Below, piece after piece: positions 1 through 64,000 of a DNA stretch of 64,000 nucleotides. A program made the translations under genes and the position numbers. The notes under the pieces are model-generated. The model was given only the letters and a program-made list of their open reading frames with translations. It did not search any database and was not told where the DNA came from. The first letter of the stretch is position 1. Every line of letters starts with the position of its first letter. Source of the stretch: Thermoproteota archaeon (lineage in GTDB: Archaea; Korarchaeota; JAOZGF01; JAOZFZ01); the NCBI GenBank assembly GCA_027492035.1, contig JAOZFT010000004.1:124001-188000 (forward strand). The letters run 5' to 3'.

Positions 1-57
1 GTCTTTTTAAAAGAGATACTTCCCAATTTAAAAAAATGGTAGTGTTTACTCGAGAAA

Positions 58-1347
58 CTATGAATAGGTTTTTAAACAATGAACTGAAATTCTTAATGAA
101 GCAGCAAATAAAGCAAGCTCGAAAAGGCTGAAACCCATCTCGAATTTTGAAACAAGTTCACTTATTAGAATTAGGTAGGATGCTAGACAATGCTCTGCTT
201 TTCTTAACCTGTAATTGAGTCCTAAAATAAATCCTAAAAGTAAGGGTAAGGAAATTAATTCAGCTAAACCACCATCCATCACGAAAGGAGCGAAAAAGGA
301 TGCGGTTAACCCTTTATTTTTATGGCCAATGAAATGGCCTATTACTAAATTTGGGTGGTAGTAAGCTGTCCATACACGTAATCTGAGCCCTTCATAGCCG
401 AAAGGCAAGCTCTTCTTCACTATTTTATTGTATAGACCTATATTTACTCCCAACCTGTAAAGTAATAGGTTAAAAGGGTTAGCTTCATTTCTCAAATTTC
501 CGTATTGGGAAGAAGCCTTAAAAAAACCAAGCAAAGCCACTAAAGAAAACAGGATAGAAACAAAAAGAAATACTGAAAGTAGAGTTTTCCAGGAGAGGGA
601 TTTTTTAGCCGTTAAAACTATAAAGAAACCTATTAAGAGGAAAGAGATTAGATCTACTCTGTAACCGTAACTTCCATAAATTAGGGCTGATAAGGCAATA
701 AACAACACTTTGTTGAATGTTTTCTTTATTTTTTGGAGAGCTGCGGCATAAGTGAACACCCCATAGGCTCTACCTACTGTTGATAAGGGATAGTAAGTTG
801 GTAAACCTTGAGAAGGAAATAAAAGTGGAAACTTTAACTGAGAAAGCAAAGGAAGGAGGAACATTATGGAGAAAATTGAGTAAAGAGAAAACGTAATCTT
901 AGGAGAAAAATAAAGGAGATATTTAGATTCTTTATACCCTTTTATGTATTTCCTGAAGTAAAACGGCACCTTAAAAGATGATTCAAAACTGAACCAAATT
1001 GCAGCAGATATTAAGAAACTCTGGAAATCAAATAGTTTTTTAAAAAGGATTTCTGAAATCATGAAGCCTGAGATTACGAAGAAGATAAAGGATAAGAACC
1101 AAGACCTCTTTACCAGAACGAATTCTTTATTGAGCTTAATGTGCAAAGCCAAAAATAAACCGGAATAAATACTAGCCATGCCTAAAACAAAAGTAAAAAA
1201 TGTTTCTAAGGAGGGTTTATTGAAGTTGCTTAACCAATTGGAGGTTGGAGTCCAAAAAAAGGCTAATTCCGCCAAAGAAAGGTATAAAAGGAAGATAAGA
1301 AATGTGAGCAGGTATGGATTAATTAATGTTTCAGTTTTAAATTTCAA
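58..1347 (-). CDS. Multi-pass membrane protein, Wzy/O-antigen-polymerase-like (downstream paralog)
   Basis: A 429-residue integral membrane protein with about ten or more hydrophobic segments and almost no soluble domain. I infer an archaeal O-antigen/oligosaccharide repeat-unit polymerase-like protein, which would join lipid-linked glycan units at the outer membrane face. The support is a short GYR motif near residue 227 followed by a membrane span, and a late FxxFxxDGGLAELISLPLLLG segment near 352-371 that matches the same position in the upstream neighbour (FLADFGLSGILLEFLLMG). The start is TTG with SD AAGGAGGG six bases upstream, inside the last codons of the upstream gene (one base between ORFs), so the two are translationally coupled. 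The fold class is fairly safe; the substrate is unknown. Confidence 0.55.
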   Translation of the reverse strand: MKFKTETLINPYLLTFLIFLLYLSLAELAFFWTPTSNWLSNFNKPSLETFFTFVLGMASIYSGLFLALHIKLNKEFVLVKRSWFLSFIFFVISGFMISEILFKKLFDFQSFLISAAIWFSFESSFKVPFYFRKYIKGYKESKYLLYFSPKITFSLYSIFSIMFLLPLLSQLKFPLLFPSQGLPTYYPLSTVGRAYGVFTYAAALQKIKKTFNKVLFIALSALIYGSYGYRVDLISFLLIGFFIVLTAKKSLSWKTLLSVFLFVSILFSLVALLGFFKASSQYGNLRNEANPFNLLLYRLGVNIGLYNKIVKKSLPFGYEGLRLRVWTAYYHPNLVIGHFIGHKNKGLTASFFAPFVMDGGLAELISLPLLLGFILGLNYRLRKAEHCLASYLILISELVSKFEMGFSLFELALFAASLRISVHCLKTYS

Positions 1348-1348
1348 C

Positions 1349-2656
1349 CTAAACCCTCCTTTTCAATGAGCATAGGAATAGAGTAATAGAGATGAAGAGG
1401 TAGATGTAAACATTAAAATCTAATATTCCAGTTTCAATTCCTGGAACAAAGTAAGACATGAAAACAGAATAAGAAAAAATCGGAATAACTTTTCCTTCAT
1501 TTACTTTACTATGAATTAAACTTATAACTAGACCCATCAAAAGAAACTCAAGCAAAATTCCAGATAGGCCAAAATCAGCTAAGAATTGGCCGTAAATTGT
1601 GCAAGTTGAGGTGACACCTGCTTCAGCACCTATTAGGTTAGTTATTATGGACCTTGGTCCTATTCTTGGACCTGGCAAAAATTTAATAACACTTGTTATT
1701 GCTGAATATTGGACAGCACCCCTTGTGTACCCGTTAAAACCCACCCTTTTCAAAATCAGTTCTAAATTGTAGGTTGTAATTGTGGACCTGGAGAAAATAA
1801 GGGTGAGAAGCAGCAAGGGATTAGCCACCCCCCACCTTACTGAACTTACTGCAACATATACCGTTCCACCCATTAAGGCGGGAAGGAGGATATCGATAAA
1901 CCTAAGGGTGCCAGTCAGGTAGAGCACAAATATACCTCCTATTGCTTCCGCTAAAACGCCTGTCCTGAAACCTAAAAATGAAACCAAGATAAGGTTAACC
2001 AGGAAAAAGAAACCCAGTGAAACCCTAATTTTAGAGTTACTGTTTACAGAATATTTATTGCCATAAAAACACAAAATAAAAAGGGAGGAGGGAATAATTG
2101 TCCATGCTAGATAGGTAAAACGTACGTACTTGTAAAGATACCCCCTAAGCCCTGGCTGAAATAAAGGAATGCCACCTACTGCCCATAACAAGTAAAGTAA
2201 CGAAGAGAGAGAGAATAGGTAGAGGAGAATAAAGGAGCTAAGCAAAAATTTTCCAACTTCCCTCACCTTCATTTTTTGAAAAATTCTCCCTCCTATTTTA
2301 GTCCCCAGTAAAAAAGCAACTATTCCTGAAAAAATAACTGTTAACGCTTCTTTAGTGAGTTTAACACTTGATAAGGAGAAAAAGAGAAATATAAGGAAAG
2401 GGAGAAAAAGTGGGCTGAAAAGCAACCTTAAAAATTTACTATTTCTTTCTAAAATTGAAAAAGAAGAAGTTAACTTGACCCATTTTATGTCAACCCAACT
2501 AAACAGTTTAATCAAGCTGTCCAGAAAGGAGAGAATAAGGCAGCAAATAAGTGAGTGAAGCAAAAGGTTTTTAAGTGATAGAAAAAAATTAGTTGCAACC
2601 TTTAACAAAAAGCTTCTTTTGATGTCACTTTTCAATTTTTCGAGGAAGGAAGCCAC
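1349..2656 (-). CDS. Wzy-like oligosaccharide repeat-unit polymerase
   Basis: A 435-residue membrane protein with roughly ten to twelve transmembrane helices. It carries features typical of archaeal/bacterial repeat-unit polymerases: a GGIPLFQP segment (about 168-175) and an FLGFRTG arginine motif (about 228-234). A C-terminal YGQFLADFGLSGILLEF segment, with an acidic residue and glycines before a membrane span, also fits. The family polymerises lipid-linked glycans for cell-surface polysaccharide or glycoprotein glycans. Start GTG follows SD AAAGGAG by seven bases. It lies between an anchored protein (2714-3568) and its paralog (58-1347), all on the minus strand, which suggests an envelope operon. 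No glycosyltransferases lie beside it here; they may lie beyond the window edge. Confidence 0.65.
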   Translation of the reverse strand: MASFLEKLKSDIKRSFLLKVATNFFLSLKNLLLHSLICCLILSFLDSLIKLFSWVDIKWVKLTSSFSILERNSKFLRLLFSPLFLPFLIFLFFSLSSVKLTKEALTVIFSGIVAFLLGTKIGGRIFQKMKVREVGKFLLSSFILLYLFSLSSLLYLLWAVGGIPLFQPGLRGYLYKYVRFTYLAWTIIPSSLFILCFYGNKYSVNSNSKIRVSLGFFFLVNLILVSFLGFRTGVLAEAIGGIFVLYLTGTLRFIDILLPALMGGTVYVAVSSVRWGVANPLLLLTLIFSRSTITTYNLELILKRVGFNGYTRGAVQYSAITSVIKFLPGPRIGPRSIITNLIGAEAGVTSTCTIYGQFLADFGLSGILLEFLLMGLVISLIHSKVNEGKVIPIFSYSVFMSYFVPGIETGILDFNVYIYLFISITLFLCSLKRRV

Positions 2657-2713
2657 TTCATTTCTCCTTTCCCTTTTATAAGAAAGCTTGAAGTTAAACT
2701 TATATTTTAAAGT

Positions 2714-3568
2714 TCAAGGTAGACTTGGAACAATTTTTATTTGATCTGTAAAAACTTTGCCCCTCACATTTTTAAGGTTTTCATGAATGACCTTATACCC
2801 ACGAACAGGGGACATTGCTTTTTCTGTACCGATGTAAATAAGCAATCTATTTGTGAGAACTTCCTTGTAACTTATATTAAGTTTGTCTAGTGAACGTTGC
2901 AGGAAATAAATTTCATTTTCCCTCCAATCTTTAAAATAAGCAGAGATTAATCCTTCACTGAAAACAAAATAAACTTCTCCTGTTAATGGAGCTTCCTCAA
3001 ACTCTGAAACAAGAGATTGATAGATGTAAGGGTTAGGTTTTAAATTAGGGACTGTCAATATAAGGACTCCTGTTATTTTGTAGGTTGAAACTCCGTATTT
3101 GCCAGCTATTTCTCTTGAAATAAAACTGAGAGTATTAACAAGCCCATCAATTGTATTGTTTTCCAAAAGATGCGTTCTAACTTTTATAACGGATTTGGAA
3201 GCTCCTTTAACTTCTAAGTTCTCAGCCGCTACGTCTTCTAAATAGGAAGCTGGACCTCCTACGGTTATAGTTTGGTTACGGTAAATTAGGTATATGGAAC
3301 CCGGGGCTGTTTTAGCTACTACACCTTCCCCATCAAAAAAGGAGCCATTACCTGTCCACTTACCCTTTACATGAAGAATTACCATGAATCCCTGGGACAT
3401 TATGTCATTTATTTCATCAACTGTAGTGTATATTGCAGTTCCTGGGTAATTATGAGGAGAAACCAAGTAGGAAACTTGGCCAAAAATAAACCATAACACA
3501 ATTAAGAGCAGAACAGAAATGATTGTTAAGTCAACCAGGTTTAGCTTTGAAAAAAAATATTTATTCAT
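2714..3568 (-). CDS. Membrane-anchored protein with DUF4330-like N-terminus
   Basis: A 284-residue protein with one N-terminal transmembrane anchor (about residues 13-33, preceded by the KLNLVDL motif typical of DUF4330 proteins) and a soluble remainder. The anchor followed by a serine-free, Thr/Val/Gly-rich beta domain suggests most of the protein is outside the membrane. DUF4330 proteins are often found in polysaccharide loci, which fits the two polymerase-like genes immediately downstream. I see no catalytic motif. It starts at ATG 33 bases after the thermosome stop without a clear SD, so it may be read from the thermosome transcript or be leaderless. Function unknown; the family assignment rests on the N-terminus only. 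Confidence 0.45.
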   Translation of the reverse strand: MNKYFFSKLNLVDLTIISVLLLIVLWFIFGQVSYLVSPHNYPGTAIYTTVDEINDIMSQGFMVILHVKGKWTGNGSFFDGEGVVAKTAPGSIYLIYRNQTITVGGPASYLEDVAAENLEVKGASKSVIKVRTHLLENNTIDGLVNTLSFISREIAGKYGVSTYKITGVLILTVPNLKPNPYIYQSLVSEFEEAPLTGEVYFVFSEGLISAYFKDWRENEIYFLQRSLDKLNISYKEVLTNRLLIYIGTEKAMSPVRGYKVIHENLKNVRGKVFTDQIKIVPSLP

Positions 3569-3600
3569 AAGAATCTGAAACTCAAAAAAATTAGGAGAGG

Positions 3601-5235
3601 CTACTCAGTTTCTTCCCCTCCCTCCTTACCTTCTTTGCCACCTGTTTTCTCTTCAACTCCTTTAGCAGCTAGAATATCATCTATTCGAAGAATCATTGTC
3701 GCTGCTTCAACTGCTGACTTGATCTCATGTTTCTTAACTCTCCAAGGCTCTATTACACCATTTTGGACCATGTCAACTACTTCACCCGAAAAGACGTCGA
3801 CGCCTGCATTTTTTACACCTTCCTTATGCTGCGAAGTCAGTTTACTCATTATTTCTATCGGGTCAAGACCTGCGTTTTCAGCAAGTGAGCGAGGTATTAT
3901 TTCCAGTGCATCTGCAAATGATTTAATAGCTAATTGCTCTTTACCACTAACAGATTCAGCGTATTTCTTAACCTCCTTTATTATTTCTGCTTCTACTGCA
4001 CCTCCACCTGGTAGGATTAAGCCATCTTCAATAGAGTCTTTGACAACAAACAAAGCATCATGTAGAGCTCTTTCTGCCTCATCAACCACATGTTCAGCTC
4101 CCCCTCTTATCAAAATAGTCATTGCCTTAGGGTTTTTGCAGCCTTCAATGAACACCATTTTGTCGTCCCCTATTTTTCTTTGTGCAACTAAGCCGGCATA
4201 ACCCACGTCTCTTTCTGTTAAATTATCTACGTTCGTTACTATTCGAGCACTGGTTGCCTTGGCTAGCCGGTCCATGTCTTTAGAACTTACTCTCCTAACC
4301 GCTAAAATTTCTGCTTTGGCAAGGAAATGCTGAGCCATATCATCTATTCCTTTCTGACAGAAAACCACGTTAGCACCTACTTTTTTGATTTTTTCAACCA
4401 TTTCTCTTAACATTTTAGTTTCTTCATCCATGAACTGCTTCATTTGAAGGGGGTCTCTTATGTCTATTTCTGCGTCAAATTCTGTCTTCTCTATTTCAAG
4501 AGGACTTTTTATAAGAGCTATTTTTGCCTCTTTAACTGTTTTAGGCATTCCTGCATGTACCACTTCTTTATCTAGCACCACCCCTTTTACGAGAAGTGAT
4601 TCTTTCAAACTTTTACCTTGTTTTTTCACTAATTTTATCTGGTCTAAGTCAACGAAATATTTTCCATCCCTTTCTTCTGCAACTGTTTGCGCGACTTTGA
4701 CCACAATATCTGCAAGGTATTCTCTTTCGGTGGCTGTGCTTTTCCCGTGCATTGCAGTCATTGCAATTTTCTTCAGGGTTTCTGTATCTTCTTTTTTAAC
4801 ATGCAGCGACATATTGCGCAAAATTTCTAATGCTTTACTAGAGGCCTTCCTGAACCCATTTATTATTACTACAGGGTGTATGTTTTTGTTCAGTAATTCT
4901 TCAGCTTTGCTTAATAGTTCTCCTGCAAGAATAACTACTGAAGTTGTTCCATCCCCAGCTTCATTATCCTGTGTTTTCGACAGTTCAACCATTATTTTTG
5001 CAGCTGGATGCTCTACATCTATTTCATCCAAGATTGTTGCGCCGTCGTTAGTAACTACTACATCCCCCAATGAATCAACGAGCATTTTATCCATTCCTTT
5101 CGGTCCTAAGGTTGTTTTTATTGCTTCGCTTATCACTTTGGCAGCTAATATATTTGCTCTTCGTGCATCTCTACCCCTAATTCTTTGAGTACCTTCTTTC
5201 AAAATGATAACAGGTGTACCTGATAGAGTAGACAA
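3601..5235 (-). CDS. Thermosome (group II chaperonin) subunit
   Basis: Group II chaperonin subunit, the ATP-driven cytosolic folding ring of archaea. At 544 residues it is full length. The sequence shows the LGPKGMDK motif (43-50), NDGATIL (63-69), the nucleotide-binding GDGTTS motif (94-99) and GGGAVE (about 410), then a Gly/Glu-rich C-terminal tail that would lie in the cavity. The start is TTG, preceded by the near-perfect SD AGGAGGTG; no ATG lies nearby. Only one subunit gene is visible here, so whether the ring is homo- or hetero-oligomeric cannot be judged. Several AT-rich TATA-like boxes lie upstream, as expected for a strongly expressed heat-responsive gene. Confidence 0.98.
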
Positions 5236-5588
5236 CTCTTACACCTCCTTTAAAGATTTTATATTGCTAAGGGCTTTGACCACAATAACGCTAAGGGAAA
5301 ATTGCTCCTTCAAAAAATAAAAGAAGAGACATAAAGTAAGGGGATGAGAATTTTATATTTAAATATATGTACGCTCCTTTTTATATTGTTGCCCTGTACA
5401 TTTAAAAAATTTTGTCTTAACTGCAGTGTTAAACCTAGTTAGAATTTTTAAAAAAGTAATAGTGTTTTCCCTTCTTTAGAAAACAAAGTATTGATAATCG
5501 GTTATATCTGTAATCTTTTTTCAATGAATAAAGCAGCTTTGGGGTTTATTTAGGTTAAAATTTTTGCGGGATGAGGGGTGATTCTGTT
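5236..5588. promoter_or_regulatory. Thermosome upstream region with TATA-like boxes
   Basis: A 353-base gap between the thermosome start (minus strand) and a small zinc-ribbon ORF (plus strand). Read on the minus strand it holds three TATA-like elements: near 5255-5265, 5379-5391 and 5351-5362. The nearest would place transcription start almost on the start codon, so the distal pair better fits a transcript that includes the SD. The 5351-5370 stretch is nearly palindromic AT and could serve both directions. I see no other gene in it. Confidence 0.4.
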
Positions 5589-5735
5589 ATGGAGTTTATA
5601 TGTCCCTGGTGCCATGAAAAGATAAGAGTTTCACCTACTACCATCAAGCATTGCCCAAAATGTAAAATGCCAATTCAAGTAAAAACAAGGATTCAAGGGG
5701 ATAAAATACTTTTCATTATTAAGAAAAAGATATGA
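5589..5735 (+). CDS. 48-residue zinc-ribbon protein
   Basis: Short ORF from ATG with SD-like GAGGGGTGAT seven bases upstream. The protein has CPWC at residues 5-8 and CPKC at 22-25, a classic two-knuckle zinc ribbon, followed by a basic, beta-prone tail ending in KKKI. Such mini zinc ribbons are common in archaea and usually have unassigned nucleic-acid or protein-binding roles. It stands alone between the thermosome and a second small Cys-rich ORF on the same strand. Coding is supported by the intact Cys pairs and the SD; function is unknown. Confidence 0.65.
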   Translation: MEFICPWCHEKIRVSPTTIKHCPKCKMPIQVKTRIQGDKILFIIKKKI

Positions 5736-5838
5736 ATTTAAATACTTCCCAGATTTTCCTATACAAATTGCCTTTGTTCCTTTTGTTTCTTTGATAAATA
5801 AACCTTGAGGGGATTTCTTAAGAGAGAGATGTTAAGGA

Positions 5839-5988
5839 ATGTGCTGTGACAAATGCCCTAATTTTTTAGTTTGCGAAAAAAGCAGCAGTAGTTATCAGTC
5901 GTGCTGTAACATATGTCCCTATTTTGATCCTACACGGAATCCACCCTGCAAGTTAGCTAAAGAAGTAAACTCTATTCTTAAGCTCTAA
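5839..5988 (+). CDS. 49-residue Cys-rich protein with duplicated CCxxCP motif
   Basis: ORF from ATG at 5839 encoding a small protein with eight cysteines in two similar units: CCDKCPNF with a following Cys at 12, and CCNICPYF (22-29) with a following Cys at 37. Each unit has the pattern CC-x2-C-P-x-F and then C, suggesting two zinc- or iron-sulfur-binding knuckles made by duplication. There is no good SD directly before this ATG (GGGG lies about 25 bases upstream), so the start is uncertain. It lies 100 bases after the 48-residue zinc ribbon and ahead of the por operon. No family recognised. Confidence 0.55.
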   Translation: MCCDKCPNFLVCEKSSSSYQSCCNICPYFDPTRNPPCKLAKEVNSILKL

Positions 5989-6054
5989 CTTTTTAGAGGG
6001 AAAAATTTAAGTAATTCATTGTGTCCTTCCCTTCTTTACATTCATTACCATGTA

Positions 6055-6070
6055 AAGTTTTATATATAGG
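6055..6070 (+). promoter_or_regulatory. TATA-box region of the por operon
   Basis: GTTTTATATATAGG sits about 65 bases before the porG start codon. It is the best TATA-like element in the gap and would give a 5' leader of roughly 40 bases that contains the GGAGAAGAAGG ribosome site before ATG 6132. Confidence 0.5.
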
Positions 6071-6131
6071 CTGCTATTCAGAAGTGAAGTGAGAAGCTTT
6101 CTCTTTTATTATATAGAGAGGAGAAGAAGGG

Positions 6132-6698
6132 ATGAGTTTAACTGAAGTAAGATTTCATGGGAGAGGAGGTCAAGGTGCTTGGACAGCAAGTCAGTTACTT
6201 GCTTTAGCTGCCCTGAAGGAAGGAAAATATGTTCAAAGTTTTCCAGAGTTCGGTCCTGAAAGAATGGGTGCACCTATTACAGCCTTTACGAGAATTTCAG
6301 ATGAGAAAATGACTATTCATTGTAACGTTTACAATCCAGATGCAGTGTTGGTGCTAGATTCCACATTGATGTCCACAGTGAATGTGTTGAAAGGAGTAAA
6401 GAGAGGAGGCGTCTTAATTATTAACACAAAGGATGACCCTGAGAAAGTCAAAGCTGAACTTAAAAATGTTGAAGGTGTAATGATTGCTACCGTACCGGCT
6501 TCTGAATTAGCTCTCAACATATTAGGAAGAGATATAACCAATACTGCAATTCTTGGTTCTCTGATAAAAGTTAAACCTGTAACCTCCCTTTCTTCAGTGA
6601 TTGAAGTAACAAAACAAAGATTCCCCGGAGAGTTAGGAGAAAATAACGTTGAAGTTATTAAAAAGGCTTACGAAAAAACCTTTATGGGTGAAAAGTAA
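6132..6698 (+). CDS. porG: Pyruvate:ferredoxin oxidoreductase, gamma subunit
   Basis: Gamma subunit of the four-subunit archaeal 2-oxoacid:ferredoxin oxidoreductase, which converts pyruvate and CoA to acetyl-CoA and CO2 with reduction of ferredoxin. At 188 residues it is typical in size. The N-terminal RFHGRGGQGAWTAS stretch and the FPEFGPERMGAPI motif are the family signature (CoA/TPP-side domain III). First gene of a G-D-A-B operon: it abuts porD with no gap. The ATG start follows GGAGAAGAAGG. Assignment to pyruvate rests on subunit order and the beta-subunit motifs. Confidence 0.93.
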   Translation: MSLTEVRFHGRGGQGAWTASQLLALAALKEGKYVQSFPEFGPERMGAPITAFTRISDEKMTIHCNVYNPDAVLVLDSTLMSTVNVLKGVKRGGVLIINTKDDPEKVKAELKNVEGVMIATVPASELALNILGRDITNTAILGSLIKVKPVTSLSSVIEVTKQRFPGELGENNVEVIKKAYEKTFMGEK

Positions 6699-6965
6699 AT
6701 GAAGAAAGGATGGAGAGAAATACCAATAGCAGGGATGCCTTGGGTGCCAGCTACAGAATATAAAACAGGTTCTTGGAGGTCCTTTAAACCTGTAATAGAT
6801 CACGGAAAATGTGTGAAGTGCTTAATTTGCTGGGTCTATTGCCCAGAGGGATCTGTAAAATGGGATGGGAATAAGGTTTCAATAGACTATGAGTATTGTA
6901 AAGGATGTGGAATATGTGCAGAAGAGTGCCCAGTTAAAGCTATTGAAATGTTAAAGGAGGAGTGA
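6699..6965 (+). CDS. porD: Pyruvate:ferredoxin oxidoreductase, delta (ferredoxin) subunit
   Basis: An 88-residue ferredoxin-like subunit with two 4Fe-4S clusters that passes electrons from the TPP site to external ferredoxin. Both cluster motifs are visible: CVKCLICWVYCPEG (about 40-53) and CKGCGICAEECP (about 71-82). It starts directly after the porG stop codon and ends four bases before the porA start, so it is tightly translationally coupled. No odd features. Confidence 0.95.
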   Translation: MKKGWREIPIAGMPWVPATEYKTGSWRSFKPVIDHGKCVKCLICWVYCPEGSVKWDGNKVSIDYEYCKGCGICAEECPVKAIEMLKEE

Positions 6966-6969
6966 GGGA

Positions 6970-8193
6970 ATGATTTCGCAACAAGTTTTAGGTATGAATG
7001 GTGATGAAGCAGTAGCCTATGCTGTTAAACAATGTAATGTAGATGTGGTTGCAGCTTATCCAATAACGCCTCAAACAATAATTGTTGAAAAGTTTTCTGA
7101 ATACGTAGCCAACAGAGAAGTTCATACAGAGTTTGTACCTGTTGAAAGCGAGCACAGTGCATTGTCAGCTTGTGTAGGCGCCTCTGCAACGGGTGCAAGG
7201 GTTTTCACTTCAACAGCTGCAAACGGCTTAGCCTTAATGCATGAAATAGTATACATAGCTGCAAGTTTAAGGCTTCCAATTGTCATGGCCGTAGTGAATA
7301 GAGCTTTAAGCGGGCCAATAAATATCCACTGCGACCACAGCGACAGCATGGCTGAAAGAGATTCATCTTGGATACAGATTTACACAGAAGATGCACAAGA
7401 GGCTTATGATTCAGTAATCCAAGCATTTAAAATAGCTGAAAACCATGAAGTGCTTCTTCCAGTTATGGTTACCTTGGACGGCTTCTTTATAAGCCACACT
7501 CTTCAAAACGTGTCAGTTCTTCCTGATAAAGAGGTCTTAAGTTTCATAGGCGAGAGAAGGGTAGTACCTGAGATTGATGTCGGAGGAAAGAAATTCAAAC
7601 TAAAACTTGACCCAGTGCAACCTCTAACCTTCGGCCCCCTTGACCTATATGACTATTACTTTGAACATAAAAGACAGCAGGTTGAAGCTATGAAGAAAGC
7701 ACCTAAAGTAATCGAAAAGGTGAGTAGGGAATATGCATCCTTAAGTGGCAGAAGTTATGGAAACGGGTTAGTTGAGCCTTATAAATTAGAAGATGCAGAG
7801 GTAGCAGTAGTTTGTTTAGGTTCAACAAGTGGCACAGCCAAATATGTAGTTGATGATTTAAGAAAGAGGGGGTTAAATGTAGGATGTTTGAGGGTAAGAA
7901 CCTTCAGACCTTTCCCAGCTGCAGATATAAAAAGGAATTTAACAGGCAAAGAAGTTGTAGGGGTGCTTGACAGGAGCATATCTTTTGGCGGGTTGGGAGG
8001 ACCTGTATTCACTGAAATAGAAGCTTTATTCTCTGACGAAACAGAAAAACCGAAAATTATAAACTATGTTTATGGTTTAGGGGGCCGTGACATGTCGCCA
8101 CAACTGATAGAAAAAGTTTTTATGGAGCTGAATGAGTTGAAGGGTAAACCCTTACCTAAGGATACTTTAAGGTTTTCTGGGTTGAGGGAATGA
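6970..8193 (+). CDS. porA: Pyruvate:ferredoxin oxidoreductase, alpha subunit
   Basis: Alpha subunit (407 residues) carrying the pyrimidine-binding part of the TPP site and the transketolase C-terminal-like domain. The sequence has the GNEAVAYA-like opening (MNGDEAVAYAVKQ), the YPITPQT motif (about 35-41), EHSALSACVGAS and the C-terminal RTFRPFP segment. The ATG follows AGGAGTGAGGGA. It lies between porD and porB in one operon. The beta subunit that completes the active site follows four bases later. Confidence 0.95.
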   Translation: MISQQVLGMNGDEAVAYAVKQCNVDVVAAYPITPQTIIVEKFSEYVANREVHTEFVPVESEHSALSACVGASATGARVFTSTAANGLALMHEIVYIAASLRLPIVMAVVNRALSGPINIHCDHSDSMAERDSSWIQIYTEDAQEAYDSVIQAFKIAENHEVLLPVMVTLDGFFISHTLQNVSVLPDKEVLSFIGERRVVPEIDVGGKKFKLKLDPVQPLTFGPLDLYDYYFEHKRQQVEAMKKAPKVIEKVSREYASLSGRSYGNGLVEPYKLEDAEVAVVCLGSTSGTAKYVVDDLRKRGLNVGCLRVRTFRPFPAADIKRNLTGKEVVGVLDRSISFGGLGGPVFTEIEALFSDETEKPKIINYVYGLGGRDMSPQLIEKVFMELNELKGKPLPKDTLRFSGLRE

Positions 8194-8196
8194 AAA

Positions 8197-9144
8197 ATGA
8201 ACCTAAAAAAAGTTGCACTTAGAGAAAGCTGGATTTCACCTGGGCATAGATTATGTGCAGGTTGTATGGCACCAGTTATAATTAGGCAGGCACTTTATGC
8301 ACTTGACAAAAAACCTATCGTTACTAACGCAACAGGTTGTTTAGAAGTTGCAACCACTATTTTCCCTTACACAGCTTGGAGAGTACCTTGGATCCATAAT
8401 GCATTTGAAAATGCAGCTGCAACAGCAAGTGGAATAGAAGCAGCCCTTACAGCTTTCAAAAGGAAAGGAGAGTTAAAAGAGGATATACCTGTGATAGCCA
8501 TAGGCGGCGACGGTGGAACTTACGATATAGGGCTTCAAGCATTGAGCGGTGCAATAGAGAGAGGCCATGATTTTCTTTATTTACTATATGACAACGAAGC
8601 CTACATGAACACAGGCATTCAAAGGTCAGGAGGAACCCCCTTTACTGCTTGGACCACTACAACTCCAGTAGGCACTAAAATAAAGGGGAAAGTTCAATGG
8701 AAGAAACCAATAGCAAAAATAGTGGCTGCACATAGACAAATAAAGTATGTAGCTACTGCTTCACCTGCTTATTGGCTTGATTTAATGCAAAAAGTTAAGA
8801 AGGGAGTAGATGTGAAAGGCCCTGCTTTCATCCATGCAATTTCCACATGTCCACGTGGATGGAGGACGGACACAAAGTATAGTGTCAAAATTGCCAGATT
8901 AGCAGTACAAACCTGCTACTTCCCATTGTGGGAATACGAAAATGGGAAATATAAACTATCCACACCAAGTAAAGCAATAGCTTCTAACCCAGAAAAGAAA
9001 CTTAAAGTTGAAGAATTTTTGAAAATGCAGGGGCGGTTTAGACACTTGTTCAAGCCAAGAAAGGACGTTGAAACCCTGAACTATATTCAGGAGGAGATAG
9101 ATAAAGAATGGGAGAAACTGCTTAGGTTAACAGGTGAAGCATAG
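8197..9144 (+). CDS. porB: Pyruvate:ferredoxin oxidoreductase, beta subunit
   Basis: Beta subunit (315 residues) that binds the TPP diphosphate and one 4Fe-4S cluster. Visible motifs: PGHRLCAGCMAP (about 15-26) and TGCLEVATT (about 46-54) with cluster cysteines, GGDGGTYDIG (about 103-112, Mg-TPP binding GDG) and DNEAYMNTG. A further cysteine in HAISTCPRGW completes the expected set. These motifs favour pyruvate over 2-oxoglutarate or branched-chain acids. Last gene of the por operon. Confidence 0.95.
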   Translation: MNLKKVALRESWISPGHRLCAGCMAPVIIRQALYALDKKPIVTNATGCLEVATTIFPYTAWRVPWIHNAFENAAATASGIEAALTAFKRKGELKEDIPVIAIGGDGGTYDIGLQALSGAIERGHDFLYLLYDNEAYMNTGIQRSGGTPFTAWTTTTPVGTKIKGKVQWKKPIAKIVAAHRQIKYVATASPAYWLDLMQKVKKGVDVKGPAFIHAISTCPRGWRTDTKYSVKIARLAVQTCYFPLWEYENGKYKLSTPSKAIASNPEKKLKVEEFLKMQGRFRHLFKPRKDVETLNYIQEEIDKEWEKLLRLTGEA

Positions 9145-9167
9145 TCAGTAAAGGAGGGAAGAAAAAA

Positions 9168-9218
9168 ATGAAAAAGCAGCACAAGGTGAACCGATGCAAA
9201 ACAACCAAAGACAAGTAA
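9168..9218 (+). CDS. Possible 16-residue leader ORF
   Basis: ATG at 9168 has the strong SD AAGGAGGG about eight bases upstream and opens a 16-codon basic peptide that ends at TAA 9216-9218. It overlaps the start of the flippase-like gene (9194) in another frame. Either this is a short leader that delivers ribosomes to the 9194 start, or the true N-terminus of the membrane protein is here and a frameshift separates them. Nothing in the peptide itself is recognisable. Confidence 0.3.
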   Translation: MKKQHKVNRCKTTKDK

Positions 9219-10264
9219 ACGAAGAAGTTTTTCTTTCCACTTCCAGATCCCTCCCTTTCCTTTTATTAGGGTTTGTTATTTTAGGAATTTACGTTTACTT
9301 CTTTGTGGATTTTAAGAAATTAATTGAAGTGATTACTCGAATCAGTAAAGTTTATCTCTTATTAGCTTTTTTAGCTGGAACACTCGGTCTTATTTGCTAC
9401 GCTACAGCGTGGCACTATTTAACTAAGGCAGTTGGCCTCAAAATAAATTGGAAATTCACCTACCCTTTAACTCTATCAAGTGTTTTTTTTAACGTAATGA
9501 TTCCTTCAGCTGCATTAAGCGGCGAGGTTTATAGAACTTATGTGATTTCAAAAAGCCCTTTACCCTTAGAGGAGGGAATTGCTTCAATTGCTCTACATCG
9601 TGTAATCGCCATCTTACCTTTTATAGCTGGTTTAACAATCGGAACATTTGTAAGTTGGTTTTTCTCCCCTGTTTCAACCCAAATGTTTTTACTCTTAATC
9701 TTCTTAACAATTTTTTCAGCTGCAGTCTTCACCTTGTTTCTTTTATTCATGTTTAAGGCAGAAAAAGCATTAAAAATAATAAAATTTGTTGAAAAAATAG
9801 TAAAAGTAAAAAGAGTCAGAGACAAACTTGAAAAAATAGAGGAAGACTTCCTTGAAAAAATTGAAAAATTCAAAAACAGCCTAAAGAAAGCTGGAAAGGA
9901 AAAGAGAGAATTACTTCTTTCCATAACATATGCCTTCCTTTACTGGTTCCTAGACATAAATGTAATCACTATTCTTTTCTATGGCTTCAATGTAAACGTT
10001 CCATTCTTTGCTGTACTTTTCGTTTACACAGTAACCATACTCCTTCAGAGTGCACCCTTAATGGTTCCTGGAATGATTGGTTTTGCAGACCTTATAAGAA
10101 CAGAATTTTTCAACCTTTTAGGGATACCTGGGGTGACAAGAGAAGTAGCTCTTTCAGTAAGTTTGCTTACAGACGCTATAGTTGTTTTTTACTACTCTTT
10201 AATAGGTTTTTTCGCTTTACTTATTCTTAATTTTCAAGCAAAAAACATAAACCTGGAAAGCTAA
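9194..10264 (+). CDS. Flippase-like / lysylphosphatidylglycerol synthase TM-region protein (UPF0104)
   Basis: A 356-residue membrane protein with about eight hydrophobic segments and a charged, helical cytosolic insert (about 190-238, Lys/Glu-rich). The pattern NVMIPSAALSGEVYRTYVIS (about 100-119) and the C-terminal glycine-rich membrane pair fit PF03706, whose archaeal members are thought to flip or transfer lipid-linked molecules, often isoprenoid-phosphate sugars. No glycosyltransferase lies adjacent, so the substrate is unknown. Start ATG 9194 has no SD of its own; the only strong SD serves ATG 9168 in another frame. Confidence 0.7.
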   Translation: MQNNQRQVNEEVFLSTSRSLPFLLLGFVILGIYVYFFVDFKKLIEVITRISKVYLLLAFLAGTLGLICYATAWHYLTKAVGLKINWKFTYPLTLSSVFFNVMIPSAALSGEVYRTYVISKSPLPLEEGIASIALHRVIAILPFIAGLTIGTFVSWFFSPVSTQMFLLLIFLTIFSAAVFTLFLLFMFKAEKALKIIKFVEKIVKVKRVRDKLEKIEEDFLEKIEKFKNSLKKAGKEKRELLLSITYAFLYWFLDINVITILFYGFNVNVPFFAVLFVYTVTILLQSAPLMVPGMIGFADLIRTEFFNLLGIPGVTREVALSVSLLTDAIVVFYYSLIGFFALLILNFQAKNINLES

Positions 10265-10301
10265 CTTAAAGGAGCCTAAGAAATTTAAGAGGAAATGAAA
10301 A

Positions 10302-10880
10302 TTGTTTAGAAAAGTTTTTATTACAGGTACTCCGCGAACAGGAAAAACCACTTTAGTTTCCGAAATTATAAAGTGGGCAAATGAAAAAGGGGTAACCGTC
10401 GGAGGAATAATAACACCAGAAATAAAAAAAGGAAATACTCGAATCGGTTTTAAAGTTATTGATGTACTAACTAAAAAAGAAGGAATATTCGCCTATACCA
10501 GAATAAAGAAAGGGCTGAAGTTCGGCAAATATAAAGTTGACATTGAGACCTTTGAGGAAATAAGTCTACCAGCAATTCAAGAATCACTTAAAAAAGCTGA
10601 AATTATTGTTATAGATGAGATAGGCAAAATGGAGCTGTTAAGCGAAAAATTCCACAATATGTTAAGTAAGTTATTGACTGAACGAATGAACATAGCAGGA
10701 GAGAGAATATTAATAGCTACTGTTCATAGAACCCTTAAAAATGAATTTAGTGGGTTAGGAGACATGATCTGGTTAACTAAAGAAAACAGAAAAACAGTGT
10801 ACCTTAAAATCTTAGATATTTTAAAGAAAATAACCAAGAAAAAAGGTGGAGACCCTTTACAAAGCTTAAACAGTAAGTGA
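10302..10880 (+). CDS. THEP1-type nucleoside-triphosphatase
   Basis: A 192-residue P-loop NTPase of the archaeal THEP1 family (broad-specificity NTP hydrolysis in vitro). Walker A is GTPRTGKTTL (residues 8-17); Walker B is VIDEIGKMEL (about 106-115), and a TVHR motif follows near 145. The start is TTG with SD GAGGA about ten bases upstream; an ATG seven bases earlier opens only a four-codon frame. It precedes translin and ribK closely on the same strand, so the three may be cotranscribed. Physiological role unclear. Confidence 0.85.
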   Translation: MFRKVFITGTPRTGKTTLVSEIIKWANEKGVTVGGIITPEIKKGNTRIGFKVIDVLTKKEGIFAYTRIKKGLKFGKYKVDIETFEEISLPAIQESLKKAEIIVIDEIGKMELLSEKFHNMLSKLLTERMNIAGERILIATVHRTLKNEFSGLGDMIWLTKENRKTVYLKILDILKKITKKKGGDPLQSLNSK

Positions 10881-10886
10881 GGGGGA

Positions 10887-11489
10887 ATGAACGGGAAACA
10901 ATTGAAATTAGAATTTTTCGAAAGGATATCCTCGGAATTAACTGGAATGGAAAAAGAACGTGAAAAAATTTTGCAGAAAATAAGACAGTGGCTAATTGAA
11001 ACACGGAAAGTTTTCAATTTAATAAATGAAGAAAAAACTGAAGAAGCTAATTTAATTTTGCACAAAATATATGAGGAAGTTCGAAAATTTAAAGAAGAAG
11101 TTAAGAATTTTTCAGAATATAAAATTTATTTTCATCCATTGTACAGGGAACTTGCCGAAGCCTTCTGTTTTTTGGGGATAATTAAGTCTGGAGAAGTTAT
11201 CAATCCTTATTTACTTGATTTTCCCATAATTTCTTTCTTACATGGTTTAACTGAGTCTATAGGTGAATTAAAAAGATTTACATTAAATCAAGTCATAAAA
11301 GGGGAAATTAACAAGGCTAAAAAAACCTTTAATTACATGGAGTCTATTTTTAATGCAATTTCTTTATTAACTGAGTTTCCAGATTCGTTAACCCTGAACC
11401 TAAGAAGGAAAATAGATGTAGCCAGGAGAAACGTTGAAGAAACTAGAAACATTATTGCGTATACAACTCTGCACCAAATGAGGGAATAA
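10887..11489 (+). CDS. Translin family protein (archaeal translin/TRAX)
   Basis: A 200-residue all-helical protein of the translin/TRAX family. In eukaryotes these form the C3PO RNase that acts on tRNA fragments and RISC passenger strands; archaeal TRAX-like homologs form octameric RNases. The YRELAEAFCFLG segment (about 87-98) and the C-terminal DVARRNVEETRN segment (about 175-187) supply the acidic residues expected at the metal site. It is preceded by SD GTGAGGGGGA and ends one base before the ribK ATG. Its place beside THEP1 and ribK gives no obvious pathway link. Confidence 0.8.
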   Translation: MNGKQLKLEFFERISSELTGMEKEREKILQKIRQWLIETRKVFNLINEEKTEEANLILHKIYEEVRKFKEEVKNFSEYKIYFHPLYRELAEAFCFLGIIKSGEVINPYLLDFPIISFLHGLTESIGELKRFTLNQVIKGEINKAKKTFNYMESIFNAISLLTEFPDSLTLNLRRKIDVARRNVEETRNIIAYTTLHQMRE

Positions 11490-11490
11490 A

Positions 11491-12198
11491 ATGAGAAATG
11501 AACAGTTGAATTCTCTTTCAAAAATTCTCCTCTTCTACCTTTCAAAAATAAAAGGGGAATCATTTACATCCTTAAAACTTGAACCCTTCTTTGCCTTAAC
11601 GAAAAAAAAGAAGGAAGAAATTAGAACCACCCTTAACTTACTAAAAATATTGGGGTATATAGTTGAGAATTCAGAAGAAGGCCCGCAGCTTAGGGTGTCA
11701 TTAACAGAAAAAGGCTTCAGGTTAGCTTCAACATTAGATAAAAGGGATATCCTACACTTTATTCAACCCTACATTAAAGAGAGAATAGAAATAAAAGGTA
11801 AAGTTTTCACAGGGAAAGGGGAAGGAAGATACTACATGAGATTGCCACAATATGTTCAGCAATTCAGAGAAAAATTAGGATTCACTCCTTACCCAGGCAC
11901 GCTAAACATAAAGATTTCATCGATTAATTTCTTACATTCAGTGATCCTAGATATTTTACCAGGTATTGTGATTGAAGGATTTGAAGTAGATGGAAAAGTT
12001 TATGGCTCCGTTAAATGCTTCCCAGCAGAAATGGATAAAGAGGTGCTTGGTGCAGTGATAAAGATTGAGAGAACAGATTATTCCTCAGAAGTAATAGAGA
12101 TAATATCTCCTCACTATTTAAGGAAGAAATTAAACCTTGTTGACGGTTCAGTTTTGGAAGTAAGGGTTAAAACCAAACCGAGAAGCCGTAATATTTAA
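11491..12198 (+). CDS. ribK: CTP-dependent riboflavin kinase with N-terminal winged helix
   Basis: Archaeal riboflavin kinase (DUF120), which makes FMN using CTP instead of ATP. The catalytic C-terminal domain (about 95-235) has GKVFTGKGEGRYYM and the YPGTLNIKI motif. Residues 1-90 form a winged helix-turn-helix, as in the fused regulator-kinase RbkR proteins, so the protein may also repress flavin genes. It overlaps translationally with translin (TAA-A-ATG). The convergent gene downstream is FAD synthetase, giving both steps from riboflavin to FAD in one place. Confidence 0.9.
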   Translation: MRNEQLNSLSKILLFYLSKIKGESFTSLKLEPFFALTKKKKEEIRTTLNLLKILGYIVENSEEGPQLRVSLTEKGFRLASTLDKRDILHFIQPYIKERIEIKGKVFTGKGEGRYYMRLPQYVQQFREKLGFTPYPGTLNIKISSINFLHSVILDILPGIVIEGFEVDGKVYGSVKCFPAEMDKEVLGAVIKIERTDYSSEVIEIISPHYLRKKLNLVDGSVLEVRVKTKPRSRNI

Positions 12199-12212
12199 AT
12201 TTACATACAATT

Positions 12213-12662
12213 TTAAGGTTTGCAAAAAATCTGTTTAATTCTCTCCACTATTTTCTTTGTTCTACAAAGAGGAAAATCTTCAAAAGATCTGTTTAATCTT
12301 TTAACTTCTACCTTTAAACCCCTTGCCTCTAAAGCTGCCTTCAACTCATTTTGGTTGTAGGGTTGATCAGGACCAAGTATTAATATGTCAGGCTTAATTT
12401 CTTCTATTATTTTCAGTTTATCCTCACCCTTTTTACCTAATAAAACTTTTTCCACCCCCTTAATTTGTTTGATCATAAACCTCCTTTGGTCCTCAGGGAT
12501 AATTGGATCCCTCCCCCTAAGGGTTCTTACAGTTTCATCCCTTGAAACAACAACCCAAACATCACCGAATCTTTTAGCATAACTTATCAAGGCTACATGG
12601 CCTGGGTGGAGGATCTCAAATGTTCCGGCCACCACCACCTTTCTCCTCTCCTTATTACTCAT
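12213..12662 (-). CDS. ribL: FAD synthetase (archaeal RibL type)
   Basis: A 149-residue nucleotidyltransferase that adenylylates FMN to FAD. The AGTFEILHPGHV segment holds the HxGH catalytic motif of cytidylyltransferase-like enzymes. A DPIIPEDQRR segment (about 55-64) and the conserved Cys near the C-terminus (FPLCRTKK) fit archaeal RibL. I place the start at ATG 12662 because AAAGGTG lies six to seven bases upstream; a GTG three codons earlier lies inside that SD. Convergent with ribK, with a 14-base gap. Confidence 0.85.
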   Translation of the reverse strand: MSNKERRKVVVAGTFEILHPGHVALISYAKRFGDVWVVVSRDETVRTLRGRDPIIPEDQRRFMIKQIKGVEKVLLGKKGEDKLKIIEEIKPDILILGPDQPYNQNELKAALEARGLKVEVKRLNRSFEDFPLCRTKKIVERIKQIFCKP

Positions 12663-12728
12663 ATAAAACACCTTTAAAAAGGGGAAAATGAATTTTATAG
12701 CTTTAAATAAATTTAGAGGGGGAGAGGA

Positions 12729-13502
12729 ATGCTGATTTTAATTGGGTTAGGATTACACAACGAAGAGGGAATGACATTGAGAGGAATCCACCTAGCTAGG
12801 GAAGCTGATGAAGTGTACCTCGAACAATATACTAACAAGATGTTTATAAATAAAAGTAATTTAGACTCACTACTCCATAAGGAAGTGAAAATTGTAGAAA
12901 GAAGAAACCTGGAAGAGGAGTCTGAATGGATAATAGAAAAAAGTAGGAACAAAAAAATTGCTTTACTTATTCCAGGCAATGTTTTTATTGCCACAACCCA
13001 CATAGCTTTGCAAACAGAAGCTTTACAAAAAGGGATAGAAGTGAAAGTTGAACCTGGTACATCTATTTATTGTGCAGCAATAGCTTTAACTGGTTTACAG
13101 ATATATAAATTCGGCCCTGCAGCCACTATTCCACTAGAAGGAAAATCTGAAAGAATTTACACTGTGTTAGAACAAAACAAAGAAAGGGGGCTCCACACTT
13201 TCTTCTTCCTTGACATAAAATATGAAAAAAACAGGTTCTTGACAATACCTGAAGCCCTTAAAAAGCTTTTAGACTTAGAAATGGAAAAAAGAAGGAAAGT
13301 TGTGTTAAAGAATGATTTAGTCATAGGTCTTGCCCACGTAGGAGGGGAGGATTCATTAATAGAAGTGGGAAGTATTGAAGAAGTTATGAAGAAAAATTTC
13401 GGGCCCCCTCCCCAGTGTCTAATTTACCCAGGAAAACTTCACTTTATGGAGAAAGAGTTTTTAGAACTTATCAGAGAGAGGAAAGTGAAAAAAGTCCAAT
13501 AA
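12729..13502 (+). CDS. dphB: Diphthine synthase (SAM-dependent methyltransferase)
   Basis: A 257-residue tetrapyrrole-methylase-fold enzyme that methylates the 3-amino-3-carboxypropyl intermediate on the EF-2 histidine during diphthamide synthesis. The LIGLGLHNEEGMTLRG opening and EADEVYLEQYT are diagnostic, as are IPGNVFIATTH (about 78-88) and the C-terminal GPPPQCLIYPGKLH. The ATG follows GAGGGGGAGAGGA. A TATA-like AAATAAATTT lies just upstream. Its target EF-2 is encoded at 30975-33176 with the modifiable histidine present. Confidence 0.95.
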   Translation: MLILIGLGLHNEEGMTLRGIHLAREADEVYLEQYTNKMFINKSNLDSLLHKEVKIVERRNLEEESEWIIEKSRNKKIALLIPGNVFIATTHIALQTEALQKGIEVKVEPGTSIYCAAIALTGLQIYKFGPAATIPLEGKSERIYTVLEQNKERGLHTFFFLDIKYEKNRFLTIPEALKKLLDLEMEKRRKVVLKNDLVIGLAHVGGEDSLIEVGSIEEVMKKNFGPPPQCLIYPGKLHFMEKEFLELIRERKVKKVQ

Positions 13503-13830
13503 AATAGATGGCTCGATAGTATACAATTAAATAATTAAGTGAATCCCATTGCTACTTGCTTGCAAGCCCTTTAGGTTAGAATAAAAATACTTCTTGGATT
13601 TAAGCAGAATTATTGTGGAGGAGTTTGACAAAACATTTCTATTTAAGTAATCCTATTAATGTTATGTGTTTGCATTTACTCAAGCTTAAATAAGGTTTTA
13701 AGTGTCCCTTTAACCTTTAACTATGTAAAGTAAAGGTTTCTGGAAACGACTCTAGTGAGCATTGTGGAATCATCTTTGATGAGAGAAGTAAGTTTAGGGA
13801 CAAAAGTAAACAACAGCACTCTATCCTCCA
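13503..13830. other. Gene-free stretch, start of a decayed region
   Basis: No intact ORF, tRNA or clear promoter-gene pair is visible. AT content is normal for the genome. One frame between about 13750 and 13830 reads as plausible protein before a stop, but too briefly to assign. It leads into the pseudogene remnants that fill the next 1.4 kb. Confidence 0.5.
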
Positions 13831-14060
13831 GTTAGGGATGTGGAGGATGACACCCGCGATGATGCCCCGGCTACAGTTATGAAAAATTATAAAAGTAGCG
13901 GAGAGAGAACCAGAACGGCTTCGTTTCTTAACCTACATAGTTGATAAAGCAGTACTTGGAGAAATGGTTAGACTGGGCCAGGTACTCCTACCATGATCCC
14001 TTTTTCTATGCAACCTTTTTCACGACTTCACTAACATATGGTTTAGATATAACCCTTAGT
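13831..14060 (+). pseudogene. Decayed ORF of unknown family
   Basis: Three short plus-strand stretches in different frames read as ordinary protein and join in order: one containing DDTRDDAPATVMKNYK, one containing EREPERLRFLTYIVDKAVLG, and one containing WARYSYHDPFFYATFF. Two frameshifts and stop codons separate them. The amino-acid composition is protein-like and the pieces run directly into the decayed ABC ATPase. I do not recognise the family. It could instead be chance open reading, but three consecutive protein-like pieces make a dead gene more likely. Confidence 0.4.
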
Positions 14061-14062
14061 TA

Positions 14063-14590
14063 GTTCCGGGATTGAACTAAAGAGTTTTGGCTCTCTTTAA
14101 CAGAAATGGTCCTTAAAGGTCTGAGTTTAAAGATACAGGAAAAAGAATTTTATGCCCTTATGGGACCCAACGGTGCTGGAAAAACAACTTTAGTCGCTAT
14201 CATAGCCTCTGTGATTTTACCTACCGAGGGTAAGGTAGAAATTTATGGGAAGGAACCTCAGTTTATAAGGAAATTTATTGGTTATGTACCTCAAGAAAAT
14301 TTTTCTTCCCCAACGCTTAGTGGTAGAGAGAATTTGATGTACTTTGCTAGACTTGTGGGTATTCAAAGGATAAGGCTAAGGAACTTGTGAACGAAATACT
14401 GGAAAAAAAATTGGTTTGTCTAAGGATGCTGATAAGAGAGTTTCTACATATTCGGAGGTATGAGAAAAAGGTTGGAAGTTGCAACAGCCTTCTTTCCTAA
14501 TATCAAATTTTGATTTTAAGTGAACCAACTACAGGCCTGGACCCCTCGGCAAGAAGAGAATTTTTGGGCTTAATTCAAGATATTCCCTAA
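14063..14590 (+). pseudogene. Decayed ABC transporter ATP-binding protein
   Basis: The central part (14106-14390) is open and holds Walker A GPNGAGKTTL and the Q-loop region YVPQENFSSPTLSGRENL. After a frameshift the sequence continues as KELVNEILEK, then after another as STYSGGMRKRLEVATAF (the ABC signature), then after an in-frame TGA as SEPTTGLDPSARREF (Walker B and D-loop). Upstream, IELKSFGSL reads as the lost N-terminus before a stop. At least three lesions and an abrupt end after the D-loop show that it is dead. It is an ABC-2/drug-export type ATPase by its spacing. No permease partner survives nearby. Confidence 0.85.
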
Positions 14591-14594
14591 ATAA

Positions 14595-15240
14595 ATTTGT
14601 AGTCTGCTCAGGGATGAATGCAAAATATTGATTCCTAGTTTTACTTAAACTCCTTCTAACAACGAGTATCGTCGGTACCTTCTCAAACTCGATGCTGTCA
14701 GCCTTTATCTCAGCTTTAAGAAAATCTCTAAGCTTCAACACATCAGTTCCATCATAGCTTCCTAAGCTCTGAAGCCTTAAACCGAAAAAGCCATCAACGC
14801 TATAGTAATCCTAGCTCTGGGTATAGCCATCCTAATAATCTTATCCAACTCAGCTTTACCTGGAACCCTTTCGTCAGCTATAGTTTGGTGTCTCGTATTA
14901 CTTTAGCAATATTAACCTTAAGCTTGACATCCAATCCGTTAAAAGAAAGCCAGGAACATAGGGCTTTCTTAAACCTAGCTACATATGAACCAGCCTTACC
15001 TTCCGATTCAAGCTCTCTAACGAAATCCATAAACCTATCTCTAAAGAACTTAGTCCCAGCTACCTTAAGCAAAGCCTCAGGATCAGTTTTATTCGATTCA
15101 CAGTAAAGCCCTAGGTCCTAAGGCAAACTGTAGCTGTAATGATGGATTTAGCTGCTAGGTTACCAAACCCACGCTTAACATCCTCATCCTCAAGGAGGTA
15201 AGAATACTTATTCGGCAACTCTTGTTGAGTTGAGTTAAAG
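14595..15240 (-). pseudogene. Decayed tyrosine recombinase/integrase beside tRNA-Lys
   Basis: On the minus strand, from about 15240 downward, broken frames give in order: KYSYLLEDEDVKRGF (N-terminal), LGLYCESNKTDPEALLKVAG, FMDFVRELESEGKAGSYV, SWLSFNGLDVKLK (SAM-like core-binding domain), then ADERVPGKAELDKIIRMA, LMAFSGLR (the catalytic Arg-I box) and VVRRSLSKTRNQYFAF. This is the order of archaeal site-specific tyrosine recombinases. At least three frameshifts or stops are present and the C-terminal HxxR and Tyr boxes are missing where the ABC remnant begins. Its 5' end lies about 45 bases from the 3' end of tRNA-Lys, the usual site for integrase elements. Confidence 0.8.
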
Positions 15241-15284
15241 GTTGAAACCGTGTTTAAAATTTAAGGGTTCACTTGAAAAGTTAG

Positions 15285-15409
15285 TGGGCCCGGCGGGATT
15301 TGAACCCGCGACCCTCGGGTTGCTCCTCCAAAGGGGAGTACTTCTTTGGGATTAAGAGCCCGGTGCTTTAGGCAAATGAGAGGTTTCTACCTTGCTGAGC
15401 TACGGGCCC
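15285..15409 (-). tRNA. tRNA-Lys(CUU) with two introns
   Basis: The acceptor stem GGGCCCG pairs with CGGGCCC, the T arm GCGGG-TTCAAAT-CCCGC is perfect, and anticodon CTT is at 15356-15354. Canonical intron after position 37 spans about 15352-15321 (32 nt) and folds internally through CCAAAG/CTTTGG. A second insert of about 19 nt (near 15386-15368) interrupts the D stem between GGTAG and GC. Removing both restores GCTC/GAGC and a normal D loop. Position 27-43 is then C-A, a mismatch. Discriminator base A; CCA is not encoded. Intron edges are inferred from the restored fold. Confidence 0.9.
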
Positions 15410-15462
15410 AGAGATTAAATGTTAAAGGGGTGATTATTAAACCTTTTTAAGGGATTTTTTAT

Positions 15463-15903
15463 TTAAATGTTGCATTCTTTTTGAGTGGAAACTTCAACTG
15501 TAACTATAACTTTTCCTCCTTTCTTGATTTCGTTAATTAGTGCCCTGTTGAAGTCTATAGCTGCTTTATCAGCTAGAATTGCCAGTGTTCTTGAACAAAT
15601 GAATTTGCTTTTCCTTACAACCATATCTTCGTGATGGTTTAGAGGGAGATCGGGGTGTCCATGAGCTTTAATTATTTCTGTTTTGTTTCCAGCTTTCACT
15701 TTTATCTCTATTAACGCATTCTCCTTTCTAATTAAGTCCTTAACTTTTTCATTGAAATGTTTTAAGGCTTTGTTACAGTTAACAGCTATTATGCAGTTCC
15801 CTTTTTCTGTTAGGTAAGGTGCGCAAGTTAGTTCAAATGTTGTTTTATGAGTAGCTGTGACTAGGGGGTGTCCCTTACAAATTATTGTAACTTTTTCTTT
15901 CAT
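15463..15903 (-). CDS. DUF371 family protein
   Basis: A 146-residue archaeal DUF371 protein of unknown function. Recognisable segments are GHPLVTATHKTTFE (about 9-22), GHPDLPLNHHEDMVVRKS (about 91-108) and the following CSRTLAILADKAA. The frame is open upstream to 16071, but family length and the SD GGAG nine bases before ATG 15903 favour this start; the upstream 56 codons are basic and unlike the family. The conserved GHP and NHHED residues suggest a metal or nucleotide site, but no activity is known to me. It stands alone between tRNA-Lys and the divergent pcm gene. Confidence 0.75.
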   Translation of the reverse strand: MKEKVTIICKGHPLVTATHKTTFELTCAPYLTEKGNCIIAVNCNKALKHFNEKVKDLIRKENALIEIKVKAGNKTEIIKAHGHPDLPLNHHEDMVVRKSKFICSRTLAILADKAAIDFNRALINEIKKGGKVIVTVEVSTQKECNI

Positions 15904-16130
15904 CTCTTTACTCCATTCCCTTCTTTTTGAAGAAAGTTTTGTATGCCGATTTTGAAAGGAAGCAATTGTTTCATGAGTCGACAGCTTATTCCTAAAAAAT
16001 TTTGTATTTCCTATTTTTATCTCTTTCTTTCCCCTTTTCTGTTTTGGATTTCCTAAACAATTTTTTAACAAAGGGTCACCTATCTAAAATATAGATGAAG
16101 GAGATTGTAAGGAAGAGTTAGGGGAAGGAT

Positions 16131-16808
16131 GTGGCTGATTTAGTAGTTGAGAAAGAGAAACTTATCAAGTATTACGTTAGGACAGGAATCTTAAAATCAA
16201 GTAAAGTAATTGAAGCTTTCAGGAAAATACCTAGGGAAGAATTTGTTCTTCCAGAGTATTTTGATGCAGCTTACCAGGATACCCCCTTACCTATAGGATT
16301 CGGGCAAACAATCAGTGCGCCCCATATGGTTTGCATGTACGCTGAAATACTGTCATTAAAGCCGGGATTGAAGGTTTTGGAGGTGGGGGCTGGATCTGGA
16401 TATAACGCAGCCATTTTTGCAGAGCTAGTGGCAAGTTTAGATGTTCCTAAGTCGGAATGGGGGCATGTGTATACATTAGAAATAATTCCGGAACTTTGTG
16501 AATTTGCAAGAAGTAACTTAGCTAAAACAGGTTTCATTGACAGGGTGACTGTGATCTGCCAAGATGGAAGTTTAGGTTTGGCGGAGTACGCACCCTTTGA
16601 TCGAATATCAGTGGCTGCAGCAGCCCCTGACATTCCTACACCTTTAATTGACCAGTTAAGGGAGGGAGGGTTAATATTGATACCTGTCGGGTCATCCTTC
16701 TATCAAAAACTTGTTTTGGGGCATAAGGTTGGGGGGAAATTAATTAGAGAAGAAGTAGCGTCTGTTGCTTTTGTAGCTTTAAGGGGAAGGTATGGTTGGA
16801 AAGAGTGA
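16131..16808 (+). CDS. pcm: Protein-L-isoaspartate O-methyltransferase
   Basis: A 225-residue SAM-dependent repair enzyme that methylates L-isoaspartyl residues in aged proteins. The signature GFGQTISAPHMVCMY lies at about 53-67 and motif I LEVGAGSGYNAA at about 82-93. The GTG start is preceded directly by GGGGAAGGAT; an overlapping ATG two bases earlier is in the wrong frame. It is a monocistronic gene, convergent with fen. Confidence 0.95.
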   Translation: MADLVVEKEKLIKYYVRTGILKSSKVIEAFRKIPREEFVLPEYFDAAYQDTPLPIGFGQTISAPHMVCMYAEILSLKPGLKVLEVGAGSGYNAAIFAELVASLDVPKSEWGHVYTLEIIPELCEFARSNLAKTGFIDRVTVICQDGSLGLAEYAPFDRISVAAAAPDIPTPLIDQLREGGLILIPVGSSFYQKLVLGHKVGGKLIREEVASVAFVALRGRYGWKE

Positions 16809-16875
16809 ATTCACTTCCAGCTTTTTATAGAGGTTCCCTGCCCCAGTCAGAATTGACCTTCTTCCGTTGGGAGTG

Positions 16876-16898
16876 AAGGTTTCAGTGAGTGAAACCTT
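16876..16898 (+). repeat. Inverted repeat in pcm-fen intergenic region
   Basis: AAGGTTTCA and TGAAACCTT form a perfect 9-bp inverted repeat around a GTGAG loop. It lies about 70 bases after the pcm stop in a gap between convergent genes, so it could end or stabilise the pcm transcript. There is no U tract right after it, so a classical terminator is not shown. Confidence 0.4.
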
Positions 16899-17033
16899 TT
16901 CCCTGAAACTCATGTAGAGGAGGTTACAAAAACATGATTTTTCAGCAGGTATAACTTAAGCCTGTCCTTCAGCCCTACACAAGTTCATAGGCAAGCGGAG
17001 AAAATGTATAAAAGGAGCTTCTTCATGACAGAG

Positions 17034-18062
17034 CTAAAACCATTTCTCTAAACCGGTAACTGCGAAGTACTTATTGTAAGATTCAACTAGCCTGTTTAAG
17101 GCTTTCTGGACACGTGAAAGTGAAAAGTCGTGTTTTCTACAGAGGAACTCAATTATTTCTTCAGTTTGAGGCTTCTCCCAACTTATTTTGTAGTTGTCTG
17201 TGACTAATGGTTTTTGGAAAACTTCCATTATTTCCTGTAAGTTCTCAGGAGGCTTCTCCCCCTTCTCCTCATAAATTTTGTTTAAGTCCCCACCGTATTT
17301 TTTAAGTAATTTAACTGCTGTCTTTGCACCACAACCTTTAAGCCCCTTATTAAAGTCTGTCCCGACCAATATCCCACATAGGATTAGTTCATTTAATGTT
17401 AAACTGTTTTTATCAATTAATTCATCTAGAAAAATTATTTCAGGCTGAATTTGAATATATTGTTTTTTCCCCGGCAGTTTACGTCTGCCACTTATCGTTA
17501 AATTTCTTACAAGTCGGGGTGCACCGAAGAGTAAGGCGTCATAATCCTGTGAAGCTACAGCCCAGCAATCGCCTTTCTTTGCCATGTATGCTGCTTGTGC
17601 TTCGCCTTCTTGTGGTGATTTTATATAAGGGATGCCCATGTACCCCAAAAGGGTACATGCACCTTCTACTAACTCGTCTGTGAGTCTTGATGATGCTTGA
17701 GCATATTTACGGGCCAGTTCTAGGTCGCCTATTTCTAACGCCCTTTTCCACAATGTTTCAGCTGATTCTCGACTTTCTTTCCTTCTTTCAAGCTCTTTCT
17801 TCTTAAGTTTAGGTGGAACGCCGTCGAAGACATAGATTGGTTTTATTCCGTTCTCATACAGGTTGATTGTCCTATAGAATAAACCAGAAAGGTGGCTAGT
17901 TACTTTTCCTGTGTGATCCTTTAAGGGGGTTCCGTCAGGTTGCCTTATAATGGCTAGAAATTGGTAAAGAGTATTTGCTGAATCTATACATATTTTTTTG
18001 CCGTTTAAATCCCCAAAAGATATAGGTTTAGGATGTGTTATTCCCCTTAATTTAACCCCCAT
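17034..18062 (-). CDS. fen: Flap endonuclease FEN-1
   Basis: Structure-specific 5' flap endonuclease for Okazaki-fragment maturation and repair. The N-terminal XPG domain (ICIDSANTLYQF, YVFDGVPP) and the internal XPG domain (PQEGEAQAAYMA, ASQDYDALLFG) carry the metal-binding acidic residues, followed by the H3TH region. The C-terminus ends TGLEKWF, a PCNA-interacting motif. The frame opens at GTG 18077, but family proteins begin MGV with Gly2 at the active site, so I take ATG 18062 (342 residues). The AGGAGG SD lies about 15 bases upstream of that ATG. No PCNA gene is in the window. Confidence 0.93.
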   Translation of the reverse strand: MGVKLRGITHPKPISFGDLNGKKICIDSANTLYQFLAIIRQPDGTPLKDHTGKVTSHLSGLFYRTINLYENGIKPIYVFDGVPPKLKKKELERRKESRESAETLWKRALEIGDLELARKYAQASSRLTDELVEGACTLLGYMGIPYIKSPQEGEAQAAYMAKKGDCWAVASQDYDALLFGAPRLVRNLTISGRRKLPGKKQYIQIQPEIIFLDELIDKNSLTLNELILCGILVGTDFNKGLKGCGAKTAVKLLKKYGGDLNKIYEEKGEKPPENLQEIMEVFQKPLVTDNYKISWEKPQTEEIIEFLCRKHDFSLSRVQKALNRLVESYNKYFAVTGLEKWF

Positions 18063-18099
18063 TTCTTTAGTTTTCACCCTCCTAATAAAAATAAGCTTA

Positions 18100-18321
18100 C
18101 TAAATCAGTTCAACTTTACGTTGTTTTTTATTTATCTGAACAAAAGTTATTTTTCGTTTCGTTTCTAGTTCTAAAAGAGTTTTTAAGACAGTGTGCTCCG
18201 AAACGTCAGGGTAATATTGCCTTACATAGTTTAGAAGTTTATCTAAAAGAACTACCCTGTTTTTTTCTAAAAACTCAAGTATAACATTTCTTAGAGGAAT
18301 CGGTCTCCAAATCATTTCCAA
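18100..18321 (-). CDS. Small winged-helix-like protein downstream of Cdc48
   Basis: About 71-73 residues, alpha-rich then two beta strands, with the order expected of a small winged helix (VSEHTVLKTLLELETKRKITF). Possible starts are TTG 18321 or ATG 18315, four to ten bases after the cdc48 stop, so translation is coupled. The start region repeats ATGATTTGG twice. I do not recognise a named family. Its conservation cannot be judged here, but operon position between cdc48 and fen suggests a cofactor or regulator. Confidence 0.55.
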   Translation of the reverse strand: MEMIWRPIPLRNVILEFLEKNRVVLLDKLLNYVRQYYPDVSEHTVLKTLLELETKRKITFVQINKKQRKVELI

Positions 18322-18325
18322 ATCA

Positions 18326-20500
18326 TCACATAGTCTCTAAGGAAAACTTTTTTAATGAAGGCTTCCTAAAGTTTTTTTCAAAACTTTTGTACCAACTCGT
18401 CAATTCAGGGGATATGGAAGGAGAAACAAGAAGTAGTGCCTCCTCAAAATCTTGCATCCTAACCTTTACAGGTTGCATTTTGTTTTTCCTTAAAGCTATA
18501 AAGCCTGCCTCACGGCAAATAGATTTTATATCGGCACCTGAGTAACCTTGTGTTTTTTCAGCAAGTTTTTCTAAGTCAACATCATTTTTAAGTTTCATCT
18601 TTCTAGTGTAAATTTTGAATATTTCCACTCTTGAGTAGAAGTCAGGCTCGCCTACATATATTAATTTCTCCAGTCTACCTGGCCTAAATAAAGCAGGATC
18701 CACTAAATCTGGCCTGTTAGTGGCTGCTATGACTGTTACGTTTTTTAGTTCCTTAACTCCATCTATCTCAGTTAAAAGTTGACTTACTGCTCTTTCCATA
18801 GCATTATTTAATGAACCACTTCTCTTAGGGGCTATAGCATCTACCTCATCGAAGAAAACAATTGAAGGGGCAGCTAACTTTGCTTTACGGAAAATTTCAC
18901 GTACTGCCCTTTCAGTTTCACCCATCCACATGCTTATTATTTCTGGGCCGTTTATAGCTATGAAATTTGCCTCTGTTTCATTAGCTACAGCCTTAGCAAG
19001 TAAAGTTTTACCGCAACCAGGAGGACCATAAAGTAAAACACCACTAGGAGGCTCAATACCCATTTCTTCAATGACTTCTCGGTGTTTTAATGGCCATTCT
19101 ACAGCTTCTCTTAAGCTTGACTTAGCTTCATGTAATCCGCCGATGTCGCCCCATTTCACATCCGCTTTTTCGAGGATTATTTCCCTTAATGCACTTGGTT
19201 GAACTCTTTTTAAAGCTTTTTGGAAGTCGCAAGCCTTTATTTTTATCTCATCAAAGATTTCAGGTGAGAATTTCCCTTTTTCCGAATCTATTGTTGGTAT
19301 ATATCGTCTTAAGGCTATTATCGCAGCTTCTTTCGCAAGAGCAGATAAGTCAGCCCCTACAAATCCATGGGTTACTTCAGCTATTTCTTCAAGGTTCACA
19401 TCTTCGGCTAAGGGCATGTTTCGAGTATGTATTTTCAATATTTCCAGTCTTTCCTTTTTATCGGGAACTTTTATCTCTATTTCCCTATCTAATCTCCCAG
19501 GTCTTCTTAAGGCAGGTTCCAGTGCATTGGGTCGGTTAGTAGCTGCTATAACTATTACCTTCCCTCTTGTTGAAAGCCCGTCCATTAACGCTAAAAGTTG
19601 GGCCACTACCCTTCTCTCAACTTCACCTGTAACCTCTTCCCTTTTAGGGGCTATAGCATCTATTTCATCAATGAAAATGATTGAAGGAGACTTATTTTTT
19701 GCTTCATTAAATATTTTTCTAAGCCTGCGTTCTGATTCACCATAGAATTTGTTCATTATTTCTGGGCCGTTTATAGCTATGAAATTTGCCTCTGTTTCAT
19801 TAGCTACAGCCTTAGCAAGTAAAGTTTTACCGCAACCAGGAGGACCATAAAGTAAAACACCACTAGGAGGCTCAATACCAAGTTTTTGGAAAAGCTCCGG
19901 GTATTTTAAGGGAAGTTCAACCATTTCCCGGATTCTTTGGATTTCTTCTTTTAAACCACCAATGTCTTCGTAGGTCACATAGGGAATATTGCCGGTGGTT
20001 GAAACTGATTTTTCCCGAAGCACGATTGCAGTATTTGCTTCAACTACTACAATGCCTTTCGGCTTAGTATTTACTACCTTTAGGTTTAGGCTGTGATGAT
20101 AAAAGTTTACAGGTTTTAGGTCTCCTACAACTAAGGGAACTCCTATTAACTTCTTTTTAATATATTTAGTTATGTTTCCTGGTAATTTAGATTGGACAGG
20201 TGCTAAAATTATTTTTTCAGCTTTGCCAGGGTAAGCTTTCTCGACATATACCCTCTCTCCCAAACTGACATCTGCATTCCTCCTTGTTATGCCATCCATT
20301 CTAATTAAGCCTAGGTTTTCATCCTCCGGGTAGGCTCTCCAAACAATTGCTGCAGTGGTTTTTTTGCCTGTAATTTTCACTATGTCTCCAATGTTTAGGT
20401 TAAGTAAACGTCTGGTTGCAGAGTCTAACCTAACAGCTTCCTTACCTACGTCTTCTATCTTGGCATTAGCTACTTTCACAACAACTTTCACTGTTTTCAA
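18326..20500 (-). CDS. Cdc48/VCP-like AAA+ ATPase (VAT)
   Basis: Archaeal Cdc48 (VAT), the hexameric unfoldase that feeds the proteasome. N-domain double-psi barrel about 1-180 ([11 protein letters not shown], then VWRAYPEDE), then two AAA modules, each with Walker [11 protein letters not shown] and second-region [10 protein letters not shown] or [10 protein letters not shown]. Both P-loops have Cys where most homologs have Thr. I place the start at TTG 20500 because AAAGGGA lies five bases upstream and homologs begin near [10 protein letters not shown]; the frame is open to 20527. The two ATPase modules share 125 bp of identical DNA. It is followed by a coupled small ORF. Confidence 0.95.
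18936..19060 (-). repeat. 125-bp direct repeat, copy in Cdc48 D2
   Basis: Identical base for base to 19755-19879 (offset 819). It encodes the D2 stretch from GIEPPSGV through the Walker A motif to GPEI. Identity ends sharply at both sides, as after gene conversion between the two modules. Confidence 0.95.
19755..19879 (-). repeat. 125-bp direct repeat, copy in Cdc48 D1
   Basis: Partner of 18936-19060; encodes the matching D1 stretch. Synonymous positions are also identical, which selection on protein sequence alone would not give. Confidence 0.95.
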
Positions 20501-20692
20501 AGGAATCCCTTTCAAAAAAATTAACAAGTTTGGGCAATATTTTCTTTAACTTTAAAATGAACAAGTCTTTTAAATGTTTTTCTGAAAAGGAGATATGAAA
20601 AGAAAGGAATTTTTACCTAGAATGAACTTTAAAGAGGTGAATAAACTGGGTTATTATTTAATCTTTCCACTTTTTTAAGGTGTTTGTTCAAT

Positions 20693-20959
20693 TTAAAGGG
20701 CTCTTGATACATTCTCTATATAAACTGAACTCACGTGGTCTATGGCAACAAGCCTTTCTTCGATTTTGTTCATTAGTTCATGTTTTTCTTCAACCAAAAG
20801 AATTAATTCAATTGTGTTGAGGCCAAAAGCTAATGGTTTAAACTGGATCTTGTTTATTACTCCTAGTTTAGAGGCCACTCCTTTAACTTCCTCCTTTAAT
20901 TTACCCATGTCAACTTCTGCAGAATCTGGTGTAACCCTTACTTTCACCAAAACAGACAT
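20693..20959 (-). CDS. Translation elongation factor aEF-1 beta
   Basis: An 88-residue guanine-nucleotide exchange factor for aEF-1A. The sequence matches the compact archaeal form: VKVRVTPDSAEVDM at the start, then IKFKPLAFGL-like IQFKPLAFGLNTIE near 38-51, and a VSSVYIENVSR end. It follows a small zinc-finger gene by nine bases, an arrangement common in archaea. The ATG is preceded by GAGGTGAAAAA. Confidence 0.93.
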   Translation of the reverse strand: MSVLVKVRVTPDSAEVDMGKLKEEVKGVASKLGVINKIQFKPLAFGLNTIELILLVEEKHELMNKIEERLVAIDHVSSVYIENVSRAL

Positions 20960-20968
20960 TTTTTCACC

Positions 20969-21145
20969 TCAAGGACCTTCAAATCCACAGTTCGGACATT
21001 TATATTCATTGCCAAATTTTCTGCATACCTCACAACGGAAAATTTCAACTTTTTCACAATTGGGACATTTAAAGGAAACAGCACCTGTCCCTGCCACAAT
21101 TTTTTTCCCGCAACTGGTGCATACATGGAATAATTTGCTTTCCAT
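20969..21145 (-). CDS. 58-residue zinc-finger protein (HVO_2753-like)
   Basis: A compact archaeal zinc-finger protein with four CxxC knuckles: CTSC (9-12), CPNC (27-30), CEVC (36-39) and CPNC (47-50), enough for two zinc ions. It ends GFEGP, the usual tail of this family. The start is ATG 21145. It sits nine bases upstream of aEF-1beta in the same operon. Homologs in halophiles affect biofilm and motility, but a link to translation is suggested by the neighbour; the role is not established. Confidence 0.85.
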   Translation of the reverse strand: MESKLFHVCTSCGKKIVAGTGAVSFKCPNCEKVEIFRCEVCRKFGNEYKCPNCGFEGP

Positions 21146-21150
21146 TTTTT

Positions 21151-22278
21151 TTAACCCCTGAGCAGTTTCCTCACTTCCTCTGAGACAGTAATTAGGTAAG
21201 TTTTACCAAGTCTCTCCTTCTTTAAAATGTTTCTCATAACAAGTTCAGAAATTACCCTACTTGTTGTGGGCTTTGTTAACCCTACAATTGAGGCCAGGTC
21301 ATCCTGCGTTATTTTTCCCTTTCTCATAACTGCTTTAAAAATTTCTCTTTCATCGTATGTTAAAAATGTATTTAAAAAGTTTTTGATCGGCTGAATTTTC
21401 TTTTGTTTCAGAAAGGAAGTAAGAAATACAAAGGCTATAAGTGCACCTATGGAAAGGCCTAAAAACAGTCTGTAATCTATAAATTCAGAAATTACTGTTA
21501 ATAAAGGTTCGAAGTTGGTTTTGTTTTCCGGAGAGACATAGGAACTGTTCATTGAAACAAGATACGTTTTTTTACCCAATTCTTCAACTTCCTTAAGTAC
21601 TTTATTGGATAAGTTTGTGTCAAGAATGTATATTTCCTTTACTTCAGTGAGATAGTTAAGAATTACTCTTACAGTGCTCTCAGGTAGTTCATCTTTTTTT
21701 ATGTAAAGGACAGGAGTCCCTTTCTCCATTGAAATAGATAATGCAGCAAAAGCAGCAGTTGGGTTATAACCATCAACCAAAACTACAGCTTTGGTTTTTT
21801 CTTTACTCCACAGCCTAGCTGCAACTTCAGCTGAAGTTTCAATCCTTGTTGTGCCCCAAATTCTTTCCACAGAAAACCCCATCTTTTTTAGCTCTAACTC
21901 GGTAGATTTAGGTATAGCTAACTCCTCTCCAAGAATTAAAATGTTCTTTCTTCCTATTAAACATAAACCTGAAAGTAAAGCTTTAGTTATTTCATCTATC
22001 CCCCCTTTTTTAGCCACCATCAAAACAGGAATATTTACTTCATTAGCATAAGATTCTGCAATAACCCAGTCAGCAGGAATGTCACCCCTGACAAGGATTG
22101 CTGAGTAACTACTTTCTTGGGCAAACATATTTAGGGTTGAAAAAAGGATAGGAATAAGAAGTAATGTAAGAAGGAAAGTTGTTTTTGGTATTTCCTTTTG
22201 GAACTTGTTAAGCACCCTAAGAACCTCCTCTCTTCTTAAAACTTTTTGGAAGACATAGGTGAAAAGGGAGAAATACAT
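21151..22278 (-). CDS. Putative transmembrane regulator: CWB2-like ectodomain and cytosolic winged helix
   Basis: A 375-residue protein with two membrane segments (about 34-50 and 271-290). The 220-residue loop between them contains RIWGTTRIETSAEVA (about 139-153), the hallmark of cell-wall-binding repeat 2, and repeated GlyLeuValLeu-type beta-alpha units. Residues about 308-372 form a winged helix (DEREIFKAVMRKGKITQDDLA, then a TKPTTSRVISELV recognition helix). The order suggests an outside sensor and inside DNA-binding domain in one chain. Each part is recognisable; the sensory function is inference. It may precede the zinc-finger/aEF-1beta genes in one transcript (five-base gap). Confidence 0.7.
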   Translation of the reverse strand: MYFSLFTYVFQKVLRREEVLRVLNKFQKEIPKTTFLLTLLLIPILFSTLNMFAQESSYSAILVRGDIPADWVIAESYANEVNIPVLMVAKKGGIDEITKALLSGLCLIGRKNILILGEELAIPKSTELELKKMGFSVERIWGTTRIETSAEVAARLWSKEKTKAVVLVDGYNPTAAFAALSISMEKGTPVLYIKKDELPESTVRVILNYLTEVKEIYILDTNLSNKVLKEVEELGKKTYLVSMNSSYVSPENKTNFEPLLTVISEFIDYRLFLGLSIGALIAFVFLTSFLKQKKIQPIKNFLNTFLTYDEREIFKAVMRKGKITQDDLASIVGLTKPTTSRVISELVMRNILKKERLGKTYLITVSEEVRKLLRG

Positions 22279-22367
22279 AGAATAAAAGATTTTAAAAAGA
22301 CAGTTTTAAAAGTATACCTTTTAAAGCCTTTCTTTTTCGTTTCAGAAATTTCTGGTTAGAAAATAAT

Positions 22368-22454
22368 GGGCCCGTGGCCTAACATGGATAAGGCGTCGGC
22401 CTGCGGTTTTTAGAAGAAAGCCGGAGGATGCGGGTTCAAATCCCGCCGGGCCCG
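22368..22454 (+). tRNA. tRNA-Arg(GCG) with a 12-nt intron, followed by a T tract
   Basis: Acceptor GGGCCCG/CGGGCCC and T arm GCGGG-TTCAAAT-CCCGC are perfect; D stem GCCT/AGGC. Anticodon GCG is at 22403-22405. A 12-nt insert (22407-22418) follows position 37 and is close to the smallest archaeal introns. Removing it restores the TCGGC/GCCGG stem. A run of six T residues (22455-22460) follows at once and probably terminates transcription. CCA is not encoded. Confidence 0.93.
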
Positions 22455-22670
22455 TTTTTTACATACCTTGAACTAAGTTAAAGATGGATCTTGAAAAGTA
22501 AAGCGTGAAAAAAGGGAAAAATGAACCTTGCAAGTTACAGCTTTTAAAAAGATGAAAGTGCCAATTCTTTGAGGAGAATATTTCTAGAATTTTATTTTTA
22601 ATAACCTTTTAGAGCCTAAAATAGAAGAGAAATATGCGGTATTCGTAAAAAAGATGGTTGGTGATTTAGT

Positions 22671-23780
22671 CTGAAAGTACTTTTTCTAGGTAGTTATTTC
22701 CCTAAACCAGCAGGTGCAGAGGTTTACTGCTTTGAGTTAAATAGGGAATTTTTAAGCATGGGAATCAAAACAGAAGTAATAACTTACAGCTACGCTAAAG
22801 GTGTGTATGGCGAGAAAGTAACTAGGTTGAAAACTTTAAATTACCCTTTCCTGCGCGGTTTCTCATTTATCATGTCCAGTTTTTCACATTTATTAAGAAG
22901 AAAAGATTTAGAGGTGAGAGATGCCGTTGTTAATGCACATTTTGCTCTTACATCTGGTTTTTCAGCATCCCTAGCTAGGTTTTTTAGGGATTTCCCTCTA
23001 TTGACAACATGTCACGGCTCTGATATTTATTTAGCGAGGAACGACATTAAATACCGGCGAGTTATGTCATTAGCTTTTCAGAGAACGGATAAAGTGATTA
23101 CAGTAAGTAATTTCTTGAGGAAAGAAATAACAAAAATGAAATTAACTAAGAAGAAACCTTTAGTGATCCATGGAGGGGTTAATAGGGAAAGGTTCAATGA
23201 AAAGATTTCTAGGAAGGAATCTAAACATAGACTTAAGCTTAATTTAAATAGGGAATACTTGCTTTTTATAGGAGGCTCGAGAGAAATAAAGGGGCTGAAG
23301 TTTTTGTTAGAAGCCTTTAACAGAATTATTTACAAGTATCCGAAAATTGATCTTTTAATAGTGGGGAGGATAAGGAAAGACAAATTAGTAAAGAGTCACA
23401 AAGAGAGAATTAAGGTTTTAGGAGTGCAACCCTATGAAAACATGCCCTATGTTTTTCGAAGTTCAAAAGCATATATCTCTGCTTCTTTATTTGAAGGTTT
23501 CGGGTTATCTGTGTTAGAGGCTTTAGCTTCTGGAGTACCTGTAGTTTCAACAAAGGTTGGAGGAGTTATGGAAGTTACTGGAAGCAAAACTGCTCTACTT
23601 ATTCCCCCCAGAGATTCTGCGGCGATATACGACGCCTGTGACGAAATAATTTCAAATAAAGATTTAAGAAAAGAATTAATTGAGAAGGGTGTGGAGAGAT
23701 CTAAACAGTTCCCTTGGAGCAAAACAGCAAACGAAACTTTGAAGACAATGGAGGAAATATTGAGGGATGGAAGAAGTTAA
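22671..23780 (+). CDS. GT4-family glycosyltransferase with apparent CTG start
   Basis: A GT-B fold glycosyltransferase of about 369 residues. The N-terminal KVLFLGSYFPKPAGAEVY is the classic donor-loop opening; TCHGSDIYLAR, the FIGGSREIKG hinge and EGFGLSVLEALASGVPVV (E-x7-E) follow. The first ATG (22758) would remove the first beta strand and the PAGAE loop. Upstream, the frame reaches only CTG 22671 before a TGA; GGTGAT lies five bases before that CTG. The start is therefore CTG, or a frameshift exists. It overlaps pth2 by 14 bases. Sugar and acceptor unknown. Confidence 0.85.
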   Translation: MKVLFLGSYFPKPAGAEVYCFELNREFLSMGIKTEVITYSYAKGVYGEKVTRLKTLNYPFLRGFSFIMSSFSHLLRRKDLEVRDAVVNAHFALTSGFSASLARFFRDFPLLTTCHGSDIYLARNDIKYRRVMSLAFQRTDKVITVSNFLRKEITKMKLTKKKPLVIHGGVNRERFNEKISRKESKHRLKLNLNREYLLFIGGSREIKGLKFLLEAFNRIIYKYPKIDLLIVGRIRKDKLVKSHKERIKVLGVQPYENMPYVFRSSKAYISASLFEGFGLSVLEALASGVPVVSTKVGGVMEVTGSKTALLIPPRDSAAIYDACDEIISNKDLRKELIEKGVERSKQFPWSKTANETLKTMEEILRDGRS

Positions 23781-24138
23781 ACAGGTAATAGTGTTAAGAA
23801 CAGACTTAGAAATTAGTGCCGGAAAATTAATTGTCCAAGCTTGCCATGCTTCATGCTCTTCTTTACTAAAAGCCGAAAAAACTGAGATAATTGACAAATG
23901 GGTAAGGGAAGGAAGTAAAAAAGTTATTTTGCAGGTGAAAAGCGAAGAAGAACTTAAAAAACTTTACTTTAAAGCCTTAAGATTAGGCTTACCATGTTAT
24001 TTAGTACAAGATGCAGGACTAACTGAGTTGAAGCCTGGAACCATCACGGCTCTTGGAATAGGTCCAGAGTCTTCATCATTGATAGATAAGGTTACTGGCT
24101 CCATTCCCTTGCTTAAGGGGGAAATAGCCTTTGTTTAA
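23767..24138 (+). CDS. pth2: Peptidyl-tRNA hydrolase, Pth2 type
   Basis: A 123-residue Pth2 that frees tRNA from drop-off peptidyl-tRNA. The sequence shows KQVIVLRTDLEISAGKLIVQ (about 5-24), ACHAS with the conserved His, LPCYLVQDAGLTEL (about 76-89) and TITALGIGP (about 93-101). It overlaps the glycosyltransferase end and the truD start, so the three are translationally linked. Length and motifs are canonical. Confidence 0.95.
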   Translation: MEEVKQVIVLRTDLEISAGKLIVQACHASCSSLLKAEKTEIIDKWVREGSKKVILQVKSEEELKKLYFKALRLGLPCYLVQDAGLTELKPGTITALGIGPESSSLIDKVTGSIPLLKGEIAFV

Positions 24139-25336
24139 CGAATTACTAGGAAAGATAGGTATAAGATTTCGTAATTTTAGTATGAGTAAATTTAACGGTT
24201 CAATAAGGACATTGCCTGAAGACTTTGTTGTAGTAGAGGTAATGGAGAACATTGATTCATTAAGTAATACCAGCAAGTTTTTCTTACACTGCCTGCTCAA
24301 GAAAGAGGGAATTGATACATTTTCAGCCTTCCAAGCAATGTCGAGAAGGTTAAGAGTGAGAATTAGTGAGGTGGGGTTCTCTGGAACAAAGGACAAGAAA
24401 GCAATTACTTTTCAGAGAGTAAGTTTACCCAGCAGAGTCAACATCACCGCCTCTTTAACCTTATTACAAGGAAAAATCAAACTGTATCCCCTAGGTTTTT
24501 ATAAAATTAGGCTTTACCTAGGGATGCATAAGGGAAATTACTTTAAAATAAGAATCAGAGGTTTATCTGGCGTTTCTTACTGGGAAAAAACATTAAAAGA
24601 AATTGAGGGTAAGGGTGATGAGATCTACTTCCCAAATTTTTTCGGTAGCCAAAGATTTGGAGAAAGAGCACCTTTTAACCACGAGATAGGGAGATTAATT
24701 GTTAAAAAGAAATTCAAGGAAGCTGCCTTGCTTATAGCATCAAAATCACCATTTAAGGAACACTCTAATAATTTTGAAGCTACATATGAAGAGAAAGTGA
24801 AAAAGTATTTAGAAAACAACCCCACTAATTACTTGAATGCCTTAAAAAGGGTTCCTTTGTTCATATTAAAATTTTTTGTGGCTGCTTACCAATCATATCT
24901 CTTTAATTTGCTTCTTTCAAAGAGAATTGAAATGAGCTACCCCTACAACAGGCCATTAATAGGCGACTTGGTTTTCTCGAAAAAAAAGAACTCATTTCTT
25001 TTTTATTCACCCGCTCAAACAGTAAATGAAACTGAAAAAGGTAATTATGACGTTTATTTGCCTTTACCTGGTTATATGTTGAAATTTCGCAGCGGGAAAA
25101 GTTGGAAACTATTAAAAGAAATTTTTCAAGAAGAGGAAATTTCCCCAGAAGATTTCTTTGTAAAACAGATCCCTCAAATCAGTGCAGCAGGAGGATTTAG
25201 GCCATCAAGTTCTGGTGCAAAAAATTTCCATTACAAGCTAGACAAAGAGCAGAGAAGGGTCATTTTGAATTTTTTCTTACCTAAAGGGAGTTACGCAACA
25301 GTGTTTCTTAAATTCTTCATGACAGGCAATTTTTAG
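24131..25336 (+). CDS. truD: tRNA pseudouridine(13) synthase TruD
   Basis: A 401-residue TruD-family pseudouridine synthase for tRNA U13. IRTLPEDFVVVEV (about 26-38) and the catalytic-Asp motif GFSGTKDKKAITFQ (about 81-94) are clear, with the TRUD insert in the middle (FFGSQRFGERAPFNHEIG). The frame opens at TTG 24131, overlapping the pth2 stop; an internal ATG at 24182 is the other candidate start and would still keep the catalytic core. The last region (GGFRPSS) is typical. Confidence 0.92.
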   Translation: MFNELLGKIGIRFRNFSMSKFNGSIRTLPEDFVVVEVMENIDSLSNTSKFFLHCLLKKEGIDTFSAFQAMSRRLRVRISEVGFSGTKDKKAITFQRVSLPSRVNITASLTLLQGKIKLYPLGFYKIRLYLGMHKGNYFKIRIRGLSGVSYWEKTLKEIEGKGDEIYFPNFFGSQRFGERAPFNHEIGRLIVKKKFKEAALLIASKSPFKEHSNNFEATYEEKVKKYLENNPTNYLNALKRVPLFILKFFVAAYQSYLFNLLLSKRIEMSYPYNRPLIGDLVFSKKKNSFLFYSPAQTVNETEKGNYDVYLPLPGYMLKFRSGKSWKLLKEIFQEEEISPEDFFVKQIPQISAAGGFRPSSSGAKNFHYKLDKEQRRVILNFFLPKGSYATVFLKFFMTGNF

Positions 25337-25349
25337 CTGTTAACAGGGG

Positions 25350-25865
25350 TCAGGGGGATAATTCAACATAGCTTACTCCAGTAATTTCTTTTATTAAGTC
25401 TTCATAAACTTCTTTCTCTTTTTTTATTTTGTTAAAATCTCTTTTGTCAATCTTAATTGTTAGAACTACAAAGTCGCCCGGGTAATATACGGTGTTAAAG
25501 TTTATGATGGGTATGGGTAAAAGTTCCCTAATCATTTCATTTTCATCTTTCGAGTACTCTAAAACTCTTATTTTGCGATTCAATGTTTTTTCCAGTTTCT
25601 TAATAAGTTTAAAACCCCCATGTGAGAAGAAATCCCCCAAGCTTCCCTTACCAAAAATTAAAACAAGTAAACCGTTTTTTTCAATCGATTTTTCGAAAGA
25701 AAGGTTATTGATCCCTGTTTCTTTCCCAAAAAAGTTTAAGATTTCTTTGCAGACTATTAAATCTGTGGTGGAGTATTTACCGCTTTCTATTTTCTGTTCA
25801 CAGACACCGCAAAGCACGCCTGTTTTTATACATGTCTTGCAAAAGGGAAGCTTAATTTGTTTCAA
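25350..25865 (-). CDS. Zinc-finger and KH-domain protein (archaeal NusA-like)
   Basis: A protein of about 171 residues with N-terminal CKTC and CGVC pairs, then two KH-like parts. It belongs to the archaeal zinc/KH family predicted to bind RNA and sometimes called NusA-like. The KH loop, normally IGKGG, reads SHGG here, so RNA binding may be weak or lost in the first KH. The ORF opens at GTG 25898 but a perfect AAGGAGGT lies seven bases before TTG 25865; the upstream gene also ends at 25879. I therefore choose 25865. Confidence 0.65.
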   Translation of the reverse strand: MKQIKLPFCKTCIKTGVLCGVCEQKIESGKYSTTDLIVCKEILNFFGKETGINNLSFEKSIEKNGLLVLIFGKGSLGDFFSHGGFKLIKKLEKTLNRKIRVLEYSKDENEMIRELLPIPIINFNTVYYPGDFVVLTIKIDKRDFNKIKKEKEVYEDLIKEITGVSYVELSP

Positions 25866-25878
25866 AACAGGAACCTCC

Positions 25879-26169
25879 TTAACCCTCCTTCTTTCCACCA
25901 GCCCTTTTTCTTTTCCTTCCTTTATTTTTTACCTGTACTTCTTCATTACCTTCTTTATTTCCCAAACCTTCTTTTGTTAGAAGGCTGAAAAATCTGTAGC
26001 CCCCATGCATTGTTTCTTTTACTACTTCCTTCTCTTTAAGAGCTTCTAAGGCTTTAATTATCTGCTCAGGTTCTCCCGGCACTCTTTGAATTATTTTTCT
26101 TAAATGAATAACCTTCTTTTTCTTAATTAAGGAAACAAGTATTTGCTCAAGATCCTCTTGATTAGACAT
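25879..26169 (-). CDS. Small winged-helix protein with basic tail
   Basis: A 96-residue protein. Residues 1-65 form a predicted winged helix (a helix run DLEQILVSLIKKKKVIHLRK, then a wing near GGYRFFSLLT). The last 25 residues are Lys/Glu/Gly-rich and basic (KNKGRKRKRAGGKK), like nucleic-acid-contacting tails. Its stop lies 14 bases ahead of the KH gene start, and the KH SD overlaps its end, so the two are coupled. Possibly a transcription-associated factor; not identified further. Confidence 0.55.
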   Translation of the reverse strand: MSNQEDLEQILVSLIKKKKVIHLRKIIQRVPGEPEQIIKALEALKEKEVVKETMHGGYRFFSLLTKEGLGNKEGNEEVQVKNKGRKRKRAGGKKEG

Positions 26170-26330
26170 TGCGACACCTGTTCAGAAGGTTGTGAGTATT
26201 AAAAATGTGGAGCAAATATATAAAGGTTTTCACACAGGTGATTGGTAAAGTGAAGAAACGAAAAATTTTTATTGGCATGGAAATAGAACACAAAAGAACT
26301 ATATTTAAAGTAAAAAGGGGTTGAAAGAGT

Positions 26331-26495
26331 ATGAGTCGAGTTGAAAGTGAAGATTTATCGGTAGCTTATAGTCATTTATTAAACTATAAAATTTGCAGGA
26401 AATGTGGAAGCAGAAATCCCCCAAGAGCAACTAAGTGTAGGAGATGTAAAAGCAAAAATTTAAGGATGAAAAAGAGATATGTTAAGAAGAAGTAA
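26331..26495 (+). CDS. rpl40e: Ribosomal protein eL40
   Basis: A 54-residue large-subunit zinc-finger protein. ICRKCGSRNPPRATKCRRC holds the CxxC-x10-CxxC set, followed by a lysine-rich end. The ATG is preceded by AAAAGGGGTTGAAAGAGT, and a TATA-like CTATATTTAAA lies near 26299. The tRNA-Val gene follows on the opposite strand. The N-terminal SVAYSHLLNYK differs from most archaeal copies but the length is normal. Confidence 0.93.
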   Translation: MSRVESEDLSVAYSHLLNYKICRKCGSRNPPRATKCRRCKSKNLRMKKRYVKKK

Positions 26496-26501
26496 ATTAA
26501 A

Positions 26502-26592
26502 TGGGCCGGGTGGGATTCGAACCCACGACCTCCGCCTTTTTCCAAGGAACAAAACGTGAAGGCGACGTCATAACCATCTAGACCACCGGCCC
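26502..26592 (-). tRNA. tRNA-Val(CAC) with a 17-nt intron
   Basis: Acceptor GGGCCGG/CCGGCCC and T arm GTGGG-TTCGAAT-CCCAC are perfect. Anticodon CAC is complementary to 26556-26558. A 17-nt intron (26554-26538) lies at the canonical place after position 37; its removal gives the CGCC/GGCG stem. D loop AGATGGTTAT is normal, with no D-arm insert, unlike tRNA-Lys and tRNA-Pro here. CCA is not encoded. Confidence 0.93.
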
Positions 26593-26724
26593 ATTAAGGT
26601 GGTTCTGAATTTTTGTAAAGAAAAGTTAAGTTACAATTTAAAAGCTTTTTTAGTTGGAATATAAATATAGTATTTTTTTACCTTTAATTTTGGGTTAAGA
26701 ACTTGTTCGGGGCTGATTAATAAA

Positions 26725-27021
26725 ATGGAGATATATGCACATAAACTGAAAGATAAACCTATACTTAGTGATCTAGGCTATGAAATAGGATATATTAGGG
26801 ATTTAATATTGGATGAAAGAACTGGCAAGGTTTTATTTTATCTCTGCATTCCTCCTGACGTTGAATTGGCAGAGATGCCGGAAACTGTAAGGAATTTGCC
26901 TAAAGACAAAGAGGGAAGAATTTTAGTACCAGCCCACTCCGTAAAAAGTATAGGCACAGTTGTTGTAGCTCAGGATAGGCTGTTAAAGCTTTTCATCATG
27001 AAACAAAGCAGAAAAATTTAA
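26725..27021 (+). CDS. PRC-barrel domain protein
   Basis: A 98-residue single PRC-barrel protein. The opening LSDLGYEIGYIRDLILDERTGKV-like region and the closing ILVPAHSVKSIGTVVV fit the beta-barrel repeat common in archaeal small proteins and in the N-terminal domain of CdvA. The family binds RNA- or membrane-associated partners but specific roles are mostly unknown. It lies upstream of the PAC2 gene by 51 bases with its own TATA-like box between them, so cotranscription is not certain. Confidence 0.75.
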   Translation: MEIYAHKLKDKPILSDLGYEIGYIRDLILDERTGKVLFYLCIPPDVELAEMPETVRNLPKDKEGRILVPAHSVKSIGTVVVAQDRLLKLFIMKQSRKI

Positions 27022-27072
27022 TTAAATTTAGTATTTATAATATTTTCTTTATATACAGAGGAAACAGTAAAG

Positions 27073-27840
27073 ATGAATAGAAAACTTGAAGCTCAGTATT
27101 GTGAGGAAGAGGGAGCAATAATTAAATATTTAGCGAAGATTCCTAGATCAAAAAATTCTTTTGTAGTGATGGGAGTGCCAAGTTTATTTGATCTTGGAGC
27201 CAACACTGTCCGCTTCTTAGTTGACACCTTTGAAGCTGAAGAAGTAGCTGAGATATATTTTCACGGTTTTGCTAGTTTTGTCTCGGTTATGCCAGACGGC
27301 ACTGTTTTCATTCCCCACATGAACCTTTACCACAAGGAAATGAATGGAAACAAGCATCTCTTCTTCTTGTTTGGGAGTGGAGTGCTAGAAAACCAGGATT
27401 TCTATGATTTCTCAAAAGTTATTTTAAAACTTTTAAAAGAAATAAAACCGAAATTAACAATTGTACTAGGAGGCGTAAAAGGTTTAACCACAAAAATGGA
27501 AATTTCAGGAGCTGCTTCAGATAAAGGATCTTTCCGTTTGCTTACCCAAAAAAATGTGAAACCAATGAAGGGAAGATTTGCAGGGGTGGAGGGACATATT
27601 TTAACTTTGTCAGGTGAAGAAAAGATAAACTCCATTGTTTTATCCTTAAATTACCAGCCTGATAGAGAAATAGAAGCAATGAAAAAATTAATCTCAACTT
27701 TAACTGAATTCATCGGAGTAGAAATTAATTTAAGGAAGTTAGATGAGTTAGGTAGAAAAGCTAAGGATATGAGTGAGAAATTTTCTGAAATAATAAACCA
27801 GGTTTACCTCAAAAAGGAAAGGGGGATGGAGGTAATTTAA
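27073..27840 (+). CDS. PAC2 family protein (proteasome assembly chaperone-like)
   Basis: A 255-residue PAC2 domain protein. GVPSLFDLGANTVRFLVD (about 35-52), the LVLGGVKGL-like VLGGVKGLT, and a C-terminal ring of charged helices match archaeal PAC2 proteins (PbaA/PbaB relatives), some of which assist proteasome assembly. The window also holds proteasome beta and Cdc48 elsewhere. It converges with the SmAP gene, overlapping by four bases. Confidence 0.75.
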   Translation: MNRKLEAQYCEEEGAIIKYLAKIPRSKNSFVVMGVPSLFDLGANTVRFLVDTFEAEEVAEIYFHGFASFVSVMPDGTVFIPHMNLYHKEMNGNKHLFFLFGSGVLENQDFYDFSKVILKLLKEIKPKLTIVLGGVKGLTTKMEISGAASDKGSFRLLTQKNVKPMKGRFAGVEGHILTLSGEEKINSIVLSLNYQPDREIEAMKKLISTLTEFIGVEINLRKLDELGRKAKDMSEKFSEIINQVYLKKERGMEVI

Positions 27841-28253
27841 GACTGATTTCCTTTCACAATTTTTTCATATATTGCTCTCACTCTATCAGCTACAGGCCCT
27901 GAGCCTTCAACTCCGTTTTTTGTGACTTTTATCCTTTTCATCACTAGGATAACTCCTGCTTCTTCATACAATTCAACCATGTTTGGGAACTGCTTTTCCA
28001 TTTCTTCAGCAATTTTTTTGAGGTCAATAGCTCCTTCCTCCCTTAAGATTTCTAGAATGTTGCCGCCAGAAATAAATATTCTGTGATATTTCCGGTCCTT
28101 TGTTTTAACATTAGCTAAGCATATACTGAAAGTGTCGGAGTCATATCCTAGGAGAGTACCAGTATATTCTCCATCTTTAGTTTTAACCGTTACAACTGAA
28201 TCTAATAGTTTAATTAATTCAGAATTGAACCTTCTTTCCGGAATACTACTCAT
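27837..28253 (-). CDS. Sm-like archaeal protein with C-terminal domain (SmAP3-type)
   Basis: A 138-residue Lsm/Sm protein. The Sm1 motif (VTVKTKDGEYTGTLLGYD, about 21-38) and Sm2 motif (IFISGGNILEI, about 60-70) are clear. A further domain (about 75-138, FPNMVELYEEAGVILVM and VADRVRAIYEKIV) follows, as in the two-domain archaeal SmAP3 that forms larger rings. Probably an RNA chaperone. It follows radA by 22 bases on the same strand. Confidence 0.8.
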   Translation of the reverse strand: MSSIPERRFNSELIKLLDSVVTVKTKDGEYTGTLLGYDSDTFSICLANVKTKDRKYHRIFISGGNILEILREEGAIDLKKIAEEMEKQFPNMVELYEEAGVILVMKRIKVTKNGVEGSGPVADRVRAIYEKIVKGNQS

Positions 28254-28275
28254 TCAGAATCAATCCTCTCTTTAT

Positions 28276-29238
28276 TTATTCAGCATCTCTAACACCTTCC
28301 TCAGTGATTTTAAAAAGTGTTTCTGAGGAGGGGAGGATGGGGCTGTCAACTATCTTTGCAGCCCTTAAATTTTCTTTTCTTTTAGTTAAGAAGACCCTGG
28401 TGGTTACGGTATGTGCAACAATATTTCCGCCGGCAGGTATTAAGGGATTACCGTAAAAAACGTCGGGTCTAGCGATTACTTGGTTTGTTACAACTACTGC
28501 ACAATCATAGATATCGCTTAATCTTAAAAGGTCATGAAGGTGCTTATTAAGTTTCTGTTGCCTTTTCACTAGGCTTTCTCTTCCAGGGAATTCACTCCTG
28601 AAATGGGAAACTATTGAGTCAATAATGACTAGTTTTATGTTTGAAGAGGTTATGACTTCATCCAGATTTTTAACTAAGAAAAGCTGGTGATCTGTGCTGT
28701 AGGCCCTGCCATATATTATATTGGACAAGGTCTTCTCTGGGTCTAAGTTTAGACTGAGAGCCATTTGTTCGATTCTTTCGGGTCTAAAAGTGCCTTCTGT
28801 GTCAATATACACTGCTCCAGCGTTTAAGCCACCCTTGTCTTGCGGTAGTTGAACAGTGACTGAAAGTTGATGACAAATCTGAGTTTTGCCTGTAGCATAT
28901 TCTCCAAAGAATTCGGTAATGCCCCTAGTTTCTATACCCCCTCCTAAAATGTTGTCTAAGTTACTGGAACCAGTGGTTATCTTATAAATTACCCTTCTTT
29001 TATCTAGAAGCTCTTTTGCAGTCATAAATTGTATTTTCAAAAGAGATTGTGCAGCTTTTATTATTTTTCTCGCTGTTGATTCACCTATTTCCACAGATGC
29101 AGCTAGTTCAGCTGCTGTGGCAACAGCTATTGATTCAATAGTGGAAAAACCACTTTCCCTAAGTTTATTAGCGATAGCAGGGCCAACTCCCTTTATTTTT
29201 TCGATTTCAGAACTTATATTCTCCTCTTCTTCCTCCAA
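28276..29238 (-). CDS. radA: RadA recombinase
   Basis: Archaeal Rad51/RecA homolog that performs strand exchange. An N-terminal HhH domain (IKGVGPAIANKLRESG) is followed by the polymerisation and core domain with Walker A GEYATGKTQ, Walker B LVIIDSIVSHF and L2 loop region NQVIARPDVFYG. The ORF opens at TTG 29256, but that codon lies inside the SD; GAGGTG is ten bases before TTG 29238, which directly follows the stop of the upstream ATPase gene, so 29238 (320 residues) is preferred. Confidence 0.96.
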   Translation of the reverse strand: MEEEEENISSEIEKIKGVGPAIANKLRESGFSTIESIAVATAAELAASVEIGESTARKIIKAAQSLLKIQFMTAKELLDKRRVIYKITTGSSNLDNILGGGIETRGITEFFGEYATGKTQICHQLSVTVQLPQDKGGLNAGAVYIDTEGTFRPERIEQMALSLNLDPEKTLSNIIYGRAYSTDHQLFLVKNLDEVITSSNIKLVIIDSIVSHFRSEFPGRESLVKRQQKLNKHLHDLLRLSDIYDCAVVVTNQVIARPDVFYGNPLIPAGGNIVAHTVTTRVFLTKRKENLRAAKIVDSPILPSSETLFKITEEGVRDAE

Positions 29239-29239
29239 T

Positions 29240-30394
29240 TTAACCAAGCACCTCAATTCTTCTTCTATTTATTTGTTCAACTATGTCAGGGTTTATTCTG
29301 TACATTCTTCCCTTTCTATGGATAATATCCATATCCGCCAGTTCCTCTATTCGGAAAAATTCTTTCTCTAGAGGGATACCCATAACTACTGCTGCTTGTT
29401 CCAATGTGAATTGTTCATTTTGGAAAGTGTTAAAGAGGAGTCTAAGTTCCCTTTTAAGCGTGTAGGGCAAGTCCCCCAATTCTTCTATAGGCTCTTCCAG
29501 GTAAAGGAATGCGTTAAAAATTTCTTCAGTGACTTTTACTATCCTCTTCCTCAAAGCTATTTCTATACATAAATTAAGAACCCTCATCAGTTCTAAAGGT
29601 ATCCCTTTCGAGAAATTGTTTGCCCTCTCTATTATTTCCTCATTAAAAGGGAACAATGCATCCCCTGTAGGGTGGATACGAAGTCTAGCTAACCTTTTCT
29701 GCGTAAAGGCCAGTGCTTCATCAACGTTGAATGGATTTACCTCCATAAATGTGTGAATTCTGGAAGTAAAGGCTGAATAATCTCTCTCAAGCAGCTCATA
29801 TGCTTGGGGGGTAACTGCTAAAACAAATAAAACTCCTTCAGGCATGCTGCTCACTAAATGCCTTAACATTTCTATTAAATAAAACCTCCACTCAGCTGAA
29901 GAGAAATATATGTTTTGCAAGTCATCTATGAGGATGGCAGCTGGGAAATTCGTTTTAAAAGAATTGATTACTATTTCAGCTGCGTCTGTAGGGGATAAGC
30001 TACCGTCACTTAGCCCTTCAACCTTTGCATAAATTGGAAACCCTAATTTCCTCTTTAGTCTGGAAACAAAACTTTTTTCAGCGTTTATAGATTCAATTAA
30101 TACTTTCCTTATTAAGTTACTTACTACACCAGGTTCCGCTTTATTAAATGAACAAAAGGCCTCCCTTACAGTGAAGAAGTTCCTAATTCTCATTAACCTG
30201 GTGGTTTTCCCGAATCCTTTCTCCCCAATTAAAAGGATTAAACCTGACCCTTCCATAGCGGCAGATTCGTTTACTATTTCATCTAAGACATAATCCCCTC
30301 TAGTCTTGACAAAAACCGATTCTACATCAGGAAACCAAAGTTCACTTATTTCTTCAAATGGGTTCCCTTTTAAATTAAGATCAGCTAGTGACAT
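29240..30394 (-). CDS. AAA+/ORC-like ATPase with winged helix, coupled to radA
   Basis: A 384-residue ATPase. Walker A GEKGFGKTTRL (about 54-64), Walker B ILIDDLQN (about 156-163), a sensor region FVLAVTPQAY, a helical lid and a C-terminal winged helix (FTLEQAAVVMGIPL, then HRKGRMYRINPD). It resembles ORC/STAND-type AAA+ proteins but lacks an Orc1 origin-binding signature. The radA start overlaps its SD with this gene's last codons, so the two are translationally coupled. A recombination mediator or DNA loader is a plausible inference; no named family fits for certain. Confidence 0.7.
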   Translation of the reverse strand: MSLADLNLKGNPFEEISELWFPDVESVFVKTRGDYVLDEIVNESAAMEGSGLILLIGEKGFGKTTRLMRIRNFFTVREAFCSFNKAEPGVVSNLIRKVLIESINAEKSFVSRLKRKLGFPIYAKVEGLSDGSLSPTDAAEIVINSFKTNFPAAILIDDLQNIYFSSAEWRFYLIEMLRHLVSSMPEGVLFVLAVTPQAYELLERDYSAFTSRIHTFMEVNPFNVDEALAFTQKRLARLRIHPTGDALFPFNEEIIERANNFSKGIPLELMRVLNLCIEIALRKRIVKVTEEIFNAFLYLEEPIEELGDLPYTLKRELRLLFNTFQNEQFTLEQAAVVMGIPLEKEFFRIEELADMDIIHRKGRMYRINPDIVEQINRRRIEVLG

Positions 30395-30665
30395 AGTTTT
30401 TTGAACCTCGAATCTCTTTTTAATATTTAGAGTGAGGGTTTACAGGTTTGAAAACATCTTCTTAAACCCTTTAAGATTTAAAAAGGAGTTCCAATTTTTT
30501 AAAAGGAGGGAAGGAGTAAATTACTCTTTACTTAAGTTTAAGATTTTTAAAAATTAAAGTCTTTCCTTTAACTTGAAAAACGAACAAAGAAAGGAAAAGT
30601 TAAAGAAAAGAATCTTTAAAAATAAAATTCTCATTTCCAAGTGAAACTTCAGGTGAAAATTTATA

Positions 30666-30872
30666 ATGAAACCGAATTTTAGAAAGAGAAGCAATGCAGT
30701 TGTAATATCAGTTTCCATGCCTTTAAAATATGTGAAAGCCATAGACGCTTTAGTAAACGAAAAAATTTATTATTCAAGAAGTGATTTAGTGAGGGATGCT
30801 TTAAGGAATTTCTTTATTTCTAAATTTCCTGATTTGCTTGGGAAACAGGAAAAAACTTTTCCAGAAGAGTAA
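30666..30872 (+). CDS. Ribbon-helix-helix DNA-binding protein
   Basis: A 68-residue RHH (CopG/MetJ-fold) protein: beta strand AVVISVSMPLKY, then helix KAIDALVNEK and helix YYSRSDLVRDALRNFF. Such dimers repress their own or neighbouring promoters. SD AGGTG lies about ten bases before the ATG. It stands alone 100 bases upstream of EF-2 and divergent from the radA-linked ATPase, so no target is obvious. Confidence 0.8.
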   Translation: MKPNFRKRSNAVVISVSMPLKYVKAIDALVNEKIYYSRSDLVRDALRNFFISKFPDLLGKQEKTFPEE

Positions 30873-30974
30873 ATAACGGCGACCCTTAATGCAAATATTT
30901 AAATTAAAAGGAGGCTGCACTTTTAGGATACTGAAAGAAAAAATTACGAAAATACATTATATGCAGGTGCTTAT

Positions 30975-33176
30975 ATGCCAAGGATAGAGATTGAATCCCT
31001 AAGAGAACTTATGCAGCAAAAGGAGAGAATAAGGAACATAGGAATAATTGCCCACATTGATCATGGAAAAACCACTATGTCAGATAGTTTATTAGCTGCT
31101 GCAGGTATTCTCTCACCCAGAATAGCTGGAGTAGCTAGAAAATTAGACTACTTAGAAGTTGAGCAAAAAAGAGGAATAACAATAAAGAGTGCTAACATCT
31201 CCCTCTTGCATGAAGTGAATGGGAAAAAATATGTCATAAACTTAGTGGATACACCGGGACACGTTGATTTTACTGGACATGTAACCAGAGCACTTAGAGT
31301 TATTGACGGAGCTATTTGTGTTGTTGATGCCGTAGAGGAAGTGATGGTTCAAACTGAAACTGTTACGCGGCAAGCATTAGAGATGCGAGTTAAACCTACC
31401 CTCTTCATAAACAAGGTTGATAGGTTAATTACGGAGCTTAAACTTAAACCCCAAGAAATCCAGAAGAAGATAGAAAGGATAATAAAGAGCTATAATAATT
31501 TAATAGATATTTATGCGGAACCTGAATATAAGGAAAAGTGGAAAATTAATTTTATGGAAGGCAATGTTTCATTCGGTTCAGCACTTGATAAGTGGGGCTT
31601 AACTTTTGATATAACCCAGAATAAGGGGATAAAGTTTTCAGATATAATAAAGGCTTACGAAGAAGAGAAAGTAGGTGAACTTCAAGAGAAGTTACCTCTT
31701 CATGAAGCAATACTTGACATGGTAATAAAACATTTACCGAATCCGGCTGAAGCCCAAAAGTACAGAATCGAAAGCCTTTGGAAGGGGGATTTAAATAGTG
31801 AACTTGGACAAGCTATGCTTAATTGCGACGAGGATGGACCTTTGGCAATAGCTGTCAATAAAATTAACATAGACCCACATGCAGGTGTAATAGCTACAGG
31901 CAGAGTGTTGTCAGGCACTGTTAGAGGGGGGGATGAAGTGTTTCTGTTAATGGCCAGAAGTAAACATAGAATTCAACAAGTTTCACTTTACATGGGTGCA
32001 GATCGTGAAATAGTGGACGCCATACCAGCCGGAAACATAGTTGCATTGCTAGGCTTGCCAACAGCACGGGCTGGAGAAACTATAGTGACACCGCAGTACT
32101 CAGATTACCCTCCATTTGAAAAAATAAAATATGTAACAGAGCCTGTTGTTACTGTAGCTATCGAACCTAAAAGACCTGCAGATTTACCTAAACTTATAGA
32201 TCACATAAGAAAAGTGTCAATTGAGGACCCTAACTTGGTTTACACAATTAATGAAGAAACAGGCGAAACCTTGATTTCAGGAATGGGAGAGCTTCACATG
32301 GAAATTGTTATAAATAATATAAGGGAATCTGGAATCGAGATAGTGACGTCGCCACCCGTGGTTGTGTACCGCGAGACAGTGAAAGGAAAATCTTATCAAC
32401 CAGTACTTGCGAAATCACCAAATAAACACAACAGATTTTGGCTAGTTGCAGAGCCATTAAATCAAGAAACAATTAAGCTGCTTGAGACAGGAGAAGTAAC
32501 TGATGAAATGGCTTGGAGAAAAAGAGCTAAAATTTTGAGAGAGAAGGCTAATTGGTCAGCTGAGGATGCACGTAACATTTGGGTGATTGACGAGTACTTA
32601 AACATTTTTGTAAACAAAACTTCAGGAGTTCAGTACCTTGAAGAGGTGAAAGAAATGATAATAAGTGCTTTCAGATGGGCTACGAAGGAGGGCCCTTTAT
32701 GTAGGGAACCTTTGAGAGGGGTGAAAGTGAACTTAGTTGACATTCAAATTCATGAAGATCCTGTACATAGGGGACCTGCTCAAGTAATGCCTGCCATTAG
32801 AAGATCAGTTTACGGTGCAGTTTTATCTGCTCAGCCATGTTTACTAGAACCTATTTACAAAATACAAGTTACAGTTCCTCCGGACATGGTTGGTAAAATC
32901 ATAGGGGTTCTTACCACGAAGAGAGGGAGAGTTGAGAAAATAGAGGAAAGAGGGCATCTTTCGGTCATTCACGGCTTTATCCCAGTAGCTGAAACCATAG
33001 GCTTCGCTAGTGTAATGAGGCAAGCATCAAGCGGCAAGGCTTTTTGGCAAAATACATTCTCACATTGGGAGTTGCTTCCCGAAAAATTAACAAGGGATTT
33101 GATAATTAAGATAAGGAAAAGGAAAGGACTGAAACCAGAGGTTCCACGCGCTGAGGAATATATGGATAAACTTTAA
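30975..33176 (+). CDS. fusA: Translation elongation factor EF-2
   Basis: A 733-residue archaeal EF-2, the translocation GTPase. G1 AHIDHGKTT, G3 DTPGHVDF and G4 NKVD are in place. Near the C-terminus IHEDPVHRGPAQ contains the histidine that becomes diphthamide, consistent with dphB in the window. The ATG is preceded by GCAGGTG, and a TATA-like AAATATTTAAATT lies about 80 bases upstream. It is followed by acdB after 14 bases. No intein or truncation. Confidence 0.98.
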   Translation: MPRIEIESLRELMQQKERIRNIGIIAHIDHGKTTMSDSLLAAAGILSPRIAGVARKLDYLEVEQKRGITIKSANISLLHEVNGKKYVINLVDTPGHVDFTGHVTRALRVIDGAICVVDAVEEVMVQTETVTRQALEMRVKPTLFINKVDRLITELKLKPQEIQKKIERIIKSYNNLIDIYAEPEYKEKWKINFMEGNVSFGSALDKWGLTFDITQNKGIKFSDIIKAYEEEKVGELQEKLPLHEAILDMVIKHLPNPAEAQKYRIESLWKGDLNSELGQAMLNCDEDGPLAIAVNKINIDPHAGVIATGRVLSGTVRGGDEVFLLMARSKHRIQQVSLYMGADREIVDAIPAGNIVALLGLPTARAGETIVTPQYSDYPPFEKIKYVTEPVVTVAIEPKRPADLPKLIDHIRKVSIEDPNLVYTINEETGETLISGMGELHMEIVINNIRESGIEIVTSPPVVVYRETVKGKSYQPVLAKSPNKHNRFWLVAEPLNQETIKLLETGEVTDEMAWRKRAKILREKANWSAEDARNIWVIDEYLNIFVNKTSGVQYLEEVKEMIISAFRWATKEGPLCREPLRGVKVNLVDIQIHEDPVHRGPAQVMPAIRRSVYGAVLSAQPCLLEPIYKIQVTVPPDMVGKIIGVLTTKRGRVEKIEERGHLSVIHGFIPVAETIGFASVMRQASSGKAFWQNTFSHWELLPEKLTRDLIIKIRKRKGLKPEVPRAEEYMDKL

Positions 33177-33190
33177 ATGAAAGGATACCT

Positions 33191-33889
33191 ATGAAACCTC
33201 AAGCTGAAAAAATAATAAGGGAAGTACTAGATTCAGGAAGAAAGAACTTAACTGAACATGAGTCAAAGGAACTGCTTAGAGCATACAACATCCCAGTTTC
33301 AGTAACGAAAGTAGCTAAAACAGCATCAGAAGCAGTAAAAATAGCTGAAGAGATAGGTTATCCAGTGGTGTTGAAGGTACTATCTCCAAAAATCATCCAT
33401 AAATCAGATATTCAAGGCGTACAGGTCAATCTCCGAAACAAAGGAGAGGTGCTCCAAGCTTTTAAGAGAATAATGGAAAATGCAAAACTGAAAGTTGCAG
33501 AAAAAGAAATCTGGGGAGTGACGGTTCAAAAGTATTACCTTAAAGGAAGAGAGGCAATAGTTGGGGTAATAAATGACCCACAATTTGGGCCAACTTTAAT
33601 GTTTGGGCTAGGGGGTATTTTCGTCGAAATCTATCGCGACGTTTCCTTCAGAGTTTTACCTGTAACTTCAGAGGATATAGAAGAAATGATAAAGGAAGTT
33701 AAGGGATACAAAATTTTAGAGGGGTACAGAGGAGAAAAACCTATTGATTTTTCTTTATTAAAAGACCTTCTGTTTAAAGTTTCAGAAATGGCGCTCAATA
33801 TTCCTTTAATAAAAGAAATGGATTTAAACCCTGTTGCACTTTATGAAAATTTAGTTGTAGTATTGGATGCACGCGTAGTTTTGAAATAA
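33191..33889 (+). CDS. ADP-forming acyl-CoA synthetase, beta (ATP-grasp) subunit
   Basis: A 232-residue ATP-grasp protein like the beta subunit of archaeal acetyl-CoA synthetase (ADP-forming), which makes ATP from acetyl-CoA. ELLRAYNIPV, the YPVVLKVLSPKIIHKSDI stretch (about 57-74) and the GLGGIFVEIYRDVSFRVLP core are family hallmarks. The alpha subunit (CoA-binding) is not in this window. It would work with PorGDAB to turn pyruvate into acetate plus ATP. It lies 14 bases after EF-2, perhaps by chance. Confidence 0.88.
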   Translation: MKPQAEKIIREVLDSGRKNLTEHESKELLRAYNIPVSVTKVAKTASEAVKIAEEIGYPVVLKVLSPKIIHKSDIQGVQVNLRNKGEVLQAFKRIMENAKLKVAEKEIWGVTVQKYYLKGREAIVGVINDPQFGPTLMFGLGGIFVEIYRDVSFRVLPVTSEDIEEMIKEVKGYKILEGYRGEKPIDFSLLKDLLFKVSEMALNIPLIKEMDLNPVALYENLVVVLDARVVLK

Positions 33890-33910
33890 AAGAAAAGGGG
33901 GGGATAAGAA

Positions 33911-34120
33911 ATACCTATAAAAGCATCAACCCTATATGATAAAGAAGTATATACTTTAAATGCAGCATTTGTGGGTGTTGTAGATCACTTGATTTTTGAC
34001 ACAGTCCAAGGTCGTATTTCCTCTCTGGAGGTAATAACTAAAGATAAGAGAAGAGCGAAAATACCTTTCCATCTGGTTTCGAAAGTAAAAGATATTATTC
34101 TTCTCAAGTCAGCCCTATAG
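33911..34120 (+). CDS. 69-residue PRC-barrel protein with apparent ATA start
   Basis: The frame reads (ATA)-PIKASTLYDKEVY... and ends AL-stop at 34120, matching a single PRC-barrel whose usual opening is MPIKASELYGKEV. A stop codon (TAA 33905-33907) lies only one codon before ATA 33911, so no ATG, GTG or TTG can serve. A G-rich SD (AAGGGGGGGAT) lies five bases before the ATA. Either AUA initiates here or the start codon was mutated or misread. It lies 26 bases upstream of a coiled-coil gene. Function unknown. Confidence 0.75.
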   Translation: MPIKASTLYDKEVYTLNAAFVGVVDHLIFDTVQGRISSLEVITKDKRRAKIPFHLVSKVKDIILLKSAL

Positions 34121-34146
34121 CAGTTAAGCAGTACACGGGGACCAGG

Positions 34147-35016
34147 ATGCTAGAGGAATATTATAAACAGTTGGATATTTTACAAGACAAACTTTTGGGA
34201 CAAAAAGAAGAAAGAGAAAAGCATCTTAAAGAATTGAAAGAAATAAGAAAGAAAGAAAAGGAATTGAAAGAAAAATATAAAGAAATGCTTAAGAAAGCTT
34301 TGGAAATGAAGGAAAAAAGGGATGCCTATAACGAACTCGTAAAAAAGGCTAAAGAGAAAAGAGAGAAAGTAAAGGAAAAGTTAAAGGAAATATTAAAAAA
34401 AGCCAGAGAACATAAAGAGCAGTATAGGGATTGTATAAAAAATATCAAAACCCCGGGGAGAGTATTGAGGTCAAAAATAGATAAGATAGAATGGTTAATC
34501 CAAACAAATCCCTTGACTCAAGAACAAGAAAAGAAATTAATTGACCAGCTTAGTAAACTGCAACAAACTTATAAAATGAGACTTGAAGCAAATGCATTGA
34601 AACAAAAAGCATTTGAATACTATGCGGAAGTTGGAAAATTGAAACTGGAGGATAACAAGTTCCATCGAGAGGTGCTGGAAAAAGCAGAATTAGCTCAGAA
34701 GTGCCATGAAACAATGAAAAAATATTTTAAAAAGGTCGACGAAATAAAGGAGGAAATTGATAAAGTAAAAAAGGAAATGCAACCATATATAGAAAAAGTT
34801 AATTACTATCAACAAGAAATGGACAAGATTAGGAACAAAATCCGTGAAATAAGGGAGAAAATACAGGAGGAGAAAAGAAAAATAAAAGAAAAAGAGCAAA
34901 AAACAGTGGAGGACATGAGAAAAAAGAAGTTAAAGGAAGCACTTGAAAAATTAAACAATAAAGAAAAGATATCAATGGAAGAGTTTTTTCTATTGGTTAA
35001 AGAAGGATATTTATGA
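34147..35016 (+). CDS. Long coiled-coil protein (COG1340-like)
   Basis: A 289-residue, almost wholly alpha-helical, Lys/Glu-rich protein with heptad patterns from about 5 to 255. It ends LKEALEKLNNKEKISMEEFFLLVKEG-like, the usual tail of archaeal COG1340 coiled-coil proteins, for which no function is established. The ATG follows ACCAGG weakly. Just upstream lies a separate PRC-barrel protein, and just downstream the start of the DUF373 gene overlaps this stop by four bases. The trio resembles the domain order of CdvA (PRC plus coiled coil), split between genes. Confidence 0.75.
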   Translation: MLEEYYKQLDILQDKLLGQKEEREKHLKELKEIRKKEKELKEKYKEMLKKALEMKEKRDAYNELVKKAKEKREKVKEKLKEILKKAREHKEQYRDCIKNIKTPGRVLRSKIDKIEWLIQTNPLTQEQEKKLIDQLSKLQQTYKMRLEANALKQKAFEYYAEVGKLKLEDNKFHREVLEKAELAQKCHETMKKYFKKVDEIKEEIDKVKKEMQPYIEKVNYYQQEMDKIRNKIREIREKIQEEKRKIKEKEQKTVEDMRKKKLKEALEKLNNKEKISMEEFFLLVKEGYL

Positions 35017-36038
35017 AAACGAAAACCTTAATTATTTGTATAGATAGAGATAATGACGTAGGCAAAAAAACAGGTAAGTCAGGGCCAATAATTGGAAGAG
35101 ATGCAAATATAAAGGTAGCTACAGATCTTTTGTTGCAGGATCCAGCTGAATCTGATGCTAATGCCATATTTGCTGCAGTGAAAGTGTATGACAACTTAAA
35201 AAAGGAAGGTGAAGATGTAGAAGTAGCTACAATTACCGGACATGAAAAGAAGGGGTTGGTAGCCGATAAAATTATTAATGAACAATTAAATAAAGTTTTA
35301 TTGGGTTACAATGCAGAAAGAGCTATTGTAGTGACAGATGGAGCTGATGATGAGTTTATTTTACCAATCGTTCAATCCAAGATACCTATATACTCTATGC
35401 AGAGAGTAATTGTTCAACAAAGTCAAGAAATAGAAACTACAGTTATTATATTAATGAATTATATAAAAAGATATGCTAGGATTGTTTTAGGCATTCCAGG
35501 GATTTTTTTCATTGCTGCAGCTATTCTTTATCTCTTGAATCAATTGCAATATCTCTCATCAATGTTCCTGCTTTTAGTTGGTAGTACATTAGCTATTAAA
35601 GGTTTTAAGCTAGATACTGCAGTAAAGAAAATGTTAACCGGAAGAATCGAGTTCTTCACAATGGTTTCAGGGTTAATAATAATTTTTTCAGTTCTTTTCG
35701 CGATTTACCAATCTATATTTACAAAAACAAACCTGTCACTTTCCACCCTCTTAATTGAAACCTCATCCACTTATTTATGGTTAATTATTTTAGGTTTTGT
35801 TGTTTGGTTCTCCGGTGGAGTTGTAGAGGCTTTAATAAAGGGGTCGAAAGTTGTCTGGGATAGAGTAACTCTTATAGTTACAACTGTAACATTGTACCCG
35901 GTATTATTGAATTCCCTACCTATACTCTTATTTGGTTACTCGCCAGAGAGACTTTTAAATTTACTAATTTATGTCATGCTCGGGATGGTGGTAGTATCAA
36001 TTACTTTCCTCATTGCTTGGAAGAAAAAGAGAGTTTAA
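35013..36038 (+). CDS. DUF373 membrane protein
   Basis: A 341-residue archaeal DUF373 protein. The N-terminal soluble half has LIICIDRDNDVGKK (about 6-19), GRDANIKVATDLLLQDP and VVTDGADDEFILP, resembling a Rossmann-like nucleotide or metal site. The C-terminal half (about 155-335) has some six transmembrane helices. The ATG overlaps the coiled-coil stop (ATGA), so the genes are cotranslated. The family is confined to archaea and lacks an assigned activity. Confidence 0.85.
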   Translation: MKTKTLIICIDRDNDVGKKTGKSGPIIGRDANIKVATDLLLQDPAESDANAIFAAVKVYDNLKKEGEDVEVATITGHEKKGLVADKIINEQLNKVLLGYNAERAIVVTDGADDEFILPIVQSKIPIYSMQRVIVQQSQEIETTVIILMNYIKRYARIVLGIPGIFFIAAAILYLLNQLQYLSSMFLLLVGSTLAIKGFKLDTAVKKMLTGRIEFFTMVSGLIIIFSVLFAIYQSIFTKTNLSLSTLLIETSSTYLWLIILGFVVWFSGGVVEALIKGSKVVWDRVTLIVTTVTLYPVLLNSLPILLFGYSPERLLNLLIYVMLGMVVVSITFLIAWKKKRV

Positions 36039-36047
36039 TGTTTCCAT

Positions 36048-36323
36048 TCAGCCGTTGTCCCTCTCCATTTCTTGCAAAAATTTAACGAAAAGAGAAACCT
36101 CGCCTCTTTTAAGATTTAAACAGTACTTACGGGGACGGTAAGGGAAAGTTTTGAGCCATTTCACCTCCTCAAGGTCTTTCAAGTACTTTCCTAAAGTTTT
36201 TGAGTCAATACCTAAACTTTTTCTAATTTGGTACTTGGTGTAAAGTAGTGAAGGATTTTTAGCGAGGAAACGAATAAGTTGAACTTTTCGGTAACTTCCT
36301 AACACTTTCTTAATTTTATCCAT
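36048..36323 (-). CDS. Winged-helix DNA-binding protein
   Basis: A 91-residue winged helix (ArsR/MarR-like). LIRFLAKNPSLLYTKYQIRKSL contains the helix-turn-helix, followed by the wing near KTFPYRPRKYCLNL. It converges with DUF373 and diverges from orc1/cdc6 across a 168-base region with G/C-rich tracts. It may regulate itself or the Orc1 gene, but no operator is shown. Confidence 0.7.
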   Translation of the reverse strand: MDKIKKVLGSYRKVQLIRFLAKNPSLLYTKYQIRKSLGIDSKTLGKYLKDLEEVKWLKTFPYRPRKYCLNLKRGEVSLFVKFLQEMERDNG

Positions 36324-36491
36324 GAATATGAACCTGAAGTTTTGTAGTATTTATTTCTTTTGAACGATTAGAGTTAGAGAAATAACCAGCAAAGAACTTA
36401 GAACAATTATTTACCCCCCCTCCCCCAAAAAAACAACCCCACAATATAAAAAGTTGATAAAATGAAGAAATTTCAAGGAGGGGGTTGAGAC
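36324..36491. promoter_or_regulatory. orc1/cdc6 promoter region and candidate replication origin
   Basis: A 168-base divergent gap. It holds an unusual C-tract (C7-T-C5 at 36414-36426), a TATA-like ATATAAAAAG (about 36443-36452), and near the Orc1 start a G-tract GGAGGGGGTT (36477-36486) in the opposite orientation. Origin recognition boxes in archaea carry a G-string and lie beside orc1/cdc6 genes, so this is a candidate origin. I do not see a full ORB dyad. The right G-tract also serves as an SD (AAGGAGG). Confidence 0.35.
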
Positions 36492-37679
36492 ATGGGAAGC
36501 AATTTTTTAACTTTAAAGGGGTGGCATTCACCCATTTTCAGGGATGAAACAAAACTTTACTTAGAGTATGTCCCTAAAGATCTTCCTCACCGAGAGGATA
36601 CAATGAAAAAACTAACCTATTTATTTTGGCCAATTATTTCCTCTACTGGAAATTTTTCAGCTAGTGCCTGGATACATGGGGCTGTAGGAACAGGTAAAAC
36701 CGCTGTTTCTAAGAAGTTTGGATTTCTCTTTGAGAAAATCAGTAAACAGAAATCATTTCTTTTAAAGTATATTCACATAAATTGTAAACAGAAAAGAACA
36801 GGCTCTAATGTGATTTTATCCATCTTGGATAATTTAAACGTGACAGTGCCTTCTAGAGGACTTTCTTTTCAAGAATTAGCCTCAATACTTAAAAAAATTC
36901 TGTTCAAGAAGAAAAGATATATCCTTTTAGTTTTGGATGAGGCAGGTTATCTTTTGAAAAAGGAAGGATCCGACATTATTTACAGCCTTGCACGGCTAAC
37001 AGAGGAAGAATTTAATCAGAGGCCTTTATTCTCATTTATTTTTACCTCTAAACAAGGTAGAGATGCCTTTCTTCTAGATCAAAGTACAAGAAGTTCACTT
37101 GCACCAACTAAAATTCATTTACCAAAATACAATAAGAATGAGTTAAAAGATATACTAACTCTAAGAACTGAGGAAGCTTTAAGAAAGGGAGTGATAAAGG
37201 AGGAAGTAATAGATTTAATAGCAGAAATTGCTTCTTCAAAAGGAGATGCTCGATATGCCATAGAGCTCTTGTGGAAAGCTGGTAAAGAAGCTGAAATGGA
37301 GGATTCAAAAGAAATACTTCCCTCTCATGTCCACAAAGTTAATTTATCTATTATGGAACCTAGACAATATGAGGAGATAAATAACTTGCCGAGACATGAA
37401 AAGATGGTTTTGTTAGCGATCATAAAAGAAAATCTGAGTGGAGAGAGGAAATATGCAAGGATTAAAAGGATAGTGGAGAGGTACAGGGGCATTTGTAGAA
37501 AATATGGTGAAGAACCTAGGTCCTATACTAGGGTTTGGCAATTCATAAAGGATTTACAGCACGCAGGGTTAATAGAAGTTAATAGGTTAAGTGAAGGTGA
37601 AAGAGGAACCTTAAAGATAAGGGTTACCCATGAAGAACTAAACAGTTTGGAGGGAGTAATAAAGGGGCAACTTTGCTAA
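36492..37679 (+). CDS. cdc6: Orc1/Cdc6 replication initiator
   Basis: A 395-residue archaeal Orc1/Cdc6. It has the PHRED entry motif (about 30-34), Walker A HGAVGTGKTAV (about 65-75), Walker B VLDEAGYLL, and the RYAIELLWKAG lid helix (about 256-266). A C-terminal winged helix (HEKMVLLAIIKENL and RVWQFIKDLQHAGLI) would contact the origin. The ATG follows AAGGAGGGGG. It is followed by a wHTH gene whose ORF overlaps its end, and by the RFC/GINS/MCM genes within 5 kb, a dense replication island. Confidence 0.92.
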   Translation: MGSNFLTLKGWHSPIFRDETKLYLEYVPKDLPHREDTMKKLTYLFWPIISSTGNFSASAWIHGAVGTGKTAVSKKFGFLFEKISKQKSFLLKYIHINCKQKRTGSNVILSILDNLNVTVPSRGLSFQELASILKKILFKKKRYILLVLDEAGYLLKKEGSDIIYSLARLTEEEFNQRPLFSFIFTSKQGRDAFLLDQSTRSSLAPTKIHLPKYNKNELKDILTLRTEEALRKGVIKEEVIDLIAEIASSKGDARYAIELLWKAGKEAEMEDSKEILPSHVHKVNLSIMEPRQYEEINNLPRHEKMVLLAIIKENLSGERKYARIKRIVERYRGICRKYGEEPRSYTRVWQFIKDLQHAGLIEVNRLSEGERGTLKIRVTHEELNSLEGVIKGQLC

Positions 37680-37702
37680 AATCTACGGAGAGGTGTTTTC
37701 TA

Positions 37703-37990
37703 GTGCCTACTCTCCCACAAAAAATTAGTTTAGAGGAGGTATTCTCAACAAAGGCCCGAGTACGAATTATTAAATTGCTTATTTCAGAGGGAGAGATGAA
37801 CATTACCCAGTTAACTAGAAAAACATGTTTAAATCACAAAATAGTTTCTTCAAACATTAAAGTTCTGTCAGAGAAAGGAATAATCTCTACAGAAAAAATA
37901 GGAAGAATTAGAACTTGCAAAATAAATAAATCAAACCCAAGAGCTAAATTATTAGCTAAATTTATTTCAGAATGGCAAAAAAGGCTATGA
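37703..37990 (+). CDS. Winged-helix regulator downstream of orc1/cdc6
   Basis: An ArsR/IclR-like winged helix of about 95 residues: KARVRIIKLLISEGEMNITQLTR, then a recognition helix NHKIVSSNIKVLSEKGI and wing. The frame opens at TTG 37673 inside orc1, but GGAGAGGTG lies seven bases before GTG 37703, which I prefer. It probably shares the orc1 transcript and might autoregulate it. Its end overlaps convergent rfcL by six bases. Confidence 0.75.
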   Translation: MPTLPQKISLEEVFSTKARVRIIKLLISEGEMNITQLTRKTCLNHKIVSSNIKVLSEKGIISTEKIGRIRTCKINKSNPRAKLLAKFISEWQKRL

Positions 37991-39181
37991 AAGATGTATT
38001 AACTTTTTAACTTCATCTCTACCTAGTGAAAGGTAATTTATGACTTCTTTCCTATATTTACTCTGTTTCTGAACAAGCAATTTAATGAAAGGCAAATACT
38101 CAGAAATTACTTTTTTGCTTGAAACATGACATTTGCTTGAAATCTTAGCCACTAATTCTTTTTCTTCACCCCTATCTTTCCTAGAAGAACTGATCTTCTT
38201 CAAGTAGGTGGGGAATTTAAAGGGGATGAATTTTTTCCTTTTTCCTACTGAAACAAAAGCCACCGTACCAAACATTAAATCAAAAAAATACTTTAGAAGA
38301 GACCAGTTTCCTTCCTTCTTTATTCTTCCAAGAAAAATGTCGGCTTTTGAGAGTTTCTCATAAGCCATGACTAAACCACGAGGTTCATTATAGATGAGAG
38401 GGAGGTTTTCAGCAACCCATTGAAAGAGAAGAGGGTAGTCTATTTCCAATTCTTCAAACACCCTTAGACCTTCTTCGAAACTTTTAGCCCTTAATAATTT
38501 ATTAATTGCGGCAAAAACATCTATTTTAATGTCACGTGCATGAATTTGCGTTTTATAGAGGAGAATACTTTGTAAATCGTTTAAAGCAGCCCTTACATCA
38601 CCTTTTGCATTCTCCGCTATTGCATTAAGAATTTTATTATCTACATGACCCCCTTCTAACTGAACTACCCTTTTTAAGTAATGGAGGATAGTGGGTTTAG
38701 GTATTCTTCGAAATTTAATGGTTTCACTTTTCAAACGGATATCCCTAAGTCCCAAAGCGTAAGCGTTATTTGCAATCAACACTATTGGATATTTAGATTT
38801 CTCAATGACATGGATAAGGAAGGAAATGAATCTTGGAAAAAGGCTTCTTAACCCTTCTACTTCATCAATTAATATTATTTTTCCCTGGGAACCAAATAAA
38901 CTAGTTGACGTCAAAGTGGAGCTCAGTGCTCTACAAAGCTCCTCAAAAGAGGAAATGGATACGGGGTCGATTTTTACTAGCTCAAAACCTAGTTCTTTGG
39001 CCTCTAACTCAACTAGAAGCGTTTTACCTGAACCTGAAGGCCCGAAAAGCAATGCAGGCTTACTAGTTTCTCCTTTAATAAATTTTTTAAGCCAAGTATT
39101 GAATTTTTCAGTAGCTTCTTTTTGATCCAAGTACTCAGATAAACTTTTGGGTTTGTATTTTTCAATGAAAAGAGTGGACAT
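37985..39181 (-). CDS. rfcL: Replication factor C large subunit
   Basis: A 398-residue clamp-loader large subunit. N-terminal FIEKYKPKSLSEYLDQ, Walker A FGPSGSGKTLL (about 44-54), Walker B LIDEVEGL (about 99-106), and a lid plus collar helices. No C-terminal PCNA-binding QxxLxxFF is obvious. It forms the archaeal RFC with the small subunit encoded seven bases upstream in the same operon. The usual lysine-rich tail is short. Confidence 0.93.
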   Translation of the reverse strand: MSTLFIEKYKPKSLSEYLDQKEATEKFNTWLKKFIKGETSKPALLFGPSGSGKTLLVELEAKELGFELVKIDPVSISSFEELCRALSSTLTSTSLFGSQGKIILIDEVEGLRSLFPRFISFLIHVIEKSKYPIVLIANNAYALGLRDIRLKSETIKFRRIPKPTILHYLKRVVQLEGGHVDNKILNAIAENAKGDVRAALNDLQSILLYKTQIHARDIKIDVFAAINKLLRAKSFEEGLRVFEELEIDYPLLFQWVAENLPLIYNEPRGLVMAYEKLSKADIFLGRIKKEGNWSLLKYFFDLMFGTVAFVSVGKRKKFIPFKFPTYLKKISSSRKDRGEEKELVAKISSKCHVSSKKVISEYLPFIKLLVQKQSKYRKEVINYLSLGRDEVKKLIHLS

Positions 39182-39187
39182 TCCTGA

Positions 39188-40150
39188 TCACACAGCACCG
39201 AAAAGGGAAAATTTAGCTAGAAGAGCACTTAGCTGGACATCTGGATGTGCTCCTTCACTTAACCTAAAGTCAACTTCACCTACGTAGTCTAGTAAGGCCG
39301 TCTTTCTTTCTTCTTCTATATCCATGTTAAGAATTTCTCTATGAACTTGTTGCAAAATGTCAGAAGCAGAAACTCCATACCTTGTCATCAAATTGTAAAG
39401 GGTATCACGTGCCTCCTTGAATTTACCTTCTAAAGAGAGAGTCAACATTTTCCTTATTTCAGCAGGGTGAGCCCTGCCAGCTACCTTAAAGACTATTTCT
39501 TCAGTAATCTCTTCATTAAGAGCTGCAGAGGTTTGTAATAAATTTATTGCCCTCCTTAGGTCGCCTTCAGTGATGTAAACTATTGCATCAAGCCCCTTTC
39601 CAGAAATCGAAACCTTCTCCTTCTCAGCAATATAGAGGAGTCTTTCTTTAATCTTCTCTTCACTGATTCTTTGAAACCTGAAAATAGCACATCGTGACTG
39701 TATAGGTTCAATTATTTTAGAAGAGTAATTACAAATTAATATGAATCTGCAATTGTGTGAAAAAATCTCCATTGTTCGCCTTAATGCCTGTTGAGCATCG
39801 CTGGTTAAATTATCAGCTTCATCTAGACAAATTATTTTATAGGGGAACTCTCCTATTGGAGATGTTCTTGCAAAATCCTTAACTCTGGTTCTAATTGTCT
39901 CTATACCCCTTTCATCTGATGCATTCAACTCAATAAAGTTGGATCTAAAACTCCCTGGACCGAACAATTCTTTAGCTAAACAAATCGCAGCAGTAGTTTT
40001 TCCGGTTCCTGGAGGACCTGCAAATAACATATGAGGAATTGATTTAGTAGCTACGAACCTTTTTAACCTTTCAACTGTCTCCTCTTGGTCAGTAATTTCT
40101 TTTAAAGTCTGAGGCCTATATTTCTCGGTCCAGATGCCATTAGCGCTCAT
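39188..40150 (-). CDS. rfcS: Replication factor C small subunit
   Basis: A 320-residue clamp-loader small subunit. WTEKYRPQTLKEITDQEE starts the protein; Walker A GPPGTGKTTAA, Walker B LDEADNL, the SRC motif (SRCAIFRF) that supplies the arginine finger, and the RRAINLL sensor 2 follow. The ORF continues to 40177, but ATG 40150 has AGAGGTTG seven bases upstream and matches family N-termini. No intein, though RFC small subunits often carry them. It diverges from the GINS/MCM genes across a palindrome. Confidence 0.95.
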   Translation of the reverse strand: MSANGIWTEKYRPQTLKEITDQEETVERLKRFVATKSIPHMLFAGPPGTGKTTAAICLAKELFGPGSFRSNFIELNASDERGIETIRTRVKDFARTSPIGEFPYKIICLDEADNLTSDAQQALRRTMEIFSHNCRFILICNYSSKIIEPIQSRCAIFRFQRISEEKIKERLLYIAEKEKVSISGKGLDAIVYITEGDLRRAINLLQTSAALNEEITEEIVFKVAGRAHPAEIRKMLTLSLEGKFKEARDTLYNLMTRYGVSASDILQQVHREILNMDIEEERKTALLDYVGEVDFRLSEGAHPDVQLSALLAKFSLFGAV

Positions 40151-40261
40151 CAAAACAACCTCTAAACCCTGAACCAAAAATTTAAAATACCTTTCAAAAA
40201 CAATGAACTACTATATTTATTTAATGCCCCTTATAAAAAATAAATGCTCAGCTATAACAAA

Positions 40262-40293
40262 AAAGTTTTCTTCTTAAGAGAAGAAAACTTTTC
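40262..40293. repeat. Perfect 14-4-14 palindrome in the rfcS-GINS promoter region
   Basis: AAAAGTTTTCTTCT, a TAAG spacer, and its exact reverse complement. It lies between the divergent rfcS and GINS/MCM genes, about 25-30 bases after a TATA-like TTATAAAAAATA (about 40232), so it covers the expected GINS transcription start. A repressor operator, an RNA hairpin, or a regulatory/origin-related element are all possible. Confidence 0.7.
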
Positions 40294-40335
40294 ACGGCAG
40301 AAAACAGAGAAAACAGAAGAAAAAGCAAGAGGGAT

Positions 40336-40875
40336 ATGGAAGGAGAAGAGTGGGAGTTGGAAACAAAAACTAAGAAAAGAATAAAGAATCAATATAATCT
40401 CTTAAATGATGCCCGAGTAAAATCAAAAAGGGGCTTCTACCTACTGAATGAGGAAGGAAACAAGGAAGAAATTAAAAAAGATGAAATTATTAATGTACCG
40501 GTTTGGCAAGCTGAATTCTTGATAAGGGAAAACCTTGCAGAACCCATATATGAGAAAATAAATAATGAAACCTTAATGAGGATTCTTTCACTTGAGCAAC
40601 TGAATACGTTTTCGTTGTATGAATTACCAAAAGATTTTTACCTTAACTGCCTACATACATTGGAACAATTAAAAAAGAGTAAGGATAAAGCAGCAAATGA
40701 CTTCCTGAACCGACTAGAAAACTTAATAACGCTTAGGTTACAGAAGATACTTAAGATGGCGGCTAAGAACTTAGAAAAAAGAAAAGAAAGGGAAAAGATG
40801 ACAGCTGAGGAAGAACTGCTGTATGATTGGGTAAGGAAATTAGTAAATGATTGGGTTAAATCATTAATAGTTTAA
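40336..40875 (+). CDS. GINS complex subunit (Gins23-like)
   Basis: A 179-residue archaeal GINS protein that bridges MCM and GAN/RecJ in the CMG-like replisome. An N-terminal B-like region (about 35-77, with VPVWQAEFLIRENLAEP) precedes the helical A domain (LPKDFYLNCLHTLEQL onward), the B-A order of Gins23. Located 18 bases before mcm in one operon, the usual archaeal arrangement. No strong SD before ATG 40336 (GAGGGAT). Confidence 0.75.
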   Translation: MEGEEWELETKTKKRIKNQYNLLNDARVKSKRGFYLLNEEGNKEEIKKDEIINVPVWQAEFLIRENLAEPIYEKINNETLMRILSLEQLNTFSLYELPKDFYLNCLHTLEQLKKSKDKAANDFLNRLENLITLRLQKILKMAAKNLEKRKEREKMTAEEELLYDWVRKLVNDWVKSLIV

Positions 40876-40892
40876 GTAACTTAGGGAGAGGT

Positions 40893-42974
40893 ATGGAATT
40901 GCAACAGCTAAAAATATCACAAGAAACTTTAATCAAGACATTCCAAGATTTTCTGCTTAGCTTTCAAAGTGGAGGCAGAAAAGGATATTATGAACAACTT
41001 AAAGGTTTACCTGAAACAGGAGGAATTTCGATAAACGTTAATTACAGCGATGTTTTAATGTACAACCCAGAAATAGCGAATACTTTATTAGAGAAACCAG
41101 AAAAAATAATTAAGTCAGCATCTGAAGCACTTAAAAGAACAATCTCCCAAATAGACCCTGAATATGCTAGATATAAGAAAAGATTTTACGTGAGGTTTCA
41201 TAATTTACCCTATAAATCAGCTATAAGAGATCTACGTGCAAGTCAGATAGGGAAACTAGTGGAAATAGAGGGAGTGGTAACGCAGGCCTCAGCAATTCAA
41301 GCCCAGATGATAACAGCAACATATGAATGTAGGAGTTGCTCCTCTATTTTTGAGGTTCCAATAGATGAAGATAACCCAAGTTTCCAAAAAAGTGTTTTAA
41401 TTTGCCCAAATTGTGGAAGAAAAGGCCTACACAAGCTACAGCTGGAAAACTGTACTTTCATGGACTGGCAAAGTATAAGGCTGCAGGAGGACCATGAAAA
41501 CCTTCCTCCAGGTAGGTTACCTCGATCAATATTATGTATTCTAAAGGAAGATTTAGCTGATAAAGTTAGGCCGGGGGACCATGTGCAACTTGTAGGTATA
41601 CTAAAACCTATAAGGTTAATCCGCAAAGGGGAAGTAAGTAAGCTAAATTATTCCATTTATTTAGAGGGAAACTATGTAAAAGCATTAGGTGAAGAAGTAG
41701 AGACTGAGGAATTAAGTGAAGAAGACATTGAAAAGATAAAATCTTTAGCAAAAGACCCAAATATAGCAGAAAGAATAGTAAACTCCATTTCTCCTTCGAT
41801 ATATGGCTTAAGCGAAGTTAAAAAAGCAATAACTTTACTGCTTTTTGGTGGAAACCCAAAACATTTAGAAGGAGGAGGAAAAATAAGAGGGGATCTAAAC
41901 ATATTGTTAGTAGGTGATCCTGGAACTGGCAAAAGCCAAATATTAAAAAATGTAGCGAGAGTAGCACCAAGAGGATTATACACTACGGGTAAAGGATCTA
42001 CAGCTGCAGGGTTAACGGCAGCTGTAGTTAAGGATTCATTGACAGGGAATTGGAGTCTGGAAGCAGGGGCTTTAGTTTTAGCTGATAAAGGAGTTGCATG
42101 TATAGATGAGTTTGATAAAATGAGCAACAATGACAGAGTTGCAATTCATGAGGCTATGGAACAACAAACTATTTCGATAGCAAAGGCAGGCATAGTTGCG
42201 ACTTTAAACGCTAGAACATCAATATTAGCGGCAGCCAATCCTGCTTGGGGCAGGTATGATGAAGATAGAAGCCCAGCTGAGAACATAAATTTGCCAGTTA
42301 CGATACTGTCAAGATTTGATTTGATATTTCTAATTAAAGATGCGCCTGAGGCTCCAAAGGATAAAAATGTAGCCGAATTCATCCTTAAACTTCACGCTGG
42401 CAGAGGGGAAAATAATCAAGACTTGATAGAGCCTGTTCTCCTGAAAAAGTATATCCTTTACGCAAGAAAAAACATAAAGCCCCGTTTGACAAGGCAAGCT
42501 TTAGGAAGAATAAAACAGTTTTATTTAAAATTAAGGAAGGAAAGCGAAGAAAAACAAGTGATTGCGATAACGCCTAGGCAATTAGAGGCAGTAATTAGAA
42601 TGAGTGAAGCAAGGGCGAAAATGGAACTTAGAAAACAAGTAAAAGAAACAGATGCTGAATTCGCAATCAATTTAATGGAAGAGTTCCTTAACCAAATAGG
42701 CTACGAAAGGAAAGAGGGTGCATACGATATAGATAGAGTAATCACAGGAGTGTCCTTCTCAAAAAGAAAAAGAATATTAGCCCTTGAATCTTTAATAAAG
42801 GAACTTTATGAAGACAATGGAAAAAGGCCTGTTGAAATATCAACCGTTATAGATACTTTTAAAGAGAAACATGGAATACAGGAGACATTAATAAGGGAAG
42901 ATCTTGCCAGACTAAAGAAGGAGGGAAGAGTACTCTTTCCAAAAGAGGGATATGTGATACCTCTCGGATCCTAA
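40893..42974 (+). CDS. mcm: MCM replicative helicase
   Basis: A 693-residue archaeal MCM. N-terminal A/B/C domains include a zinc ribbon (CRSC, then CPNC, about 146-175). The AAA+ core has Walker A GDPGTGKSQ, Walker B CIDEFDKM, sensor 1 ILAAANPAWGRYD, and the LSRFDLIF arginine finger; a C-terminal winged helix follows. No intein, though MCM is a frequent intein host. The ATG is preceded by AGGGAGAGGT. Followed 12 bases later by the apparent hel308 start. Confidence 0.96.
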   Translation: MELQQLKISQETLIKTFQDFLLSFQSGGRKGYYEQLKGLPETGGISINVNYSDVLMYNPEIANTLLEKPEKIIKSASEALKRTISQIDPEYARYKKRFYVRFHNLPYKSAIRDLRASQIGKLVEIEGVVTQASAIQAQMITATYECRSCSSIFEVPIDEDNPSFQKSVLICPNCGRKGLHKLQLENCTFMDWQSIRLQEDHENLPPGRLPRSILCILKEDLADKVRPGDHVQLVGILKPIRLIRKGEVSKLNYSIYLEGNYVKALGEEVETEELSEEDIEKIKSLAKDPNIAERIVNSISPSIYGLSEVKKAITLLLFGGNPKHLEGGGKIRGDLNILLVGDPGTGKSQILKNVARVAPRGLYTTGKGSTAAGLTAAVVKDSLTGNWSLEAGALVLADKGVACIDEFDKMSNNDRVAIHEAMEQQTISIAKAGIVATLNARTSILAAANPAWGRYDEDRSPAENINLPVTILSRFDLIFLIKDAPEAPKDKNVAEFILKLHAGRGENNQDLIEPVLLKKYILYARKNIKPRLTRQALGRIKQFYLKLRKESEEKQVIAITPRQLEAVIRMSEARAKMELRKQVKETDAEFAINLMEEFLNQIGYERKEGAYDIDRVITGVSFSKRKRILALESLIKELYEDNGKRPVEISTVIDTFKEKHGIQETLIREDLARLKKEGRVLFPKEGYVIPLGS

Positions 42975-42985
42975 GGTGTGTAAAG

Positions 42986-45553
42986 ATAAAGGAACCTAAT
43001 CTCCCGGAAAAAGTTGCACAAGCAGCTGCGAAATTAGGCATAAGGGCCCTTTTCCCGCCTCAAATAAGAGCTATAAAGAAGGGAATTCTAAAGGGTAAAA
43101 ATTTCGTCATAGCTACACCTACAGCTAGTGGAAAAACATTTATAGCATTAGCTGCGATAATAACCAAGTTAAATAAACACAGTGATAAAGCTATTTATTT
43201 AGCACCTCTACGGAGTATAGCATCGGAAAAATACAGTGAATTCAAAGAATTATTTGATGAATTAGGGTTAAGGACGGCTATTTCCACCGGTGACTTCGAT
43301 CTTTCACCCGACTGGTTGAAAGGATATAACATAATTATTTCCACGAATGAAAAAATTGACTCAATCATTAGACACAACCCAAAGTGGTTACAAGACGTAA
43401 AGGTAGTTGTAGTGGATGAAGTGCACCTTATTGACAGTTTGAAACGTGGCCCAATAATCGAACTCTTAATCGCTAAACTAAGGAAGAAAATAGAAAACCC
43501 ACAAATTTTGTGCTTAAGTGCAACAATTAAAAATGTGAAAGAACTAGCGGAATGGATTAATGGAACATATATAAGCAGCAACTGGAGACCCGTAGAACTC
43601 AGGGAGGGAGTATTTTATGATTACAAAATCTATTGGAGCAATGGAACAAAAAACGTAAGGAAAATTAAGGGGGAGAAATACACAGACCTCTGTCTAGATA
43701 CATTAAAGGAGAAAGGGCAGGTACTTGTTTTTTTAAACACCAGAAAAAACGCAGAAAACACCGCAGAAAAAGTAAAGAACGCTATTTCCAACACTCTTAC
43801 TGAAGAAGAGAAAAAGGAACTTAAAAAAACAGCTAGAAGGATTATTTCAGAAGGAGAACAAACTAAACTTTCGAAAAAACTAGCTAACCTAATAATGAGT
43901 GGAGTTGCATATCATCACGCAGGTTTAAGGCATATTCATCGTGCAATAGTAGAGGAAGCATTCAGAAGTAATTTTCTAAAAGTTATTTGTGCAACCCCCA
44001 CCTTAGCTGCAGGAGTTAACCTCCCAGCTAGGAGGGTAATAATAGGGCAAATTCATAGATTTTCAAAGGGAAAAGGAAGTCAACCTATTTCTGTAATGGA
44101 GTACAAACAAATGTGTCTGCCGTATGACACGCTGATCTTAACAGAAGAAGGGGAGATAGAGATAGGGGAGATAGTTGAAAAGAGAACTCCAAAAAAAGTT
44201 GTCAGTTTAGATCTTGAAACCGGTAAAGTAACCTTGAGCAAGATATTATCCTTTTTTGAAAGGAAAACTAATTTTTTGGTTAAACTCTTTTTAACTACTG
44301 GCTTAAACCTAGAACTGACACCTAACCATCCATTGCTGGCAGTTAAAAACGGAAGGTACGGATGGTTACTTGCAAAAAGAATACGGAGAGGCGATGTTGT
44401 ATTTACGTTAGATAAAGGGCTAATGAGAAAGATAAAAGTGAAAAAGGTAAAAAGAATAAACTTAGATAGCCCGATCACTGTCTTCAATTTGAAAACAGAA
44501 AAGGAAACCTTTTTTGCGGAAAGAATTGTATTGCATAATTGTGGACGGGCAGGTAGACCAAAGTATGATGAAATAGGGGAGGCGGTTCTTATAGCAAACA
44601 CTGAAGAAAGAAAGGAAAAGTACTTAAAAAAGTACGTGAACTCGAAACCAGAAAAAATAAAATCGAAACTGGTTGATTCACCTGCCCTAAGAGCGCAGAT
44701 TCTGTCACTAATAACTTCTAATTTGGCATTCACTCCTGAAGATATGAGGGACATATTTAAGTTGACTTTTTATTACAGCCAAACTAAAGAGAAAAAGAAA
44801 ATAGAGAGAAAGATTAAAGAAACATTAGATTTCTTGTTACTTAACGGATTTATAAAGAAAACAGGGGACTTGCTTCATGCTACAAAGTTAGGAAAAAGGG
44901 TTTCTTTACTTTATTTAGATCCTCTTACAGCAATAATTTTACTTAAAGGAATGGAAAAACTAGAAAAGAAGAAAGTCACTCCTCTTTCATTACTAACACT
45001 GATCTGCCTCACTCCAGACATGGAAACACTAAGTTACCGTAAGGCATTCTATCACGAAATGAACAACTTACTTAAAGAAAGAGAGGAAGAACTACCCCTA
45101 GAAGTTTATTATACTTCAACCTATTACTTGCTCGATCAAGACTGGCTGCAAGCAATATGGACTGCAAATATGCTTGAGAAATGGATAAATGAAGAAAATG
45201 AAGACACTTTAAACTTTAAGTACGGAGTTGGCCCAGGAGACATAAGAAGAGTAAATGAAAGTGCTGATTGGCTCCTCTACTCCATGCAGGAATTAGCCAA
45301 AACGTTTAAACATGAGAATTACATTCCTTTAATTGAAGAACTAAGGCAAAGAATAAAATATGGAGTGAAGAAGGAACTAATTGAATTAACTACCATAAAG
45401 GGTATTGGAAGGGTAAGAGCCAGAGTCCTCTACAATAAGGGATACAAACGTTTAGAAGATTTGAGTAAGGCGTCTATAAATGAACTTGCTAAACTTCCAG
45501 CTATAGGCGAAGCCTTAGCAAAAAGTATTAAAGAACAACTAAATGAGGAATAG
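42986..45553 (+). CDS. hel308: Hel308 DNA helicase containing a mini-intein, apparent ATA start
   Basis: Archaeal Hel308 (Ski2-like 3'-5' helicase for stalled forks). The frame gives (ATA)-KEPNLPEKV, then LGIRALFPPQIRAIKKG (Q motif), ATPTASGKT (Walker A), DEVH box (VVVDEVHLI), and the C-terminal HhH (TIKGIGRVRARVLYNKG). No ATG, GTG or TTG lies before the Q motif; GGTG is seven bases before ATA 42986, where homologs start. The next ATG (43316) would delete Walker A. Motif VI (KQM/GRAGRP) is interrupted by a 142-residue intein at 44114-44539. Spliced size about 714 residues. Confidence 0.92.
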   Translation: MKEPNLPEKVAQAAAKLGIRALFPPQIRAIKKGILKGKNFVIATPTASGKTFIALAAIITKLNKHSDKAIYLAPLRSIASEKYSEFKELFDELGLRTAISTGDFDLSPDWLKGYNIIISTNEKIDSIIRHNPKWLQDVKVVVVDEVHLIDSLKRGPIIELLIAKLRKKIENPQILCLSATIKNVKELAEWINGTYISSNWRPVELREGVFYDYKIYWSNGTKNVRKIKGEKYTDLCLDTLKEKGQVLVFLNTRKNAENTAEKVKNAISNTLTEEEKKELKKTARRIISEGEQTKLSKKLANLIMSGVAYHHAGLRHIHRAIVEEAFRSNFLKVICATPTLAAGVNLPARRVIIGQIHRFSKGKGSQPISVMEYKQMCLPYDTLILTEEGEIEIGEIVEKRTPKKVVSLDLETGKVTLSKILSFFERKTNFLVKLFLTTGLNLELTPNHPLLAVKNGRYGWLLAKRIRRGDVVFTLDKGLMRKIKVKKVKRINLDSPITVFNLKTEKETFFAERIVLHNCGRAGRPKYDEIGEAVLIANTEERKEKYLKKYVNSKPEKIKSKLVDSPALRAQILSLITSNLAFTPEDMRDIFKLTFYYSQTKEKKKIERKIKETLDFLLLNGFIKKTGDLLHATKLGKRVSLLYLDPLTAIILLKGMEKLEKKKVTPLSLLTLICLTPDMETLSYRKAFYHEMNNLLKEREEELPLEVYYTSTYYLLDQDWLQAIWTANMLEKWINEENEDTLNFKYGVGPGDIRRVNESADWLLYSMQELAKTFKHENYIPLIEELRQRIKYGVKKELIELTTIKGIGRVRARVLYNKGYKRLEDLSKASINELAKLPAIGEALAKSIKEQLNEE
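44114..44539 (+). other. 142-residue mini-intein in Hel308 motif VI
   Basis: In-frame insertion between KQM and CGRAGRP. Block A starts Cys1 (CLPYDTLILTEEGEI), block B has TPNH (69-72), block F is TVFNLKTEKETFFA, and block G ends VLHN followed by Cys+1. All residues for splicing (Cys1, B-block His72, His141, Asn142, Cys+1) are present. With 142 residues there is no room for a homing endonuclease, so this is a minimal intein. The host residue at +1 is Cys where helicases usually have Ala. Confidence 0.93.
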
Positions 45554-45583
45554 TGGAAGGTAAGGGTGAGTTGGTGGTAGCAT

Positions 45584-46987
45584 ATGTCTGTTTGCCCAAT
45601 TGACACCGGAAGATATGGAAGAGAACCCTTAAAGAAAATTTTTACTGAAGAGGGACGTATAGAAAGGCTGCTAAAAGTTGAAGCCACCATAGCCAAAACA
45701 CATGCTGAAATAGGAATCATACCTAAGGAAGCAGCACAAGAGATAGAGAAGAAGGCTTCCTTAAAATATGTAAAAATAGAGAGGATAAAGGAGATAGAAA
45801 AAGAAATACACCATGAAACAATGGCGATGGTTCTTGCGTTAGCGGAACAATGTGGGAAATATGGGGGATACGTGCATTTAGGTTTAACAAGTAGTGATGC
45901 TTTAGATACTGCACTAGCAATCCAAATAAAGGATGCATTAAAAATAATTGAAGGCAAGCTAGAGAAATTGATTCTTAAACTAGTGGAGAAAGCTTTAAAG
46001 TATAAAAGTTTACCTATGATCGGAAGAACCCATGGACAGCATGCAATACCTATAACTCTCGGTTTTAAATTTGCCCTGTTCGCTTCAGAGTTTCATAGAC
46101 ATTATGAAAGATTACAAGAAATAAAATCTCGAATTTTAGTTGGGAAAATCTCCGGTGCAACAGGTACGTTTGCAGCTTTGGGTAAAAAGGGCATCTTGAT
46201 ACAAAAGAGAACGTTAGAGAAATTGGGGCTGGGTGAACCCTTAATTACGACACAAATAATACAGAGAGATAGACATGCTGAACTAATTTTTCTGCTTGCA
46301 TTAATAGGTACTTCTTTAGATAAGTTAGCAACAGAGATAAGGAACTTACAAAGGACAGAGATAAGTGAAGTCTCTGAGCCATTCAATAAACAGCAGATAG
46401 GTTCCAGCACAATGCCTCAGAAAAGAAACCCTACGAAATCAGAGAGAATAACAAGTTTATCCCGACTTTTAAGATCAATGGTTTACCCAAGTCTAGAAAA
46501 TATTGTCACGTGGCATGAAAGAGACCTAACCAACTCAGCAAATGAAAGATTTACAGTGCCTGAGTCATTTATTTTGCTAGACGAGATGTTGACTGAGATG
46601 ATTGAAATAATAGAGAAAATCAAGGTTAACAAAGAAAAAATAAAGGAAAATCTTCACTTAACAAAAGGGTTAGTGATGTCGGAAAGAATAATGATGGCAT
46701 TAACCAAAAAGGGGATGGGTAGACAGGAGGCCCACCAAACGTTGCGAAAAATAGCACTCAAATCGGTAAATGAAAACAAAGAATTCAGAATTACTCTTCT
46801 CCAAGACAAAGAAATAAAGAAGAAATTAACCAGGAAAGAAATAGATGAACTTTTGAACCCTGAAACTTACACAGGTTTAGCAGAGAAAGTAATTGAAAGG
46901 ACAATTCAGGCAATAAACAACTCGTTAAACAAAAAAAGAGGGGAGGGGTTGGGAGAAGCTGATGCTATTCTTTTTAAACGCCTCTAA
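45584..46987 (+). CDS. purB: Adenylosuccinate lyase
   Basis: A 467-residue fumarase-superfamily enzyme acting twice in purine synthesis (SAICAR and adenylosuccinate cleavage). Signatures: MSVCPIDTGRYG start, MIGRTHGQHA (catalytic His region), and the signature loop GSSTMPQKRNPTKSE (about 273-287). Start ATG 45584 has only weak upstream GGTAGC. It converges with the histone gene, overlapping its end by 14 bases. Confidence 0.95.
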   Translation: MSVCPIDTGRYGREPLKKIFTEEGRIERLLKVEATIAKTHAEIGIIPKEAAQEIEKKASLKYVKIERIKEIEKEIHHETMAMVLALAEQCGKYGGYVHLGLTSSDALDTALAIQIKDALKIIEGKLEKLILKLVEKALKYKSLPMIGRTHGQHAIPITLGFKFALFASEFHRHYERLQEIKSRILVGKISGATGTFAALGKKGILIQKRTLEKLGLGEPLITTQIIQRDRHAELIFLLALIGTSLDKLATEIRNLQRTEISEVSEPFNKQQIGSSTMPQKRNPTKSERITSLSRLLRSMVYPSLENIVTWHERDLTNSANERFTVPESFILLDEMLTEMIEIIEKIKVNKEKIKENLHLTKGLVMSERIMMALTKKGMGRQEAHQTLRKIALKSVNENKEFRITLLQDKEIKKKLTRKEIDELLNPETYTGLAEKVIERTIQAINNSLNKKRGEGLGEADAILFKRL

Positions 46988-47180
46988 CAGCCAATTTAAC
47001 GTCTTCTTCGAGAACTGTTTTCCTACCTGCATGTTTAGCGAAGTCTGCAGCTCTCCGGCTGAGTTTTTCGGCGTAATTTTCAACCACGTCCCTTAACACT
47101 AACCTTGCATTCTCACTTACTCTGACCGCACCGGCTTTCCTCATAATTTTATCCAAAGGAGCTAATGGTAATTCAGCCAT
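46974..47180 (-). CDS. Archaeal histone
   Basis: A 68-residue histone-fold protein without tails. LPLAPLDKIMRKAGAVRVS, the central long helix (ARLVLRDVVENYAEKLS), and the C-terminal RKTVLEEDVKLAV are the canonical histone fold. Arg and Lys contacts for DNA (R14-like KAGA, GRKTV) are present. TATA-like AATATAAATTTG lies 25-40 bases upstream of the ATG on the minus strand. It shows that this lineage wraps its DNA with histones. Confidence 0.97.
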   Translation of the reverse strand: MAELPLAPLDKIMRKAGAVRVSENARLVLRDVVENYAEKLSRRAADFAKHAGRKTVLEEDVKLAVRGV

Positions 47181-47449
47181 ACAAAACTCACCTAACGAAA
47201 AAACTTATACAAATTTATATTTAAATCTTCCCTTTTTCTTAATGCTCCATTGACCACAAACCACGAAACAAATCAAAAAAGTTACTGCCATTAAGTGACA
47301 TAAGGGAAACCCTAGCAAAAATTTTGCGAAAAAGGAAGAAAAAATCAAATAATTTTAGGAAAATATTTCAAAAATTCGCGAATAAGAGAAAGGGAATAAA
47401 ACAAAACAAAAAAATTTAAATTATGCTGATTAACATAATATAAAGAGAA

Positions 47450-47571
47450 GGGGCCGTAGTCCAGCCAGAGGGAAGCCTAGATATGGGCTTTTCAGGCAAG
47501 GTAGGATGCCTGCCTGGGGAAATTAGCCGGAACGCAGGTGGTCCCGGGTTCAAATCCCGGCGGCCCCACCA
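47450..47571 (+). tRNA. tRNA-Pro(GGG) with two introns and encoded CCA
   Basis: Acceptor GGGGCCG/CGGCCCC, T arm CCGGG-TTCAAAT-CCCGG, anticodon GGG at 47516-47518. A canonical intron of 13 nt (47520-47532) follows position 37; removal gives CCTGC/GCAGG. A second insert of about 32 nt (about 47467-47498) splits the D loop, with an internal AAGCC/GGCTT hairpin; removal restores AGCC..GGTA and the GTCC/GGAT stem. CCA is encoded (47569-47571), unlike the other three tRNAs here. Upstream TATA-like TTTAAATTA lies near 47415. Confidence 0.9.
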
Positions 47572-47649
47572 TTCCCAGCTTTTAAAATGTAGAGACGTAA
47601 AGAAGGGAATAAGTATTTTTTGAGTATAACTCTTTGGAGAAAAGAAACT

Positions 47650-49101
47650 TTAAACCCAAACTTTTTCGGTTAAAACTCCCGAAAGGAAAAGGCTGAGGCC
47701 TTTCTTATATACCCCCTCGATCTGCTCACTCCCCAAAATTTTGAAAGAAGAGACTAAGTTTTTCTCAACCATGGATTTTCTGTTTAACTTCTTCTTTATA
47801 ATTTGGGACAATATCTCTTTAACTGAAGTTTCCTCTCTTTTTAAGTCAACTACTAAACGCTGTCCCTCCAAATAGGGACCTTTCAGAACCAATTTGTTGT
47901 TTTCATACTTTTTTAGGAAACTTATAACATTTTCTTTGCTCTTTTGAAGAACCGGTGGACCATAATGTTTTTTGATAGGTAACAACCTCTTTGTAACTGT
48001 TTCAAAGATTATGCAACATTTGGTTTGCTCATTAGTCCAGTAATACTTCCCAATTATTTCTACCCCTTCTTGGCTCATAAGCATAGCTAATTTCTTTGTC
48101 GTTTTTTTAAGCTGAGGCCAGATAATATCTGGAGACTCTTCTTTTTCTAAACTGAAATCTATAAATAGCCAATAAGAACCTCGTCTCAATACTTTCCTGT
48201 TAATTTCATTTAAAGATAAAATTTGAGTTTTACCAGGGAAAAAGAAGGATAAACTAGGTTTTTTTAAGAAATTAATTGCAGAAATTATGAATTTACTCAA
48301 ATTTTTATCTGAAACAGCTGCAGCTACATTTCTTTCCTTATCAACAGGGTCTATAACGATCAAAGAGCCAGGAAAACTAGCAATTAATTTTTCAGTTAAA
48401 GGAAATCTTTCAATGTTTATTATTTCTCGTTGAGACCACTTTATAGATTCTTGAAGAAGTTTTAAGAAATTGCCATAGTGTAAAATGAGAAGCTCACAAA
48501 GATAACCAGAGAAACCTTCAGTTTTTGCGTCAGCCCCATAAACCGCTATCCCCTTCATAAACTGTTTCAGAATCCTTACTTCAGCAGCTTTTTCCTCTGT
48601 AATTTTCCCTTTCAAGTACCTATTGTGGAAAATTGTTCTATCAACAGAAGATTTTTTCTCTTCTAAACTTTTTATTTGAAAACAAGGCACTAGATCAATT
48701 TCGTAAGAGTTAATAATTAACCGGGCATAAGGGTGCTCCGCATACTTTATAATTAAGTTTTGTGTTATTTCTTTAGCTATTTTCACTGTTTCATTCTCTA
48801 ATTCTTCTTTACTGAATGATAAGGGGAAAGACAAGAAAATATCTATGTCTTTGTCACCTTTTAGCCAAGTATTTCTTGCAGTTGAACCCACTAACTCTGG
48901 TTTTGCAGGAATATTTCTTTCTTTACAAATTTCTTTTATTTTGCAGAGTAACTTGCTCGTGAACATCTTAACATATTCTATTTCTTTTTTAGAAGGCTCT
49001 ACCCTATTCAAAACATTTTTAAGGATGTCTTCAATGAGTTTTCTTTTATTACTGGAAAATGCCTCTTCAACTAGCCAATTTGACTGAAAATAAGGTTTCA
49101 T
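47650..49101 (-). CDS. cca: CCA-adding enzyme (tRNA nucleotidyltransferase, archaeal class I)
   Basis: A 483-residue archaeal CCA enzyme. GSTARNTWLKGDKDIDIFLS (about 46-65) holds the catalytic GS and DxD motif. A downstream DLVPCF contributes the third carboxylate, and GIAVYGADAKTEGFSGYL (about 184-201) is typical. Needed because three of four tRNAs here lack encoded CCA. It overlaps thpR by 35 bases, so the two RNA enzymes are coupled. Confidence 0.95.
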   Translation of the reverse strand: MKPYFQSNWLVEEAFSSNKRKLIEDILKNVLNRVEPSKKEIEYVKMFTSKLLCKIKEICKERNIPAKPELVGSTARNTWLKGDKDIDIFLSFPLSFSKEELENETVKIAKEITQNLIIKYAEHPYARLIINSYEIDLVPCFQIKSLEEKKSSVDRTIFHNRYLKGKITEEKAAEVRILKQFMKGIAVYGADAKTEGFSGYLCELLILHYGNFLKLLQESIKWSQREIINIERFPLTEKLIASFPGSLIVIDPVDKERNVAAAVSDKNLSKFIISAINFLKKPSLSFFFPGKTQILSLNEINRKVLRRGSYWLFIDFSLEKEESPDIIWPQLKKTTKKLAMLMSQEGVEIIGKYYWTNEQTKCCIIFETVTKRLLPIKKHYGPPVLQKSKENVISFLKKYENNKLVLKGPYLEGQRLVVDLKREETSVKEILSQIIKKKLNRKSMVEKNLVSSFKILGSEQIEGVYKKGLSLFLSGVLTEKVWV

Positions 49102-49630
49102 AAACAGGACCCTTTGGCGTAAGTACAGATTTCTTTAACTTAATTTCATTAACCTCTAACGGACCGAAATCCATGTTTTTGAGGGTTAAAAGCGCACTAA
49201 CTAAGCTTTTCTCCTTAACGAAACGTTTAACTCTACCCAATGTTATATGGGAAGTAAACTCTTTTCCCAAGTCATAATTTATGTCTTTCCCAAACGAAGA
49301 AAGTAAGGCGTTGTAGACCTCCCTTATTTTTTCGTTATTTTCAGAAACTCCCACCCAGATTACTCTGGGTTTTTTCATGTTTGGAAATGCCCCTACACCA
49401 CTTAACTTTACAATGAATGACTTTATATCTGAGAGAGGCTTCATCCGTTCCTTTATTAACTTTATTTCTTCATTGTTTTTTTCTCCTAAAAAAATTAGGG
49501 TGATATGCAAATTCTGAGGCTCTACCAATTTTATAGGAATGTTTAAAGAAGCTAATTTATTTTGAACAGTCATTATTTTATTTCTCACTTCTTTATCAGT
49601 AACATCAATTGAAATAAAACAACGAACCAA
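49067..49630 (-). CDS. thpR: RNA 2',3'-cyclic phosphodiesterase / 2'-5' RNA ligase ThpR
   Basis: A 187-residue 2H-phosphoesterase. The two catalytic HxT motifs are visible: HITLIFLG (about 46-53) and HITLGRVKR (about 128-136). The enzyme opens 2',3'-cyclic phosphates and in vitro ligates 2'-5' tRNA halves. TTG start after GGTGGCGAAAGC. Coupled by overlap to the CCA enzyme; the many tRNA introns nearby make 2',3'-cyclic ends a likely substrate, by inference. Confidence 0.92.
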   Translation of the reverse strand: MVRCFISIDVTDKEVRNKIMTVQNKLASLNIPIKLVEPQNLHITLIFLGEKNNEEIKLIKERMKPLSDIKSFIVKLSGVGAFPNMKKPRVIWVGVSENNEKIREVYNALLSSFGKDINYDLGKEFTSHITLGRVKRFVKEKSLVSALLTLKNMDFGPLEVNEIKLKKSVLTPKGPVYETLFSVKLAS

Positions 49631-49752
49631 GCTTTCGCCACCTTCCTATAAAGTTTTATTAAATTTAAAAATAAAGAACAACGTGGAAAATTTAAGTTTG
49701 TAACAGATTAAAAAATTTCTTTAAAAGAGATTTATTGAAAAGATGAAAAGCC

Positions 49753-50154
49753 TTGCTTGTAAGGGCATACACGCGAGTTAATCCAACTGAAAGCCGAGAG
49801 AAAGTAGAGAAAGCTCTAAAAAATATAGTCTCGAAAGGAAAAATTCGTTGTTTCAGAAAGGGAGATGTAGATGTACTGGAAATAGAGGGATATGGTGAAG
49901 AAAGTCTTGAAACAATTTTTTACAAGATAAGACAGAAAAAAATAGTTGATTCCTTCCGAAAGTTACTTCGCCGTAATAGAGGTGGAAATGAAACAGTTAT
50001 CATGCTTAACAAACAGTCAGCCTATGTTGGTGTGATAACAGTTTGTGAAACAGAAAAGGAATCCCCTTTAGGTCCTGTGTTTTTGCAAATAAAATCTCAA
50101 AATCAAAAAATAGAAGAAATAATTGACTGGTTGGCACCTGAAACTAAAGCTTAA
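49753..50154 (+). CDS. UPF0201 family RNA-binding-like protein
   Basis: A 133-residue UPF0201 (COG1931) protein. The TRVNPTESREKVEKALKNI start, then a KQSAYVGVITV core, ESPLGPVFLQI and the WLAPET ending match the family, which has a ribosomal-protein-L5-like RNA-binding fold and unknown role. It opens at TTG 49753 with no SD; a TTTAAAAG about 25 bases upstream suggests a leaderless transcript. It converges with rnz, overlapping 11 bases. Confidence 0.8.
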   Translation: MLVRAYTRVNPTESREKVEKALKNIVSKGKIRCFRKGDVDVLEIEGYGEESLETIFYKIRQKKIVDSFRKLLRRNRGGNETVIMLNKQSAYVGVITVCETEKESPLGPVFLQIKSQNQKIEEIIDWLAPETKA

Positions 50155-51094
50155 CTTTTTTATTGGGAAGGAAAATTTCCGGTTCCCCCTTTTCCGGGTA
50201 AGGTATGTGAACCTTCAAAAAATCTTCAGCGATTATCACCTTTTTAGGCAATGAATCTAAACCTTTCATATATTCTTCTTGGGTCGCATATCGGTTACTT
50301 ATGTGGGTAGCAACAACTAACTTAGTACTTGTTTCTTCCGCTAACTTTACCACGTCTTGGATTGTAGAATGCGATTTCTCTTCTGCATGCTGTAAATCCT
50401 TCGCTGAGAAAGGGGCGTTGTAGATTACTAAATCTGAACCCTGTGCAATTGAAATTAATTCCTCAAAAAACACGGTATCTGGTATATAAACTATTTTTCT
50501 TCCTTTCCTAGGAGGACCTATTATGTCAGAGGGCTTAATTATCCGCCCTCCCCAAGTAATTGTTTCACCTTTGATTAAAAGAGGCCTTAAATTGTTTGGA
50601 ATACTGAGTTTTTGAGCTTTTTCCCCATTGAACTTCCCTCTTCTATTTTTCTCTAAAAGAGCAACCCCTAGACAGTCAATAGAGTGCTTCACTCCAAAAA
50701 AGTTCAAGAAGTATTCATCATAAGAGTAAATGCTTCCGTCGGAAATAGGAAGAAAGGTTACTTCAAAGTTTGGATTAAGCTTGAAAAAATTTGCATGAAA
50801 AAGCAGGAAACTTCTTAATTTCTTAGGTCCAAACAGTTCTAGCTGAGTTTTGCGTCTAAACATTTTCATTGATTGAAGTAATCCTGGTAAGCCGAGTATG
50901 TGGTCCCCGTGTACATGAGAAACAATTATTTTCATTGGTTTACAGAAACCTAATTTAGATTTAGCTAGAAGGAATTGTGCCCCTTCAGCCGGATCAAGCA
51001 TAATTAGTTCCTTTTTTCGCTTAATCACTACGCAGAAGGGGTTCCTGTTCCCTAAAGAGGCTGAAGCGCCTGTTCCTAGAAAGTACACATCCAT
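50144..51094 (-). CDS. rnz: Ribonuclease Z
   Basis: A 316-residue metallo-beta-lactamase-fold tRNA 3' processing endonuclease. GTGASASLGNRNP start, SHVHGDHILGLPGLL (metal motif, about 59-73), PDTVFFEEL and a final HISNRYA give the set of metal ligands. It trims tRNA trailers before CCA addition, matching the nearby cca gene. Confidence 0.95.
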   Translation of the reverse strand: MDVYFLGTGASASLGNRNPFCVVIKRKKELIMLDPAEGAQFLLAKSKLGFCKPMKIIVSHVHGDHILGLPGLLQSMKMFRRKTQLELFGPKKLRSFLLFHANFFKLNPNFEVTFLPISDGSIYSYDEYFLNFFGVKHSIDCLGVALLEKNRRGKFNGEKAQKLSIPNNLRPLLIKGETITWGGRIIKPSDIIGPPRKGRKIVYIPDTVFFEELISIAQGSDLVIYNAPFSAKDLQHAEEKSHSTIQDVVKLAEETSTKLVVATHISNRYATQEEYMKGLDSLPKKVIIAEDFLKVHIPYPEKGEPEIFLPNKKVKL

Positions 51095-51142
51095 TTTCTA
51101 TCATTCTCTCAGGTAAGTTAATTCTAAAAGAAAATAGTATTA

Positions 51143-52183
51143 TTAGGGTTTAAAGTAAAGGTCCACTTTGCGTATAAGGTGACGATGTAGGTAAACATTA
51201 AAAGAAGCAACAAGTTTAAACCCTATCTCTTCAGCATATTTGTGAATATTTATTCTGTTAGGGTAGGAGATACACATATATTTTCCTTTTTTCAAGGACT
51301 TAAAGGCAGATGGGATAAATTTTTTCAACAGCTCAATAAGGGATCTACCATAAGAACTTGTTGAAATGGAATAAGGAGGATCTGTTACTATAGCATCAAC
51401 TTTTTCATTTAATGAACAGGCATCACCTACCTTCACCTCAAAATCTGTTTTACCTGTGAAAAGTAGGTTTATTTTGGCTAATTCCACAATTTGAGGGTTT
51501 AGGTCAATCCCTATTGCCTTGCAATTTATGTTTAGGGCTTCAACAAGTATTCCACCTGGTCCACAGAAAGGGTCCAAGACAACGTCGCCTTTTTTGACAT
51601 GTGCTAGGTTTACCATAGCCCGGGCTAATGCAGCGTTCATCATTCCGCTTCTAACAATAGGTAGAGAAACCCCTCTCCCGAAAAGTAGTTTAGTTCTATC
51701 CACTTCCTCCAACTTTTTACCAAAAATAAATTTGTTTTGGATAAGAAGACCTAAATAAGTGATTTCAGGTCTTTCCAGGTTAACTTTAAAGGTGCTTTTC
51801 TTAGATTTAATTATAGCCCCTATTTCTTTGGTTAATAGTTGAGTTGAAACGTGTTTCGAGCTTCCTCTCACCCTAATGATTTCAACTTTAAAACCTAATT
51901 CGCCCTTGTTCGAGTTAATTTCTAATTTTTTGGTTGCTTCAAGAATTTTCTTCTCCTCCGAAGTACAAGCGAAGTAGAGCTCACTGATTATTTTTGTGAA
52001 TGCGGCCCGGTTTGAAATAGAGGCAACTGATTGTTCATTTGACTCAAAAACTAGGCACTGAGGCAGAGAAAGGAGTTCACGATATGGTTTATTTTCTCCT
52101 TTAAGTATTGATTCAACTTCTAAGGCTGCTAATTCAGGATTTTCACCTGAAAGAAAACAAAAGAAATTCTTCACTGACCTCAC
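51143..52183 (-). CDS. tRNA (guanine10-N2)-dimethyltransferase (TIGR01177, THUMP)
   Basis: A 346-residue THUMP-methyltransferase. The N-terminal part (about 1-165) is a ferredoxin-like/THUMP tRNA-binding region; the C-terminal part has motif I VLDPFCGPGGILVEAL (about 205-220) and the catalytic DPPYS (about 274-278). The family (archaeal Trm-G10) forms m2-G/m22-G10 in tRNA. Starts at GTG overlapping the upstream stop (GTGA). Confidence 0.88.
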   Translation of the reverse strand: MRSVKNFFCFLSGENPELAALEVESILKGENKPYRELLSLPQCLVFESNEQSVASISNRAAFTKIISELYFACTSEEKKILEATKKLEINSNKGELGFKVEIIRVRGSSKHVSTQLLTKEIGAIIKSKKSTFKVNLERPEITYLGLLIQNKFIFGKKLEEVDRTKLLFGRGVSLPIVRSGMMNAALARAMVNLAHVKKGDVVLDPFCGPGGILVEALNINCKAIGIDLNPQIVELAKINLLFTGKTDFEVKVGDACSLNEKVDAIVTDPPYSISTSSYGRSLIELLKKFIPSAFKSLKKGKYMCISYPNRINIHKYAEEIGFKLVASFNVYLHRHLIRKVDLYFKP

Positions 52184-53121
52184 TCTTTTTTCATAAAGTT
52201 ATTAATTTGCTGAACAAGTTGACAGGCCTTACAAATGTCATGTGACGAAGGTTCGCCACATATTTCGCAAGTTTTAAGCTCTATTTTTCCTATGAACCTT
52301 TTTTTCATGAGTGAAAGAGTATTTAACATGTAATTGTAAAAGTTAATTTTTGCGCCAGGCATAAAATTTTCAACTGAATTTATAGTTTCTCTCATGAGAT
52401 TCCTCATTCCTTCCCAAGAATAGGGGCATTCACCAAAATACACGGGGATTTTCTTTAACAGGACATAAGCTGCTATTTCTTTTTCAGGAATGTTAGCGAG
52501 AGGTTTTATCCTTTTCACAAAGGATTTACTTATCTTTCTTTCAGGGTAGGATTTCAATATTGACTTTACATCACCTCTCACCACGTTCATAAAAAGGGTT
52601 TGTATATTATCATCTAAGTTGTGCCCCGTTGCTATTTTAGTTGCATTCAATTCACGTGCAGTGTTATTTAAAATTCTTCGCCTAAACACACCACAGAAGG
52701 TACAGGGACTTCTAGGCTCTTTGAGAGTATCCGGCCAAGAATTAACTACTTCATCCAAACTAAAACCGAAAAAATCTTTAAATGAAACTATGTGATAATT
52801 TACGCCGAGAAATTCGCAATTTCGAACAGCTAACTCTATGCTTTTCTCTCTGTACCCCCTTATTCCTTCATCCACAATCAACGCAAACAGTTCAAATTTT
52901 TCTTTTTGTCGCAGATTATTGAGAATATAAAGAGTCAACGTGCTGTCTTTCCCACCCGATAAAGCAACAGCTACCCTGTCATTTTTACTTATTAACCTTT
53001 GCTGAACAAAGGTTTTTCTTATTTTCTCCTGGAAGTAATTAAAGAAACATTCTTTACAAAGAACTTGACCCAAGTACCTTATACTTATGACCCCTCTCCC
53101 CCCGCATTTACTACATTCCAA
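52180..53121 (-). CDS. tRNA 2-thiolation ATP pyrophosphatase (TtuA/NcsA-type)
   Basis: A 313-residue tRNA thiolase. N-terminal and C-terminal zinc fingers (CSKCGG...CKEC; CEIC...CKAC) frame the PP-loop ALSGGKDSTLTL (about 53-64), and CTFCG and CPYSWEG supply cysteines for the iron-sulfur site. It places s2 on tRNA uridines with sulfur from a ubiquitin-like carrier, encoded eight bases upstream. Starts at TTG with GGAGGT about 11 bases before. Confidence 0.92.
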   Translation of the reverse strand: MECSKCGGRGVISIRYLGQVLCKECFFNYFQEKIRKTFVQQRLISKNDRVAVALSGGKDSTLTLYILNNLRQKEKFELFALIVDEGIRGYREKSIELAVRNCEFLGVNYHIVSFKDFFGFSLDEVVNSWPDTLKEPRSPCTFCGVFRRRILNNTARELNATKIATGHNLDDNIQTLFMNVVRGDVKSILKSYPERKISKSFVKRIKPLANIPEKEIAAYVLLKKIPVYFGECPYSWEGMRNLMRETINSVENFMPGAKINFYNYMLNTLSLMKKRFIGKIELKTCEICGEPSSHDICKACQLVQQINNFMKKE

Positions 53122-53129
53122 AGTCTTTC

Positions 53130-53339
53130 TTAACCTCCACTGATAACTTGCAAAATTTCGACTTCATCCCCATCAGTGACATATTCTTCTTCAGGGGTTA
53201 ATTCACCATGAACCAATACCAGAACAGTCTCTCGATCTATTCCTAAATCCTCAAGTATGTCCATAATTCTAATTTTACTCTTTTTAAATTGAACATTAAC
53301 TTCTTTTTCTCCTGGAACAAGTTTAACTTTAACTTTCAT
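53130..53339 (-). CDS. Ubiquitin-like sulfur carrier protein (TtuB/SAMP-like)
   Basis: A 69-residue beta-grasp protein ending VISGG, the C-terminal Gly-Gly that is adenylated and thiocarboxylated. It matches TtuB/SAMP/MoaD-like carriers. It directly precedes the TtuA-type thiolase in one operon, so tRNA 2-thiolation is its likely task. In haloarchaea such proteins are also protein modifiers, so protein conjugation is possible but not shown. Confidence 0.88.
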   Translation of the reverse strand: MKVKVKLVPGEKEVNVQFKKSKIRIMDILEDLGIDRETVLVLVHGELTPEEEYVTDGDEVEILQVISGG

Positions 53340-53448
53340 AGCGTTTTCATCTCTATCTACACAAGAAAGGAAAAATAAGAATTATAAAGTTTAAGGAGGA
53401 GGTATATCATAAAAGGTTATAGGGGCTATAGGGGCTTGAGGTTATTCC

Positions 53449-53697
53449 GTGAAAGGTGAAATTAAGGAAATATTCAGTAAAGCGAAATGGGACCCATCCT
53501 TTAAAAACAGAGAAATTGAAATAGTAATAATTGATCGTTTAGTTAAAAATGGAAGGCGAATAATTAAATTTAGTGAAAAAATAAAGGTCAAGGATTCACT
53601 AATAATAGAAGAAAATGGCAATTGGATACCGTTCCATAGAATTTTAGAAATAAGGGACAAAAATACCGGTGAAGTGTTTTGGAGGAAAAAACTGTAA
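53449..53697 (+). CDS. DUF504 / MJ1316-type RNA end-recognition protein
   Basis: An 82-residue DUF504 (MJ1316) protein, predicted to recognise cyclic-phosphate RNA ends or form a scaffold in RNA repair. IVIIDRLVKNGRRIIKF and the WIPFHRILEIRDKNTGEVFWRK ending (about 58-81) are typical. GTG start after TTGAGGTTATTCC. It overlaps nog1 by 19 bases. Neighbours include RtcA and ThpR, other RNA-end enzymes. Confidence 0.85.
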   Translation: MKGEIKEIFSKAKWDPSFKNREIEIVIIDRLVKNGRRIIKFSEKIKVKDSLIIEENGNWIPFHRILEIRDKNTGEVFWRKKL

Positions 53698-54704
53698 TTT
53701 CTTTTAAAAATATTCCGCCAGTGCTTTCAGCAGAGAAAATAATAGACAAGGCATTCCGTAAAGCGTCTAGATCAGCAAAAGCAATCAATGTAAGAGGCTC
53801 TCCTTTAAGAAAAGCAGAAATTAGAGAAAAAAATAGAGTTACTGTTGCATGGCAAGTAATGGACAATGAACTCACCAAAATTGTAAATAATTTTCCAAGG
53901 CTATCAGAGTTACCTAGATTTTATTTTGACTTAGTGGATCTGTTAATAGGTATAAGGAAGTTGAAAAAATCTTTTGCAAGCTTAAATTGGGCTCGAAAAA
54001 CGATGAAGCGAATTGTTCTAGCTGAAATGAAGAAAATAAAAACAGTTAAATCCCCAGAAGAAGCCGGTAAAGTGCGTAGACATGTTTTCGGCAGAATAGC
54101 TTCCATAATGAATCAAATTGATGATAAATTGACCTTCCTTGAGGAAACAAGATTAAGAATAAAAGAAATACCTTCCGTAAAGGAAATGTTTACAGTAGTG
54201 GTAGCAGGTTACCCCAACGTCGGGAAGTCAACATTCGTTAGAAACATCTCTTCCGCTGAACCGAAAGTAGATGTGTACCCCTTCACTACAAAAGAGATAC
54301 ATGTAGGTCACACTTACCTTGAAGGAAAAGGCTCCATCCAAATAATTGATACTCCCGGCATTCTCGACAGACCAATTTCTAAAAGGAATAAAATAGAGAA
54401 ACAAGCCATACTTGCGTTGAAACATCTTGCCAATTCAATAATTTTCCTTTTAGATCCTTCTGAAACCTGTGGTTATAGCTTAAAGAACCAGTTACATTTA
54501 TTTCATGAAATCAAAAAATTATTCAAGGAGGTGCCTTTAGTACCAGTATTAAACAAAATAGACTTGAGCGAAAGAAGTAAAGTTGAGAGATTAGTGAAGG
54601 AATTAGATGCTTTAACAACAATCTCCGTACAAAGGAAAAGGGCAATAGAGACTTTCAAAGCTTGCATGTCAAATATTTTAGTTATAAAGAAGAACAGAAA
54701 GTAA
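53679..54704 (+). CDS. NOG1 family GTPase (ribosome biogenesis)
   Basis: A 341-residue GTPase of the NOG1/Obg-HflX-like class for 50S assembly. The N-terminal helical NOG1 domain (about 1-150) precedes G1 GYPNVGKST (about 179-187), G3 DTPG (about 223-226) and G4 NKID (about 287-290). Starts at TTG 53679 inside the DUF504 gene. It lacks the long C-terminal tail of eukaryotic NOG1. Confidence 0.9.
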   Translation: MEEKTVISFKNIPPVLSAEKIIDKAFRKASRSAKAINVRGSPLRKAEIREKNRVTVAWQVMDNELTKIVNNFPRLSELPRFYFDLVDLLIGIRKLKKSFASLNWARKTMKRIVLAEMKKIKTVKSPEEAGKVRRHVFGRIASIMNQIDDKLTFLEETRLRIKEIPSVKEMFTVVVAGYPNVGKSTFVRNISSAEPKVDVYPFTTKEIHVGHTYLEGKGSIQIIDTPGILDRPISKRNKIEKQAILALKHLANSIIFLLDPSETCGYSLKNQLHLFHEIKKLFKEVPLVPVLNKIDLSERSKVERLVKELDALTTISVQRKRAIETFKACMSNILVIKKNRK

Positions 54705-54715
54705 AGAAGGTTTAT

Positions 54716-55324
54716 TTATGGTTTGGGTAAAGTCAACTGACTAATATTTTCAGTTTGAACCCTTATACCTTTTTGAGTTATTACCATGATATCTATATTG
54801 GCCCCTGTAATGGCATCCCTTTTCATGGAGGCAAACAAAGCCTTTTTTGCCAGGTTCACTCCTTCATCAATTGAAAACCCTTTTCTGTATTCCTTTTCCA
54901 TTACTCCTAGGGACACTTGGGTCCCTGAACCTACTGCAGCAAAGTTATCGAACATTGCAGAACCCACAGGGTCTAAACTGTATAATTGAGGACCTTTTGA
55001 ATCTACACCACCGACCAGAACTTGAACGTAGAAGGGATTAAGCCTCCTTGAAAAAAGGATTAAACTTAAGAGGTTTACAGCTCCTTTAACTGAAATCTCT
55101 CCCTTTTTTTCAGCGGCGTAAAGTTCTATATTGATTTTTAGATAATCAATTGCTTTTTTCATGTCTGCCATTAAACCTGCACAAGCAGCACCTATTTTGT
55201 CGGTTACTTTAAAAACTTTTTGTCCTCTCTCACTGACAATGTAAGCACCGTAACTTATTCTTTTGTCAGCAGCTAAAACCACAGAGTCTTGACAAATTAA
55301 GCCTACAGCAGTTGCTCCGAACAT
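54716..55324 (-). CDS. psmB: Proteasome beta subunit
   Basis: A 202-residue 20S proteasome beta subunit. Propeptide MFGA would be removed to free Thr5 (ATAVGL), the nucleophile; Lys and Asp residues (AADKR, AIDE-type) of the active site follow. SGT and AVGSGTQVSLG motifs are typical. The short propeptide and A-T-A-V sequence resemble Thermoproteota-type beta subunits. The alpha subunit is not in this window. Cdc48 (18326-20500) and a PAC2 protein are the likely partners. Confidence 0.94.
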   Translation of the reverse strand: MFGATAVGLICQDSVVLAADKRISYGAYIVSERGQKVFKVTDKIGAACAGLMADMKKAIDYLKINIELYAAEKKGEISVKGAVNLLSLILFSRRLNPFYVQVLVGGVDSKGPQLYSLDPVGSAMFDNFAAVGSGTQVSLGVMEKEYRKGFSIDEGVNLAKKALFASMKRDAITGANIDIMVITQKGIRVQTENISQLTLPKP

Positions 55325-56221
55325 CTGCAGAAACCTCCATTAAAAATTTTTCTCACACGAATGTAGAGACAGATTTATATTTAAATTTCTCTTTTTCCTT
55401 TAAACTTTATAAAAGGGAGAAAAAGATACGTGTGAATGCGCTGAGGCTACCTTCCACTCAGTATTTAGCCCATCTTCATTTCTGGAAAACCTAAAGAGTG
55501 TTTGATTGCAGATAAACATGGGATAGACATTTGTTGTCATAAGGTGACCGTATTACTTGACTATATTTTCTTTCCCTGATTGTTCATGGGAAATGGAAAC
55601 CCTTTGTGTCACCATCTTTTGGAGTTGATTTAGATGCTTATGCATTTTTACAAATAGATTTTTATTTACCATTCAGCATTTTTGTCATGGGCATTATTAC
55701 TCAACTCTCTTAGAATATTTAACGTATTTGAGATTACCTTTTCCCTTCTCCCTTTACAAGATTGTACAACTAAATTGCACAATTATTGACATATTTGCGA
55801 TACTTACCGTGGACAACTTTTATCATTACTTTACTACATACACCTATACTCTTATTGGGGAAAAAGTATTACTGTGCAGTGAGCATAATATCAAAATATT
55901 TATAAATTGAAACTTTCGGGAAAAGTAGTTAGCAACTTAATAGCGGCGGTTGTATGGATTGCAGTCTGTGGAATGTCTTGGAAGTAGATGTTGGAGTTAG
56001 TAAAGGGCATGACGGATTTGGATACTCAGTAATGTTTCGCATCTTGTCCTTATTTAGGTTACTTAACAAGTGTGTACCTGGTTTGGGCTTTCAGCTCTCA
56101 CCCAAATTATTTGCAGCGACTTCAGATACCAGCCGGACGTTATGCTAACAAGAAATTAACAGAACACTTTTTCTGGTCTCTCTTTAAATCAAGTTTTTCT
56201 AAAGAAATAAAGGGGTTACTT
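55325..56221. other. 897-bp stretch without intact gene
   Basis: Long AT-rich gap between divergent psmB and rtcA. I find no tRNA, no intact ORF with SD, and no repeat array. The last 300 bases contain a protein-like frame broken by stops, annotated separately. Confidence 0.5.
55921..56190 (+). pseudogene. Possible membrane-protein remnant upstream of rtcA
   Basis: In one plus-strand frame, KVVSNLIAAVVWIAVCGMSW ends at TAG; after a 15-codon stretch ending in TAA the same frame gives YLTSVYLVWAFSSHPNYLQ. Both pieces look like membrane segments, and the two in-frame stops and the protein-like composition suggest a dead transporter gene. The rtcA frame is open through the last piece, but the family start is 56222. 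I cannot name the family; chance is possible. Confidence 0.3.
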
Positions 56222-57274
56222 ATGTTGGAAATAGATGGTTCATTTCTTGAAGGTGGAGGTCAGATATTAAGGACAGCGATAGCTCTTTCAGCTGTGTTGA
56301 ACAAAGATGTAAAGGTTGTGAATATAAGGTCGAAAAGAAAGAAACCTGGCCTTAAACCTCAGCATTTCGCTTCAGTAAACATGGTTGCTAAGTTAACTGG
56401 AGCAGAAGTTGAGGGGTTAAGAATAGGTTCCAAAGAAATAGTGTTTAAACCTAAGACAATAAAGGGCGGGAGTTTCATAATGGACATAGGCACAGCTGGC
56501 AGTGTTACTTTAGTTCTGCAAACTCTTCTTCCTTTCATAATTTATGCACCCACAAAACTTAATTTAGTCATAAGGGGAGGAACAAATGTGGCTTTCTCCC
56601 CTCAAGTAGATTACTTCATAAACGTGTTTACCCGTTGGGCCAAAAGTATAGGAGTGGAAATGGAGCTAGAGTTAGTTAAAAGAGGAACATACCCAAAGGG
56701 GGGAGGAGTGGTTAAAGTTTCTGTTAAACCATTAAAAACAATTCAGGGATTCTCTTTCCTGGAGAGAGGGGAAGTGAAAAAAATAAAAGGGATTTCTTGG
56801 TGTGAAAACTTACCGTTACACGTATGCAAGAGACAAAAAGAATCAGCTGAAAAATTACTTTACCAAGCCGGATATGAAGATGTAGAAATTGCAGTTCAAG
56901 CTGGAAAGATGAGTAGAAGCCCAGGAAGCGGGGTAGTGGTGTGGGCTGAAACAACAAACAAAGCCTTCATTGGGGCTGATTCCCTTGGAGAAAGAGGTAA
57001 ACCTGCAGAGAAAGTTGGTAGAGAAGCAGCTAATAAACTTTTGACAGAGTTAACATTGAAAGCACCCCTAGATAAACATATGGGAGACCAAGTTATTCCC
57101 TTTATGGGTTTAGCTCAAGGAACATCTCAAGTTAAAGTTACAGAGATAACTCGCCACACTAAAACAAATATTTTCGTTACAGAAAAAATTTTGAAAGTGA
57201 ATTTTGAGGTGGAAGATGATAAACCAGGGTTGATAAGGGTTAAGGGCATGGGTGCACAAAACAAATTTATTTAG
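56222..57274 (+). CDS. rtcA: RNA 3'-terminal phosphate cyclase
   Basis: A 350-residue RtcA that converts 3'-phosphates into 2',3'-cyclic phosphates using ATP and a His-AMP intermediate. EIDGSFLEGGGQILRTAIAL is the N-terminal signature; RGGTNVAFSPQVDY and the catalytic-His segment HMGDQVIPFMGLA (about 299-311) follow. The frame opens at 56072, but ATG 56222 with GGGGTTACTT before it matches family N-termini. It is convergent with the surface-protein gene (four-base overlap). Confidence 0.95.
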   Translation: MLEIDGSFLEGGGQILRTAIALSAVLNKDVKVVNIRSKRKKPGLKPQHFASVNMVAKLTGAEVEGLRIGSKEIVFKPKTIKGGSFIMDIGTAGSVTLVLQTLLPFIIYAPTKLNLVIRGGTNVAFSPQVDYFINVFTRWAKSIGVEMELELVKRGTYPKGGGVVKVSVKPLKTIQGFSFLERGEVKKIKGISWCENLPLHVCKRQKESAEKLLYQAGYEDVEIAVQAGKMSRSPGSGVVVWAETTNKAFIGADSLGERGKPAEKVGREAANKLLTELTLKAPLDKHMGDQVIPFMGLAQGTSQVKVTEITRHTKTNIFVTEKILKVNFEVEDDKPGLIRVKGMGAQNKFI

Positions 57275-59430
57275 ATTTTTCTGCGCCCAATAAATACCAA
57301 CAAAGCTAGAATCAACACATCCAACCCTACTAAAGCTGCAATAACCAAATCTCTACTTTCTAGACCGAGTAGAGGAAATATGGTAAAAGTTGGTGGAACA
57401 AGAATTTTTACAGTTGCAGAATCCAAGACTAACCCCTGATTGCTTAATTGCGCATTTAATGCTTGATAACCTTCTTTTTCAGGAATAACGGAGAATAGGT
57501 AAGTCGCTTGTTCCCCTGGCTCTATTTCAATATCCCTTTGGTGAGGGTTAATTGAGAAATTAACTGATTCTAATGTCACAGTAAAAGAGGATTTAGTTTC
57601 ACCAGTATTTCTTACTGTTAAGTTAATTATGCCTGGGCTATTTAGTTTGAGGGTTTGGGGGGAATTTATTTTGACAAATTCAGCTTTCGCTTCATAAACT
57701 AAAATTTTTGCTTCTTTCCTGGTCTGTTGACCTAAATAACTAAGTACTATGGACAATTTTTTTTCACCTCCTCCTTTTGGTCTAATGTGGAAAGATAGAG
57801 CTGTTGCTTCATCAGGTTTCAAAGTTGCTTTTTTTTGGTTAGGGGTTATTTCAAAATCAGGTGATGACAATGAAACGTTAAACTCGGTTTCGATGCCTCC
57901 ATCGTTAGTTACTACCACGGTTACTTTTCCTTCTGAACCCAATGACATTTCGGAGGGTAGTTCTGAAATAGTGAAGTAGCCGTGAGCAGAAAGTACATCG
58001 ATCTCCACTGTTTGCGTTGTGGTTTTATCGCCATAAGTTAGGGTAAATTGCACCGTTTTATGTCCTTCTTTTAAAGGTGTTAACTTAAGGTAAATGGTTT
58101 TTTTGCCTTTAGGTGGGATAGAGTAGGTTTCGGTGCTTATAGAACTATTGAAATCTGCAGCTGAAACTTTTAGTAGAAAATTGCCGGATGTTTCACTTGG
58201 ATTTTCAATTTCAATGCCGATTTGGTAACTTTTCCCTTTAATCATTTCTTTGGGGTAATCTATGACGTTCAAGTTTCCTTGGAGAGAATATTCTACTTCC
58301 AAAGTGATTTGTAAGTAATTTACATAACTGTTACCTAATTCATCGTAATAACTAACCCTGATCTGTATCAAGTGGTAGCCTGTTTCAACAGCTTTTAAAT
58401 GAAATGCAACTGACTCTTTGTCTCCTGGATCTAAATTAACTATTTTTGCTATAGGGTAAGGTGCTTCAAAACCTGGTGCAGCAGTAATTTCTAAGTAGAG
58501 ATTTTTAGCAGTAGATTCTCCATCGTTGGTTAGAGTTACATAGAGATTAAAGTCTTCACCGTATTTCACAGTTGAAGGGAAACTATACCAAAGACTAATT
58601 GGCCCCGGCTTAAGCGATTTCACATTAACAGTAACTGTTTCTGTATCTATCAATCTCGAGTAGCTGTACAGCTTAAAGGTGATGGGTATACTGCCCGTCA
58701 CAGTGGGTGTGACGGAAAAACTAAGTGTTGTATCTGAGTATGGAGGTAAAGAAATTGTTTGGGAGGGAGTAGATGTCGTGAACCCGTTTCCTGAAAAATA
58801 CACTGTGAACACTTTTGAAAAATACATTAAATTCCTTACATTAACTTCAACTGTGTATCCTTTGTTAACCCACATTGGAGATGGAGCATTAATGATCGTT
58901 AATTCACCTTCTTCCAAGTAATAGTTATGATAATAAAATTGTAATTCTTGGTATCCTATTAAGTGAGAGCTTGAATCCTTTAAAGTGACATTCCAGAGAT
59001 AGTAACCTTCAGAGTCGTGGCTTCCAGGGATGAAGGGGCCTATTCTGTAGGAGCCTGAGTTTGGTAAACTAATTTCCGATATGAGGGAGTAGGTGGAGGG
59101 AGGGTAAGGGTAGTTTTCTAGTATAGAGAGATAAGTGTTTGAGTGGTTAGTGGCCACGAACAACCAAACTTCATCTCCTTCATAGAAGGAGGTAGTAATT
59201 TGTCCATAACTATTTTCTAACCAGCAAGTTAAGTTAGAGTTATAATGAAAAGGACTTACATAAATTACCTGAAGGTGAGGGGAATAAAACTTACTGTTAG
59301 CGTCGGGTCTCGTTGAAATACCGTAAGCTTGTGGAACAAAAAGGGAGGTGCCGGAAAAAAGGAAAACAAAAATTAAAGATGTAACGGCGGTTTTAATTGC
59401 AGAACGTTCCTTAAAATGTTTTTCGTCCAT
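57271..59430 (-). CDS. Large secreted surface protein with tandem Ig-like (CARDB-like) domains and C-terminal anchor
   Basis: A 719-residue surface protein. An N-terminal signal peptide (basic start, hydrophobic core about 17-33, AYG) is followed by about five beta-sandwich repeats of some 90-100 residues each (for example LNSPGIINLTVRNTGETKS, MSLGSEGKVTVVVTNDGG, VKYGEDFNLYVTLTNDGES), like CARDB/NEW3 domains, rich in potential N-glycosylation sites. A C-terminal helix (about 694-714) then GRRKI anchors it. ATG 59430 has GGAGGGAGGAAT just upstream; the frame extends to 59460. An adhesin or S-layer-associated protein is likely. It diverges from crenactin. Confidence 0.75.
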   Translation of the reverse strand: MDEKHFKERSAIKTAVTSLIFVFLFSGTSLFVPQAYGISTRPDANSKFYSPHLQVIYVSPFHYNSNLTCWLENSYGQITTSFYEGDEVWLFVATNHSNTYLSILENYPYPPSTYSLISEISLPNSGSYRIGPFIPGSHDSEGYYLWNVTLKDSSSHLIGYQELQFYYHNYYLEEGELTIINAPSPMWVNKGYTVEVNVRNLMYFSKVFTVYFSGNGFTTSTPSQTISLPPYSDTTLSFSVTPTVTGSIPITFKLYSYSRLIDTETVTVNVKSLKPGPISLWYSFPSTVKYGEDFNLYVTLTNDGESTAKNLYLEITAAPGFEAPYPIAKIVNLDPGDKESVAFHLKAVETGYHLIQIRVSYYDELGNSYVNYLQITLEVEYSLQGNLNVIDYPKEMIKGKSYQIGIEIENPSETSGNFLLKVSAADFNSSISTETYSIPPKGKKTIYLKLTPLKEGHKTVQFTLTYGDKTTTQTVEIDVLSAHGYFTISELPSEMSLGSEGKVTVVVTNDGGIETEFNVSLSSPDFEITPNQKKATLKPDEATALSFHIRPKGGGEKKLSIVLSYLGQQTRKEAKILVYEAKAEFVKINSPQTLKLNSPGIINLTVRNTGETKSSFTVTLESVNFSINPHQRDIEIEPGEQATYLFSVIPEKEGYQALNAQLSNQGLVLDSATVKILVPPTFTIFPLLGLESRDLVIAALVGLDVLILALLVFIGRRKI

Positions 59431-59524
59431 ATTCCTCCCTCCCACGAAAAAAGCCTTCATGAAAATTTTTCACTTACATTAGTTTTTTATTTTAAAGCCT
59501 CAGAAAGAATATTAAATTTAATTC

Positions 59525-59539
59525 TTTTCCCCGGGAAAA
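59525..59539. repeat. 7-1-7 palindrome between surface protein and crenactin genes
   Basis: TTTTCCC, one C, GGGAAAA. The motif is centred in the 180-base divergent promoter region. The GC core stands out in AT-rich sequence. A shared operator for the surface protein and crenactin genes is possible; no factor is known. Confidence 0.45.
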
Positions 59540-59616
59540 AAATAAATGTTTTTTTAAGTTAAAAAGTTTGAAATGCTTTTTTGTAGATAGTTTCTTTTTA
59601 ATTGTAGGTGTTGTTA

Positions 59617-60897
59617 TTGAGCGTGAAGGATGCTTTTGTTTATGGAGAAGATTATGGCACATCAAAGTTTAAGTTTGGACCCGTTTTCCTCCATGAAAAA
59701 CCTGAAATGATAGATAATAGAGGATACTTCCCTTCACCTTCACAACTTTTACCTCATATGATGGAGGAAGAAGTAAAAGAAGTTGTTGTGGGAGAAGAGG
59801 TTCAGAAGTATCTGGAAACAATAGAAGATTTATCTACTAAGTTGATTTATCCAATGAGGAAGGGAGTAGTTAGAAAAGACGATAAAAAAGCTTGGAAAGT
59901 CATAAAAGAGATAACTAAATATGGATTGTTGAAGTTCTTCCCAAAAAGAATGAAAGAATTCAACGGATTCTATGTTGTCTCCTCGCTTGCCGCTCAATCA
60001 CCACGTTACATGTACGAAAGAATTTTTGAAGTGCATAAGGAAATAAATGAAGAAGAGAATGTACCCCTTGTAAATTCCATAACAATAATTCCTCAACCAT
60101 TGGCTGTAGCTATTTCACATAAGGCAGTTACTTGCACCGTAATAGAGAGTGGTCACGGGAACACCCAAATCACACCAGTTAGTAGAGGATTAATAAGAGG
60201 TGCAATAATAGCTTTGAACAGAGGCGGAAGCGATGCAAATGCAATTACTGCCCAAATCCTTAAAGATATTGGATATAGTGACTTAGCTAGGGAAGAAAAA
60301 TTTGTTACTTTATTTAAAGAGGAAGTAGGCTTACTTCCACTGGATTTGAATATGGCAATAGATAAAGCTAAAAGGAATCCTGAAAGATTTGGGGTTATTT
60401 TTAAAGTTCCAGGGACATCAATAGAGGTTGAACTGAAAGAGGATTCATGGCAGCGTTTCTTGATAGGGGAGTATATATTTAATCCTCAGCATGAAATTTT
60501 TGAATCATATTACCAAAGGGGGTTCACTAAGCCTAGGGATACTTATATAGCTGGTGAGGAAGTTATTCCTGGTTTAGCCTCTCTTTCTGAAGTAATAATA
60601 AAATCCGTTGAGAAATGCCCGACAGAGATTCAGCCTATGTTATACCGGGACATAATTCTTTCAGGTGGAAATTTCCTTTGGAGAGTGCCCCTAAGTATGG
60701 TAGATGTTGCCACGAATTCTCAAACCAAGATAAAGTTGATGTTAGAGGAAAAGGGAATTCCTGATGTAATAGTACGGGCTGCTGAAAATCCTCAATATAG
60801 TGTTTGGAGAGGGGCTATAGTTTATGGGTTATCCTTCCCAGAGGAGGTGGAGTGGAACTGGGAAAAAATGGAAGGCTGGCTTAAGTTAATAAACTAG
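59617..60897 (+). CDS. Crenactin (archaeal actin)
   Basis: An actin-superfamily ATPase of about 426 residues, closest to crenactin, which forms double-helical filaments in rod-shaped Thermoproteota. Phosphate-1 motif YGEDYGTSKFKFGP, connect-1 region RKGVVRKDDKKAWKV, phosphate-2 ESGHGNTQITPVSRG, adenosine motif ILSGGNFLWRVP and C-terminal QYSVWRGAIVYG. The frame opens at GTG 59608, but AGGTG is six bases before TTG 59617, which I prefer. It ends four bases inside the convergent Rad50/SMC-like gene. Probably builds a cell-shape or trafficking filament. Confidence 0.92.
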   Translation: MSVKDAFVYGEDYGTSKFKFGPVFLHEKPEMIDNRGYFPSPSQLLPHMMEEEVKEVVVGEEVQKYLETIEDLSTKLIYPMRKGVVRKDDKKAWKVIKEITKYGLLKFFPKRMKEFNGFYVVSSLAAQSPRYMYERIFEVHKEINEEENVPLVNSITIIPQPLAVAISHKAVTCTVIESGHGNTQITPVSRGLIRGAIIALNRGGSDANAITAQILKDIGYSDLAREEKFVTLFKEEVGLLPLDLNMAIDKAKRNPERFGVIFKVPGTSIEVELKEDSWQRFLIGEYIFNPQHEIFESYYQRGFTKPRDTYIAGEEVIPGLASLSEVIIKSVEKCPTEIQPMLYRDIILSGGNFLWRVPLSMVDVATNSQTKIKLMLEEKGIPDVIVRAAENPQYSVWRGAIVYGLSFPEEVEWNWEKMEGWLKLIN

Positions 60898-63332
60898 TTC
60901 TCTAATTCACTGACTGAACTGAAACCATTTATTTTCTTAATATGGAGGAGTTTACAGTTGACCCCTGCCTTTTTAGAGATTTTTAAAATTTTCCCTTTCA
61001 GAATATTATCTTGTGTTGCAACTAAAACTTGATGGAATACATTGCTTTTTAAAAGGGTTGAAAGGAAGACTTCCTTACATAGTTCATCTGTACCTGGTAA
61101 GGGGTCATCAAAAGCTATGAAACCTAAATTGTGGGGGCTTAAGGTGTATGAAGCAAGCAGGATAGACAGTGTTACTATTATTTTTTGACCGTCACTTAGT
61201 TTCAACGTAAATGGAACTACTTCTTTATCCCGAGTTTTCACAACTAAAAACCTATAGATGCTTCTCTTGCCCCTTTTGTCCTCTATTTCTTCTATTTTAA
61301 TAAGGATTTGAGAGAGGTCATTGTATGGGTAAATATGGTTGAAGAAACTATTTGCTGTTGTATTCAAGTTAGATACCACCTTCTTCCTCAATTCTGTTTG
61401 AATTGCGCGATAGCTTTCTCTGATAGAAATTAATTCGGTAAGAAATTCTGACAACCTTTTTTCTTTGTCTCTTAATTCTTTAAGTTTACCTTTGATTTTA
61501 ACGAGATGAGGTATGTTCTTTTGTAGCGTTAATATTTGTTTTCCTATGTTCCTTCTTTCATTTTTCAAAGAATTCAGTTGTTGAGTATTGAGGGAAAGCT
61601 CTTCAACTGTTTCCAAGTACTCTTCTTCATTAAAATTAAGCATTTCTATTCTTTTTTCAACTTCGCTCAAATTTGTTTCTATCTCAGAAAGTTTCTCCTT
61701 TAGCATTTCTATTTCCTTTATCTCCAGAGAGATAGTGTCTAACTTCCTTATTTTTTGTAGGCATATGTTTCTCGATTTTATTTTTTCGTTTATTTCATCC
61801 AGTTTCCTTTTTTCGTTTTCTACCCTAATTTCTAGCAATTTTTTGTCGTTAGTCAGTTTCTCCAGTTCTTGATTTACTTTTTTGAGGTTTAGAATGTCTA
61901 GACTTAATTTTTCAAGTCGATCTTTGGCGTCTGTAAGTTCAGTGTGGAGTTCATTGAGCTCAGAAAACCTAGCAGTTATTTTCATTATTTTCTTTTCATT
62001 TTCCCTTATTTTAGTGTTTAGTTTATCTATTTCTGACTTAGTTACTTTATGGCCGCAAACTAGGCATTCAGTTTCATTTGTTTTCTGTAACTCGTTTGTT
62101 AGAGTAGATAGTATCTTATTTACTGCCTTAACTTCTTTTTCTTTTACTTCCAGAGTTGAAAGTTCTTGCTCTATTTTCTTAATTCTTTTCTCTATTTCGG
62201 GGAGGGAACCATACTTCATTGATAATTTTTCAGCTTCCTTCCTTAGAGATTCAGCTATTACCCTTTTCTTGGTTAAGTTATCAATTTCTCCTCTCTTCTT
62301 TTCAGCTTCTAAAGTTAATTCTTTTATGTTCCTTTCCAGTAACATCTTTTCCTCTTCAAATTCCCTTATTTTTTTATGTATTACTTCCAGTTGAAAGGGC
62401 CCCGAAGAAAATGCGTTTTCATTTATTGGTGTTAAATTGATTTCATGAAACCCAGAACAAAGTTCTCTCGTTTCTTTTATCAAGTTATCTCTTTCAGAAA
62501 CTAAGTTTTCAATGTTTTTCCCACCCAAGTGTAGCAGAATTTCTTCTTTCCTGACTTCAAGGTTGGTTTTTTCCCTTATTAGACTAAAGTACTCTCCTTT
62601 ATCTTTTTCTATTTCTTCTTTCTTTTGCAGCAAAGTATTGCAAATTTTTTGCAGTTCCCTTTCTTCAGCCGCCAGCTCTTCTTCCTTTTTTAAGAGGTTT
62701 TTTAATGTTTCTTTCTTTCCGGGTAAAGATTTTACTTCTGGATAGGTAGTAACCAATTCGTTTATTTTTTGTTTAAGCTTTTCAAGTTCGTTCTTCACCG
62801 TTTTTACTGGAAAAGACTTGTAAAGGTTTTCTAATTCTGAAATCCCCATTAAGCGATCCATGATAATTGTCCGCTCAGAATCAGAACCGAAAATTAACGT
62901 TTGCAGCTCATGGTTCCTCACCAGCACATGTTTTGAGAATTCATCTGGAGTTATTTGAACTATGGCGCCTATCTTTTTCTCCACGTTTTTCTTGATTTCT
63001 TTACCTTTAAGAATTAATTTTGTCCTTAATGGGTTCCTTAATTTTTTTGTTCTAAGGATTTCAAGAACTGTTCCCTCCTCGCTAAAAAGTTCAAGTTCTA
63101 CATCCATTTCCGTAGAGCCACTGAGCATCAGGTCATCCACCTTCATTTCTCTTAGTTTCCTGGTTTCGTATGTATCCCCGAAAAGGGCAAATTCAATAGC
63201 GTCAAAAATAGTTGTTTTTCCTGCACCTGTTCTACCGTACAATAGAATTAAGCCAGGGCTGAGATTAATTACAGTTTTATTTTTAAAAGATTTAAAGTTC
63301 CCGATTGCTATTTTCTTTATGGTGTAAGCCAT
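60894..63332 (-). CDS. Rad50/SMC-like zinc-hook ATPase, candidate arcadin-4
   Basis: An 812-residue ABC-type coiled-coil ATPase. Walker A GRTGAGKTT (33-41), a Q-loop region VRNHELQ, coiled coils (about 175-400 and 440-680) around a zinc hook CLVC (423-426), and the C-terminal ATPase lobe. The signature reads LSDGQ (712-716), not LSGGE, and Walker B FDDP (741-744) has Asp where Rad50 has the catalytic Glu. No mre11, herA or nurA is adjacent. It converges with crenactin; Rad50/SMC-like arcadin-4 is part of the known crenactin cluster, so I prefer a cytoskeletal role but cannot exclude a DNA-repair Rad50. Confidence 0.75.
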   Translation of the reverse strand: MAYTIKKIAIGNFKSFKNKTVINLSPGLILLYGRTGAGKTTIFDAIEFALFGDTYETRKLREMKVDDLMLSGSTEMDVELELFSEEGTVLEILRTKKLRNPLRTKLILKGKEIKKNVEKKIGAIVQITPDEFSKHVLVRNHELQTLIFGSDSERTIIMDRLMGISELENLYKSFPVKTVKNELEKLKQKINELVTTYPEVKSLPGKKETLKNLLKKEEELAAEERELQKICNTLLQKKEEIEKDKGEYFSLIREKTNLEVRKEEILLHLGGKNIENLVSERDNLIKETRELCSGFHEINLTPINENAFSSGPFQLEVIHKKIREFEEEKMLLERNIKELTLEAEKKRGEIDNLTKKRVIAESLRKEAEKLSMKYGSLPEIEKRIKKIEQELSTLEVKEKEVKAVNKILSTLTNELQKTNETECLVCGHKVTKSEIDKLNTKIRENEKKIMKITARFSELNELHTELTDAKDRLEKLSLDILNLKKVNQELEKLTNDKKLLEIRVENEKRKLDEINEKIKSRNICLQKIRKLDTISLEIKEIEMLKEKLSEIETNLSEVEKRIEMLNFNEEEYLETVEELSLNTQQLNSLKNERRNIGKQILTLQKNIPHLVKIKGKLKELRDKEKRLSEFLTELISIRESYRAIQTELRKKVVSNLNTTANSFFNHIYPYNDLSQILIKIEEIEDKRGKRSIYRFLVVKTRDKEVVPFTLKLSDGQKIIVTLSILLASYTLSPHNLGFIAFDDPLPGTDELCKEVFLSTLLKSNVFHQVLVATQDNILKGKILKISKKAGVNCKLLHIKKINGFSSVSELEN

Positions 63333-63340
63333 GTAAACAC

Positions 63341-63502
63341 CTATTTTGAAAGCTTCGTTAATATTTCCTTTATTTCTTCCTCGACTCCACTAACTCCCTT
63401 ACGTAAGTAGATCTCGAAAAGTTTAAAAGCCAAGTCACGTGTATGCTTATTCTCCTTAAAATATTCGTTTAATAATTTTTTTACCTCCTCTTTTACACTC
63501 AT
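63341..63502 (-). CDS. 53-residue helical protein upstream of the Rad50/SMC-like gene
   Basis: ORF from ATG 63502 with AGGTAAG about eight bases upstream, ending eight bases before the ATPase start. The protein is all-helical and charged (EEVKKLLNEYFKEN, then DLAFKLFEIYLRKG, then VEEEIKEILTKL), with no Cys. Tight coupling suggests a partner of the ATPase or of crenactin. Small helical arcadins are known from crenactin clusters, but no sequence family is recognised here. A regulatory peptide is also possible. Confidence 0.6.
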   Translation of the reverse strand: MSVKEEVKKLLNEYFKENKHTRDLAFKLFEIYLRKGVSGVEEEIKEILTKLSK

Positions 63503-63549
63503 AACTTTCTTACCTGCAGAAAATTGTTTTTTGGTTTAAGTGAGAAGTG

Positions 63550-64000
63550 ATGACTGAGAGAGGATTGTTTGTGGGAAGATTTCAACCTTTTCATTTAGGC
63601 CACAGTTTTGCCATTAAATATATTTTAGAGAAAGTTAATAATTTAATAGTTTTGGTGGGTAGCGCCCAGTTTAGCTATACATGGAGAAATCCTTTCACTG
63701 CTGGAGAAAGAATTGAAATGATTTACAGGTCTTTAGATAAACATGATTTAGAGAAAGTGTTAATTATTCCGGTTGACGATACCTATGAGAGAAATTATAT
63801 CTGGGTTAGACATGTAGAAAACTACACGCCTAAATTTAGTGTTGTGTTTTCAAACGATTTTTTAACAAGAAGACTTTTCTTGGACGCGGGGTATAGTGTT
63901 TTAAATGTACCTTTTTACAACAGGAAAGAAGTTTCAGGGACAAGGATAAGGCAACTTATGGCTGAGGAGAAAGAATGGAAAAATTTAGTTCCTAATGGAA
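63550..64000 (+). CDS. nadM: Nicotinamide-nucleotide adenylyltransferase (partial)
   Basis: First 150 residues of archaeal NMNAT, which makes NAD from NMN and ATP. LFVGRFQPFHLGHSFAIK (about 6-23) carries the HxGH motif, GSAQFSYTWRNPFTAGERIEMI (about 38-59) is diagnostic, and the ISSTKIR-like loop is VSGTRIRQLM. The gene runs off the window end (archaeal NMNATs are about 170-180 residues). It diverges from the 53-residue ORF by 47 bases. Confidence 0.93.
   Translation, partial: MTERGLFVGRFQPFHLGHSFAIKYILEKVNNLIVLVGSAQFSYTWRNPFTAGERIEMIYRSLDKHDLEKVLIIPVDDTYERNYIWVRHVENYTPKFSVVFSNDFLTRRLFLDAGYSVLNVPFYNRKEVSGTRIRQLMAEEKEWKNLVPNG

Follow-up and report, generated by a model that had tools for sequence, protein, structure and literature searches.

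The window analysed here, a stretch of DNA 64,000 nucleotides long, comes from the 1.87 Mb genome (93% complete) of a deep-branching, Korarchaeota-like archaeon. It contains a gene for crenactin, one of the prokaryotic proteins closely related to eukaryotic actin. The gene lies at 59617–60897 on the forward strand, exactly where the sequence-only reading had placed it. Its product matches the NCBIfam crenactin model with 588.7 bits (E = 6e-177) and the PDB crenactin 4cj7 with E = 2e-108. The score is below the NCBIfam equivalog cut-off of 630 bits, as are those of most Korarchaeota crenactins, and the protein groups with Korarchaeota crenactins in the tree (support 98/93). The TTG start at 59617 is consistent with the alignment of crenactin relatives; a GTG at 59608 is likewise open.

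Convergent with crenactin, and sharing a 4 bp overlap of the stop codons with it, is a gene on the reverse strand (60894–63332) for an 812-residue zinc-hook ABC ATPase. A second reverse-strand orf (63341–63502), encoding 53 residues, ends 8 bp ahead of the ATPase start, and the two genes form an operon. The sequence-only reading had described the partner of the ATPase as a tiny helical protein rather than Mre11, and indeed no mre11 is present at the locus or beside close orthologs of the ATPase gene. The search for a separate canonical pair, which that reading had called for, revealed a nurA-herA-mre11-rad50 cluster on another contig of the same genome (L011).

Several other features of the window were recorded. 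A histone gene (46974–47180, reverse strand, E = 2e-17) agrees with the description of the host as a histone-bearing archaeon. The gene at 57271–59460 on the reverse strand encodes a large secreted surface protein in which a set of Ig-like repeats, CARDB among them, is joined to a C-terminal membrane helix; it had been suggested to connect the filament with the envelope, but no homolog of it was found beside crenactin in the Korarchaeota relatives examined, and that role is not supported. Three tRNA genes were detected (15285–15409, 22368–22454, and 26502–26592), two of them found by Rfam and missed by ARAGORN; the first, with a length of 125 bases, probably contains an intron. In the genome at large, the SMC gene is split over two contig ends (G000:C4:1–1860 and G000:C8:2–259), so these contigs are probably neighbours.

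The 812-residue protein can be identified by profile, tree and signature as arcadin-4 itself, in line with the earlier assignment of this Rad50-like protein to the arcade system. It matches the NCBIfam Rkd4 (arcadin-4) profile with E = 8e-85, compared with 4e-35 for the best Rad50 model. Its score of 285 bits is comparable to those of full-length arcadin-4s in the order of L162 (250–355 bits), all of them under the cut-off of 860. In a maximum-likelihood tree that included 22 arcadin-4s (21 distinct), among them the window protein and those of two relatives, all 22 grouped in a single clade (support 100/100) that was separate from Rad50 and SMC. By contrast, the Rkd4 matches of about 100 bits in other Korarchaeota were rejected as arcadin-4s; those inspected were either Rad50, encoded beside mre11/herA, or SMC.

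The alignment shows the following motifs in the protein: Walker A (GRTGAGKT, residues 33–40, 63213–63236), a zinc-hook CxxC (CLVC, residues 423–426, 62055–62066), an ABC signature (LSDGQK, residues 712–717, 61182–61199), and Walker B (AFDDP, residues 740–744, 61101–61115), all on the reverse strand. Both hook cysteines are invariant in the alignment (A9). The ABC signature has the form LS[DSTE]GQ[KR], with L or M as the first letter, in all 22 aligned arcadin-4s; in the nine Rad50 and SMC proteins aligned it invariably contains SGGE, so that Gln replaces Glu in every arcadin-4. The catalytic Glu after Walker B is replaced by Asp in the window protein, as it is in one arcadin-4 of Thermoproteales (L285). 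The AF2 model (pLDDT 82) has Rad50 and SMC proteins as its best Foldseek matches and, together with the alignment, points to a long antiparallel coiled coil with a zinc hook as in Rad50. Arcadin-4 has already been described as a relative of Rad50 and SMC (PMC5173319), and its origin from Rad50 was proposed earlier with weak tree support (PMC9389158). The archaeal ASRP family (coalescin, Sph) likewise comprises SMC-superfamily ATPases with a zinc hook that are distinct from SMC and Rad50 (PMC9389158), but the window protein matches the ASRP profile with only 8e-22 as against 8e-85 for arcadin-4.

The 53-residue protein matched the curated arcadin-3 model weakly (E = 0.0027), and we therefore built a new profile from 17 Thermoproteia arcadin-3s, leaving out the window protein and its nearest relative. 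This profile found the window orf with E = 3.4e-13 and a 69-residue orf of the relative with 1.5e-8, the next orf being at 0.67. Since the profile is independent of the window protein, we assign the latter to a known arcadin, as a diverged arcadin-3, and not to a new one, as the sequence-only reading had supposed. A homolog at the same place in the relative, together with the conserved gene pairing, shows that the orf is not a chance one: arcadin-3 directly precedes arcadin-4 on the same strand in 48 of the 49 cases checked, with gaps of −98 to +8 bp and mostly overlapping. The single exception (L271) has no arcadin-4 within reach. In the AF2 model (pLDDT 96) the protein consists of two helices, at residues 3–14 and 19–52; at 53 residues it has no room for a metallophosphatase nuclease or a capping domain.

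The Arcade cluster itself is already known, and the locus is a variant of it. In Thermoproteia (L283–L285, Pyrobaculum-type) crenactin, arcadin-3 and arcadin-4 also occur together, with arcadin-3 abutting arcadin-4, but there the genes are co-directional in the order arcadin-1, crenactin, arcadin-2, arcadin-3, arcadin-4, whereas in the window crenactin is convergent with the arcadin-3/4 pair. The arcade proteins of the window all score below the NCBIfam equivalog cut-offs. Thus, the proposal of a divergent arcade system holds for the sequences, and the gene arrangement is altered as well.

The window genome also differs from the Thermoproteia cluster in that its arcadin-2 is unlinked and arcadin-1 was not detected. 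No arcadin-2 is present at the crenactin locus, and a genome search with NCBIfam NF053561 gave none either; a wider profile, built from nine arcadin-2s, revealed one of 272 residues elsewhere (C9:403227–404045, i.e., L210:3227–4045, reverse strand; E = 1.5e-16). This protein ends in IPDFAQSNPWMEILKKKKNET, with the C-terminal motif SNPWMEIL, and the same element, which in Pyrobaculum binds the crenactin groove (PMC5173319), ends 300-residue proteins in other Korarchaeota. Unlinked arcadin-2-like proteins of Korarchaeota with an SNPW or NNPW C-terminal motif are also encoded at L214:2883–3821 and L211:3038–3874, and in a K. cryptofilum-like genome such a gene lies between rps11 and rpoD, in a ribosomal/RNA polymerase operon. 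The arcadin-1 profile (small family A4), which matches PDB arcadin-1 5ly5 at 9e-45, gave no match in the window assembly (93% complete), a weak one in G001 and a strong one in G002.

Crenactin was found in 28 of the 29 genomes of the phylum. Among Korarchaeota genomes, true arcadin-4 was found only in three of the window's order (the window genome, G001, and G002). In each it is convergent with crenactin, and this adjacency, seen in the synteny comparison of crenactin neighbours, has been kept although the proteins are only 27–30% identical. Most Korarchaeota thus keep crenactin without arcadin-3/4, which means that crenactin itself does not depend on the pair. Transfer of the pair from Thermoproteia into the window's order was considered and set aside: the arcadin-4 and crenactin trees split Thermoproteia similarly, which makes it at least as likely that the pair was inherited together with crenactin and lost from sister lineages.

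To trace the relationships of arcadin-3, we compared its profile with orfs from several collections. Among 4,468 Korarchaeota orfs, the sole matches below the true arcadin-3s were five Mre11 proteins (E up to 0.5), in each case within the last 50 residues. Among 653 orfs from 30 Thermoproteia mre11 loci, the top 13 matches were all Mre11 (best E = 1e-6), within the last 50–60 residues or so. When 14,858 distinct orfs were ranked, 49 arcadin-3s were followed by 24 consecutive Mre11 C-termini before any other orf appeared. These counts are not independent events, given the kinship among the Mre11 sequences; the matching proteins do span Thermofilales, Thermoproteales and Korarchaeota. Reciprocally, a profile of 12 Mre11 C-termini had arcadin-3s as its first 12 matches outside Mre11. 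The arcadin-3 profile placed 24 Mre11 proteins among its top 25 orfs over 100 residues (best E = 2e-5); in 100 permutations of its alignment columns this number averaged 0.93 and reached at most 7, and the best E value of an Mre11 was 0.77. Alignment of the two profiles with hhalign gave P = 7e-6 and a probability of 84.6%, and against full-length Mre11 the profile-profile alignment fell at residues 353–379 of 393. When the window protein was compared with single Mre11 C-termini, the three best had shuffle p values between 0.0005 and 0.003. The Mre11 of M. jannaschii (3av0), crystallised together with Rad50, aligns at full length with the best-matching Mre11, and the match to arcadin-3 starts where this alignment stops. 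The Rad50 of P. furiosus has been solved with the helix-loop-helix motif of Mre11 (3QKU; PMC8824468). Taken together, the profiles indicate homology between arcadin-3 and the C-terminal Rad50-binding (helix-loop-helix) domain of archaeal Mre11. The operon partner of arcadin-4 would thus be, in a sense, a remnant of mre11.

It should be noted that this homology rests on profiles and gene order, since searches of PDB sequences and folds gave no match. The arcadin-3 profile found no Mre11 among PDB sequences up to E = 10, and Foldseek and VIA-align found nothing significant with the 53-residue model, although for a protein of two helices neither sequence nor fold searches of this kind have much power. 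Moreover, the second helix of the model is long and uninterrupted and the first one short, unlike a plain hairpin, which counts against the Mre11 reading.

One might suppose that the similarity arose convergently, between short amphipathic helices packing against coiled coils, in which case arcadin-3 would still bind arcadin-4. Both arcadin-3 and the Mre11 domain are helical and about 50 residues long, and the missing PDB match is compatible with this view, as is the fact that a reversed arcadin-3 profile still places five Mre11 proteins in its top 25. However, the best E value of the reversed profile is 0.1, whereas the real profile has Mre11 as 24 of its top 25 orfs over 100 residues, with a best E value of 2e-5. 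The match also extends over most of the Mre11 domain and takes in its Leu-Ala, Ile/Leu-Phe/Tyr and Gly positions, and the gene order mre11-rad50 is mirrored by arcadin-3-arcadin-4. We therefore regard convergence as unlikely.

If the homology is accepted, arcadin-3 might nevertheless act in trans, competing with Mre11 for the canonical Rad50 and so restraining repair, while arcadin-4 works alone. A canonical mre11-rad50 pair is available in the genome, and arcadin-3 consists of the binding domain only. Against this, there is a genetic tie between arcadin-3 and arcadin-4, whose genes overlap or almost overlap in 48 of 49 cases, and the divergence of arcadin-3 from Mre11 suggests co-evolution with arcadin-4, which leaves competition in trans little credence. 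A further reading, which we consider very improbable, takes the 812-residue protein for another DNA-repair Rad50, or for an SMC-like chromosome protein, that lies beside crenactin by chance, with a small orf unrelated to Mre11 that is perhaps its own small subunit. The protein does keep the Rad50 fold with the zinc hook, and Rad50 profiles match it too, but the arcadin-4 profile is ahead of these by 50 orders of magnitude, the protein belongs to the arcadin-4 clade and not to that of Rad50, it lacks the SGGE signature and an adjoining mre11, and its convergent adjacency to crenactin is kept in three genomes despite the low protein identity. The presence of a canonical mre11-rad50 pair elsewhere in the genome also argues against a repair function.

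We consider it probable that the locus is a rearranged Arcade module in which arcadin-3 and arcadin-4 form a nuclease-less clamp, similar to Mre11-Rad50, that is used with crenactin. Given the homology of arcadin-3 with the Rad50-binding domain of Mre11, the pair looks like an Mre11-Rad50 that has shed its nuclease and become part of an actin system. As in the nurA-herA-mre11-rad50 cluster, an ABC ATPase with a coiled coil and a zinc hook is preceded immediately by the gene for a partner with a putative Rad50-binding domain. The arcadin pair differs from Mre11-Rad50 in having no nuclease or capping domain, in LSDGQ instead of LSGGE, in its separate clade and in its crenactin neighbour.

It can be hypothesized that two arcadin-4 molecules would be linked by the zinc hook, with ATP sandwiched between the two heads. 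Arcadin-3 is predicted to sit on the base of each coiled coil, at the position of Mre11, where it may stabilise the arms or offer a docking surface. ATP binding and hydrolysis would open and close the clamp. Instead of passing DNA on to a nuclease, the clamp might then grip crenactin filaments, or hold the nucleoid or another partner to them, and so have an accessory role in cell shape or division. The action of arcadin-3/4 on crenactin filaments is our inference: published crenactin binding concerns arcadin-1 and arcadin-2 only (PMC5173319), and auxiliary roles of arcadin-1, -3 and -4 were suggested from immunostaining in Pyrobaculum (PMC9723716). That a stripped Mre11-Rad50 was recruited to the actin cytoskeleton, as the first known ATP clamp of the Rad50 type to work on an actin filament or by way of one, has in our judgement an even chance of being correct.

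The interest of the locus lies in the relationship between arcadin-3 and Mre11. In the open-licence PubMed Central literature we found no statement of this relationship, nor arcadin-3/4 in Korarchaeota-like archaea, nor the convergent arrangement with crenactin; arcadin-3 is mentioned in two of the 5.4 million open papers searched, where it is called "small" or given an auxiliary role. Viewing arcadin-3/4 as a nuclease-less Mre11-Rad50 would provide the first testable idea of how this part of the archaeal actin system works, would explain why the two genes constantly travel together, and predicts a binding site. It also supports the proposed origin of arcadin-4 from Rad50. The Korarchaeota-like order that keeps the pair with crenactin and the sister lineages with crenactin alone form a natural contrast for studying the role of the pair.

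Some further observations concern the neighbours of crenactin in other genomes. A family of 113–123 residues (A2) adjoins crenactin in Thermofilales and lies about 5–6 kb from it in Korarchaeum, with members at L192:1477–1818 (the end of G000:C4) and L050:4734–5102; it was rejected as arcadin-1, a PDB search having given no arcadin-1. A cyclophilin-like protein of about 125 residues is encoded beside crenactin in Thermofilales and Thermoproteales and beside arcadin-2 in the window's order (L210:2509–2883, forward strand; L212:3776–4180; L213:762–1130; E = 1e-16 to 1e-20), and is a candidate for an unrecognised arcade partner. Directly upstream of crenactin, several Thermofilales-like genomes contain a coiled-coil orf of 73–78 residues (L162:9761–9985; L096:3622–3852) with a weak CdvA-like match (E = 0.005). 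Among Thermoproteales, the crenactin of G066 (L282) lacks arcadin-2, -3 and -4 as neighbours, and in G076, G080, G081, and G084 crenactin is broken into several frames or has in-frame stops, which may reflect introns, decay or assembly errors.
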